Shown in pieces: positions 1-46,804 of a DNA stretch of 46,804 bases (positions are counted from its first letter, which is position 1; each line of letters opens with the position of its first letter). The DNA is from Candidatus Jorgensenbacteria bacterium GW2011_GWB1_50_10 (GTDB lineage Bacteria; Patescibacteriota; Minisyncoccia; UBA6257; GWB1-50-10). Position numbers and translations under genes: made by a program. The notes beneath the pieces were generated by a model. That model saw nothing but the letters and a program-made list of their open reading frames with translations, was not told the origin of the DNA and made no database searches. The stretch is from assembly GCA_001004105.1 (NCBI GenBank), contig LCQK01000003.1, positions 1 to 46,804 of the forward strand. The letters run 5' to 3'.

Positions 1-3000
1 CTTCTTTTTGCCAAATCCACGGACGGCGGCTCATCCTGGACAACATCCACAATTGATGCCGTAGCTGCCACGGGTGCCCATAGTTCTATTGCTGCCCCCA
101 CCGGCACCTCCACGATTTATGTGAGTTATTGTGGTCAAGGAGCTTGTTCTGGATTGGGCGGCATACTCAATTTCGCAAAATCAACAAACGGCGGCGTAAG
201 TTGGACTACATCCACAATCGATAGTGGGACTGGCCTTACCGGCTTCTACACCTCCATCACTGCCCCCTCCGGCACCTCCACGATTTATGTGAGTTATCAA
301 GACGGTGTACTGACCGATCTCCGCTTCGCCAAATCTACCTCCGGCGGGGAGCCGGCTTCCTTTGCCGCAGGTGAAGACACTCCAATTACGGGCTTGGACA
401 AAGATACCACCAAACGCCTCCGGCTTGAGGTTTCCAATGAGGGCACCGCCTCTCTTGCGGCCCAGTATCGGCTGGAGTACGCGACGGGAACGGGCGGTCC
501 CTGGACGCAGGTTGGACCCGCTGCCGATTGGGTGATGGCGGATTCAACATACTTGACCGACGCCGCTTCAACAACAAACGTTGCGGGCGGTCTTTTCGAC
601 GAAAACATCACCTTCCTGGCCGGCCAGGTGAAGGATACGGGAAGTGAGACTGCCTCAATTACGCTTGGCACAACTAATTTTACCGAACTTGAATACTCCA
701 TTGCCGCGACCTCAACCGCACCTGACGGGCAAACATACTATTTCAGGGTTACCAACGCGGGAGCGACAACAAACTTTGTTTATCAGGTTTACGCTTCAGC
801 GACGCTCGCGGCGACGGCGAATATCACCATTGCCGGCACCTGCAAGCAGTATGACCGAACCACGAATTGCAGTAACGGCCTGGCAGTCAAGGCCGCGTCA
901 GGAGGCACGCTTCTCGGGCAGAGCACGACGACCGCAAGCGGCGCTTGGACTATTTTTGATATTCCTAAACCGTCATCCGGGGCAGTCATTACCGCTTTTC
1001 TTGACGGGGTCGCGGCAAGCGGAAGAGGCGCTGCGGTCACCAAATACGACGGTTCAGGCAATATTAGCGGATTGGAGATTTACGAAAAACATCTTACTAT
1101 CGGCTCCACCGGCGATAATCCGACCGTCACCAACGCCGATTTGAGCTCGTATGACAATTCTTCCTCAACGGACGCCGACGTGTTTTTTGACGTGGATGCG
1201 GATAATAATTTAATTCTTGATGCAAACAGTAATTTCACCGACGAAGTTTTCCTGATTAAAAGCGGCAACAACACTTACCGGCCGGATTCCACGGGGGCGG
1301 GCAAGCGCATTTACACCCACCATTTCAGAAATAACGGCACGACAACGGCCGACGGCGTGATTTGGCGCGTGGGCGGCGACTGGTTTTCAAACGGCACCTA
1401 CACCCAAGGCACTTCCACGATTGAGATGGCCTCCTCCAGTGCCGTACTTGATACCGGCGGCACGCTCTATAACTTAACTGCCTCAAGCTCCGCTTCAATT
1501 ACTGCTTCTTCCAGCTTGACGGTTTCCAATATTTTGGATGCGGAGGGAACTTTGAATATCAACTCCGGTAAAACCGTAACCGCGCCCGGGACGATTACAT
1601 TAAACGGCACTATCTCCGGCGCCGGCACCTTAGTTATTCCCGACACTTCATCGGGCCCGGGCACAACCGGCACGCTTTCTTCAATTGTCCGCTACAGCGG
1701 CCCTACTGCCAATATTGCCTCAAGCACATTGGATGCTCGTACTTACGGTGGTTTGGTTGAGATATATGTCCCTGGAAGAACAGCTTATCTTTCAACCGGC
1801 AGCTATAATTTCAACGGTGGTTTGAATATCATCTCCGACGGCGCCGGGGCTTCTAGTTTAAATGCCGCCCAGTCCAATCCGACGGTGAATATTTCGGGTG
1901 CCGCCTTGGACTTTGCCGGCGCCGTACCTAGCGGGACGATTCTCTCCGGCACCGGCACTTGGAGCGCTTCCACTTCGGTTGACTTCACGGCCGGGACTTA
2001 TACCGCCGCAAGCGGCAATACATTTGTGTTAAACGGCAGCGGTCAGACACTCACAGCAAACAGCAATTCCTTTAGTAATTTGAATTTGACCCCGTCCGGC
2101 GGGACACTCACCTTAGCCGACAGCAACACCGTATCCGGCAACCTTTCTTTGGGCGGCGCCGGGACGGTTTCGGCCGGGGCGACCACTCTTACCATGACCG
2201 GCACCAGCGCCACGCTTACCGGCGGCGGCAAGACGCTTAATAATCTCACCGTGGATTCCGGCGGCACCGTCACATTGGATAATTCGGATTTGACCGTTGG
2301 TGGGACTTTGAACATCGCTGGCGGCACCCTTTCCCTTGCCTCCGGCCGGACGCTCACTCATTCAGGGAGCACGCTCACATTGGGCGGCACCATTTCCGGC
2401 ATCGGCAAGCTAATCTACCAATCAGGAACTGCTTTTCCTTCAGGCGGCACGATTTCCTCGGTTTTGCGGTTTGATTCCACGAACAACGACCAAACAATGG
2501 GAGCGAGAACTTACGGCGGCGCGGTGGAGCTTTATAACGGAGAGGGAACGAATCGCGCCGTCACCATGGCCGCTGGAGTGCAAACGCTCTCATCACATCT
2601 CACTCTTTTTGCCGCCGGCGGAGGCAACATAACGCTCGATGCCGCGACCAACAATCCGACGGTCGGCGTTACCGGCAACACGGCCTACAGCGGGGCGGGC
2701 GGCGGCAGTGAAATTGTGAGTGCTTCCTCAACTTGGACGAATTCCGGCGATCTCACCATTTCCGGCGGAACGTTTACCGCTCCATCAAGTACTTTGTCAA
2801 TTGGCGGCAATTACACGAACAACAACGGAACTTTCACCCACAATTCCGGCACGATTCTTTTGAACGGCTCCTCCCAACAAACCCTCGCCGGGACGCTCTC
2901 CGGCTCCTCCGCTTTCAATAAACTTCAGATTAACAATAACTCCGGCGGCGAGGCGACGCCGAGCGTAATAATCGGCGCGACGACCACCGCGACAACCTTT

Positions 3001-4515
3001 GTCGCGACCACCACTTCAAGCACCATTCGCTTCAACGCCTCCTCAACCTACACTTTCACCAACTTCACCATCAATGGTCAGAATACAACAAACAGAATCC
3101 TTCTCCGTTCTTCGGCGAGCCCCGCCAATTGGCTTTTGAACGTGGCGGAAGCTGGCAGCCAGTCCGTAAGCTATGTAGATGTCAAGGATTCCGACGCCTC
3201 GGGCGGCAACGAGGTTTCCGCCGGTGACGGCACGAGTGTCAATTCCGGCGGCAACAGCAACTGGGCCTTTACCGTGACCGCCCCGGGCGTCACCTCCACC
3301 GCCGCCGATGTCTTTGAAATTAACGCTGCCTCCACCACCATTGCCGATGTTACGGTGACCTCCGGCGGCGGCTCCCCCGGAGGCCGGATTACGGCGACCA
3401 ATAACATCCGGCTCCGTATTCCCGACAGCTTCCCGGCGGTTTTTGACAGCTCCACCACCACCATTACTTGTGTGGGCGGCGATGCCTGCGGGAAGATATC
3501 TCTCACCGGCGTCACTTACGAATCAAGCACCAAGATTGCGGTTATTGACGTCGTCACGAGTTTTGCAAACGGCGAGAATGTCGTTATTTCCGGATTGAGA
3601 TTCGCCAATTTCTCGGCCGTGAAGGCCTCCACCACCGTCCACCGCGCCCGCGTTGACGGGGCCGCGGACGCTAGCGATGACGCGACCGATTCCCAAGTGA
3701 AAGCCATTAAAGGCAAGCTCGTTGAAGAGGACCATGGCCAGAGTCAGCTCGCGGACAATAAATTTGACATTGAAGGCGGTTCCATTACCAACACCGAATT
3801 GTTCCGCTACCGGCTTACCCCAACCGGCGAGAATATGAATATGGCGACGACAACCATCAGTTTATCCGCCGTCGGTTTCGATTCGGGGAACATCACGAGC
3901 GCCGCGCTCTTTAATGACACAAACGGCGACGGCGATGTGGACGGCGGCGAGCCCCAGCTCGGCAATAACTGCTCGGCCACAATTAGCGGCGAGGGCGGCA
4001 CGATTACCTGCGGCGGCACCTCCACCGTAACCGGGGCCACGAACGTGATTTTGCGAGCGAGCATTTCTTCCATTGACGAAGGAGACAGCTTAACTTTCTC
4101 TTTAGCGCCGGCTGACGTTGTCGGGGTGAAAGGCGCGACAACAGTAGAAAACATCACCGTTAGCGGTTCTTCCAACAGCAAGAACCACGGCAAACCAGTC
4201 AAGCTTCGCGGCGGCGGCAGCGCTTTCGGCGGCGCGCCGCCGGAAGTCGGTTCTCAAGGCGGCGGCACCCCCGGAGGCGGCGACAGCGGCGCTCCGGGCG
4301 GCGGCGACCAAGGCGGCGGCGACCAAGGCGGCGGCGGGGGCGGCGCGCCACTCCTCTTCTGCAACCTCTTCCCCGGCAATCCTTTCTGCAAGCCGTTTGA
4401 GATTAAAAAGGAAGAAGCCGATGTCAGTCATAACGCTTCGGGATTTTTCAGCGACCTTCAAGAACGGCTAAATACTCTTGAGGATCAACTGAAAACCTTC
4501 TTTAGAAGGCCGTAA
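1..4515 (+). CDS. Giant secreted/surface protein, 5' partial: BNR/sialidase-like repeats, long beta-solenoid-like repeat region, Gly-rich linker, short C-terminal tail
   Basis: Frame 1 is open from base 1 (LLFAKSTDGGSSWTTSTID...), so the true start is upstream of the window. N-terminal repeats FAKSTxGGxSWTTSTID; many GGTLTLxxGxTLTxSG-type repeats; C-terminal GGG-rich segment. Confidence 0.85.
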   Translation, partial: LLFAKSTDGGSSWTTSTIDAVAATGAHSSIAAPTGTSTIYVSYCGQGACSGLGGILNFAKSTNGGVSWTTSTIDSGTGLTGFYTSITAPSGTSTIYVSYQDGVLTDLRFAKSTSGGEPASFAAGEDTPITGLDKDTTKRLRLEVSNEGTASLAAQYRLEYATGTGGPWTQVGPAADWVMADSTYLTDAASTTNVAGGLFDENITFLAGQVKDTGSETASITLGTTNFTELEYSIAATSTAPDGQTYYFRVTNAGATTNFVYQVYASATLAATANITIAGTCKQYDRTTNCSNGLAVKAASGGTLLGQSTTTASGAWTIFDIPKPSSGAVITAFLDGVAASGRGAAVTKYDGSGNISGLEIYEKHLTIGSTGDNPTVTNADLSSYDNSSSTDADVFFDVDADNNLILDANSNFTDEVFLIKSGNNTYRPDSTGAGKRIYTHHFRNNGTTTADGVIWRVGGDWFSNGTYTQGTSTIEMASSSAVLDTGGTLYNLTASSSASITASSSLTVSNILDAEGTLNINSGKTVTAPGTITLNGTISGAGTLVIPDTSSGPGTTGTLSSIVRYSGPTANIASSTLDARTYGGLVEIYVPGRTAYLSTGSYNFNGGLNIISDGAGASSLNAAQSNPTVNISGAALDFAGAVPSGTILSGTGTWSASTSVDFTAGTYTAASGNTFVLNGSGQTLTANSNSFSNLNLTPSGGTLTLADSNTVSGNLSLGGAGTVSAGATTLTMTGTSATLTGGGKTLNNLTVDSGGTVTLDNSDLTVGGTLNIAGGTLSLASGRTLTHSGSTLTLGGTISGIGKLIYQSGTAFPSGGTISSVLRFDSTNNDQTMGARTYGGAVELYNGEGTNRAVTMAAGVQTLSSHLTLFAAGGGNITLDAATNNPTVGVTGNTAYSGAGGGSEIVSASSTWTNSGDLTISGGTFTAPSSTLSIGGNYTNNNGTFTHNSGTILLNGSSQQTLAGTLSGSSAFNKLQINNNSGGEATPSVIIGATTTATTFVATTTSSTIRFNASSTYTFTNFTINGQNTTNRILLRSSASPANWLLNVAEAGSQSVSYVDVKDSDASGGNEVSAGDGTSVNSGGNSNWAFTVTAPGVTSTAADVFEINAASTTIADVTVTSGGGSPGGRITATNNIRLRIPDSFPAVFDSSTTTITCVGGDACGKISLTGVTYESSTKIAVIDVVTSFANGENVVISGLRFANFSAVKASTTVHRARVDGAADASDDATDSQVKAIKGKLVEEDHGQSQLADNKFDIEGGSITNTELFRYRLTPTGENMNMATTTISLSAVGFDSGNITSAALFNDTNGDGDVDGGEPQLGNNCSATISGEGGTITCGGTSTVTGATNVILRASISSIDEGDSLTFSLAPADVVGVKGATTVENITVSGSSNSKNHGKPVKLRGGGSAFGGAPPEVGSQGGGTPGGGDSGAPGGGDQGGGDQGGGGGGAPLLFCNLFPGNPFCKPFEIKKEEADVSHNASGFFSDLQERLNTLEDQLKTFFRRP

Positions 4516-4516
4516 A

Positions 4517-7500
4517 ATGAGCGTTTCGAAAAAAACTTTAATTTTTGGATTTGTTTCTGCTTTTATTTTTACCGGCGGGTTTTTGTTGGGGGTGCCGGAA
4601 GCACAGGCGGTGCAAGGAGGAAATCAACTCTCTTCTATTGTTACTCTTACCGGCACCACGGGGACAGGCGCCTCAACGGCGGTTAATTTCTCGGGCGGGA
4701 CCGCTCTTAACAAAATGTTCCATTTTTGTTCGTTTCAGTACAACACAGCCGATTCGCTCCATGACCAGGTTTTCCGCTCAACCGCCCTTACTGCGACAGG
4801 TACCCTGACGATTTCCGCAGGTCAGACGGCTGGCAGCAACCAGAATTTGAACTACAACTGCAAAATCCTTATTTTTACCGCCGCCTCCGATCTTGTTGTA
4901 AATCGGTATTTAGCTCCAACCACGGCGGCGAGGCCTACGGCCGTCAACGTTACTATCACCGCCGTCTCAACGACAAGCCAAGCTTTTATCATCCCTCACG
5001 GCGAAACAGACCCGACAGACACAACTATTGGCAACGAAGAAGAATGGGAATATCAACTAACCAGCGCTACCAACGTTGCTATTTACGTTGATTCGGCCAA
5101 CAACTCTTCGCACCCCGGAGCCCGCTTTGAGGTTGTGGATTGGAACAACTCTGATATTAGAGTCCAGCACATTAATAACCTCGCTATGACTACCACCGAG
5201 ACGACTGACACCTCGACAATCCCCGTGCCGGTTAATCTTTCCAAAACTTGGCTGATGCTTACGGGGAGCACAGAGGCGGGAGCCAGCTCCGAGGTGACTG
5301 GCCGGATGAACGTCAGAGCTGATTTGCAAAATGCCTCCACGGTGAGGTTGCAGCGAGGCACGTCCACCATTGCCTTTGAATGGAGCGCTCAAGTGATTGA
5401 AGACGTCTCAAGTTACGGACTTTGGAATGTGCAGAGCGGCAACATTGGTATGACCACCGGCCAAACCGCAAACACTTTGACTATTTCTGGAGTTGATGCG
5501 AGCACGACGCTGGTTTTTTGCACCGCTGTCGCGGCTTTTTCGTGTTCTGGCCAAAGCGCGGACACAACAGCGGGCAATCACGATACTGTTGATACCATCG
5601 TCGCGCTCACCAACAGCACGACCATTACCGCAACAAGGGGGGTGACGGATTCCCGGGCGCTTGACGTATTTGTCCAGGCAATTGAGTTTTTGCCGGCTTT
5701 TACCCAATCCGGCTACCGCTGGTTTCGGAACACCGATAGCCCCGATTTGGCTTCGGCCGTTTCCAATCCGGGCACTTCAACCGATGCGATTTTCGGCATG
5801 GGCTTGGATAAGGGTGATGAAATTTTGTATCTTGCCGGTGACACTGCCACAGCCACAAGCGGTGATGCCTGGCGGATAGAGCGGAGAAACGCTAAAACTG
5901 GTTTTCTCACCTACGCGGTAACCTCTGACCCGAGTTCCGGCAACGACGGGCCGCGCGATTTGGGTTTCCAGAATAGCGAGAACAGGATTTATATTGTGGG
6001 TTTTGACAGCGCCCCCGGCAACCGCGAGTGGCGGATTGAAAAGAGAAAAGCTCGGACTGGCGAGCTTGTTTACGCCGTCGTGAACGATCCTTCAAGTGGC
6101 GCTGACCAGGCCAATGCCCTCGCTATAGATTCAACAAGCAGCTTCATGTATGTGGTTGGCACTGATTCAACTTCGGGCGACGAGGGCTGGCGGATTGAGA
6201 AGAGAAATTTGAGCGATGGGTCGCTTGTTTATGCCGTAAGTTCCAATTTCAGCACCTCTTCCGACGTAGCCGAAGATATTTCTATTGATAGAGACGGCGG
6301 TCATATGTATGTGGTGGGAACCGAATACGTAAGCAGCACCGACGCCCAGTGGCGGATTGAAAAAAGGAATCTTTCGGATGGCTCGCTCGTTTTTGCGACG
6401 ACGACTAATCCCTCGAGCGCCGTGGATACTCCCGAACGCATTGTTCTTGCTTCAAGTTCAATGTTTATTGTTGGTCGCGATAGGGTAGTGGATAACGGCG
6501 AGTGGCGGATTGAGCGGCGGAGCACCTCAACCGGCGCTCTGCTTTACGCGATCACTTCCAACCCCTCCGGCGGCGTGGATGAAGCAGTGGATATAGAAGT
6601 TCATGACAATAAAGACGTGATGTACGTGATTGGCGAAGAAAGCAACGCTTGGCGGATTGAAAAACGGAGTTTGGGCGACGGCGCCTTCGTCACCGCTTTT
6701 GGCACGAACGGCGCGGTCACAAGCGACCCATCAGGCGGCGCCGACGTGCCCAATGTGGTTGCCTTGGACAGGCAAGACGACAGGTTGTATGTTGCCGGCC
6801 GGGATAATATCCCGGGGGAGGGCGAGTGGCGGGTTGAAAGATATAACACCAATAACGGCAACACTAACTGGGGCAATGCCTTGGCTGCCTTGAATACTTC
6901 TTCCACTTTTCCGGCTCGGCGAGACGCTGTCCGGCTCCGAGCGCTTGTCCATGTCGCTGTCTCAAAGCTCGCCACAAGTAGTCAGTCATTTAAACTCCAG
7001 TCAGCCGTTAGTTCGGGTGTCTGCGACACGGGTTTTTCCGGTGAAACCTATGCCGATGTTGCGACTTCAACCGGCGACATCCGCTTTATGTCCAACCCCG
7101 GGGTGTCGGGCGACTCGGCGGCTTTGCCTAATTTTCGGGATCCGACCCATTCCGGGGACAATATTGTTGAACAAACCTATGTTGACAGCGGCACTTTTTC
7201 AAACACCACCACGATTCCGGTAGGAGAGGACGGTCTCTGGGATTTCGTCATTCAGAATTTTTCCGCCCCAGCCGGCACTACCTACTGTTTCCGGATTGTG
7301 AAATCCGACGGTTCGCTCCTCTCCACCTATTCGCAGATTCCGGAGGTTACAACAAGCGCGAGTTTGACTTCCGCCGCCAACCAAGTTTTTGAATTCGGTC
7401 AGGCAACGACCACGGCGGAAACTATAACGATTACGGCTTCGGCTGGTGCCGGCGGCGCGATTGCCACCTCGACCGACATCCGCATAAAAATTGACGGCGC

Positions 7501-8416
7501 TGATGCCAAAATAGCTTGGGACACCACCAAAACGAATCCTACTTTGGGAGGCAGCGCTTCGGGCAAGGTTTCGGGGACAGTTTCTTATCCTGACACCCAA
7601 ACTCTCTTGATAGACGTGACTTCGGATTTTGCGGTCGGCGAAACGCTTAACGTTTCCAACCTGGCTTTTGCGCAGTTTTCCGACGTAAACGCTGCTTCTC
7701 CTGTTCTTAGATTATTTGTGGACGGCGCCTCTGACGCCGATGACGATGACACGAACGACAAGACCATCGCCGTCAAGGGCAAGATTACGGAGAAAGAACA
7801 CTCCGGCGGCGTTGTCGCTGACAACAAATTTGATATTTCCGCTTCAAGCGTTTCCGGAGAGGAGCTTTTCGGATTTAAATTGGAGCCGGAAGGCGAAAAC
7901 ATGGATTTCGGTACCACCACTCTCGATTTGACTTTGAGCGGTTTTGCAGCCGGGAATATCACGAACGCCAAACTTTATCTTGATTTGAACAGCAATAATG
8001 TCGTTGACGGCGGCGATACCCAACTCGGTTCAAACGGCACGGTTTTAGTTTCGGGCGGCGCGGGTTCCATAACTTTTTCCAATACCGCCTCGGTCACGAC
8101 CACTCGGGACATAATCCTCGCCGCCGACGTTACAAGCATTGACGAAGGCGATTATATAACTTTTAGTTTGCCGGCAAGCAAGATTGTGATGAAAGGGGCG
8201 GTGAGCAAAGAATTTACAAATGCCAAAGGCGCGGCCTCAAATAAAAATCACGGCAAACCCGTAGGGGGGAGAGGCGGCGGCGGTGGTTTTGGCGGCGGAG
8301 CGCCGGGAGGCGGCTCTCAAGGCGGCGGCGGCGCCGGCGGCGGCGGTGAAGCGCCTCCTCCCGGTGACGGGGCCGGCGGCGGCGGAGCGGGTGGTGGTGA
8401 CGGCGGTGCACCTTAA
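4517..8416 (+). CDS. Giant secreted protein with tandem beta-propeller-like repeats (WRIEKRNLSDGSLVYAV...) and Gly-rich C-terminus
   Basis: Signal peptide MSVSKKTLIFGFVSAFIFTGGFLLGVPEAQA; at least six ~45-aa WRIE(K/R)R repeats; C-terminal region resembles that of the preceding ORF (VKGK...ADNKFDI...GENMxxxTTT...SIDEGD...SKNHGKP). Confidence 0.85.
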   Translation: MSVSKKTLIFGFVSAFIFTGGFLLGVPEAQAVQGGNQLSSIVTLTGTTGTGASTAVNFSGGTALNKMFHFCSFQYNTADSLHDQVFRSTALTATGTLTISAGQTAGSNQNLNYNCKILIFTAASDLVVNRYLAPTTAARPTAVNVTITAVSTTSQAFIIPHGETDPTDTTIGNEEEWEYQLTSATNVAIYVDSANNSSHPGARFEVVDWNNSDIRVQHINNLAMTTTETTDTSTIPVPVNLSKTWLMLTGSTEAGASSEVTGRMNVRADLQNASTVRLQRGTSTIAFEWSAQVIEDVSSYGLWNVQSGNIGMTTGQTANTLTISGVDASTTLVFCTAVAAFSCSGQSADTTAGNHDTVDTIVALTNSTTITATRGVTDSRALDVFVQAIEFLPAFTQSGYRWFRNTDSPDLASAVSNPGTSTDAIFGMGLDKGDEILYLAGDTATATSGDAWRIERRNAKTGFLTYAVTSDPSSGNDGPRDLGFQNSENRIYIVGFDSAPGNREWRIEKRKARTGELVYAVVNDPSSGADQANALAIDSTSSFMYVVGTDSTSGDEGWRIEKRNLSDGSLVYAVSSNFSTSSDVAEDISIDRDGGHMYVVGTEYVSSTDAQWRIEKRNLSDGSLVFATTTNPSSAVDTPERIVLASSSMFIVGRDRVVDNGEWRIERRSTSTGALLYAITSNPSGGVDEAVDIEVHDNKDVMYVIGEESNAWRIEKRSLGDGAFVTAFGTNGAVTSDPSGGADVPNVVALDRQDDRLYVAGRDNIPGEGEWRVERYNTNNGNTNWGNALAALNTSSTFPARRDAVRLRALVHVAVSKLATSSQSFKLQSAVSSGVCDTGFSGETYADVATSTGDIRFMSNPGVSGDSAALPNFRDPTHSGDNIVEQTYVDSGTFSNTTTIPVGEDGLWDFVIQNFSAPAGTTYCFRIVKSDGSLLSTYSQIPEVTTSASLTSAANQVFEFGQATTTAETITITASAGAGGAIATSTDIRIKIDGADAKIAWDTTKTNPTLGGSASGKVSGTVSYPDTQTLLIDVTSDFAVGETLNVSNLAFAQFSDVNAASPVLRLFVDGASDADDDDTNDKTIAVKGKITEKEHSGGVVADNKFDISASSVSGEELFGFKLEPEGENMDFGTTTLDLTLSGFAAGNITNAKLYLDLNSNNVVDGGDTQLGSNGTVLVSGGAGSITFSNTASVTTTRDIILAADVTSIDEGDYITFSLPASKIVMKGAVSKEFTNAKGAASNKNHGKPVGGRGGGGGFGGGAPGGGSQGGGGAGGGGEAPPPGDGAGGGGAGGGDGGAP

Positions 8417-8434
8417 ATATGTTATAATTTAGGT

Positions 8435-8839
8435 ATGATTAACAAAATTTTAACAGTCGTTTTGGCGGTCGTAGTGCTCGTGGTCGTTGTTTATTATCTG
8501 AATTTGCTGCCAGTATCGGTTTTGGCTTGGTTCCACACCGACTATCAGGCGGTATTTTTGACGAACGGTCAGGTTTATTTCGGCAAGCTTTATAAAGAAG
8601 GCAGCCGGTATCCGATTTTGCAGGAAGTTTATTACCTTCAGGTGACCCAAGCGCCCCAGCCGATTCGGGAAGGGGAGACCCAGCCGCAGAACATCAATCT
8701 GGTGAAATTGGGCGGCGAACTGCACGGGCCGCAGGATGAGATGCGCGTGAGCCGTGACCAGATTCTCTTTATTGAGGATTTGAAGGCAGACTCTCGAGTT
8801 ATGCAGGCGATTGAGCAATTCAAGAGCACAAACCAGTAA
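8435..8839 (+). CDS. Small membrane-anchored protein, paralogue of the 28926..29342 product
   Basis: N-terminal TM helix, then YQAVFLTNGQVYFGKL...; matches YYAVFMRTGDLYFGQL... of the second ORF. Confidence 0.75.
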   Translation: MINKILTVVLAVVVLVVVVYYLNLLPVSVLAWFHTDYQAVFLTNGQVYFGKLYKEGSRYPILQEVYYLQVTQAPQPIREGETQPQNINLVKLGGELHGPQDEMRVSRDQILFIEDLKADSRVMQAIEQFKSTNQ

Positions 8840-8845
8840 TGGCTG

Positions 8846-9331
8846 ATGAAATTGGTATTAATATGTCTTATTGGTCTTATAGGACTTATTGGTCTTAGCG
8901 CCCACGCCACTGATTTTTCCTCCAATAATTTTACGGTCAAAGACCCGGTCATTAAACCGGGAGCCGGTTTTGCAACCTCAACAAGTTTTCAGCTCTGGAG
9001 TTCGCTCGGCCAGGAAGCGATAGGTTTGAGCGATGCCACGTCTTTTGTTTTGAAATCGGGCTTTCTTTATTTTCCGGCGCCCGCGGCAGGCGTCGCGACG
9101 CCGACCGGTCCGATTGAAAGGATAGGAGGCGGTTTGCCGATTTTCTATCTGCCTCCGATTGTTGCCGAGGGCTGCGATTTTTCCGGTGACGGCCGCTGCG
9201 ATATCATCGATTTCAGCATCCTTCTTTATTATCTTGACCAAACCGGCCCCACTATCGCGCCTTATGATTTGAATAATGACGGCAAACTGGACATCGTGGA
9301 TATTTCTATTCTGCTTTTTTACTGGGTATAG
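8846..9331 (+). CDS. Secreted dockerin-domain protein
   Basis: Signal peptide MKLVLICLIGLIGLIGLSAHA; C-terminal duplicated Ca-binding loops DFSGDGRCDIIDFSILLYYL / DLNNDGKLDIVDISILLFYW, as in type I dockerin. Confidence 0.8.
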   Translation: MKLVLICLIGLIGLIGLSAHATDFSSNNFTVKDPVIKPGAGFATSTSFQLWSSLGQEAIGLSDATSFVLKSGFLYFPAPAAGVATPTGPIERIGGGLPIFYLPPIVAEGCDFSGDGRCDIIDFSILLYYLDQTGPTIAPYDLNNDGKLDIVDISILLFYWV

Positions 9332-9623
9332 CCCAGTACAATTACACCGATGGTGTTCTTCTATACTTATATCTTAATGAGCAATAGAGATGGCTATAGT
9401 TACATAGGTTACAGCCAAGACCTGAAAAAGAGAATAGAAGAACACAATAAGGGTTATGTTTTAGCCACAAAACACAGAAGACCGCTGAAGTTGGTATATT
9501 ATGAAGCATGTTTAAACAGAGAAGATGCCATGCAAAGAGAAAGATATCTAAAAACTACCAATGGTCGGAGATGGTTAGGTAAAAGACTACGCCGTTACAA
9601 TAAATCGGTGTAATTGTACTGGG
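9332..9623. mobile_element. Candidate GIY-YIG cassette bounded by perfect 20-bp inverted repeats
   Basis: CCCAGTACAATTACACCGAT (9332-9351) and ATCGGTGTAATTGTACTGGG (9604-9623) are exact reverse complements around the ORF; TACTGGGTAT occurs directly at 9320-9329 and 9617-9626. Confidence 0.55.
9350..9613 (+). CDS. Small GIY-YIG endonuclease-domain protein
   Basis: FFYTYILMSNRDGYSYIGYSQDLKKRIEEHNKG ... RREDAMQRERYLK-type pattern of standalone GIY-YIG proteins. Confidence 0.88.
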   Translation: MVFFYTYILMSNRDGYSYIGYSQDLKKRIEEHNKGYVLATKHRRPLKLVYYEACLNREDAMQRERYLKTTNGRRWLGKRLRRYNKSV

Positions 9624-9624
9624 T

Positions 9625-10533
9625 ATGACTAAACTAATCGGACTTATCGGACTTATAGTCCTTATGGGGCTCGTAGGATTCACCGCTTTCGCTCAAAATC
9701 CGCCTCGCCTTGACTTGAGGGTTAAGGCAACGAGCGTTGCCCCCGGTTCTGATGTTGAAATTACTATCCTGGTTTCAACCGAAAAACCGTTGAACGCCGC
9801 CGATTTGGCGATAAGTTTTCCTCCGGCAAAATTGGAGTTTCTCTACGCCGCCACCGGCGATTCCATTATCCAATATTGGAAAACAAACCCCAAGGCAACC
9901 GGAGAGGGCATTGTGGAATTCGGAGGCGGCACCGTGAGTCCCTTTGCCGGAGAGGACGGTGAACTTGCGAAACTCTATTTCCGGGCCGAAAAAGAGGGCG
10001 ATGCTCTCCTCTCATTTGAGCGGAGCAACTTATATTACGCCGACGGTCGGGGAACGCTTGCGGAGACAGAGGCAAATTCTTTGAATATTAACATCACCCC
10101 CGAGGCGCTTTTGGTTCAATCGTTGCCCGAAGACAATTTTCCTCCCCGGCTCATTAGAACGGAAATTTCCGAGAACCCGTTTGACGATTTCAATTTGGCT
10201 TTTTTTGACATTAAGGATGATGAATCGGGCCTGAATAAAATAGAAGCCCGTTCCCTAAAATGGTTTAGGTGGGGGGAGTGGAGCGAAATTCCCAATCCTG
10301 TTGGCGTGGAAAAGAACGTCTGGGCCATAAATGTGCGGGCCTCGGATAATGAGGGCAACAGCACCGAAAAAGTAATTTACATTTGGGCAGTTCTCTTAAG
10401 GAAAATCGCCTATTTTGTTCTCGCGCCAATCCTCGGCCTCTTTCTGCTTTACTTCGGTTTTAAATTATTGCGGAAAAAGTCCCGCCCCGCCCCATCTGCC
10501 GACAGGCGGGCGGCGGGCAGGGAATTGCTATAA
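9625..10533 (+). CDS. Cohesin-like domain protein with C-terminal TM anchor
   Basis: Signal peptide; LDLRVKATSVAPGSDVEITILVSTEKPLNAADLAISFPPAKLEF... resembles cohesin fold; TM near C-terminus followed by basic residues. Confidence 0.7.
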   Translation: MTKLIGLIGLIVLMGLVGFTAFAQNPPRLDLRVKATSVAPGSDVEITILVSTEKPLNAADLAISFPPAKLEFLYAATGDSIIQYWKTNPKATGEGIVEFGGGTVSPFAGEDGELAKLYFRAEKEGDALLSFERSNLYYADGRGTLAETEANSLNINITPEALLVQSLPEDNFPPRLIRTEISENPFDDFNLAFFDIKDDESGLNKIEARSLKWFRWGEWSEIPNPVGVEKNVWAINVRASDNEGNSTEKVIYIWAVLLRKIAYFVLAPILGLFLLYFGFKLLRKKSRPAPSADRRAAGRELL

Positions 10534-10541
10534 TAAAATAA

Positions 10542-12608
10542 ATGGATTTCAATCGTTCCTTTTTATTTAGTATTGCGGTTGTTTTCTTATTTTTGGTTTC
10601 TTTTAGCACAAGCGAAGCCGCCATTTTGAATTTGAACCCGACGAGCGGCACCTTTTCGGTCGGGAGCACTTTTGACGTTTCCGTTTTCTTAAACACTCAA
10701 GACGAATCAATAAATGTGATTGAGATGTCGCTTGGCTTCCCGCCGGATAAAATCCAGCTTGTTTCGCCCGCCACCACCCGTTCCATTATCAGCGTCTGGA
10801 CGAGCCAGCCGCGCTTCAATAATGCAACGGGCCGGGTTGATTTGCAGGGCGGCATCCCCGGCGGAATTAATGTTTCAAACGGCCTAATTACGACGCTCAC
10901 TTTTCGGGTAAAATCTGTTGGCCAGGCCTTCATAAAATTTTTGGATAATTCCAAGGTTCTCTTGAACGACGGTTTGGGCACTGATGCTCTTAAACAGACC
11001 CAAAACGGCGTTTATCAGTTGATTCTCCCGCCGCCGGCCGGGCCCATTGTTGCTTCTCTGACTCATTCTGAAGAATCTAAATGGTACGCTAATCCCAACG
11101 TGATATTGGACTGGGCGCCCCAGTTTGCCGACGTTGAAGGCCACAGTTATTTACTGAATGATAGCCCGGTTGATGTGCCCGACAACATTTCCGAAGGCCT
11201 TCAGAGGCGGGTTGTTTATAAAAATATTGCCGACGGCAACCATTACTTCCACATTAAATCGTTGCGCGCCGGCACTTGGGGCGGTATCACCCATTTTGCG
11301 GTGAATGTTGATGCCACGCCGCCTGCCGAGTTCAAAATTGAAATTACGCCGTCCTCGCGGACGGTGCGCCGAGAGCCAATTATAAGTTTCTTCACCACTG
11401 ATGCCCTCTCCGGTACTAACCATTATGAACTGAAGATTATTCCTTTGACACCGAACGTGAAAGAAGGCGAAGCGGGCGGTAATCAAGAATTTTTCATTGA
11501 AGCGGGGAGCCCTTATGTTCCTTCGTCGCTTGAAATCGGCGATTATGATGTGATTGTTCGGGTCTATGACAAGGCCGGTAACTTCCGGGAGGTGGTGGAA
11601 CGTCTTCAGATTCGCCAAGCCGTCTTTGAATTTTTCGGAGATAAGGGGCTTGTGATAAGAAGCCGGGTAATTGTTTCTTGGAGTTGGTTCTTTGTCCTGT
11701 CTGCCTTGCTTCTAGGCGTCCTCGTCTTAGGCGGCCTGCGTATCAGACGCTGGCACTACGCTCATCATCTAAAACTTGCCACCAAAGAGCTGCCCTCCCA
11801 TCTCCGTTCAGAGCTTGAGGAGTTGAAAAGATTACGCAATAAATACGGCAAAGCTTTAATGATTTTCCTATTGGTGATTCCCATTGGTTTTATGGGGCTC
11901 ATGGGTCCTGTTGGTCTTATTCGCTCCGCCTCCGCTCAAACAGCGCAGGTTGAGCTTGCGCCGCCTTTTGTTTCCACCGTCTCCCGCAACATCTCCAATA
12001 ACGAAATTTTCTATATCGGCGGCAAGACCGAATCTAGCGGCACCGACGTCATTATTTATCTTCAAAATCTCCAAAGTGGCGAAACGCAGAGCCAGACGGT
12101 TGTCTCTGACAAAAGCGGCGACTGGTTCTACCGCCACCCGGCTTTCCTTTCAACCGGCAACTATCTTTTGTGGGCCCAAACGAAAATCGGTGACCTGATG
12201 AGTCCGCCCTCGCCGCAGATTCAGATGCAGGTGCGGCCGACGGCGATTCAATTCGGCGCCTCGCGCATCAGTTTTGAAACACTTTATTTTATTATTGCTC
12301 TTCTGCTTTTCATCGCGGTTATCGGTCTTATTGCTTATATCTTCACTCACGCCTATCATGGCCGCCGGAAGCACAGGGTTTTTTGGCGGGAAGTTAAAGA
12401 AGCGGAAGAATCTCTGAAACGCGGTTTTGCGGTTTTGAGGCGCGATATCCAGGCTGAACTCGCCGTTGTAAAACAAGCCAAACTTAATAAATCACTGAAA
12501 GCCGAAGAGTTGAAAAAGGAAGAGGAACTTTTGAAAGACCTGGACTACGTTGAGCGTTTCATCGGCCGGGAAATCTGGGACATCGAAAAAACCGAACACG
12601 TTGATTAA
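10542..12608 (+). CDS. Cohesin-like/Ig-like multi-TM surface protein
   Basis: N-terminal LNPTSGTFSVGSTFDVSVFLNTQDESINVIEMSLGFPPDKIQL (cohesin-like); several TM segments; C-terminal coiled-coil. -10-like TATAAT at 10529-10534. Confidence 0.75.
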   Translation: MDFNRSFLFSIAVVFLFLVSFSTSEAAILNLNPTSGTFSVGSTFDVSVFLNTQDESINVIEMSLGFPPDKIQLVSPATTRSIISVWTSQPRFNNATGRVDLQGGIPGGINVSNGLITTLTFRVKSVGQAFIKFLDNSKVLLNDGLGTDALKQTQNGVYQLILPPPAGPIVASLTHSEESKWYANPNVILDWAPQFADVEGHSYLLNDSPVDVPDNISEGLQRRVVYKNIADGNHYFHIKSLRAGTWGGITHFAVNVDATPPAEFKIEITPSSRTVRREPIISFFTTDALSGTNHYELKIIPLTPNVKEGEAGGNQEFFIEAGSPYVPSSLEIGDYDVIVRVYDKAGNFREVVERLQIRQAVFEFFGDKGLVIRSRVIVSWSWFFVLSALLLGVLVLGGLRIRRWHYAHHLKLATKELPSHLRSELEELKRLRNKYGKALMIFLLVIPIGFMGLMGPVGLIRSASAQTAQVELAPPFVSTVSRNISNNEIFYIGGKTESSGTDVIIYLQNLQSGETQSQTVVSDKSGDWFYRHPAFLSTGNYLLWAQTKIGDLMSPPSPQIQMQVRPTAIQFGASRISFETLYFIIALLLFIAVIGLIAYIFTHAYHGRRKHRVFWREVKEAEESLKRGFAVLRRDIQAELAVVKQAKLNKSLKAEELKKEEELLKDLDYVERFIGREIWDIEKTEHVD

Positions 12609-12624
12609 CCTCGCTCATTTAGTC

Positions 12625-12648
12625 GGTGGTATACTTAAGTATACCACC
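12625..12648. terminator. Perfect 24-bp palindrome between convergent genes, probable bidirectional terminator
   Basis: GGTGGTATACTTAAGTATACCACC is its own reverse complement; lies between the stop codons of 10542..12608 and fmt. Confidence 0.6.
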
Positions 12649-13469
12649 TACAAATTCTGAGGGGTTTTGCCTTCAATCTGGATTTTTTTGAGTTTCAGTT
12701 TGCCGTCAATAATTTCCGCTTCCAGGATTTTCAGCCGTTTTTTATTGTTTTGAAAAGTCCAAACGCCCGGCTCGGGGTTTAATGCTCTCACTCTCCGTTC
12801 CACCATTACGGGGTCATCTTTTTCCAAGTCAATGTAAGCATCGTCGTCTTTGAATTTTTTCGTATAGGTCGCGTCTTTGTCGTTTTGCGGCTGAAGTTTA
12901 TATTCTCCTTTCGCGTATTTCGGTATCGTTTCAACAAGCAAATCACCGCCGAGTTCCGCCAGTTTGTCGTGCAGCGTTTCGTAGTTCCAGATTCCAGATT
13001 CTAGATTCTGAATTCTAAATTCTCGCTGTGCGAGAATGGGTCCGTGGTCAATTTGCTCGTCCATTAAAAACAAGGTGACGCCGGTAACTCTGTCGCCATT
13101 CAAAATAACGCTCTGAATGGGTGTGGCACCGCGGTACTTAGGAAGAAGCGAGGGATGGACGCCAAGGACCCCGTTTTTGAAAGAACCGATGATTTCTTTG
13201 GGAATGATTTGTCCGTAAGCGGCGACGATGCCCAAATCAAAATCCTTGATTTCCGATTTGAAATCCTCCGTTTTCAAATCCACCGGTTGCAAAACCGGAA
13301 AGCCATTTTTTTGCGCCACGATTTTTGCCGGCGGCGGGGTTATTATCTTTTTTCTGCCGGTCGGTCGGTCGGGATTACAAACGATGAGCGCGGGCGGCAA
13401 GCCGGCCGCAATCAACCTTTCTAAAATAATGGCGGCGAAATCCGGCGTGCCGAAGAATACGTATCGCAT
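12648..13469 (-). CDS. fmt: Methionyl-tRNA formyltransferase
   Basis: MRYVFFGTPDFAAIILE..., VAAYGQIIPKEI, GVHPSLLPKYRGATPIQSVILNGD, ILAQREF: hallmark Fmt motifs. Confidence 0.95.
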   Translation of the reverse strand: MRYVFFGTPDFAAIILERLIAAGLPPALIVCNPDRPTGRKKIITPPPAKIVAQKNGFPVLQPVDLKTEDFKSEIKDFDLGIVAAYGQIIPKEIIGSFKNGVLGVHPSLLPKYRGATPIQSVILNGDRVTGVTLFLMDEQIDHGPILAQREFRIQNLESGIWNYETLHDKLAELGGDLLVETIPKYAKGEYKLQPQNDKDATYTKKFKDDDAYIDLEKDDPVMVERRVRALNPEPGVWTFQNNKKRLKILEAEIIDGKLKLKKIQIEGKTPQNL

Positions 13470-13507
13470 GTTTTGAATTTTGTCCTTTTAATTATAAGAT
13501 AGGTTTA

Positions 13508-13774
13508 ATGAGGAAAACACCAAGGGGCTACATCAAGGTATTGGAGGAGCGCCAAAAGGAATCGCGCGTCCATTTCAAGCACCAGTCAACCGGTCTCGCT
13601 CTTGCCGAGATTTTGGAGGACCAGAAGCACAAATCGCTTTACATGAAACTGGCCAAAAAATACGCCGCGGAGGAGCTTATCAAGCTTGCCAGAGACGTGG
13701 CCTCGCGCCGGAGCGTCAAAAACAAAGGCGCTTATTTTATGAAATTGTTGACTGACGAGAAAAAACGCAGATGA
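13508..13774 (+). CDS. Small conserved hypothetical protein
   Basis: Open frame MRKTPRGYIKVLEERQKESRVHFKHQSTGLALAEIL...; overlaps def start by 4 nt; -10-like TATAAG close upstream. Confidence 0.6.
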   Translation: MRKTPRGYIKVLEERQKESRVHFKHQSTGLALAEILEDQKHKSLYMKLAKKYAAEELIKLARDVASRRSVKNKGAYFMKLLTDEKKRR

Positions 13775-14280
13775 GGATTCTTACAATTAAGAATAAAAAA
13801 GATTTATCGGTTCTTAGACAAAAACTGCCTTTTTTTGACTTGTCAAAAGCGAAGAAGAGCGAGCTCCGAGAGGTCATTAAGCAAATGCGGGCAGCAATGA
13901 AAGCGGCGCCGGGCGTCGGTTTGGCGGCGAACCAAGTCGGCCGGACCGAACGGCTTTTTGTGGCCCAAGTGCCTAAATCCCGGGACAGCACGAGCGATGA
14001 GAAATTTTACGCGATTTTGAACCCGAAAATCGTCAAACTCTCCGAGGGTAAAATAATTGAGGAAGAAGGATGTTTGAGCGTCCCCGAAACTTACGGCGCG
14101 GTGCCGCGAGCGGAGAAAGTCGTGCTTGAAGGAGAAACGCTTGAAGGCAAGAAAATAAGAATCAAGGCCTGGGGGCTTTTAGCCCGGGTTTTCCAGCACG
14201 AGGTGGACCACTTGGACGGCAAAACTTTTTTGGACAGAACAAAGGAAATATATAAGGTAGAAGCGGATAGACGCAGATAA
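13771..14280 (+). CDS. def: Peptide deformylase
   Basis: Motifs GVGLAANQVG, EEGCLSVP and QHEVDHLDG. Confidence 0.95.
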   Translation: MRILTIKNKKDLSVLRQKLPFFDLSKAKKSELREVIKQMRAAMKAAPGVGLAANQVGRTERLFVAQVPKSRDSTSDEKFYAILNPKIVKLSEGKIIEEEGCLSVPETYGAVPRAEKVVLEGETLEGKKIRIKAWGLLARVFQHEVDHLDGKTFLDRTKEIYKVEADRRR

Positions 14281-14282
14281 AT

Positions 14283-14831
14283 ATGGTTCGTCTTTTCATC
14301 GCCGTTCCGGTTCCTCAGAACATCAAAGAACAGGTTACCGGTCTTATAGCAGATTTGAAAAATGTCCAAGGTTTGCCGGAAAATATCCGCTTTGTACCCG
14401 AAGAGAACTGGCATTTTACTTTGGTATTTTTGGGTTATCAAGACGAATTGGTTAACCCCGCAATAAAAAAATCCATAGCCAACATATTGACGTCGGACGT
14501 CAATAATATTGAAATTCAGTTTGAAAAACTGACCTACGGGCCGCCGGGCCGGACGCCGCGGATGCTCTGGCTTACCGTGACCAAAGAAACTTCGGCAGCG
14601 ATGGATGAACTTAAAACTGCCTTAGAGAAAAATCTTGAAGAGGAGGGTGTCAGGTGGCGCAAAGAAAACCGGCCTTTTCAAGGACATTTAACGCTTGCGC
14701 GGTTTGAACCGATATCACCCATAGACCTGCCGAAAATAGATAAAAAAGTGGATTTCGGCTATTCAACCGAAGAAATCAACCTTATGAAATCCACCCTTAA
14801 AAGAACTGGCGCGGAATATGAAGTTTTATAG
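14283..14831 (+). CDS. thpR: RNA 2',3'-cyclic phosphodiesterase (2H family)
   Basis: MVRLFIAVPVPQNIK..., NWHFTLVFLG and FQGHLTLARF: two HxTL motifs. Confidence 0.88.
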   Translation: MVRLFIAVPVPQNIKEQVTGLIADLKNVQGLPENIRFVPEENWHFTLVFLGYQDELVNPAIKKSIANILTSDVNNIEIQFEKLTYGPPGRTPRMLWLTVTKETSAAMDELKTALEKNLEEEGVRWRKENRPFQGHLTLARFEPISPIDLPKIDKKVDFGYSTEEINLMKSTLKRTGAEYEVL

Positions 14832-14883
14832 ATGTTAGGAGGTCGGACTTCCCAAAATTGATTCTATTTGCTTAAATTAGAAA

Positions 14884-16146
14884 ATGCCGCGCAAAAATAA
14901 GCCGATTCTGAAATTATTTTACGTTTTTATCTTAGGCGTGGTTTTGGGCGCCGGAGGACTTTATGCCGGTTTCGTTTTTGACTTTTACGCCCTTCCGGTG
15001 AAATTCCGTCCGATCACCGATACTGAGAAAAAGGAATTATTGAATGCCGACTTCGGTCTTTTCTGGGATTCGCTCCAATCAATTAAAGACAATTATTTCA
15101 AGATCGAAGGTATCAAGGACGAAGATTTGCTCTACGGCGCGATTAAGGGCGTCGTGGGCGCCCTGGATGACCCGTATTCGGCTTTTTTCAACCCGAGCGA
15201 TGCTCAAAAATTCAACGAAGATATTCAGGGAAGTTTTGGCGGCATTGGGGCGGAAATCGGCATCCGCAATGACCAGCTCGTGGTTGTTGCGCCCTTGAAA
15301 GGCAATCCGGCGGAGGCGGCGGGACTCAAAGCCGGCGATAAAATCCTTAAAGTTGACGATGAATTCACCAACGATTTGACTGTAGAGGAAGCAGTGAAGA
15401 TAATTCGCGGCGAGCCCGGCACCGAAGTGACATTACTAATATTGCGGGACGGCTGGGATGAGGCGAAAGAATTTAAAATAACGCGGGCAATCGTCGTCGT
15501 GCCGACCCTGGATTGGGAAATGAAGCCGGGCGGCATCGCTTATTTCCATCTCTACAATTTCAACGCCAACGCTCCGGACCTTTTTTATCAGGGAGCCCTG
15601 GAAGTGCTTGTGAAGGGCGCGCGGGGAGTGGTCTTGGATTTGCGGAACAATCCCGGCGGCTACTTGGAGGTGGCGAGTAACATCTCCGGTTGGTTTCTTA
15701 ATCGGGGCGCGATAGTGGTGAGGGAACGCTTCCGCTCCGGCGAGGAAAATTTGATTTATGCGACTGGCCCCGCCGCCCTCGCCGAAGTGCCGACCGTGGT
15801 TTTGGTAAACGGCGGCTCGGCCTCCGCCTCCGAAATCGTGGCCGGCGCTCTCCGCGACGTCCGCGGGGTGAAGCTTGTGGGTGAGAAAACTTTCGGCAAA
15901 GGCACGGTTCAGGAAGTGCACGAGCTCACGGGCGGCTCCTCCATTAAGATATCTGTCGCCGAGTGGCTCACGCCCGAAGGCCACGAAATCAACGACAAGG
16001 GGCTCGCGCCGGATTACGAAGTTAAATCAAACGGCGAAGTGGAGGAGCCTGCGCAGGCAGGCGACCCCCAGCTTGATAAAGCTCTGGAAATTTTGCGCGA
16101 AGAAATCGAAAAATCTGGCGACCGGATCTTTGTCATCGGCTCGTAG
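14884..16146 (+). CDS. S41 family C-terminal processing peptidase
   Basis: PDZ region FGGIGAEIGIRNDQLVVVAPLKGNPAEAAGLKAGDKIL, catalytic region VVLVNGGSASASEIVAGALRD...VGEKTFGKGTVQ. Confidence 0.95.
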   Translation: MPRKNKPILKLFYVFILGVVLGAGGLYAGFVFDFYALPVKFRPITDTEKKELLNADFGLFWDSLQSIKDNYFKIEGIKDEDLLYGAIKGVVGALDDPYSAFFNPSDAQKFNEDIQGSFGGIGAEIGIRNDQLVVVAPLKGNPAEAAGLKAGDKILKVDDEFTNDLTVEEAVKIIRGEPGTEVTLLILRDGWDEAKEFKITRAIVVVPTLDWEMKPGGIAYFHLYNFNANAPDLFYQGALEVLVKGARGVVLDLRNNPGGYLEVASNISGWFLNRGAIVVRERFRSGEENLIYATGPAALAEVPTVVLVNGGSASASEIVAGALRDVRGVKLVGEKTFGKGTVQEVHELTGGSSIKISVAEWLTPEGHEINDKGLAPDYEVKSNGEVEEPAQAGDPQLDKALEILREEIEKSGDRIFVIGS

Positions 16147-16155
16147 CAATATTTT

Positions 16156-16206
16156 GGACATCCGATGTCCCAAATATTGACGTTAATGTTAGGACATCGG
16201 ATGTCC
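16156..16206. repeat. Palindromic hairpin element (family E, copy 1)
   Basis: GGACATCCGATGTCC-21 nt-GGACATCGGATGTCC; homologous to 29365-29414 when reverse-complemented. Confidence 0.7.
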
Positions 16207-16231
16207 TGAAATTGGTTCGTCCGAAAAATAT

Positions 16232-16675
16232 ATGAAAGTAATTTTTCTCCAAGACATCAAAGGCATCGGTAAAAAGTACGACATCAAAGACGTGAGCGAT
16301 GGCTACGCTCGTAATTTTTTGTTGCCGAAAAAACTGGCCGAGGCGGCAACCGGCGCGGCGCTGAAGAGTGTGATGGAACTAAAATCAAAAATGGAAGCAG
16401 AACGCGGAAAGCTTGTTTCGGAACTGAAAGCGGAAGCGGAAAAAATTGGGGGCAGGAAAATTATTTTCAAAGTGAAGACCGGCGATAAGGGCGAGGTATT
16501 TGGTTCGGTCACGGCGCGCGATATCAAAGACGAATTGGAAAAATTAGGCGTTCGTCACGGCGTTGCTGTAATACCTAAACCAATAAAAACCCTTGGTGAA
16601 ACGAAAGTGGAAATTAATTTCGGTGAAGGCGTGAAAACCTCGGTAGACATTTTGGTGGAAAGCGACGAGAAATGA
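16232..16675 (+). CDS. rplI: 50S ribosomal protein L9
   Basis: [40 protein letters not shown]. Confidence 0.95.
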
Positions 16676-16716
16676 TGTCCTCAAAAAACGTCCATATGGA
16701 CGTTTTTTGAGGACAT
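16675..16716. terminator. 42-bp perfect palindrome, probable bidirectional terminator between convergent rplI and rpmA
   Basis: ATGTCCTCAAAAAACGTCCATATGGACGTTTTTTGAGGACAT is self-complementary and contains A6/T6 tracts; also a member of the CATATG palindrome family. Confidence 0.7.
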
Positions 16717-16734
16717 TTACAAATTTGAGGACGT

Positions 16735-17007
16735 TTACAAAACAGTGACTACGTTCACGCGCTTCCTGGAGCCGTCGAAAGAGATTTTTTGTCGTTTTAA
16801 AAATTTCACTTTGCCGGCGGTTATGGCGTATAAAGTGTCGTCACCGCCGCGGCGGACGCCCATACCGGGATAAAACTTCGTGCCGCGCTGGCGGATGATT
16901 ACTTCGCCTTTCCCGACCGGTTCGCCGTCAAAAAGCTTCACGCCGAGGCGCTTTGATTCGGATTCGCGGTTGTTTCTGGCCGCGCTTTTTGCTTTGGTAT
17001 GGGCCAT
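16735..17007 (-). CDS. rpmA: 50S ribosomal protein L27
   Basis: [61 protein letters not shown]. Confidence 0.95.
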
Positions 17008-17019
17008 GTTTACGTTAAG

Positions 17020-17250
17020 TTATTTTATGTTCAGATGGGACTTTATTTTTGTAATTTCTTCTTCAATGCGCTCTATCCATCTGGTCGTAAAGACGCGTTC
17101 TTCGTCAAGCCTGCGGATTATGGTTAGTATCTCGTCTTGAGTAGCTAAAACTTGATGCTTAAAGTCGCCGATTTCCGACTCAAGTTTGTCAAATCGGCGA
17201 TCGTGTTCATTTAGTTTTTGAATAACCCTATCCTCATTCATATCCCCCAT
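17020..17250 (-). CDS. Small coiled-coil protein
   Basis: 76 aa, heptad-like, charged, no signal peptide. Confidence 0.6.
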   Translation of the reverse strand: MGDMNEDRVIQKLNEHDRRFDKLESEIGDFKHQVLATQDEILTIIRRLDEERVFTTRWIERIEEEITKIKSHLNIK

Positions 17251-17269
17251 TTTAGTATAATTTTACTGT

Positions 17270-17389
17270 ATGTCAAGGATTTTTCTTGTTATTTTTGGCT
17301 TATTGCTCCTTGTTACATTAAGTTTCGGGGTAGGTTATTTGGTGGGTAAGGAAGCAAACCCAGCGCCGATTATCATTGAGAAACAGTAG
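17270..17389 (+). CDS. 39-aa single-pass membrane peptide (absent from supplied ORF track)
   Basis: ATG...TAG translates to MSRIFLVIFGLLLLVTLSFGVGYLVGKEANPAPIIIEKQ; TATAAT at 17256-17261. Confidence 0.6.
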   Translation: MSRIFLVIFGLLLLVTLSFGVGYLVGKEANPAPIIIEKQ

Positions 17390-17409
17390 GTTTGTTATAC
17401 TTAAACATA

Positions 17410-17934
17410 ATGACAAGAAAACAAATCGTTATTCTTGTTGCCGTCGGTTTATTCGTGGTTTTGGGTATTGTTTTTGGTTTTGTTTTCAAACCCACAAGGG
17501 AAGTTATTACTCCAGGGGGCACTACCGGTGGGAACGCATCCGTGTCGCTTGAAGAACTGGGATTGGAGCCCGGCGACGTTTTCACAAGTGAGGTTCCCAG
17601 AAACGCAAAGCCAACGGTGCCCACGGAGCAGTCGGTTGCCGCACCCGGCGCGGAAGAAAAATTCGGGATTTTTGACATGACCGTGAGTTCTGCCGGTTTT
17701 AATCCGGAAAATATAACCGTGAATCTTGGCGACGTTGTGCAAATTAAACTCACTGCCCAAGGCGGCGATTATGATTTTGCGGTGCCTTACAGCGGGCTTT
17801 ATACTGAAGTCAAGGAAAGAGAAACGAAACAGATTACTTTCGGCGCGACATCGGCCGGGACATTCGTCTTCATGTGCCGGGATTTTTGCCCAACAGGCAA
17901 AACAATAACGGGCAGCATTATTGTTTTGCCTTAA
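17410..17934 (+). CDS. Membrane-anchored cupredoxin/COX2-like domain protein
   Basis: N-terminal TM; GFNPENITVNLGDVVQIKLTAQGGDYDFAVPYSGL...FVFMCRDFCPTGK...GSIIVLP. Start chosen at the ATG preceding TRKQIVILVAV. Confidence 0.8.
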   Translation: MTRKQIVILVAVGLFVVLGIVFGFVFKPTREVITPGGTTGGNASVSLEELGLEPGDVFTSEVPRNAKPTVPTEQSVAAPGAEEKFGIFDMTVSSAGFNPENITVNLGDVVQIKLTAQGGDYDFAVPYSGLYTEVKERETKQITFGATSAGTFVFMCRDFCPTGKTITGSIIVLP

Positions 17935-18398
17935 TTTTGAATTTCTAATTTTGAATTTTGAATCAATGACAAATGACCGAATTTCGAAACAACTACGACC
18001 TTGAAGAAAGAACTGCTAAGTTTGGTGAAGATGTAATAAAATTTTGTAAAGACGTGAGACAAGACGCAATAACCAAACCAATAATCAGCCAGCTTGTTCG
18101 TTCAGGGACAAGTGTAGGAGCTAATTATATGGAAGCGAACTCGGCGAGTTCCAAGAAAGATTTTAGAAACAAGATTTTTATATGTAAAAAAGAAGCACAG
18201 GAAACAAAACACTGGTTAAGAATGATGGGCGAGTGCATTCCTGAAAAGAGAGACGAGATTAGAAAGTTATGGAAAGAAGTCCAAGAGTTAACGTTAATTT
18301 TTGGTAGAATTATATCCACTTTAGATGGTAAAAAATCAAAAAGTGATTAAAAATTAAATCATTGAGTAATTTATTCAAAATTCATAATTCAAAATTAA
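17931..18398. mobile_element. IVS-like unit: four-helix-bundle ORF with flanking AT-rich inverted repeats, outside rRNA
   Basis: Left TTAATTTTGAATT...TGAATTTTGAATCAATGA (17931-17969), right TCATTGA...ATTCAAAATTCATAATTCAAAATTAA (18359-18398). Confidence 0.5.
17973..18350 (+). CDS. Four helix bundle protein (23S rRNA intervening-sequence protein family)
   Basis: LVRSGTSVGANYMEANSASSKKDFRNKIFICKKEAQETKHWLRMM is the family signature. Confidence 0.9.
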   Translation: MTEFRNNYDLEERTAKFGEDVIKFCKDVRQDAITKPIISQLVRSGTSVGANYMEANSASSKKDFRNKIFICKKEAQETKHWLRMMGECIPEKRDEIRKLWKEVQELTLIFGRIISTLDGKKSKSD

Positions 18399-18399
18399 A

Positions 18400-20589
18400 A
18401 TGCAACCTACAAACCACAAGATTTATATACTAATACTGGTTTTGACACTGGTGCTTATTCCACAAATGCACTCTGCGGTTGCATTTGTGGGTCCTTCCGC
18501 CGGCCAAACTCCCGGTACGGGCGGCGGCGCACTCCAACTAGACGCTAAAAGAAATCTTGGTTTTGGCACAACTTCTTCTACTCCGGCGAGCGCCTTTGAC
18601 GCGGCATCCACCGATTCCGGTTCCACCGCCCACGGCTACGTTTATATGGTCGCGTCAACGACGAACCCCGGCATTGGCCTCAAAAACTTGACTTCCGGTA
18701 ATGTTTGGCTCTGGTCGGCGCGGAACTTTGGTCCGCTTCAGCTCTATCGTGAGTCCGCGAGTTTGCCGGGCCTTGTGGTGATGGAAATTTCACCGACTGG
18801 CGAAATTGGCGTAAATGTGAGAGCCACAAGCACCGCTCGCTTTAAAGTCGGCGGCAGTGTTGAAGCAACCGGTTCTTTTGTTGGTTCGTTTTCGGGAGCT
18901 GTGGTGGCTGGTAATGTCTCATCCGACGTTTTCGGCCGCCTGCAGGGCAACGGCAACTTTGCTTTTCCGGCCTCGGTCGGCGTCGCCACTTCTTCCAAAG
19001 ACGGGTTGCCCCAGTCGCTTAGTGTTTATGGAAATGCTTATGTGAGCGGTTCGGTCGGCATCGGGACGACGGGGCCAGGGGCGAAATTAGATGTTGCTGG
19101 AACATTATTAGCAGACACTACAATCACTGTAGGCAGTGCCGATAGTATTCAGTTTATCGCAGACAGCACAGCAGCAAATGATACTGCCATAGTTGCTTAT
19201 TTGTCTTTGCGTAGAAACAATATTGAGAAGGGGTGGTTAGGGTTTGGTTCCTCTGGTGATACAGATTTAACCATATATAATGGGATTTCTGGCGGCGACA
19301 TTATTCTAACTGGCGCTGGTTCAAACAACGTCGGCATCGGGACGACGAGTCCGGAGTTGAAGTTGGACGTTAACGGAGACGTAAAATTGGGCAACAGACG
19401 CATTGTTACTGGTACAAGAGATATCGGTGCTGCGATGAATGACTGGGTAGAGATTGGAACGATAAACCACGGGGCAGGGATTGATGTCGACATCACCATT
19501 ACGGGCCACTGGACCGGCAATCTTTTCTCTCACAGATTCAAGATGTCCGCAACCTTTTATCCAGGAGGAGCAAGCACTAACTGGGTTGAACTTCCTATGA
19601 TTGAGGGTTCGGACTACAACGGTGTTCAAACAATGGCTGTAGATGCCCAATATGTAAGCAACGGTAATTACAAACTAAGGGTAAGGAAAATTGGGGGTAG
19701 CGCGAATGCTGGAGGATTTACTTTTATCTTGAGATACGACAACGGGACTTTTACTGCGTCGTCGGCATCCGGCTCCACTGGCGTAGTTGCAGCAGGTTAT
19801 AGGGGCCAGCCCGGATGGAAATTTCCGGCAGTTGCAGATAAATTTGCTGCAACAACAGAAGGTTTGTTTATTACCTCAGGCGGCAACGTCGGCATCGGGA
19901 CGACGGCGCCCGCAGGAACATTGACAGTTAAGGCAAATACAAATGGTTGGGAGGGAGGCTTACGTTTAATCAGAAACGGCGGAACTGATTATTGGGACGT
20001 TCATCCCGAAGATACGGCTACCGCATTATACTTTGGATTTAATGGCGGCGCTAAAATGATTATTGAAGGCACAACAGGCAACGTCGGCATCGGGACGACG
20101 GATCCGCAAGCGGCTTTAGATGTGGGGAGCGGCGGCATCCGGCTCGGCGGCGTAACGCGCACCACTTGGCCTGCCGGAGTTGATGCGCCGATTTATGAAA
20201 CAAGTATTTACGGCGCAAACGGCGACTTGCCTTGGCGCACCACTGCTACGGCACCCCAAACCATGCGCTATGTTTATGGGCCGTTCAGCTACGCCATGCC
20301 GTCTTGTGCCAGTGGTTATTCTCGCCAGCACCGGCTTTATGCCGAATTTGTAGATAGCATAACTACCGGAGGTCAGAAGGTTTATGTAAGGATTTACTTT
20401 GACGACGGCGCCTTCCGGGATTTTGACATTGGCGCTACCTGGGGCGGCGCGCCCTCCTATCGCACCACCTTGTCCGGGCTTTTCGCGGAATCAAACACAA
20501 ATCACGCCTATATCCAAGCGTGGATAAACGGCGTCTCCGGCCCTTATCTTGAAATCAGGAAGCTGGAGATTTGGACTTACTGCATTTAG
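18400..20589 (+). CDS. Secreted adhesin-like protein with VGIGTT repeats
   Basis: Signal peptide; repeated (N)VGIGTTxPxxxLDV motifs as in phage tail-fibre-like proteins. Confidence 0.8.
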   Translation: MQPTNHKIYILILVLTLVLIPQMHSAVAFVGPSAGQTPGTGGGALQLDAKRNLGFGTTSSTPASAFDAASTDSGSTAHGYVYMVASTTNPGIGLKNLTSGNVWLWSARNFGPLQLYRESASLPGLVVMEISPTGEIGVNVRATSTARFKVGGSVEATGSFVGSFSGAVVAGNVSSDVFGRLQGNGNFAFPASVGVATSSKDGLPQSLSVYGNAYVSGSVGIGTTGPGAKLDVAGTLLADTTITVGSADSIQFIADSTAANDTAIVAYLSLRRNNIEKGWLGFGSSGDTDLTIYNGISGGDIILTGAGSNNVGIGTTSPELKLDVNGDVKLGNRRIVTGTRDIGAAMNDWVEIGTINHGAGIDVDITITGHWTGNLFSHRFKMSATFYPGGASTNWVELPMIEGSDYNGVQTMAVDAQYVSNGNYKLRVRKIGGSANAGGFTFILRYDNGTFTASSASGSTGVVAAGYRGQPGWKFPAVADKFAATTEGLFITSGGNVGIGTTAPAGTLTVKANTNGWEGGLRLIRNGGTDYWDVHPEDTATALYFGFNGGAKMIIEGTTGNVGIGTTDPQAALDVGSGGIRLGGVTRTTWPAGVDAPIYETSIYGANGDLPWRTTATAPQTMRYVYGPFSYAMPSCASGYSRQHRLYAEFVDSITTGGQKVYVRIYFDDGAFRDFDIGATWGGAPSYRTTLSGLFAESNTNHAYIQAWINGVSGPYLEIRKLEIWTYCI

Positions 20590-20602
20590 AATTATTGGAG
20601 AT

Positions 20603-20953
20603 ATGTTTCAGGACAAAAAAATCATAATAATTCTCGGGGTAGTCGCGGTTGTGCTTGCGGCTCTCGTTATTTACGTTTTTTTGATCCGTCCCGAAAGAGG
20701 AATTTTTCCAGGGCTTGGAGGCGCGCCCGTGGGCGAGGAAGAGCTTGAGGCAGAGAGGATAAGAACCGTCACCGGCGTTGACGAAAACAAGGGTTTTATC
20801 CCCTTGGTCGAGGGGGGCGTGATTACTGGTGTGGCAACCGGTTCCGCGCCGATTCAGGCTTCGCCGCAGGAACCATCCGGCGAAGTAGTGGGTCCCGCCC
20901 CGTCGGACCTTCAGAGTGAGATAGAGAAAATCCGCGAGCAAAGGACGCAGTGA
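20603..20953 (+). CDS. Small membrane-anchored hypothetical protein
   Basis: MFQDKKIIIILGVVAVVLAALVIYVFLIRPERG... TM then hydrophilic tail. Confidence 0.65.
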   Translation: MFQDKKIIIILGVVAVVLAALVIYVFLIRPERGIFPGLGGAPVGEEELEAERIRTVTGVDENKGFIPLVEGGVITGVATGSAPIQASPQEPSGEVVGPAPSDLQSEIEKIREQRTQ

Positions 20954-21309
20954 ATTTCAATAAAATCGTTAGTCGTTTAACGCAAATGCCAGCAACCGTT
21001 CAAAAATTAAATACCGAAGCAATTGTTCAAAAAATCCTCGACCATTACCGGGGCGATGTTCTAAAAATCATTCTTTTCGGCTCTCAAGTGAGGGGCGAAG
21101 AAGACGAATGGAGCGATCTGGATTTAATCGTTATTAGGAATACGGAGGAACGTTTTGTTGAACGGTTGAGTAAGACGCCGATTCTGCCTCAATCCGCCGA
21201 TATCTTCGTTTACACCCCCGAAGAATTTGAACGGATGAAAGAAGGCGAGAACCAGTTTATTTTAAGCGCGCTTCAGGGGGCCAAAGTCGTTTATTCAAAA
21301 AACCGATGA
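20950..21309 (+). CDS. MNT-type nucleotidyltransferase (MntA-like antitoxin)
   Basis: GSQVRGEEDEWSDLDLIVI matches GSX10DXD. Confidence 0.88.
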   Translation: MNFNKIVSRLTQMPATVQKLNTEAIVQKILDHYRGDVLKIILFGSQVRGEEDEWSDLDLIVIRNTEERFVERLSKTPILPQSADIFVYTPEEFERMKEGENQFILSALQGAKVVYSKNR

Positions 21310-21731
21310 AGAATAGTTTGCAAAACGCCAAGAGGTGGCTGAAACAGGCGGAATATGATTTTGGAGAAGCCGAGAAACTTCTTCGCGGAAATGATTTTTC
21401 TTATGCCTGTTTTTTTGCCGAGCAGGCCGCCCAAAAATCGTTAAAAGCGTTTCTTTTTTGGCGAGGCAAACGGTTTGTCGCCATTCACTCGGTCGGCGCT
21501 CTTTTGGAAGAGGCGTTTCTTTTGGACCCCGCTTTCGGAGAATTGATCGGGAAAGGGAAAAAATTGGACCATTACTATCTCGCCTCTCGCTATCCCGACG
21601 CCCTGCCGGAACCCGCCATTCCTTCAGAATCATATGTCAAAGAAGATGCGGAAGGAGCCATAACGATCGCCGGGGAAATTTTAAACCGGTCGCGCGAAAT
21701 TATTGGAGGTGGCGGTTCGCGGGGTTTATAA
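21306..21731 (+). CDS. HEPN domain protein (HepT-like toxin)
   Basis: WLKQAEYDFGEAEKLLRGNDFSYACFFAEQAAQKSLKAFL...; overlaps the MNT ORF by 4 nt; candidate RX4H motif RFVAIH. Confidence 0.85.
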   Translation: MKNSLQNAKRWLKQAEYDFGEAEKLLRGNDFSYACFFAEQAAQKSLKAFLFWRGKRFVAIHSVGALLEEAFLLDPAFGELIGKGKKLDHYYLASRYPDALPEPAIPSESYVKEDAEGAITIAGEILNRSREIIGGGGSRGL

Positions 21732-21745
21732 TTATAACGCAAACC

Positions 21746-24679
21746 ATGATTTTCAAACCCAAAATAAGAAAAAAACTCCTGTTCGCAATCGTGATTTTAG
21801 GATTGGTTTTTGGGAATGTTTCGCTCGCCAATTACCTTTACTATGATGCGGGCACCGGCCGGTCAACGTTCAGTAATACAGTAGAAGTGCCGGGATTGTA
21901 TTCAAGCGGCAACGTCGGCATCGGGACGGCGAGTCCTGGGTATAAGTTGGATGTAAAAGGAATATCTGCGACGCGTTCAGCTAACAATGATAACCTCATT
22001 ACTGTGGCTGGGTACAACGGTACCGCAGGAGGCTATTTTGATGTCTACTACGACAACAATCTTAAAATCCATCTTAGCGCTGGACCCGCTTCCGGGGATA
22101 CTTATTTCCTCAATAGCAACGTCGGCATCGGGACGACGGGGCCGGGGGCGAAACTAGATGTGGCTGGTACAACGCGTTCTCAAAGATACGATTTATCCAA
22201 TTCCGGTTCAATGGATAATACTTGGACTGCTGGTGGAGTTGGTTCATGGAGATTGATTTTGCCCTCCGCCACAAATCCTGAAGGATTCGGAGCCGGGGCT
22301 GGTGGGTTTGGAATTTATAACAACACAGATCTTACCTATCACCTGATTTTTGGCAATAATGGAACCCAGACGTTTGGCGGCTCTACATATTTTCCCGGGA
22401 GCGGTATCTGGAATTCTTCCGGCAACGTCGGCATCGGGACGACGGGGCCGAATGATAAATTGTCTGTCAGCGGGTCAATTGGTATAGAAGGGGGCACGAT
22501 AAACGCGTATAACGACGCCACTTTATACGTTACAGCAAATAACAACAACGACTGGGGATTGGTTGTAAATAAATATAATGCAGGATCAACCGAGTACGGC
22601 GTTGATATAAGAATGGCGGATACCGCATCTTACGCATTAAGAGTTTTGGGGAGCGGCTCTGAAAAATTCAGGGTGGACGGCGCTGGAAACTTATTCATAA
22701 CAGGCGGAGCAAGGGCCGAATTGGGCTTGCCTGATCAATGGTATAGTAGACGCAACATCACCACCGATACCGCCTATTGGACCGGTTCGCAGGGGTGGGG
22801 CTATATGGATATGAACAGTACGCTCCCGGAATATGGCTCAACCTTCTTTGATATATGGGGCACGGGGATGCCCGGAAACCCTTTTGGTGCTGGCTATTCC
22901 CACTTTCAAGGGCTTCAGGCATACCATTACTGGAACGGCACAACCGGTCATGGTTCTCAACTTGTCTTTGACAATGCCGGGTATGGAGGAACCGCGCCGC
23001 GTATGTATATGAGGAGCATCTGGGGCGGCGGCTGGGGCGGATGGGTTGGAATCTGCATGGCCAATGGCACGAATTGTCCGGCCGCCGGCGATACCACTCC
23101 TGATACGATAGCCGACGACGGGGTGATTACCACGGGCGAGATGGTCTCTACAGTGATGGTGGAGGGCGAGAACATCTCGCTTCTTACCAACAACTCCGGC
23201 TACATCACCGACGGCAACACGGGCTGGGATAATTCCTACGGGTATATCACCCCTTCCGGCAATGTAGCAACGGCGGATAAAGTAAATGGTTATAGTTCTG
23301 GTCCTGATAATTCTCATCCGGGTACGGGAATGCGGCCCTTCTATTCATGGGCCCTCGGCTGTGCTTACAACGGCTCTGGCGGATGCTATTCCAATGGTAT
23401 AAGCGTTGGTTCTCATCCGAGTGACCAAGCTTACGGATTTCAAATAGTGCAAAACATGTGGGATGACAGATTGTACTTCAGAAGATACAACGGGGGATGG
23501 CAGGACTGGTTTACGGTGATAGATTCCGGTACCATCGGCTCCCAGTCGGTGAATTATGCCGCAAGCGCCGGGAGCGTGGCTTGGGGAAATGTTACAGGCA
23601 GGCAAACTTGGCTGACCGCATCTAATTTAATTGAGGAATTAAGTAATTTTAATTCTTCTAGACCAAGCGGTTTTTATCAGGGTTACAACGCGTCAAACGC
23701 CCCCGGTTCTTCTTGGTACAACATGCTTAACGTGCGCCATTCCAATACCGGCAACGACCACGGATTCCAAATTGCCGCAAGTTACTATGATGAAAATGTC
23801 TGGACTAGAACATATCAAGGCGGTTCAGGAGCAGACAACGGAACCTTTACGCCTTGGAAAAAATTGGTTCGAGAAGAAAGTGGAGGCGGTGTTATAGTCG
23901 GCACAGGTGGTACCTCATCGAACTCCCGCACCCTCACAATCCTGAATTCTGGATCCGGTCAAGTCAACTTCGGTCAGTATCCCGGCAATTGGACGTCGGC
24001 TTTGCAGATTCAATCAAGCGACGCCACTCCAAGATTTTTGTGGATGGCCCCATTAGACGCAAATTCTTCCGCAAATGCGCGAATTGTTGCTGGGGGTACC
24101 AATCTTGACATTTATGTTGGCGCTAGTGCAGGTAGTGGAGGTAGTTGGTCCGCGACATTCAACTCTAGCGGGAAAATCGACGTTAGCACTGTTGACCCCG
24201 TCTATACGATCGGCGGCACCCGTTACGCAACTTATATGGCCGGCATGACCGGCGTCAAAGAAGAAACCACCGGCGTCATCAACTTATTGACGTCCGACGT
24301 CAATATATTAAAATATGTTATTGATTTTAATAAAACCGAGGTCGGTTCAGATTTGTGGTTGTTTGCTCAAGCCATTAACGTTGACGGCCGCTCGTATATC
24401 GCCGAAGACGGTAAAGTTTACCGCACCACCGCCGAAGAATTGTTTAACAATTTTAGTGTGCTCCTCACGCCGAATTTTGCCGGCAACGTTTGGTACGAAA
24501 AAGACGTTGAAAACCGCAGGATAACGATTCTCGCCATACCAGATACTAAATACCAGATACTAGATACTAATTACGAAGTTTCCTATCGCTTAACCGCCCC
24601 CCGTTTCGACTGGAAATATTGGACCAACTACTCCAACTCAAACCAAGAGGGACTCAATTTGGATAAATCGTTAAGATGA
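21746..24679 (+). CDS. Secreted adhesin-like protein with VGIGTT repeats
   Basis: True start likely the ATG at 21746 (MIFKPKIRKKLLFAIVILGLVFGNVSLANY signal peptide), in frame with the supplied 21458 ORF; shares 21-nt repeats with 18400..20589. Confidence 0.8.
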   Translation: MIFKPKIRKKLLFAIVILGLVFGNVSLANYLYYDAGTGRSTFSNTVEVPGLYSSGNVGIGTASPGYKLDVKGISATRSANNDNLITVAGYNGTAGGYFDVYYDNNLKIHLSAGPASGDTYFLNSNVGIGTTGPGAKLDVAGTTRSQRYDLSNSGSMDNTWTAGGVGSWRLILPSATNPEGFGAGAGGFGIYNNTDLTYHLIFGNNGTQTFGGSTYFPGSGIWNSSGNVGIGTTGPNDKLSVSGSIGIEGGTINAYNDATLYVTANNNNDWGLVVNKYNAGSTEYGVDIRMADTASYALRVLGSGSEKFRVDGAGNLFITGGARAELGLPDQWYSRRNITTDTAYWTGSQGWGYMDMNSTLPEYGSTFFDIWGTGMPGNPFGAGYSHFQGLQAYHYWNGTTGHGSQLVFDNAGYGGTAPRMYMRSIWGGGWGGWVGICMANGTNCPAAGDTTPDTIADDGVITTGEMVSTVMVEGENISLLTNNSGYITDGNTGWDNSYGYITPSGNVATADKVNGYSSGPDNSHPGTGMRPFYSWALGCAYNGSGGCYSNGISVGSHPSDQAYGFQIVQNMWDDRLYFRRYNGGWQDWFTVIDSGTIGSQSVNYAASAGSVAWGNVTGRQTWLTASNLIEELSNFNSSRPSGFYQGYNASNAPGSSWYNMLNVRHSNTGNDHGFQIAASYYDENVWTRTYQGGSGADNGTFTPWKKLVREESGGGVIVGTGGTSSNSRTLTILNSGSGQVNFGQYPGNWTSALQIQSSDATPRFLWMAPLDANSSANARIVAGGTNLDIYVGASAGSGGSWSATFNSSGKIDVSTVDPVYTIGGTRYATYMAGMTGVKEETTGVINLLTSDVNILKYVIDFNKTEVGSDLWLFAQAINVDGRSYIAEDGKVYRTTAEELFNNFSVLLTPNFAGNVWYEKDVENRRITILAIPDTKYQILDTNYEVSYRLTAPRFDWKYWTNYSNSNQEGLNLDKSLR

Positions 24680-25062
24680 GCAAATCCACTATCGTATTTT
24701 TAATTATCGGTCTTGTAATCGGTTTCGGCATCGGTTTTTGGACCGGTAAATCGACCGTTGTAAATGAAGGAGTGGTAAATAATGCGACGGACGGAGTAAC
24801 CGTCACGCCAACCAACTCTCTTAGCGGTACAATCAAGGAGAAAACCGGTAGCGGCATAATCGTGGAAATCGACCTGGATTATCCGCCTAAAAGTAGGGAG
24901 GTTGTGGTGGGAGACGATACCGAAATTACAAGAAACGGCGAATCGGCATCTTTAGCTGATTTGCAGGTTGGGGATTATATCTTTTTGACTGCCGATGAAA
25001 ACATCGCCGAAAAACAAAAAATAACCGCTACCGACATCTATGTAAAAGTTAGCGCGGAGTGA
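24676..25062 (+). CDS. Membrane-anchored DUF5666-like protein
   Basis: TM then SGTIKEKTGSGIIVEID...EVVVGDDTEITRNGESASLADLQVGDYIFLTADEN. Confidence 0.6.
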   Translation: MSKSTIVFLIIGLVIGFGIGFWTGKSTVVNEGVVNNATDGVTVTPTNSLSGTIKEKTGSGIIVEIDLDYPPKSREVVVGDDTEITRNGESASLADLQVGDYIFLTADENIAEKQKITATDIYVKVSAE

Positions 25063-25079
25063 TTTTATATAATTAAAAT

Positions 25080-25712
25080 ATGATGCAAAAACCCATTTTA
25101 ATCATCGCCGTTGCCGCCGTTCTTGGATTGGCCGGGGGTTTTGCTTTGGGGTTTGGGATTGCGGATATCCGTTATCAGGGAACGCTTGATCGAGCGCGCA
25201 GTTTTTTCCCCTTGGTGCCAGAGATGCGCTCTGTTTCCGGCTCGATTAAAAAAGTTCAAGGGAGCGTTCTCACGATTGAAACGCCGCCTTCGGCGAATCC
25301 TTTTGAAGAGTTGCCCACCGTGCGTGAGATCGTAGTGGGGGACGCGACGAAGATTGTAAAGAACGAGCCAAAGGATCCGGAGGAATTTCAGAAAGAGATG
25401 GAAGCTTATAATAAAGCGTTTGCGGAAGCTCAGCGCAAAGCCGCCGCAACCGGTTCGGCTCCCGGAGCTCTCCTGCCTCCCGCCGTAGCAACATTGCCTC
25501 CGCTCCCGACGTCTTTTACGGAAAAAGAAATAGGGCTCGCAGATCTAAAGACGGGTGATCAGATATCGGCCGAGGCGGACAAAAACATCAAAACCGATAA
25601 GCGTTTTGAAGCGACAAGGATTGTGGTTCAAGGCACAACCGCTCCCGGCGGTCCCGCCACAATCACGCCTGCCACGCTCACTAGTCCTCCTACGCCCCCC
25701 ACCACCCCCTAA
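25080..25712 (+). CDS. Membrane-anchored DUF5666-like protein, paralogue of the preceding ORF
   Basis: VSGSIKKVQGSVLTIE...EIVVGDATKIVKN...EIGLADLKTGDQISAEADKNIKTDKRFEATRIVV. Confidence 0.6.
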   Translation: MMQKPILIIAVAAVLGLAGGFALGFGIADIRYQGTLDRARSFFPLVPEMRSVSGSIKKVQGSVLTIETPPSANPFEELPTVREIVVGDATKIVKNEPKDPEEFQKEMEAYNKAFAEAQRKAAATGSAPGALLPPAVATLPPLPTSFTEKEIGLADLKTGDQISAEADKNIKTDKRFEATRIVVQGTTAPGGPATITPATLTSPPTPPTTP

Positions 25713-25724
25713 AACCAACATCGG

Positions 25725-25757
25725 TAAATATAGTGAGATCGAACCTCACTATATTTA
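25725..25757. terminator. Strong hairpin overlapping the RAYT stop codon
   Basis: TAAATATAGTGAG-ATCGAAC-CTCACTATATTTA, 13-bp perfect stem. Confidence 0.7.
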
Positions 25758-26486
25758 TTCGAGCGTAATATTTTTAATTTCTTCAAGGTCCATCTCTTTC
25801 AGCCACTTAATCGTGTCTTTCTTGTATTGCTCCGGCCCGCCGAAAAACTCTGTCAAAAATTCTCTCTGCGTCACTGACGGAAAATTCCTTTTCCCGATGT
25901 AGTCGAGATAACTGCTCCACCGATATTTTTCTAAGAATTTCCCCGCTCCCTTCCAATCTATGGTCTTCGCAAGACCATAGTTGTTGCGGCCATAGTTCCG
26001 CCACTCCGGCATAACCAGATCCAACGGATTTAGGTGGATATAGTAAGGAAGATGAATAAAGTGTGATTCTTCGGTAACAGGAATCAACTTATAGCGTCCC
26101 TGAAATAACGCCCCGCTCCGTTTATATCTTTCGTTGAAATATTTTGCGTAACCCATGTTTAATTTTTTGATGAATTTTGTTATCCCGTCATCAGATTTAG
26201 GCTTTATTAGTAGGTGATAGTGGTTTGGCATTAGACAGAAAGCCAGAATTTCAACCAGCAACTTTCTCGGTTTTCTCTCCCCAGCAATATATGGTCTTGC
26301 GATGTCCATAGATTGCTTTTGGCGATTGAAGTAATAAGTGTTGTTATTTGGCGGTTCGAGGTCGTTAAATTCAAAGAGATTATGAACAAACCTGAAGTAA
26401 TCTCTATCGTCCATGAAGATTTTTCTTTTATCAACACCGCGGTTTAGAACGTGATATACATTTCCAGCAACGATTTTTTCTCTCAT
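25755..26486 (-). CDS. REP-associated tyrosine transposase (RAYT, Y1/HUH family)
   Basis: NVYHVLNRGVDKRKIFMDDRDYFRFV...LAFCLMPNHYHLLIKP...: HUH-type HYH motif and family layout. Confidence 0.92.
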   Translation of the reverse strand: MREKIVAGNVYHVLNRGVDKRKIFMDDRDYFRFVHNLFEFNDLEPPNNNTYYFNRQKQSMDIARPYIAGERKPRKLLVEILAFCLMPNHYHLLIKPKSDDGITKFIKKLNMGYAKYFNERYKRSGALFQGRYKLIPVTEESHFIHLPYYIHLNPLDLVMPEWRNYGRNNYGLAKTIDWKGAGKFLEKYRWSSYLDYIGKRNFPSVTQREFLTEFFGGPEQYKKDTIKWLKEMDLEEIKNITLE

Positions 26487-26586
26487 ACAATAATTGTAAT
26501 ATATGGTCTTGCGATGTCCATAGATTGGTAATCCACGGGGAGGGGTTTGGTATAATTTTAGAAAGACCTAGAAGGCGATTAAGACA

Positions 26587-27846
26587 ATGAATAAAAACAC
26601 GTTAGTAATCATTCTCGCGGTTTTGATTGTGGTGGCGGGAGCGGTTTTAATAAATATCTCCAAGCCGCAGGTTTCCGCCCCCGGTGGCGGCGCGCTTGGA
26701 GAAACCTACACAAACGAAAAAGGCGAAAAATGGGCGCTCGCCGCGGAAGGAGAATATGTTTTTCAGGTATCCTCGGCCGAAACAACGGGGCCGAAGTTTT
26801 TGGAAGGGGAAATTGACCCCATGGACGTTCGTCCCGGTGATGTCCAGAAGATGAAAGTAATCGCGCAAAGTTCTGCAGGAATTAAGTCGGTTGTTGCCGA
26901 TATTGAGACTGATAATGGCACGACAACCGTGCCGCTCCAAAAAACCGGAATTATCACTTGGAATAAAATGACGCCGGAGAAATACGTCGTTGAAAATGGA
27001 GTGCTTAAAGCCCTTTCGCCGGTGCAGGCGCAGGCGCGGTGGATTTCCAATGTTCTGGCTGATGAGGGGTTCTTGTCTAAAAACGTTGCCCGCGCCGCCT
27101 CGGGCGACAAGGAGATTTGGGAAGGAAGCTGGACTGTGAGAGATACGCATGTTCGGACTTATCACACCGTTTTTACCGCCACCGATAATAACGGTTTGTC
27201 CAGTCAACTGATTCTTGCCTGGTCCGACCCGTGCAGTATACCCGATACAAACAACAGCCGAGTCTCCTACGTTATGACAACTTCCTGTACTTTGGGTGTG
27301 GGGGAATCTGATGGGTGGGACGGAGCGGATTTCCAGATATCAGGCGGTGCTAATTTGACACTGGGTCAAAATGCCCATTTTTTTTGGAATCCAGGGCAGA
27401 ATTTTTATGTCGCTGGCGGAAATGTTACTTTATCTGGTCCGGGAAGCAGTCTTATGCAACAATATTTGTTTTATTACGACGTAGATGACGATAGATACAG
27501 CATTAATGCCAGCTTAACTAGTTCTGATGCTTCAAGTATACCGAATTACGTTAGATTTTATTACGCTTTGGGCACCAATGATTGTTTTCAGACCGACCCC
27601 GCTACGACCAATGCTGAACTTGCTTTTCCTGGTCAAACTTCTTATTTCCCGACCAATCGCGGCGACGGGTCTTATGATTATAATTGCGTAAATGGAGAAG
27701 AGGAGCTGTGGCCCCTAGTCACTTCTTGTCCGGGTAGCGCTTCAAGGGGATGGGTGGGAAGCGTCCCTGCCTGTGGTGCTACGGCCACGTATTATCCGCT
27801 TATTAACTGTGCTGATAACGACCAGAGAACACAAGTCTGCCACTGA
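26587..27846 (+). CDS. Secreted/anchored hypothetical surface protein
   Basis: N-terminal TM MNKNTLVIILAVLIVVAGAVLI; Ig-like middle (TDNNGLSSQL); Cys-containing C-terminal half. Confidence 0.7.
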   Translation: MNKNTLVIILAVLIVVAGAVLINISKPQVSAPGGGALGETYTNEKGEKWALAAEGEYVFQVSSAETTGPKFLEGEIDPMDVRPGDVQKMKVIAQSSAGIKSVVADIETDNGTTTVPLQKTGIITWNKMTPEKYVVENGVLKALSPVQAQARWISNVLADEGFLSKNVARAASGDKEIWEGSWTVRDTHVRTYHTVFTATDNNGLSSQLILAWSDPCSIPDTNNSRVSYVMTTSCTLGVGESDGWDGADFQISGGANLTLGQNAHFFWNPGQNFYVAGGNVTLSGPGSSLMQQYLFYYDVDDDRYSINASLTSSDASSIPNYVRFYYALGTNDCFQTDPATTNAELAFPGQTSYFPTNRGDGSYDYNCVNGEEELWPLVTSCPGSASRGWVGSVPACGATATYYPLINCADNDQRTQVCH

Positions 27847-27860
27847 TTTTTAAACGCAAA

Positions 27861-27887
27861 ACCCCCGATGCTATGCAAATCGGGGGT
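27861..27887. terminator. Intrinsic terminator
   Basis: ACCCCCGAT-9 nt-ATCGGGGGT; on the minus strand followed by TTTTGCGTTT, suited to the 27907..28704 gene. Confidence 0.75.
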
Positions 27888-27906
27888 GTTGTGTGCTGTT
27901 GGAGAG

Positions 27907-28704
27907 CTAATAGACGTAGCCGTCCACTTCCCACTCAAGGAAGTTGTCGCCTCCCTTGGGGAAGAAATTTCTCCCGTACGCCGACATCCAGAGTCCGCCG
28001 AGGTCCACTCGGAGGAAAGGCAGGAATCTCTTCTGTGATGCGTCCTGGTGAAGAACGACGTCAAAGAGAGGGTGGCCGCGGACTCGCTGGAGCGAGTGAG
28101 TGAGTTCGTGCGAGAGCACCGAGCCCCAGTTGCCCGCCACGTGCTGAATGACAATCACGTTGTCAGCGTGCTTGCCCAGGGCGTCTATGTCCCGCGTGGC
28201 CTTGTAGATGACGGCGCCGGAGACGAGTGACTCTTTCCAGAAAACGGACTGGCGTTCCTGCTCCGCAGCGACGAATACTGTGAAGGGATTCAGTCGGGGT
28301 AGGAGCATTCTGCCGTCTCTCACGCGGAGGTTGAACCAGAGATAGTCCAACTCCCAGGTGGTGAGGAATTCTCGGCCGAAGATTGGCCTGCCGAGCATTG
28401 ACTGCCTCTGCACCCAAGCTCCTTTCTGCGTGAGAAGCTGGGCCGGAATGGCAAATTGCCAGTTTGCGCCGACCATCTTCATGCCGGCGTACTGGAACGC
28501 GGCACTCGGCACTGCTTCGGAAGCGGCTGTCTGGAATGATTGGAGTATGTTCTCGCCGCGAATCACTTTGCCCAGGAACTGCTGGGTGAAAGAGATGCCG
28601 TACTGGGCAGCGATTAATTCTGCGTCGTTCTGAGCTTTCAGTTTCTCGCTGCACGCAGGTGCAGCGAGGGCAAGCGCGAGAACTGCAAAGATATTGCGCT
28701 TCAT
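27907..28704 (-). CDS. Putative lipoprotein with HExxH zinc-protease-like motif
   Basis: Lipobox-like LALAAPAC near N-terminus; GSVLSHELTHSLQRVRGH; SD GGAGGTG just upstream of ATG. Confidence 0.7.
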   Translation of the reverse strand: MKRNIFAVLALALAAPACSEKLKAQNDAELIAAQYGISFTQQFLGKVIRGENILQSFQTAASEAVPSAAFQYAGMKMVGANWQFAIPAQLLTQKGAWVQRQSMLGRPIFGREFLTTWELDYLWFNLRVRDGRMLLPRLNPFTVFVAAEQERQSVFWKESLVSGAVIYKATRDIDALGKHADNVIVIQHVAGNWGSVLSHELTHSLQRVRGHPLFDVVLHQDASQKRFLPFLRVDLGGLWMSAYGRNFFPKGGDNFLEWEVDGYVY

Positions 28705-28739
28705 CGTGCACCTCCGGTGCGTTCATATGGGTTATGTCA

Positions 28740-28790
28740 ACCCCGTATAATTCAGAGAATTTTACGGGGTAAATCGGGCGTTTCCCGATT
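28740..28790 (-). promoter_or_regulatory. Structured 5' leader of the HELTH lipoprotein gene (two hairpins)
   Basis: On + strand ACCCCGTA..TACGGGGT (28740-28770) and AATCGGG..CCCGATT (28772-28790). Confidence 0.55.
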
Positions 28791-28802
28791 TTGCTATCTT
28801 TA

Positions 28803-28831
28803 ATTATACACCTAAAATTTGAAAAAATCAA
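28803..28831 (-). promoter_or_regulatory. Sigma70-like promoter for 27907..28704
   Basis: Minus strand TTGATT-17 nt-TATAAT. Confidence 0.65.
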
Positions 28832-28925
28832 GTTTCACACAAAAACCGCCTTTTGTAAATAAGAAACCGCTTATCCACAGGGCATTTGGACAATTTCCAA
28901 TTTTCAATTTACAATTTTCAATACT

Positions 28926-29342
28926 ATGAGTAAAACAAACAAAATTCTTTTGGTCGTGGTCGTAGTGCTTGTCCTCGCTTTAATCGGTGTGGTCTTGTGG
29001 CAGACGGTTTGGAAGTCGCAATCGTATTACGCTGTCTTTATGCGGACGGGGGATTTATATTTCGGGCAACTGATGCGGTTCCCGTCGTTCGGCCTGAAGC
29101 AGGTTTATAATATCCAGGTAAATACCCAGAACCAAGAGAATCCGGTGAGCATCCAGAGATTCAAGAATGTTTTCTGGGGTCCGCAGGATTGGCTGAAACT
29201 GAACCGTTCGGAAGTGGTCTGGATGACCAAGCTTGACCCGGCAGGCCAACTTGCGCAAATCATCAAGAATAACCCCGATCTTCAGCCGCAGCAGGGAGCG
29301 CAACAAACGCAAGCACAGCCACCCGCTGAAAGCGGGCAGTAG
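28926..29342 (+). CDS. Small membrane-anchored protein, paralogue of the 8435..8839 product
   Basis: TM helix then YYAVFMRTGDLYFGQLMRFPSFGLKQVYNIQVN. Confidence 0.75.
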   Translation: MSKTNKILLVVVVVLVLALIGVVLWQTVWKSQSYYAVFMRTGDLYFGQLMRFPSFGLKQVYNIQVNTQNQENPVSIQRFKNVFWGPQDWLKLNRSEVVWMTKLDPAGQLAQIIKNNPDLQPQQGAQQTQAQPPAESGQ

Positions 29343-29364
29343 AAGCGAACCGTCGCCAATTTAA

Positions 29365-29414
29365 GGAAGTCCGACCTCCTACATTCCCGTCAATATTTAG
29401 GAGGTCGGACTTCC
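29365..29414. terminator. Palindromic hairpin element (family E, copy 2), probable terminator
   Basis: GGAAGTCCGACCTCC-20 nt-GGAGGTCGGACTTCC, followed by CTGTTTTTT. Confidence 0.75.
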
Positions 29415-29446
29415 TGTTTTTTCTATTATTTTGCTATCATAAAAGA

Positions 29447-29860
29447 ATGAGAGGCCAAGTTGCGCTTCCGTTTATACTCCTTATCTCCGGCATCATTATT
29501 GAAATCACGATTGCCGGTTCTTTCATCACTTATTTTTTGAGCACGAGCGGTTTGGGCGAGCGGCTCTCCCTTCGGGCCTCGACCGCTGCTCAGTCTGGCC
29601 TGCGGGACGCGATGATAAGAATCACGAGAGACAAAGATTTTGCCGCCTCCGCGCAGAATTACAATCTGGACGTCGGCAATGACGCCGCGGCCATATCGGT
29701 TTCAAGAACGGTTGACAGTACCTTAGGCATTTACATTTACACCATTACTTCCACCGGCACGGCCTCGTCCCGCCAGCGGAAACTGGTCGCGACCATTATT
29801 GTCAATCAGAGAAACGGCTACATCCAGCTCCAGTCGCTAATAGATACACCTGTGTCATAA
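29447..29860 (+). CDS. Pilus-assembly-associated (PilX-like) membrane protein
   Basis: N-terminal hydrophobic segment MRGQVALPFILLISGIIIEITIAGSFITYF; directly upstream of a PilM-like gene. Confidence 0.6.
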   Translation: MRGQVALPFILLISGIIIEITIAGSFITYFLSTSGLGERLSLRASTAAQSGLRDAMIRITRDKDFAASAQNYNLDVGNDAAAISVSRTVDSTLGIYIYTITSTGTASSRQRKLVATIIVNQRNGYIQLQSLIDTPVS

Positions 29861-29870
29861 TGCGAATTTT

Positions 29871-31370
29871 ATGAAGAATTTTTTTGAAAGTTTTGCGAGA
29901 TTTTTGGAAAAGTTGAGTTCGCGGCCGAAAATCGGCGGCCTCGAAATCGGCGATTCGCTTATCCAATACGTGAATCTGGAAAAAGACGGGCCGGTAAGTT
30001 TTTCCCTGCGCCTCAACCCTGGCGTAATCCGCGAGGGTAAAATCGCCTCGCCTCAGGAACTTTTGAACGCGCTCACCGCCCTAAACCGCATGGTCTCCGG
30101 ACTCGAGACCGGCAAGCGCCTCAAGGTTGTTGTATCGCTCCCGCCTTCTTTGATTTACACCCAAAGCTTCAGTGTTCCCAAGATTGACGAAGAAAAACTG
30201 GAGGAAGCCGCCCGCCTGAACCTCCAAATCATCTCGCCGATAGACGCCGTGAAGGCGATTGCTTCCTCTGAAGTGATAGGCGAGACCGAAGACAAATACG
30301 ATTTACTTGGCGCTTTTGCGGAACGGGACATTGTTTTGAACTATCGCCGGATTCTCGCCTCCGCCAATTTCAACGGTTTCATCTTTGAGTTTCCGGGGCT
30401 CGCCCTCGCCCGGGTCGTCAGGACTTCGCTCCCGCCTATTCCATCCCCCCTCCTCATGCTTCAGGTTTCATCCGACGGCATTGATTTATCCATTCTTCAA
30501 GGCGGATCGCTTTATTTTGAATATTTCCGCTCTTGGCACTCCATTCAAGGGGAAGGGCGGGAGATAACGCGCACGGTTTTTGAGGAGGCGATTACGGAGG
30601 AAGTAAGGCGGGTTATTGATTTTTCCACAAGCCGATTCAAGGAAAACCCGGCCCAGGCCTTTTTGGTCGCTCCTGGTTTTGAGACGCAGGTCGGCAAGCT
30701 CGTTGAATCGGCTTTCAGTATTAAGGTTTATCCTCTCACTCTCAAAGATTATCCTCTCACGCCCACTTGGTACCCGGTTCTGGGTTCGGCGATAAGAGGC
30801 AGAGATTGGGGTGGCAGGGATCGGGAGATAAATTTGAGCGGCGAAAATTTGGCCGAGGAAGTTTACGCCGAGCAGATGGAAAATTTCGTGCGGCTCTGGC
30901 GGAATATCGCAGTCGGCATCGCCGCCGTGATGCTCGTTGTTTTCGGTGGCGCCGCCGCCTTTCTCACCCGTCAAGCAAACACACTCGAGAGCCGGCTCGC
31001 CTCTTTTCGGGCGACCGTTTCCCAGCAGGAGTTGGGCGACCTTACGGCCAAAGTCAGCGAGTTCAATTCCTTAGTGGCAAGTATAACAAAATCAAGAGGC
31101 CGCTCCACTTCCTGGTACGAAACTTTATCCCATATCAAAAAACTGGCTGACACTAATAGTGTTACGATTGACATTTTGAACACCAACCAGGGCGGCGAGC
31201 TGACAACTTTCTCCGGCCGGGCGCCCTCGACCGCGGCCGTGATTAAATTTAAGAACGTTTTAGTCGCTGAGCCGGGGTTTTCAGAGGTTAATTTGCCGCT
31301 TGCGGCAATAAGCACGCTCGCCGACAATTCGGTGAGTTTTAACGTGAGTTTTAAGGTTCAAGCCAACTGA
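29871..31370 (+). CDS. PilM-PilN-like fusion, type IV pilus assembly
   Basis: PilM/actin-like N-terminal part (IGGLEIGDSLIQYVNLEKDG...VVSLPPSLIYTQSFSVPKI), then TM plus PilN-like C-terminal part (SWYETLSHIKKLADTNSVTIDIL). Confidence 0.78.
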   Translation: MKNFFESFARFLEKLSSRPKIGGLEIGDSLIQYVNLEKDGPVSFSLRLNPGVIREGKIASPQELLNALTALNRMVSGLETGKRLKVVVSLPPSLIYTQSFSVPKIDEEKLEEAARLNLQIISPIDAVKAIASSEVIGETEDKYDLLGAFAERDIVLNYRRILASANFNGFIFEFPGLALARVVRTSLPPIPSPLLMLQVSSDGIDLSILQGGSLYFEYFRSWHSIQGEGREITRTVFEEAITEEVRRVIDFSTSRFKENPAQAFLVAPGFETQVGKLVESAFSIKVYPLTLKDYPLTPTWYPVLGSAIRGRDWGGRDREINLSGENLAEEVYAEQMENFVRLWRNIAVGIAAVMLVVFGGAAAFLTRQANTLESRLASFRATVSQQELGDLTAKVSEFNSLVASITKSRGRSTSWYETLSHIKKLADTNSVTIDILNTNQGGELTTFSGRAPSTAAVIKFKNVLVAEPGFSEVNLPLAAISTLADNSVSFNVSFKVQAN

Positions 31371-31852
31371 TTTCGGATTTTTTCGAAAACTTCAAGAAGG
31401 ATTTTTTTGTCACTCGATTTTATTGTTTTAAGTACGAAGTCCTCGGCTTTTTGGCGGTTTTTTTCCTGTGGCGACCTCACGCCGATGCGGAGCCGCCAGA
31501 AATTTTTGGTTTTTAGAGCGTCAATTACCGACTGGACGCCCTTGTGGCCGGCTGACCCGCTCCCGAAGGAGAGTTTGAATCTGCCTAAAGCTAGGTCTGA
31601 GTCGTCGTGAACAACGAGTAAATTTTGCGCTTTCAAATTCGTAAATTTTAGAAACTCTTCAAACACAAAACGCCCCGATTCATTCATAAAAACTGTTGAT
31701 TTTTTGAATTTGTATTTCAGTTCCGGATTTTTTCCGTTCATATAGTCAATAAACAGATGGCCGACATTGTGGTAGGTGTTTCCGTATTCTTTACCTGGAT
31801 TACCGAGACCTATCCCAAATTGAATTTCTCTAGGGTTGAATTCGGGTTGCAT
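31358..31852 (-). CDS. pth: Peptidyl-tRNA hydrolase
   Basis: GIGLGNPGKEYGNTYHNVG, VVHDDSDLALG, SAGHKGVQSVI, RLRIGV. Confidence 0.93.
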   Translation of the reverse strand: MQPEFNPREIQFGIGLGNPGKEYGNTYHNVGHLFIDYMNGKNPELKYKFKKSTVFMNESGRFVFEEFLKFTNLKAQNLLVVHDDSDLALGRFKLSFGSGSAGHKGVQSVIDALKTKNFWRLRIGVRSPQEKNRQKAEDFVLKTIKSSDKKILLEVFEKIRNQLA

Positions 31853-31892
31853 ATTCTTTACAATTATTCCATAGTTTTTTATTGCTATCTAC

Positions 31893-32432
31893 ATGCGTAA
31901 ATTCCTTTGGTCTTTTTTCGAAATTATTGAGAGCATTACCGTCGCCGTGGTGCTCGTTTTCCTTGTCCGGTACTTCGTTGCCCAGCCCTTCCTTGTTTCC
32001 GGCTCCAGCATGGAGCCGAATTTCAAAAACGGCGACTATCTTTTGGTTGATGAGCTCGCTTACCGGTTCCGCGAGCCCGAGCGCGGCGAGGTGATTGTTT
32101 TCCGCTATCCGGGCGACCCGCGGGTCTATTATATAAAGAGAATCATCGGTTTGCCGGGTGAGCGGGTGACTGGCGATGGCAGCAACGTGACTGTTTATCA
32201 GAACGGCGACGAGATAGTTTTAAACGAACCCTACGTCTGGGTGAAGGAGAGCCGCGCCAAATTTGACGTTACTCTGGGGGCGGGGGAATATTTTGTCCTC
32301 GGCGACAACCGCAATTTCAGTTTTGATTCCCGGAGCTGGGGCTCGCTTCCAGGGAGAGACATCATTGGGCTCGCCCGTTTTCGGCTCTGGCCCATCAACA
32401 AGGTGATGGCCTTTTCCGCGCCAACGTATTAA
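31893..32432 (+). CDS. lepB: Signal peptidase I
   Basis: SGSSMEPNFKNGDYLLVDE, YYIKRIIGLPGE, GDNRNFSFDSRSWG. Confidence 0.95.
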   Translation: MRKFLWSFFEIIESITVAVVLVFLVRYFVAQPFLVSGSSMEPNFKNGDYLLVDELAYRFREPERGEVIVFRYPGDPRVYYIKRIIGLPGERVTGDGSNVTVYQNGDEIVLNEPYVWVKESRAKFDVTLGAGEYFVLGDNRNFSFDSRSWGSLPGRDIIGLARFRLWPINKVMAFSAPTY

Positions 32433-32440
32433 CTATAGCC

Positions 32441-33748
32441 ATGTCCAAATCACCGAAATCAGAAAAGAAAGTTCAGTTGTTTCAATCCGTAAAGGGAATG
32501 GCCGACATTCTTCCCAAAGAGCACGATTTTTGGAAGGCGGTGTTTGAAGTCGGCTGGAACGTAAGCGAACTCAACGATTTTTATTACATTGAAACTCCTA
32601 TTTTAGAGGAGGCCGCTCTTTTTGAGCGCGGCGTGGGCGAGGCGACCGACATTGTGGAGAAGGAAATGTACGTTTTCAAAACCAAAGGCGGCGAGCGGGT
32701 GGCAATGAGGCCGGAAAATACGGCGGCCGTGATGAGAAGCTACCTCGAAAACCATTTGGGTTATTTCTCAACACCGCTTAAGGTTTTTTACTACGGTCCG
32801 ATGTTCCGCTACGAAAGGCCCCAGCGAGGCCGCTATCGCGAACACCACCAGTGGGGTTTTGAAATTATCGGCGACGGCGATGCGGTCTATGACGCCGAAA
32901 TCATTCTCACCACTCTTTCGTTTTTCAAAGCCTTGAAGCTCAAAGAGCCGATTTTGAAATTGAACACCATTGGCTGCCGCGTCTGCCGCCCGAATTATCG
33001 CGTGAAACTCAAAGATTATTACCGCCACAAAAAGAACAAGCTCTGCAAGGATTGCGAGCGCCGCTATGAAGACAATATTTTCCGGCTTTTGGACTGCAAA
33101 GAACCGGGTTGCGTGGAGCAGAGAAAAGACGCGCCGATAATCCTTGATTTCCTCTGTGCCAACTGCAACACCCACTTCCGGTCGGTTTTGGAACTCGTTG
33201 AAGACAACAACATCGCCTACGAGCCCGACCCCTATCTTGTCCGGGGCCTGGATTACTACAACCGGACGGTTTTTGAAGTATTTTCCTCCGCCCTGCCGGA
33301 TATCGCGATTGCCGCGGGCGGCCGTTACGATTACCTCGCCGAGCTTCTGGGTGCCCGGCAGATTCCGGGCGTGGGCGTCGCGATCGGCATTGAGCGGGTG
33401 GTTGAAGTAATGAAAGCGATGGAGGGCTACGCCCCGCCGGTTAAGCAGAAATCACGGGTGTTTTTCATCGGCGTGGGGGACGAGGCCAAAAAAGCAAGCG
33501 TGAAGTACATCAACAATCTGCGGCAGGGCGGTGTCTATACCTTAGAATCGCTCGGTAAAAAATCCCTCAAGGCCCAGTTGAAGAGCGCCGACAAATATAA
33601 GGCGAAGCTCGCCGTTATCTTGGGCCAGCGGGAAGTTTTTGAGGGCTCGGCCATTTTGCGGGACATGAATTCCGGCGTCCAGGAAACGGTGCTCTTGGAA
33701 AAACTCGTTGAGGAAGTAAAAAAGAGATTAAAGAATAATCATGGCTGA
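32441..33748 (+). CDS. hisS: Histidyl-tRNA synthetase
   Basis: VKGMADILPKE, MRPENTAAVMRSYLEN, FRYERPQRGRYREHHQWGFE, LVRGLDYYNRTVFE. Confidence 0.96.
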   Translation: MSKSPKSEKKVQLFQSVKGMADILPKEHDFWKAVFEVGWNVSELNDFYYIETPILEEAALFERGVGEATDIVEKEMYVFKTKGGERVAMRPENTAAVMRSYLENHLGYFSTPLKVFYYGPMFRYERPQRGRYREHHQWGFEIIGDGDAVYDAEIILTTLSFFKALKLKEPILKLNTIGCRVCRPNYRVKLKDYYRHKKNKLCKDCERRYEDNIFRLLDCKEPGCVEQRKDAPIILDFLCANCNTHFRSVLELVEDNNIAYEPDPYLVRGLDYYNRTVFEVFSSALPDIAIAAGGRYDYLAELLGARQIPGVGVAIGIERVVEVMKAMEGYAPPVKQKSRVFFIGVGDEAKKASVKYINNLRQGGVYTLESLGKKSLKAQLKSADKYKAKLAVILGQREVFEGSAILRDMNSGVQETVLLEKLVEEVKKRLKNNHG

Positions 33749-34106
33749 TTGCGTTTTCTGTAAAATCGTAAAAAAAGAAATTCCCGCCGGTATTCTTTAT
33801 GAAGACGATACTGTTGTCGCTTTCAAAGACATAAAGCCATCGGCGCCGGTTCATTATTTAATAATGCCAAAAGCTCATATTGAGTCCGTTGGTCATCTGG
33901 AGAGCAACCACGCCGAAGTAATTTCGAAATTGATTTTCACGGCTAAGAAACTTGCGGAGGATGCGGGTCTGAAAGGTTACAAATTGGTTTTCAACGTCGG
34001 TCGCGAAGGCGGTCAGATTATTGACCATCTTCATCTTCACCTTTTGGGTGGCTGGTCAAAAAAGGAAGACGGCGAGCGTCTGCCCCATCAGGACCTTGAT
34101 AAATAG
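33741..34106 (+). CDS. HIT family protein
   Basis: CVFCKIVKKEIPA...GQIIDHLHLHLLGGW. Confidence 0.95.
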   Translation: MADCVFCKIVKKEIPAGILYEDDTVVAFKDIKPSAPVHYLIMPKAHIESVGHLESNHAEVISKLIFTAKKLAEDAGLKGYKLVFNVGREGGQIIDHLHLHLLGGWSKKEDGERLPHQDLDK

Positions 34107-34133
34107 CGTGCTTCGGGGTAATTTTAGGGAGAT

Positions 34134-34352
34134 ATGGCGACCGAAGTAAAAAAGAAGGAAGGTGAAACGCTAAGCGCGTTTCTTTACCGTTTCTCCAAAA
34201 AAGTTAAGCAAAGCGGCGTTTTGAAAGAAGCGAAAAAGCGGCGCTTTCGCGGCCGGAGCGTGAACCGCAATAAAAGGCGAACCTCCGCCATCTACCGCAC
34301 GCGAAAAGCTGAAGAAGTGAGAAGACAGAGGAAATACGGCCGGTTCCAATAA
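34134..34352 (+). CDS. rpsU: 30S ribosomal protein S21
   Basis: LSAFLYRFSKKVKQSGVLKEAKKRRF. Confidence 0.85.
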   Translation: MATEVKKKEGETLSAFLYRFSKKVKQSGVLKEAKKRRFRGRSVNRNKRRTSAIYRTRKAEEVRRQRKYGRFQ

Positions 34353-34822
34353 TGCTCAAAGAGACCCTAAACAAAGATTTGATAGTGGCTTTGAAAAGCG
34401 GAGACAAAGAGAAAACCGGCACTCTCCGTTTGGTGCTCTCCGCTCTCCACAATCTGGAAATTGAAAAGCGGGGCAAAACCGGTAAGGACGTTGCCTTGAC
34501 CGACGAGGACGTTTTGGATGTTTTGAAAAGGGAATCCCGTAAGAGAAAGGAAGCGATTGAACTCTACCAAAAAGGCGGCCGCGCCGATCTGGCGGGGAAG
34601 GAAGAGGCGGAACTGGGAATCATTAAAAATTACCTCCCGCCTGAGATGAGCGAAGAAGAGGTGAAAAAGATAATTTTTGAAGTCGTTGCCCGGGTGAAGC
34701 CCGTAGGTCCCTCCGATTTCGGCCGCGTCATGGGCGAAGTGATGAAGGTTTTGAAAGGCAAAGCCGAGGCCGGTCTCGTCTCCAAAATCCTGAAAGAGGC
34801 GCTAGGGAGGGAGAATGGATAA
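34352..34822 (+). CDS. GatB/YqeY domain protein
   Basis: LIVALKSGDKEKTGTLRLVLSALHNLEIEK...LGIIKNYLPPEMSEEEV. Confidence 0.92.
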   Translation: MLKETLNKDLIVALKSGDKEKTGTLRLVLSALHNLEIEKRGKTGKDVALTDEDVLDVLKRESRKRKEAIELYQKGGRADLAGKEEAELGIIKNYLPPEMSEEEVKKIIFEVVARVKPVGPSDFGRVMGEVMKVLKGKAEAGLVSKILKEALGRENG

Positions 34823-35232
34823 TGGTTTCGGTCGTGAGCTTGAGCAAGAAGTTCCGGCCTCTTGAAGCGAAGCTCCGCCGCGCGGGGGAGGCGGCGCTTG
34901 CCCGGCTGAAGTATAAGAGGGCGAACGTTGACGTTTATCTTGTCTCTGACCCGGCTATGAAAAAACTGAACCGCGAGTTCCGGCGGAAGAACAAGGCGAC
35001 CAACGTCTTGAGTTTTAGAGAGCCCGAAAAATTTCCCCACCCCGAAGGCAAAGGACAATATCTCGGAGAAATTTACCTCGCCCCGGAATACGTCAGGAAG
35101 TCGGGCGAAAATTTGGAGCGGCTTTTCCACCACGGCCTCCTGCACCTTTTGGGCTATACGCACAAAAAAAGAAGTGATAGGATAAAAATGGAAAAAGCAG
35201 AAAAATCACTGGAAACATGGCTAATTTCGTGA
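34822..35232 (+). CDS. ybeY: Endoribonuclease YbeY (rRNA maturation)
   Basis: KATNVLSFREPE, LGEIYLAPE, HHGLLHLLGYTH. Confidence 0.92.
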   Translation: MVSVVSLSKKFRPLEAKLRRAGEAALARLKYKRANVDVYLVSDPAMKKLNREFRRKNKATNVLSFREPEKFPHPEGKGQYLGEIYLAPEYVRKSGENLERLFHHGLLHLLGYTHKKRSDRIKMEKAEKSLETWLIS

Positions 35233-36431
35233 CCGGTTTGGACATAGGTTCGTCGCAGATAAAGTGCATCGTCGCCGAAGAAGGCAAAAACAGCCTCTCT
35301 GTCGTCGCGGCCTTGAAGCACCCGTCCTCGGGTCTCCGGCGCGGCGTGGTCGTCGACCAGGAAGAGGCGACTGGCATTCTGCGGGAGCTCGTCCTGGATT
35401 TGCAGAAAATTTCCCGCCGGGCAGTCCACAATGTTTTTGTGAACGTGAACGGTGAGCATATCAAGTCCCGGATTTCCCGGGGCGTTTCCGTTGTCTCCCG
35501 TCCCGACCAGGAAATTCAGGAAGACGACGTAGAGCGCGTCCTCCAAAGTTCCAAAGCCATCAAGGTGACGCCCAATCACTTAGTTCTCCACAACATCGCC
35601 CGCGAATATTTCATTGACGACGTGGGCGACATCCAGGACCCCCGGGGCATGACTGGCAACCGCCTGGAAGTAGCCACTTTAATCGTTGAGGCATTCTCGC
35701 CGCAATTGAATTTGCTGATGAAGACCCTGGAGCGCGTTGGTATCCGGGTCGGCGGCCTTATTTATAATCCTTTAGCCGCCTCGCGGGCGGCTCTCTCCCG
35801 CCGCCAGAAGGATTTAGGCGTGGCGCTCGTTGATCTGGGCTTTGGTTCCACATCGGTCGCCGTTTTTGAGGAAAATAAGCTCGCTTTCGCGAAGACCATT
35901 CCTTTGGGCGTCGGTCATGTGACGAACGACATCGCCATCGGCTTCAAAACATCAATTGACGCCGCCGAAAAAATGAAGCTCACCTACGGCTTCGCGACGG
36001 CCAAGGAAATCTCCCGCAAGGACGTCATCAACCTCGTTGATTTTGACCCGGCCTTGACCGGCGAGGCCTCCAAGCGGTTCCTGGCCGAAGTGATTGAAGT
36101 CCGGCTTGCGGAAATTTTGGACCTCGTCAATAATGAGCTGAAATCCCTAGGCCGTGAAGTGGAACTGCCGGGGGGCGCGGTTTTGACCGGCGGCGGCGTG
36201 AAGATGAAAGGCGTAACCGAGCTTGCAAGAAAAGAACTTCATCTTCCGGTCCATGTCGGTTACCCGGATTTGAGCAGTTTGGAAATTTTGAATCCCACCC
36301 ACAAGGAGTTGCTGGATGACCCGGAGTTCGCGACCGCCGTCGGCCTCCTGCTCTGGGCGAACGCCGAAGGCGGCAGGAGCGGTAGCGGCCTCGGGGGATT
36401 CAAAAGATTTTTCAGGCGTCTCGTGCCATAG
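35217..36431 (+). CDS. ftsA: Cell division protein FtsA
   Basis: GLDIGSSQIKCIVAEEGK, HIKSRISRGVSVV, VALVDLGFGSTSVAVFE, AVLTGGGVKMKGV. Confidence 0.95.
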   Translation: MANFVTGLDIGSSQIKCIVAEEGKNSLSVVAALKHPSSGLRRGVVVDQEEATGILRELVLDLQKISRRAVHNVFVNVNGEHIKSRISRGVSVVSRPDQEIQEDDVERVLQSSKAIKVTPNHLVLHNIAREYFIDDVGDIQDPRGMTGNRLEVATLIVEAFSPQLNLLMKTLERVGIRVGGLIYNPLAASRAALSRRQKDLGVALVDLGFGSTSVAVFEENKLAFAKTIPLGVGHVTNDIAIGFKTSIDAAEKMKLTYGFATAKEISRKDVINLVDFDPALTGEASKRFLAEVIEVRLAEILDLVNNELKSLGREVELPGGAVLTGGGVKMKGVTELARKELHLPVHVGYPDLSSLEILNPTHKELLDDPEFATAVGLLLWANAEGGRSGSGLGGFKRFFRRLVP

Positions 36432-36707
36432 CAATGTCTAAACATTCTTTTTCACAATTGATAATGGAAATTTTGCTCCAAATCCCAGGCGCGAGGGCAC
36501 AGGTGGATAGCGAGAGCTATCCATTGAGCCCGAGCAACGCCGGAGTTGGGCAAAATTTCATTACCGCAGGAGGCGCGACCTTGGCTCGTTTCATCGTTCC
36601 TCCTCCTCAACGCATCGCCTTCGGACTGATGCGTTTCGTCGTCGCGCCTCGCTCCGAGTTCCAAGGTCGCTGCCTTCAATTGCGAAAGGAGAATATTTAG
36701 ACATTGC
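36431..36707. repeat. Structured palindromic element between ftsA and ftsZ (MITE-like or structured-RNA candidate)
   Basis: Terminal IR GCAATGTCTAAA/TTTAGACATTGC (36431-36442/36696-36707), GNRA-loop hairpin TGGATAGC-GAGA-GCTATCCA (36504-36523), AACGCATC/GATGCGTT hairpin with TTCG loop (36609-36635), 10-bp long-range stems. Confidence 0.55.
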
Positions 36708-36712
36708 TGACT

Positions 36713-37900
36713 ATGTCAAAAAGAAGGAGAAAACACCAAAGCAAAAGAACGAAAGCGGCGCGGCCGAGATTTGCGAAAGCCAAACGCGGCGTCACTTTGA
36801 TTAAAGTGATGGGCGTGGGCGGCGGCGGCGGCAACGCGGTTTCCCGGATGATGGAAGGCAACCGCATCCGCGGCGTGGAATTTATGGCGGTGAACACCGA
36901 TGCCCAGGATTTGAATCACACCTCCGCCCATCACAAAATTTACATCGGCAAAGCCCTGACTCGCGGTTTGGGAGCGGGGATGAATCCCGACATCGGGAAG
37001 CAAGCCGCCGAGGAGAACCGTTCGGAACTCATTGAATCCCTGGAAGGGACGGACATTGTCTTTTTGACCGCCGGTTTCGGCGGCGGCACGGGCACGGGCG
37101 CGACGCCGATTATCGCCGAGGCCGCCCGGGAGAAGGGGATATTGACTATTGCGATTGTCACCAAACCCTTCACTTTTGAGGGCGCCGAGCGGGCGCGCAT
37201 CGCCCACGAGGGCTTGGCGAATTTGAAGGATAAAGTTGATGCATTAGTCGTGATTCCGAACGACAGTATTTTCAATCTCATAAATAAGGACACTTCCGTC
37301 GCTCGGGCTTTCGGCTTCGTGGATGACGTTCTGGAGCAGGCCGTGCAGGCGATTACCGAAATCATCAATGTCCCGGGTCTCATTAACGTTGATTTTGCTG
37401 ACATTAAGGCGGTGGTGAAAGACGCCGGCCCCACCTTAATCGGCATCGGCGTCGCCTCCGGCCCCGAGCGCAGTTTGAAGGCCGTGAATTTGGCCTTGAA
37501 TTCCCCGCTTCTGGAAATTTCCGTTGAGGGCGCGAAGCGGGCGCTTTTCTCCATCGCCGGCGGCCGGGATTTGAAAATGTCCGAAGTGAACGATATCGCC
37601 AAAGCCATATCAACCAATTTGGACCCGAACGCGAAGATTATCTTCGGCGCCTACCACGACCGCAACTTGAAGGACAAGGCCCTCAAAGTCACGGTAATCG
37701 CCGCCGGTTTCAACGGCATCCTGGGCGGCACCCGCATGGGCGGCATCCCATCACTTTTTGTTTCGAGTGAACCCAGGAGAGTGCCAGTAATAGAGAATGA
37801 GGACGTCAAAGAAGAGGCGCCGGGACCTAAGGAAAAGAAAACTAAAAAAGAGGACTCCAACTGGGACATCCCCGCGTTTTTGCGGAGGAAACGGCGTTGA
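36713..37900 (+). CDS. ftsZ: Cell division protein FtsZ
   Basis: VGGGGGNAVSRMM, NTDAQDL, GFGGGTGTGATPIIAE. ATG at 36713 preferred over the TTG at 36704. Confidence 0.96.
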   Translation: MSKRRRKHQSKRTKAARPRFAKAKRGVTLIKVMGVGGGGGNAVSRMMEGNRIRGVEFMAVNTDAQDLNHTSAHHKIYIGKALTRGLGAGMNPDIGKQAAEENRSELIESLEGTDIVFLTAGFGGGTGTGATPIIAEAAREKGILTIAIVTKPFTFEGAERARIAHEGLANLKDKVDALVVIPNDSIFNLINKDTSVARAFGFVDDVLEQAVQAITEIINVPGLINVDFADIKAVVKDAGPTLIGIGVASGPERSLKAVNLALNSPLLEISVEGAKRALFSIAGGRDLKMSEVNDIAKAISTNLDPNAKIIFGAYHDRNLKDKALKVTVIAAGFNGILGGTRMGGIPSLFVSSEPRRVPVIENEDVKEEAPGPKEKKTKKEDSNWDIPAFLRRKRR

Positions 37901-37948
37901 TATTCTCGCTGCGCTTGCCGATAACCATAACTCCCATAACTTCATGTT

Positions 37949-37988
37949 TCCTCAATAACCCATCACATATGCGTAAAGTTATTGAGGA
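37949..37988. repeat. CATATG-family palindrome, copy P2
   Basis: TCCTCAATAACCCATCACATATGCGTAAAGTTATTGAGGA, 11-bp perfect arms. Confidence 0.7.
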
Positions 37989-38013
37989 CAAAGACTGAAC
38001 TTTAAACTTAACT

Positions 38014-38541
38014 ATGGCTAAAACTTCAAAAGATGCCCGACGCCACATAAGAGAATGGAGCAAATTTTTTGCTGACGGGAAAGCCGTTGCTAAAAGTGCA
38101 GTAGAAGAGTTTATAAAAAGTTATAAGAAACAAAAGTATTTAAGACAATCTCTTGACCGTTTAATGGAAAGGGGACTTGTAATCCCAAAAGACAACGAAT
38201 TCGTTCCTATTGCGCGCGGCGGTGAATTTTTTAAACAAAAAATCGAGCCAAAAAACAAAAAAGCAACTAAGCTTCCTTGGCGGGGAAAATGGTATTTTGT
38301 TATGTTTGATGTTCCGGTTATTGCGGACAGTAAACGTCATATGCTTAGAAATCTGTTGCGGAGATCAATGTTTTACCCAATTCAGAAAAGCGTGTGGGTA
38401 AGCCCTCTGCAGTTGACGAAAAAATTTTGGAAAGATTTAGTCAATAATGATTTAGACAAGTATTGTAAAGTTTTAAGCACGAACATTTTGGAGGGCGACC
38501 GAGAGTTGAAAGAATATTTTAAGCATTTTGTTGAGTTTTAG
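38014..38541 (+). CDS. PaaX-like regulator with Cas2-like ferredoxin-fold domain
   Basis: Helical/wHTH-like N-terminus; GKWYFVMFDVPVIADSKRHMLRNLLRRSMFYPIQKSVWVSPL matches the PaaX central/Cas2-like domain pattern. Confidence 0.75.
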   Translation: MAKTSKDARRHIREWSKFFADGKAVAKSAVEEFIKSYKKQKYLRQSLDRLMERGLVIPKDNEFVPIARGGEFFKQKIEPKNKKATKLPWRGKWYFVMFDVPVIADSKRHMLRNLLRRSMFYPIQKSVWVSPLQLTKKFWKDLVNNDLDKYCKVLSTNILEGDRELKEYFKHFVEF

Positions 38542-38592
38542 CCACCCGTTAAGTTTTAGTCACGCTAGACCAAACAATCAAATTAAATGGTT

Positions 38593-38632
38593 TCCTCAAA
38601 GATAAATCCCATATGCGTAAATCTTTTGAGGA
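38593..38632. repeat. CATATG-family palindrome, copy P3
   Basis: TCCTCAAAGATAAATCCCATATGCGTAAATCTTTTGAGGA. Confidence 0.7.
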
Positions 38633-38749
38633 CTTATCTTTTAAGTGGGTGTGGATAAGTTTTGTTGTAAAAACCCCAAAATTGATTTAGAATTAGATTA
38701 ATTAAAGAACTCCTCTGGGTAATTTGCCGGGCTTTGTACTCTTTTCTCT

Positions 38750-39400
38750 ATGGATGTCCAAATTGGGCCGAGCGGGCCGTATTTACCCCAAACCAATCCG
38801 CCAGAGGCGGCGCCGAAGAAGAGCCGGAAGAAATTCTGGATAGTCGTCGGCGCCTTTTTGGCGTTCGTTTTGCTGCTTTTCGGCTACATTTTCTGGCAGG
38901 CGTTTGATTTATGGTTAGGACAAAGAAGAGTGGAACGAACAGCGGAAATGTGGCGCAAAGCCGAACAAGAACTTCATCAAATGCAACTTGCCGATACTTA
39001 CGGCGGCAAAACACCACAAGAAACTTTACGGATGTACATTGAAGCGGTTGAGAAAGGTGATTATGAATTAGCGAGCAAGTATTTTGTGATTGAAAATCAG
39101 AAGAGCGAGTTAGGAAGTTTCAATAACTCATCCGAGGCAGACCTGCAGAAGTTTTTAGAAATTTTGGGGCGTCTAGTGTTAGTAGATAAAGAGCAGCGAT
39201 TAAGAGAATCATACAAAATATCTGTACAACAAGGATCTATTGATGAGAATTACTACACAGAAGAGGAATATGTGAGAGATTCTAAAAATGTACCAGGTTT
39301 TGATAAAGAGGCTTCTATGTCAACAAAGGTAGAAGGTTTGGATTTTATAGTAAACCTTGTTCTTTATCCGAGCGGCGTTTGGAAGATTGAAGAAATGTGA
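38750..39400 (+). CDS. Membrane-anchored hypothetical protein
   Basis: TM WIVVGAFLAFVLLLFGYIFWQAF; TPQETLRMYIEAVEKGDYELASKYFV resembles a DUF4878/NTF2-like domain. Confidence 0.6.
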   Translation: MDVQIGPSGPYLPQTNPPEAAPKKSRKKFWIVVGAFLAFVLLLFGYIFWQAFDLWLGQRRVERTAEMWRKAEQELHQMQLADTYGGKTPQETLRMYIEAVEKGDYELASKYFVIENQKSELGSFNNSSEADLQKFLEILGRLVLVDKEQRLRESYKISVQQGSIDENYYTEEEYVRDSKNVPGFDKEASMSTKVEGLDFIVNLVLYPSGVWKIEEM

Positions 39401-42400
39401 AATATATGTTCAAGAAACTTGTATTTTGTTTCTTGATTTTAGTATTAGCGTTCCTTGGTCAGGCTAAGGTTTTTGCTTATCACCCAGATACGACTCACGC
39501 AGCCCTTACTGACGAAATAGTTGATTTCTACAATTACCTCTATCCCAATAATCAAATCACGAGCGAAGAAAAAGAATGGATTGTGCAGGGAAGTATTAAT
39601 GAGGATTATACGGTGAGAGCAATAAATCATCTTTACGATCCGGTAAGAAAAATTTCTTGGAATGAGGAGCACTTCGGCAATGAAGCAATTGCACAAATAG
39701 CGCAGTCTGTCGTGATTGCGCCGGAGAAGCAAACCACAGCGATTGATTGGATTAACAACCGGCTTTTACAAAGCAGATATGAATCCTATGGTGGCGACCG
39801 AACTTGGAAGGCGGCAACGGAGTACTGGGCAGACGGTAATAAAAAAGAAGCATATATAACTCTAGGTCACGCTGTTCATCTACTGGAAGATATGAGCGTG
39901 CCGGACCACACAAGAAATGATGCTCATCCGTCAGTTATTGGAAAAGATTTCGGCTCGCCCTACGAGGATTATACGAGGAAGTGGAATAGGAATAATATCG
40001 GTGGAGGAGGATTTCTGGAAAAATTGAAAAGAGAGGGCGCCAAACCGCCGCAATTTAACTCTATTGAGGAATACTTGGAATCAATGGCGCAGTTTTCCAA
40101 TAATTATTTCTTTTCTAAAGACACTATTAGTGATAAGCGCTATGAATTTCCGAGGATTACAAGAGACGATGGATATTTTGGATACGGGACCGATGAAACT
40201 GGGAAAGAGTTCCCATTATTAAAGATTACTTTAGATACAGAGGGTAAAAAGTTTAAGAAAGAGTATTCACTAGCTGGTGAAGAGGATTACTATCCCATTC
40301 TCGATGCCTACTTCTCCCGTCTTGCTCCCAAAACAATCTTGTACGGCGCGGGGGTGATAGAACTTTTCCAGCGTAAAGCGGCGGAACAAGTTGAATTTAG
40401 TGAAATAACTTCCTTAACAAAAGGACTTATCCAGGTAGAAAAAGGCAACTTCGTTGATAAATTCCTTAGGCTGGTTGGCGGTTCTTTCTCTCCACTCGGT
40501 GAGCTTTCAAAACTTAAAAACACATTTGTTGGCCTTATTGATGCCGCTGCAAACCTGCCCGACATTTTTTCAAGGTCTAAGAAAGCGGAAGTTATAGATT
40601 TAACTGATGAATTACAAAATCAGATTGAAGAAGTGCCAGTTGTGGAAGAGGCGGCAGTCGTTAAAGCGCCGGAACCGACTCCGGCGGAGATTAAAAACCA
40701 GCAAGATGATGAGTTTGACCGGTTGAGCGAACTCGCTTTGGAAGAAAATAAGTCGGATAAATCTGATAGGACTGATAAGACTAATAGGACCAATACTGCT
40801 CTTTCTATCTCAAGCGGCGGCGTCTCTTCGGGAGGCGGCGGCGGGGCTTCAAATAATTCATCGGGCGCCGAACCTCAATTTTTTCCAATCATAATCAATG
40901 AAATAATGTACGATTTGCCGGGCGCAGACACCGACCGGGAATGGATAGAAATTTTCAACAACGGCACCACAACGGTTGATTTATCGTCATGGAAATTTTT
41001 TGAGAGTAATACGAACCACTCCCTAGCTTTAGTTCGAGGTTCAGTCAATTTGCCGCCAGGCGGTTATGCCGTCATTGCAGCTTCCACAACAAAGTTTTTA
41101 TTAGAAGACAATCCAACTTACAGCGGAACGCTTCTTGATAGTTCTTTTTCGTTATCAAACAGCGGCGAAACAATAGTGATTAAGAATGATACTCTCCTCA
41201 TTGACGAGGTAACTTATTCTTCAAATACGGGCGCAAACGGCGATGGAGATTCTCTTCAACTTATAAATGGTAGTTGGCAGGCGGCAGAGCCGACACCGGG
41301 CGAAGAAAACGAAATAAGTCCTATAGGACCTATAAGTCCAATAAGTCCTACCGCCTCTTTTAGTTATTCACCTCAAAATCCAGAGCCGGATGAAACTGTT
41401 ATATTCAACGCCGCTTCATCAACTTCCGCAAGCGGCACCATAGTTACCTATTCCTGGAATTTCGGTGACGCAGTTACTGCGTCAATTTCGCAAGCCACCA
41501 CAACTCACAATTATTCAAACGCCGGCACTTATATTGTGAGCCTGACTATTTTAGACAATACGAGCGCCAGTTCTACGGCCACGACCACTCTTTTAATTTC
41601 TTCGCCGCCGGTTGCGGCAACCTCAACCGAGCACGTTGTCATCAGTGAGATTATGCCCGGACTCGTGAGCGGAAGCTCCACAGTTGAATGGGTAGAGTTG
41701 TATAACCCGATGGCTCAAACTATTTCTCTCGCTGATTGGTCATTAAAAAGAAAGACATCGCTTACTTCTACAACTACCTACAATCTTGTGGCTTCAGCAA
41801 GTTCTACTAGCTCCATCGCGCCCAAAAGTTTTTTCCTGATTGCTAGTCGGGAATATAACGGCGGTAAAAATCCCGATTTACCTTATTCACAAGTATCAAA
41901 CCATTTAGCCCAAGATAACGATGTGGTGATTCTTTATGATTCGGCTGGAAATGTTGTTGATGAGGTTCATTATGAGAGCATTGATTTTGGTAAAAGTACT
42001 GAACTAAAAGCTTGGGCGGACGGCAACTGTATTTCCGCCCAAGGCAACGGCGAGTTTTTAGGGAACGGTTGCGACACCGATAGCGATGCCGATTTTGAAA
42101 TTCGTGCAAACCCGAACCCGCAGAATTCAGCCAGTTTGCCCGAACCGCGCGAGGCGCCGACTGCCATCGCGACCTTTACTGTTCTTTACCACTTTAGTGC
42201 TCCGACGCTTGTAATAAACTGGAGTTCTTCAACGGATTACAGTGGCGCCACAAGCACCATTCAGTATGAGATTCAAGAGTTAAACGCGCCAACAAGTTCA
42301 ACGCCTTTCAATTTTAATTCCACCTCCACCGCCTTGGAGCAGGTGATAGACGAGGTCGGCAGAGTTTACGATTTTTCCATAAAGGCGGTTGACGCTGATG

Positions 42401-43725
42401 GATTGTCTTCAGCTTCAACGCTCGCGAGTACCACCGTGCCGAGTTTTATGAATAATCTCTACTTTTATCGCGACCCTCGCGCTTCCAGTACCAATTACTT
42501 CATTGAGTTGTATTACGGCCAGTATCCGTTTGTGCCTCAAGTATACAATTCCGGCGATTCATGGCGTATGGTAACTTTCTATTTGAATAAAGAAGCCGAG
42601 AAAGTGACACCAATTACCAATCCCCGCCACGCCCAAGACCCAAATTATTTTATTGATGGAATGATTCCGTTCAGATTTAAGCGTTGTAGTGGTTCGGTGC
42701 AAGGTCCTGATGGTTATGCGGTTGTTCTGCCGGACACTATGAATCAATGCGAACCTACGGGGCCTAAAAATGGCGATCTATCTTACGATTTACTTGAGGA
42801 TACTCATCTGCTTCTCCAATTGGCGTCTTCCACAAGCGACGTTTCTTTTTCATCATCAACGGATTACATTACCGCTGCCTACTATGATTATTCAACATTA
42901 GAAGGTTTTAAATTAGTGGCGGCGGATAAAACAAAATATTATTTCCAAGATTCCGCGCCGATTCACCAGTTACCGGCACCGCCCGCTAATCTATCTGTTG
43001 AGTCATACACCGTAAATGCTCCCAGTTCAACTGTGCAAATTTCTTGGAGTCCGTCTTTCGATGCAGACAGCTTAGACAATACTATTTCTTATGAGATGAG
43101 TTTTGATAGTACGGATTGGCGATTATTGACTTTAGTTCCGGGCGCAGATTCCAGTAAAAATTATGCAAATTTATCTCTGGGCTTGGGCAGCACTTATTCT
43201 GTTTACCTAAGAGCTGTCGATGATTTCAATACTACTTCAGCTGAAGCCACGACAACGATTGTATTACTAGCACCGATAATAAATAATACACCTGATTTGT
43301 CCAATAACTATTTCGCCGTTGATGAAGCGAAATTCGAAAATAATCTTTTGAAAATAAAATGGCGGCTAATCAGTGGTCCCACGCCAGCCGGCATGTTTGG
43401 AATTATTCCGTACCTTACGGAAGCGGGAGTGCCGATGGATATTGATAATCTCCGAGCTCTGCACAGAGATTACGACGGAAACCAGACTTATCCGAACACA
43501 ACCGCTAATTCCTCAAGTCAATGCAACGCCGCGATAACTCCGATAGGCGATTATACTTTAGGTTGGCAATATCAAACAAACTTTTCTTCAATCAGCGGCC
43601 AGGCAGTATCCGACAGTATGGTGGGGGAGGAATTGCAATTTAATCTTTACACCGCCTCTCCTTGCGGTTTGTCGGCTTCCAATCCGCCGTTTTTCAGCGG
43701 CTTGCCGGTTATTATTTCCAATTAA
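39397..43725 (+). CDS. Secreted multidomain protein: zinc-dependent phospholipase C/S1-P1-nuclease-like N-terminus, two lamin-tail domains, PKD domain, Fn3-like segments
   Basis: Signal peptide; ITLGHAVHLLEDMSVPDHTRNDAH; INEIMYDLPGADTDREWIEIFNNGTTTVDLSSW and ISEIMPGLVSGSSTVEWVELYNPMAQTISLADW; PKD-like TYSWNFGD...HNYSNAGTYIVSLTI. The start may be the ATG at 39406. Confidence 0.82.
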   Translation: MKYMFKKLVFCFLILVLAFLGQAKVFAYHPDTTHAALTDEIVDFYNYLYPNNQITSEEKEWIVQGSINEDYTVRAINHLYDPVRKISWNEEHFGNEAIAQIAQSVVIAPEKQTTAIDWINNRLLQSRYESYGGDRTWKAATEYWADGNKKEAYITLGHAVHLLEDMSVPDHTRNDAHPSVIGKDFGSPYEDYTRKWNRNNIGGGGFLEKLKREGAKPPQFNSIEEYLESMAQFSNNYFFSKDTISDKRYEFPRITRDDGYFGYGTDETGKEFPLLKITLDTEGKKFKKEYSLAGEEDYYPILDAYFSRLAPKTILYGAGVIELFQRKAAEQVEFSEITSLTKGLIQVEKGNFVDKFLRLVGGSFSPLGELSKLKNTFVGLIDAAANLPDIFSRSKKAEVIDLTDELQNQIEEVPVVEEAAVVKAPEPTPAEIKNQQDDEFDRLSELALEENKSDKSDRTDKTNRTNTALSISSGGVSSGGGGGASNNSSGAEPQFFPIIINEIMYDLPGADTDREWIEIFNNGTTTVDLSSWKFFESNTNHSLALVRGSVNLPPGGYAVIAASTTKFLLEDNPTYSGTLLDSSFSLSNSGETIVIKNDTLLIDEVTYSSNTGANGDGDSLQLINGSWQAAEPTPGEENEISPIGPISPISPTASFSYSPQNPEPDETVIFNAASSTSASGTIVTYSWNFGDAVTASISQATTTHNYSNAGTYIVSLTILDNTSASSTATTTLLISSPPVAATSTEHVVISEIMPGLVSGSSTVEWVELYNPMAQTISLADWSLKRKTSLTSTTTYNLVASASSTSSIAPKSFFLIASREYNGGKNPDLPYSQVSNHLAQDNDVVILYDSAGNVVDEVHYESIDFGKSTELKAWADGNCISAQGNGEFLGNGCDTDSDADFEIRANPNPQNSASLPEPREAPTAIATFTVLYHFSAPTLVINWSSSTDYSGATSTIQYEIQELNAPTSSTPFNFNSTSTALEQVIDEVGRVYDFSIKAVDADGLSSASTLASTTVPSFMNNLYFYRDPRASSTNYFIELYYGQYPFVPQVYNSGDSWRMVTFYLNKEAEKVTPITNPRHAQDPNYFIDGMIPFRFKRCSGSVQGPDGYAVVLPDTMNQCEPTGPKNGDLSYDLLEDTHLLLQLASSTSDVSFSSSTDYITAAYYDYSTLEGFKLVAADKTKYYFQDSAPIHQLPAPPANLSVESYTVNAPSSTVQISWSPSFDADSLDNTISYEMSFDSTDWRLLTLVPGADSSKNYANLSLGLGSTYSVYLRAVDDFNTTSAEATTTIVLLAPIINNTPDLSNNYFAVDEAKFENNLLKIKWRLISGPTPAGMFGIIPYLTEAGVPMDIDNLRALHRDYDGNQTYPNTTANSSSQCNAAITPIGDYTLGWQYQTNFSSISGQAVSDSMVGEELQFNLYTASPCGLSASNPPFFSGLPVIISN

Positions 43726-43741
43726 CCCGGAAAAATCAGTG

Positions 43742-43785
43742 TCCTCAATAATCTTACGCATATGCGTAAGGTTATTGAGGACAGG
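43742..43785. repeat. CATATG-family palindrome, copy P4
   Basis: TGTCCTCAATAATCTTACGCATATGCGTAAGGTTATTGAGGACA, self-complementary except one pair. Confidence 0.75.
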
Positions 43786-43833
43786 GATTGTAATTGTAAA
43801 ACAAGGGTCAGTTGTGGTATCTTGACTTTGGAA

Positions 43834-45057
43834 ATGAATGCAGTAACAAACAAAAAAGTTTTTGTGGCGCTCTCGGGCGGGGTGGATTCATCTGTCGCCG
43901 CCCTCATTTCTCGCGACCAAGGGTACGACGTGACCGGCGTTTTTATGCGCTGTTACAACCTTGACGGCTGTGCCGAAAAAGACGCGGCGGACGCCCGGCG
44001 GGTGGCTTCCCATCTCGGCATTCCCTTCTACAGCTGGGATTTCAAGAAGGAATACAAAAAGCGGGTGGTGGAATATATGGTTGAGGGCTACCGGAGAGGC
44101 GAGACGCCCAATCCCGACGTGATGTGCAACAAGGAAATCAAGTTCGGCCTCTTTTTGGAGAAGGCGCTTGCGCTCGGCGCGGATTATGTGGCGACCGGAC
44201 ACTATACGCGGCGGCTTCCTGCTTCTCATCACCGGGTGTCGCTCCGTTCCAGCGACGGAGCGCACCGCTACGCTCTCGGCGAAAAATCCGCTTCGCGGAG
44301 CCGAGCTTTTTCGCCTCCGAGAGTTGCCGAGAAACAGGAAGCCGCCGCTTGGTCTTTGTTTGAAGCAAAAGACAAAAACAAAGACCAGTCGTATTTTTTG
44401 TGGACGCTTAAACCAGAACAAATTTCGCGGTGCCTTTTTCCGATAGGTGATTATCAAAAAGCCGAAGTGCGGGAGATGGCCAGATATGCGGGTTTGCCGA
44501 CAGCGGAGAAAAAGGATTCGCAGGGGATTTGCTTTTTGGGCAAGGTGACGCTTGCGGATTTTTTGAAAAATTACATTCCCGCCCGGCGCGGGGCGGTTTT
44601 GAGCACGGCGGGCAAGAAAATGGGGGAGCATGACGGGGCGGAGTTTTACACCATCGGAGAACGGCACGTGGGAGTTGCGGTTTCGAAGCCGGTCTACGTC
44701 GCCGAAAAAGACGTTAAAACCAACACATTGGTGATGGCGGAGGCCGGCGATGCAGCACTCTATCGGAAGGAAGTTCAACTTACGGATTTGAATTTCACCT
44801 CGCCGCAACATTCCAACATTCTTAAGAATGTTGGAATATCTGTTTTGGCGCGGGTGCGGTACAGACAGCCGTTAGTGCCGGCGAAATTGGTAATTAGTAA
44901 TTCGCAATTAGAAAATAGGCCAATTACCAATTACCGATTACTATTTTCCGAACCTGTCAAATTTGTGGCCTCGGGCCAATCGGCTGTTTTCTATTCTGCC
45001 GAAGAGCGAGACCTGCCTGCCGGCAGGCAGGTGCTCGGCGGCGGAGTGATTGTTTAA
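43834..45057 (+). CDS. mnmA: tRNA-specific 2-thiouridylase MnmA, with several palindrome-derived insertions
   Basis: VFVALSGGVDSSVAALI, TPNPDVMCNKEIKFG, YVATGHYTRR, NKDQSYFLWTL, KKDSQGICFLG, FYTIGERHVGV. ATG at 43834 preferred over the supplied 43762 start. Confidence 0.95.
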   Translation: MNAVTNKKVFVALSGGVDSSVAALISRDQGYDVTGVFMRCYNLDGCAEKDAADARRVASHLGIPFYSWDFKKEYKKRVVEYMVEGYRRGETPNPDVMCNKEIKFGLFLEKALALGADYVATGHYTRRLPASHHRVSLRSSDGAHRYALGEKSASRSRAFSPPRVAEKQEAAAWSLFEAKDKNKDQSYFLWTLKPEQISRCLFPIGDYQKAEVREMARYAGLPTAEKKDSQGICFLGKVTLADFLKNYIPARRGAVLSTAGKKMGEHDGAEFYTIGERHVGVAVSKPVYVAEKDVKTNTLVMAEAGDAALYRKEVQLTDLNFTSPQHSNILKNVGISVLARVRYRQPLVPAKLVISNSQLENRPITNYRLLFSEPVKFVASGQSAVFYSAEERDLPAGRQVLGGGVIV

Positions 45058-45065
45058 AAAACAAC

Positions 45066-45096
45066 TGGCCCCGGGTTCCATGAGGAACTCGGGGCC
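45066..45096 (-). terminator. Intrinsic terminator for 45106..46059
   Basis: GGCCCCGGGTTCC-ATGA-GGAACTCGGGGCC (one mismatch); on the minus strand followed by AGTTGTTTTTT. Ends accurate to a few nt. Confidence 0.75.
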
Positions 45097-45105
45097 TTGT
45101 GGTGC

Positions 45106-46059
45106 TTATTGTTCGCTGGAGAGACTGTCCAGCTCGTGTTGGGCTTCGGCGACGCGCTGGCGGGCGATTTCTACTTCTCGGCCTCGCCGTTCCGCTTGCT
45201 CCTCGGCCATTCTTGCCGCTTGGATTTGAGCTTGGCGCTCGGCCTCCCGGAGTTTGACGCGAAGGATGATGAGGACATGGGCAGCCTGGATGTTGGCATT
45301 AGCCGCCGCCTCCAACGTCATGAAACGCTTTGGGAACTTTCCTAACCCCGTGAGAGCGATCCTCTCAAGTTTAGCGAGGACTCGGTCGCTAACGGTATCC
45401 AGTCGGTCCAGCAGGAACGTCAGCTCGCCGGCGGCCCAGGCGATTTCCAGGATTTCGGCCCACGACTGGTCGAACATCTCCTTCACCGACTTCGCCCAGG
45501 CCGGGTTCTTTTTCTCGTCCCGCCACTCGTGGTGTTTCGCGTAGGCGAAGTCCCAGACGAAGCGGACGAACTTACTCAGGAACTCGGCTTCGAGCTGGCT
45601 GTAGGAGTCGTTGGAGTGATCATCGAGATTCCCCGAGCCCCGCTTCGGATCAAAGAACCAAAGCAGTTGGCGGAATGGCAGTTCAATCGTGAAGATTCTC
45701 CGCCAACCATCACTCTTGAAGATGTTGGTGCAGAGAACCTGCCACGCTTTCTGGGCCACTTCCTGCGACGGCTGGTAGCGTCGGAAAGAGTTACTGATAC
45801 TTAGAAGAATGTGTTCTTCGCTACCCAACTTGCTTTGTCTGTGACCGTCGGCGACGCTGAGGCAAATGGTCACGATGTTTTCGGACACAAAGTTCCGGAA
45901 CGCGAAATGGAGAAGACCGATGAGCGCCGCGTCAGGGGGGCTGCTCTTCCCCATTTCCTCTTTCCACCTCGCTACCCATTCCCCGGTAGAGGAAAGAACG
46001 GATGAAATACATTTCGCTCTTAGCGGGTTCTCCGGGAACGGCACTTGGGTTGCAGACAT
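45106..46059 (-). CDS. Hypothetical protein with C-terminal coiled-coil
   Basis: 317-aa open frame; charged coiled-coil tail REAERQAQIQAARMAEEQAERRGREVEIARQRVAEAQHEL; has its own terminator. Confidence 0.6.
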   Translation of the reverse strand: MSATQVPFPENPLRAKCISSVLSSTGEWVARWKEEMGKSSPPDAALIGLLHFAFRNFVSENIVTICLSVADGHRQSKLGSEEHILLSISNSFRRYQPSQEVAQKAWQVLCTNIFKSDGWRRIFTIELPFRQLLWFFDPKRGSGNLDDHSNDSYSQLEAEFLSKFVRFVWDFAYAKHHEWRDEKKNPAWAKSVKEMFDQSWAEILEIAWAAGELTFLLDRLDTVSDRVLAKLERIALTGLGKFPKRFMTLEAAANANIQAAHVLIILRVKLREAERQAQIQAARMAEEQAERRGREVEIARQRVAEAQHELDSLSSEQ

Positions 46060-46236
46060 ACATCCTCCAATTTGTTATGTCCCGCTTGGGGACGTTTTTA
46101 ATTTGGAGCCATTGGCTCCGCTCTTTTCTTAATTACGCCGCTTGTACTCCTGTGTCAATTGACGCTTCGGTTAATTTGCGTTAAGGTTTTTTTGGTAACT
46201 TTCGGCTATTAACGAGCAAGAACCCTAGGAGGAACT

Positions 46237-46469
46237 GTGGCTTAGGAACCCAGACCCAACTGAAAGGTCAGCGGATCAGCATCACCATTGACCTCATCTC
46301 CCTTGACGGCCGCCACTGGTACGAGGTGCGGGAGAACGAGGGTGGCGTGAAGATCCTCGGTCCGGCCGATCGGCTCAACGTCAACGACCTGATCGAGAAG
46401 GCCTTGATGGGCCACGGTGGTGGCGAAGGCGGCGGTGGTAGTGGCGGAAGCGTCAGCATGGCTGGCTGA
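46237..46469 (+). pseudogene. Possible frameshifted small CDS with strong Shine-Dalgarno
   Basis: AGGAGG (46227-46232) + 4 nt + GTG GCT TAG; the +1 frame is open from TTA 46242 to TGA 46469 (LGTQTQLKGQRISITIDLISLDGRHWYEVRENEGGVKILGPADRLNVNDLIEKALMGHGGGEGGGGSGGSVSMAG). Confidence 0.4.
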
Positions 46470-46526
46470 GTAGAGCCGGTATCGGCACATTAGAATAGAT
46501 AGCGAAGCGAAAGGAGCGGAGCGAAG

Positions 46527-46556
46527 AGCCGCCGGACAAAGTGTTCGGCGGCTTTT
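46527..46556 (+). terminator. Intrinsic terminator
   Basis: AGCCGCCGGACA-AAG-TGTTCGGCGGCT then TTT. Confidence 0.8.
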
Positions 46557-46570
46557 GCTATATTGAGTTT

Positions 46571-46804
46571 ATGGAAATCGTTGTGGTTTTACACAATATC
46601 CGGAGCGTTTATAATGTCGGCTCCATTTTTCGGACGGCCGATGCCGCCGGCGTTAAAAAGATTTATCTCTGCGGCATTACGCCCGAGCCTAAGGATAGAT
46701 TGGGGAAGTGGCGCAAGGATTTTACGAAAGTTTCGCTCGGGGCGGAGAAATATGTGGCTTGGGAGAAGGCGGGTTCAACAAGCCGCGTTTTGGAGAAATT
46801 GAAA
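46571..46804 (+). CDS. SpoU/TrmH-family RNA 2'-O-methyltransferase, 3' partial
   Basis: MEIVVVLHNIRSVYNVGSIFRTADAAGVKKIYLCGITPEP... runs off the window; not the frame given in the ORF track. Confidence 0.88.
   Translation, partial: MEIVVVLHNIRSVYNVGSIFRTADAAGVKKIYLCGITPEPKDRLGKWRKDFTKVSLGAEKYVAWEKAGSTSRVLEKLK

Follow-up and report, generated by a model that had tools for sequence, protein, structure and literature searches.

The spacer between ftsA and ftsZ of Candidatus Jorgensenbacteria bacterium GW2011_GWB1_50_10 (the source genome) is very probably an old, non-autonomous copy of a small palindromic mobile element that inserted there and whose family is widespread. The window, that is, the whole stretch of DNA analyzed, comprises 46,804 nucleotides of this genome, whose size of 0.7 Mb, like the patescibacterial matches, agrees with the CPR label used in the original prediction. 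Within it, a terminal inverted repeat (TIR) of 19 nt with 95% identity (36430-36448/36690-36708) encloses a 279-bp element and is extended inward by a 12-nt CAATTG-containing pair (36450-36461/36676-36687). The left TIR overlaps the ftsA stop codon TAG (36429-36431) by two bases, and the right TIR ends 4 nt before the ftsZ ATG. The original prediction, made from the letters of the window, had described an inverted repeat of 12 bp, which is indeed present but longer, as given above. The CAATTG continuation of the outer stem that it had named was recovered, as were all of its internal stems (GAAATTTTGC/GCAAAATTTC and the two apical hairpins, one with a GAGA loop) and both of its overlapping 10-bp complementarities (36570-36579/36641-36650 and 36575-36584/36661-36670). 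The features are collected in Table 1.

Table 1. Host genes, palindromic element, and open frame at the ftsA-ftsZ junction (window positions)
Feature	Position	Strand	Basis or remark
ftsA, upstream host gene	35217..36431	+	Pfam
Whole palindromic element, MITE-like two-arm form	36430..36708		TIR; missing from relatives' spacers; aligns over its full length with the G114 and G127 elements
Left outer arm, TIR AGCAATGTCTAAACATTCT... to CAATTGA	36430..36461	+	Same TIR (GCGATGTCTAAAC) in G114 and G127
88-codon frame, TIR-borne ATG to just before ftsZ	36434..36700	+	Candidate ribosome bridge from ftsA to ftsZ
Arm 1, long hairpin, core partly decayed (AGGCGCGA ... GAGCAACGCC)	36462..36567	+	R1 match 36463-36567(+)
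Arm 1 core, 5' strand AGGCGCGA	36487..36494	+	
Arm 1 apical hairpin TGGATAGC-GAGA-GCTATCCA	36504..36523	+	Predicted fold, repeat search
Arm 1 core, 3' strand GAGCAACGCC	36532..36541	+	
Arm 2, long hairpin, core well kept on the - strand	36567..36675	-	R1 match
Arm 2 core, 3' strand GAGGAGGAGGAACG	36595..36608	-	
Arm 2 apical hairpin AACGCATC ... GATGCGTT	36609..36635	-	Predicted fold, repeat search
Arm 2 core, 5' strand AGGCGCGACGACGA	36636..36649	-	
Right outer arm (TIR), reverse complement of the left arm	36676..36708	-	Repeat search
ftsZ, downstream host gene	36713..37900	+	ATG at 36713, alternative TTG at 36704 possible; Pfam

The ftsA-ftsZ spacer measured about 1-40 bp in most of 28 same-family relatives, with a few at 50-170 bp and with G035, whose FtsZ is the closest, at 11 bp; the element was absent from all 28 junctions read. 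Given these mostly short spacers and the absence of the element from them, the element of the window represents an insertion. Other palindromes, with CCCGTTAGA...TCTAACGGG ends, were seen at the ftsA-ftsZ junction of two relatives (G013, locus L040; G039, locus L043), indicating that this junction accepts such elements, and palindromes with the same ends also occur in the source genome (G000 C1:61620). The closest copies of the window element were located in G127 (C5:22384-22651) and G114 (C3:42965-43230), both with the TIR GCRATGTCTAAAC in common with the window. Whole-length alignment with the window element gave scores of 194.5 for the G127 copy (shuffled mean 92.6, sd 10) and 192.5 for the G114 copy (shuffled mean 90.7). 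The G114 copy lies between genes reading as rplP (L16) and rpmC (L29), and, on this sequence reading, it has landed in an essential-gene operon, as has the window copy. In G127 (L244, reverse strand), the element is preceded by a frame of 423 codons that resembles a conjugation/FtsK-type ATPase; the stop codon of this frame seems to come from the TIR (TCTAAACTAA), and the insertion may therefore have determined where the gene ends.

The conserved core of the family, GGCGCGACGACGA-hairpin-GAGGAGGAGCAACG, was first recognized by comparing the BLAST matches in G027 and G005. The BLASTN comparison within and between genomes suggested along with the original prediction yielded no second copy in the source genome and a weak match in the relative G027, which pairs with both window arms, one per strand. 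In the source genome, 17 near-matches to the TIR (at most two mismatches) were counted, including the two ends of the element, versus 11 in the reversed control, which is about chance level. Across the genome collection, the exact core pattern was found in at least 115 stretches, several genomes having more than one copy, and the lineages concerned were Omnitrophota, Elusimicrobia, Eisenbacteria, Myxococcota, Binatia, Gemmatimonadota, Acidobacteria, Planctomycetota, Burkholderiales, Nitrospirae, and three CPR lineages. It was absent from the viral contigs searched, and a Burkholderiales element had two partial matches in plasmids. Most of the exact matches sit within TIR-bounded palindromes whose stem sequences differ yet covary; these measure about 150-180 bp in the one-arm form (e.g., with CTAGTGTCCCG ends) and about 265-300 bp in the longer form.

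Because the exact pattern fixes the core, an independent covariance model (R1) was trained on 69 sequences, none of them from the window or from any family genome. R1 matched arm 2 at 36567-36675(-) with 46.5 bits (E = 4.9e-10) and arm 1 at 36463-36567(+) with 40.7 bits (E = 2.2e-8), and over the 675-kb source genome it found these two arms and no further element, the next match having an E-value of 0.72. Matches to R1 were obtained in 82 of 390 genomes (the source genome and its relatives), with the + arm followed by the - arm in approximately 38 of 60 loci; G114 (about 620 kb) harbored six elements, all of them two-armed and in this order. The window element fits the two-arm plan of the family (core on + and then on -, one TIR, about 250-300 bp), and several copies were present in many relatives, the family being dispersed over many loci and phyla. 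In addition, six CPR elements (L238, L243, L252, L255, L154, and L207) form a TIR subfamily, AGGAGCGCAGGATTCGAACC, that is close to the complement of the tRNA T-arm GGTTCGAATCC; an origin at tRNA genes, or chance, is possible.

Folding against shuffled controls supported the earlier view of a highly structured element, with a minimum free energy of -122.4 kcal/mol on the + strand (shuffled mean -81.7, z = -7.84) and -134.9 kcal/mol on the - strand (shuffled mean -83.8, z = -9.66), and none of 200 shuffles was as good on either strand. The predicted fold is a three-way junction composed of the outer TIR stem, arm 1, and arm 2, in which the two long hairpin arms carry the core in opposite orientations. 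Arm 1 of the window element lacks part of the core and has Watson-Crick GGGC/GCCC pairing there instead. On the + strand, arm 2 is predicted to be closed by GCGACCTTGG/CCAAGGTCGC, at the position of the covarying stem of the family. The two 10-bp stems, previously described as mutually exclusive, do overlap but are not of equal standing, as one of them closes arm 2; the other, which uses a core strand, looks like an incidental competitor in this folding model. The competing stems are thus better read, as far as the predicted fold goes, as one arm stem and a chance competitor rather than as a riboswitch-like pair.

Within the core, RNAalifold and single folds placed GC-GA-C-GA-C-GA opposite GA-G-GA-G-GA-GC, a pairing read as three tandem G-A mismatches with single C-G pairs between them. 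By analogy with known RNA and DNA motifs, these mismatches would be sheared G-A pairs. The core positions on the opposite strand would be T-C mismatches, and consequently each strand obtains one well-formed core from the two inverted arms. Paired cells amounted to 82.8% with the named structure versus 61.6% in shuffles, the covariation score was 0.514 versus 0.166 in shuffled and 0.109-0.157 in slid controls, and changes on both sides were found in 19 of 24 pairs, figures for covariation that are inflated by related rows, a relatedness that the slid controls retain. Owing to the exact-pattern seed, the invariance of the core in A1 and A2 is partly circular. Judging from these alignments, the fold is maintained across the family by compensatory change. 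As a plain miniature inverted-repeat transposable element (MITE) needs its ends only, complementarity retained along stems of variable sequence suggests a role for the folded strand as such.

Regarding mobility and a possible target-site duplication, the window element is flanked by TA on the left and TG on the right. Elsewhere, the repeats at the ends were TA/TA in some copies from CPR and Omnitrophota, and Elusimicrobia copies had TAA/TAA or TTA/TTA. TA repeats presumably point to IS630-like transposases and TNA repeats to IS5-like ones. DDE_3 (IS630) was detected in 10 of the 390 genomes, including 4 of the 82 carriers, with no association (Fisher P = 0.23), and was absent from the source genome. 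Y1_Tnp, detected in 164 of the 390 genomes, was not enriched either (36/82 carriers versus 128/308 others, P = 0.71). With no significant co-occurrence in either case, the IS630 and Y1 transposases were both rejected as the driver. No TIR-flanked transposase was found in the genomes searched, and the search for an autonomous same-TIR partner in nine genomes (G127, G114, and seven more) returned element ends and two lone partial matches, and such a parent may be missing from these genomes; in Omnitrophota G042 and G043, paired TIRs were about 285-360 bp apart, i.e., element-sized. The one Y1_Tnp gene of the source genome lies in the window (25755-26486, - strand, 243 aa, Pfam E = 2e-11) and is IS200-like and of RAYT type, with a perfect 15-bp hairpin (AAATATAGTGAGATC...CACTATATTT) near its 3' end.

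The element would have arrived as DNA, probably mobilized by a transposase supplied in trans that acted on the TIR, and its copy in the source genome, now single and with one core decayed, is probably immobile. With the core oriented oppositely in the two arms, either strand, when single-stranded or transcribed, should offer one well-formed tandem G-A core. This core is probably the part that is recognized, by a transposase or a host protein, or protected against nucleases.

The 88-codon frame (Table 1), the sole long frame inside the element, had no Pfam match and no transposase domain. In all three same-TIR copies, a TIR-borne ATG at the stop of the upstream gene opens a sense frame through the element (88 codons in the window, 77 in G114, and 85 in G127). 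At the core, the window frame is out of register by one base with those of G114 and G127, and the peptide is therefore not conserved. The excess of open frame over shuffles was modest (mean z = 1.3 for 43 related elements), many family members have no such frame, and the difference in openness between sense and antisense was weak (Wilcoxon P = 0.03, n = 28 related elements). The TIR-borne frame possibly keeps the operon translated through the element, an idea drawn from three loci, of which G114 and G127 are close homologs. Under this hypothesis, the ATG at the upstream stop and the open frame would allow translation and transcription to continue to ftsZ, and may be the reason why the element is tolerated in an essential operon.

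The original prediction had offered two explanations, a structured RNA controlling ftsZ and a MITE-like insertion. As a cis-acting structured RNA (leader, attenuator, or processing signal), the element would control ftsZ via its alternating stems, in keeping with the very stable fold on both strands, the overlapping 10-bp stems, the end of the element 4 nt before the ftsZ ATG, and an AAAGGA that is mostly paired in the predicted mRNA fold and would be freed if the 88-codon frame were translated. However, none of the 28 relatives carries the element at this junction, its homologs adjoin unrelated genes, and Rfam gave no match. Moreover, Shine-Dalgarno signals were found at 28 of 301 genes and at 28 of 301 control positions (with naive gene starts), and this lack of enrichment in the source genome leaves no Shine-Dalgarno signal to mask; masking of AAAGGA may accordingly mean nothing, gives no support to control of ftsZ, and was rejected. 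An ftsZ-specific RNA was likewise rejected as the main reading, since relatives have no element at ftsZ, and such control is judged quite improbable, with an exapted secondary regulatory role being possible. The element looks like an insertion tolerated by the operon rather than a dedicated ftsZ regulator. The MITE-like alternative, in turn, agrees with the absence of the element from the spacers of relatives, with whole-length homologs, TIR included, at other loci, and with a dispersed family spanning multiple phyla.

Among mobile elements, one of REP/REPIN type, moved by an IS200-like tyrosine (Y1/RAYT) transposase recognizing a folded single strand, would match the two inverted hairpin cores per element, the conserved structural core beneath variable outer stems, and the occurrence of Y1_Tnp genes in the window and in many of the genomes; it is nevertheless unlikely in view of the long TIRs, the direct repeats (TA or TNA) that border several copies, the lack of Y1_Tnp enrichment among carriers, and the absence of a GTAG tag on sequence inspection. 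It is highly unlikely that the 88-aa frame is a small protein-coding gene and the functional unit, with the palindromes incidental: the frame does cover nearly the whole interval between the ftsA stop and ftsZ, and the G114 and G127 copies are also covered by open frames, but the missing Pfam match, the one-base shift at the core, the many family members devoid of such a frame, and the conservation of pairing rather than protein all oppose it. Chance inverted repeats or an assembly artefact, to which the single copy in the source genome and its draft assembly of 10 contigs might point, are contradicted by the z values of -7.8 and -9.7 and refuted by the independent R1 matches to both arms and the whole-length homologs in other genomes, leaving this explanation with practically no weight.

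The insertion of a mobile palindrome is of a general kind already known, namely MITE-like palindromes, including ones inside operons. Chunjie elements of Geobacter uraniireducens (Chen 2008) are 178-235 bp long, TIR-bounded, and mostly intergenic, and Chunjie-1 lies in a phosphate-uptake operon, one copy of which it disrupts according to a review (PMC10969869). The window element resembles them in being short, TIR-bounded, and of a mostly intergenic type, and its location at ftsA-ftsZ is comparable to that of Chunjie-1 in an operon. The title of the 2008 Chunjie paper reportedly has the element in the phosphate-uptake operon without disturbing that operon. By description, the window family differs from Chunjie in that its inner stems covary over phyla around a conserved core, one core occurs under many TIRs, and the parental IS was not found. 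Correia elements (NEMIS) of Neisseria are MITEs that are co-transcribed with their neighbors, the transcript being cut by RNase III at the TIRs (PMC10969869); compared by description only, they are reported from Neisseria, whereas the core here is multi-phylum. REPs are 20-40 bp long with stems of 5-13 bp and a terminal tag, GTAG or CGTC, and share with the window element the hairpin units, often head-to-head, CGTC REPs also occurring without a dedicated transposase (PMC3733652). The window element differs from REPs and REPINs in its long TIRs, arms of about 100 nt, and tandem G-A core, and CGTC REPs were rejected as the same family on size, tag, and stem lengths. Rickettsia palindromic elements (RPEs) are palindromes of about 150 bp whose frame stays open on insertion (PMC10969869), but their insertions are intragenic and code for a conserved peptide, whereas the window frame is intergenic and its peptide not conserved. 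Rfam had no match in the window (best sub-threshold score 13.6 bits, cut-off 60) or at the homologous elements scanned, and identified only tRNAs elsewhere. No paper describing the core was found in a search that excluded most subscription literature, so an earlier description (e.g., among unnamed single-genus repeats) is possible; the core-bearing palindromic family is apparently undescribed.

The presence of one core in CPR bacteria, Omnitrophota, Elusimicrobia, Myxococcota, Gemmatimonadota, and Burkholderiales points to a common mechanism of recognition or protection, for which the material searched holds no name. A broader model, possible rather than probable and put forward tentatively, would describe pan-bacterial mobile palindromes defined by the tandem G-A core and not by their ends: the ends would be exchanged among several transposases (TA- and TNA-type), selection on the folded strand would keep the stems complementary, and in some copies the start codon and frame of the TIR would permit settling in essential operons (ftsA-ftsZ, rplP-rpmC). 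The mobile-element reading accounts for a feature that would otherwise be mistaken for an ftsZ riboswitch, R1 demonstrates that such insertions can be annotated, and the candidate bridging frame makes the tolerance of reduced genomes toward insertions between essential genes testable.

Further palindromes were observed in the source genome. A second three-way-junction family has four copies (G000 C1:202880-203060, C1:223100-223290, C2:173850-174080, and C2:15742-15800), with the form GTGAGCGAGC-hairpin-AAAGCGAGCGAAGG, inner GTCTGRCG ends, and variable complementary outer stems, and can likewise be read as tandem G-A pairs. At 31 sites, including 16675-16716 and 44810-44837 of the window, there are perfect even palindromes of 26-48 bp, which group by their centers into 14 with CATATG (often TCCCATATGGGA), 6 with CTTAAG, and 4 with CGCGCG. 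Perfect palindromes of this length are uncommon, and weak hairpin-nuclease (SbcCD) activity might explain them. In addition, a long near-perfect palindrome, TGTCCTCAATAATCTTACGCATATGCGTAAGGTTATTGAGGACA, lies at about 43740-43785 of the window, with TGTCCTCAA ends in common with the palindrome at 16675-16716.
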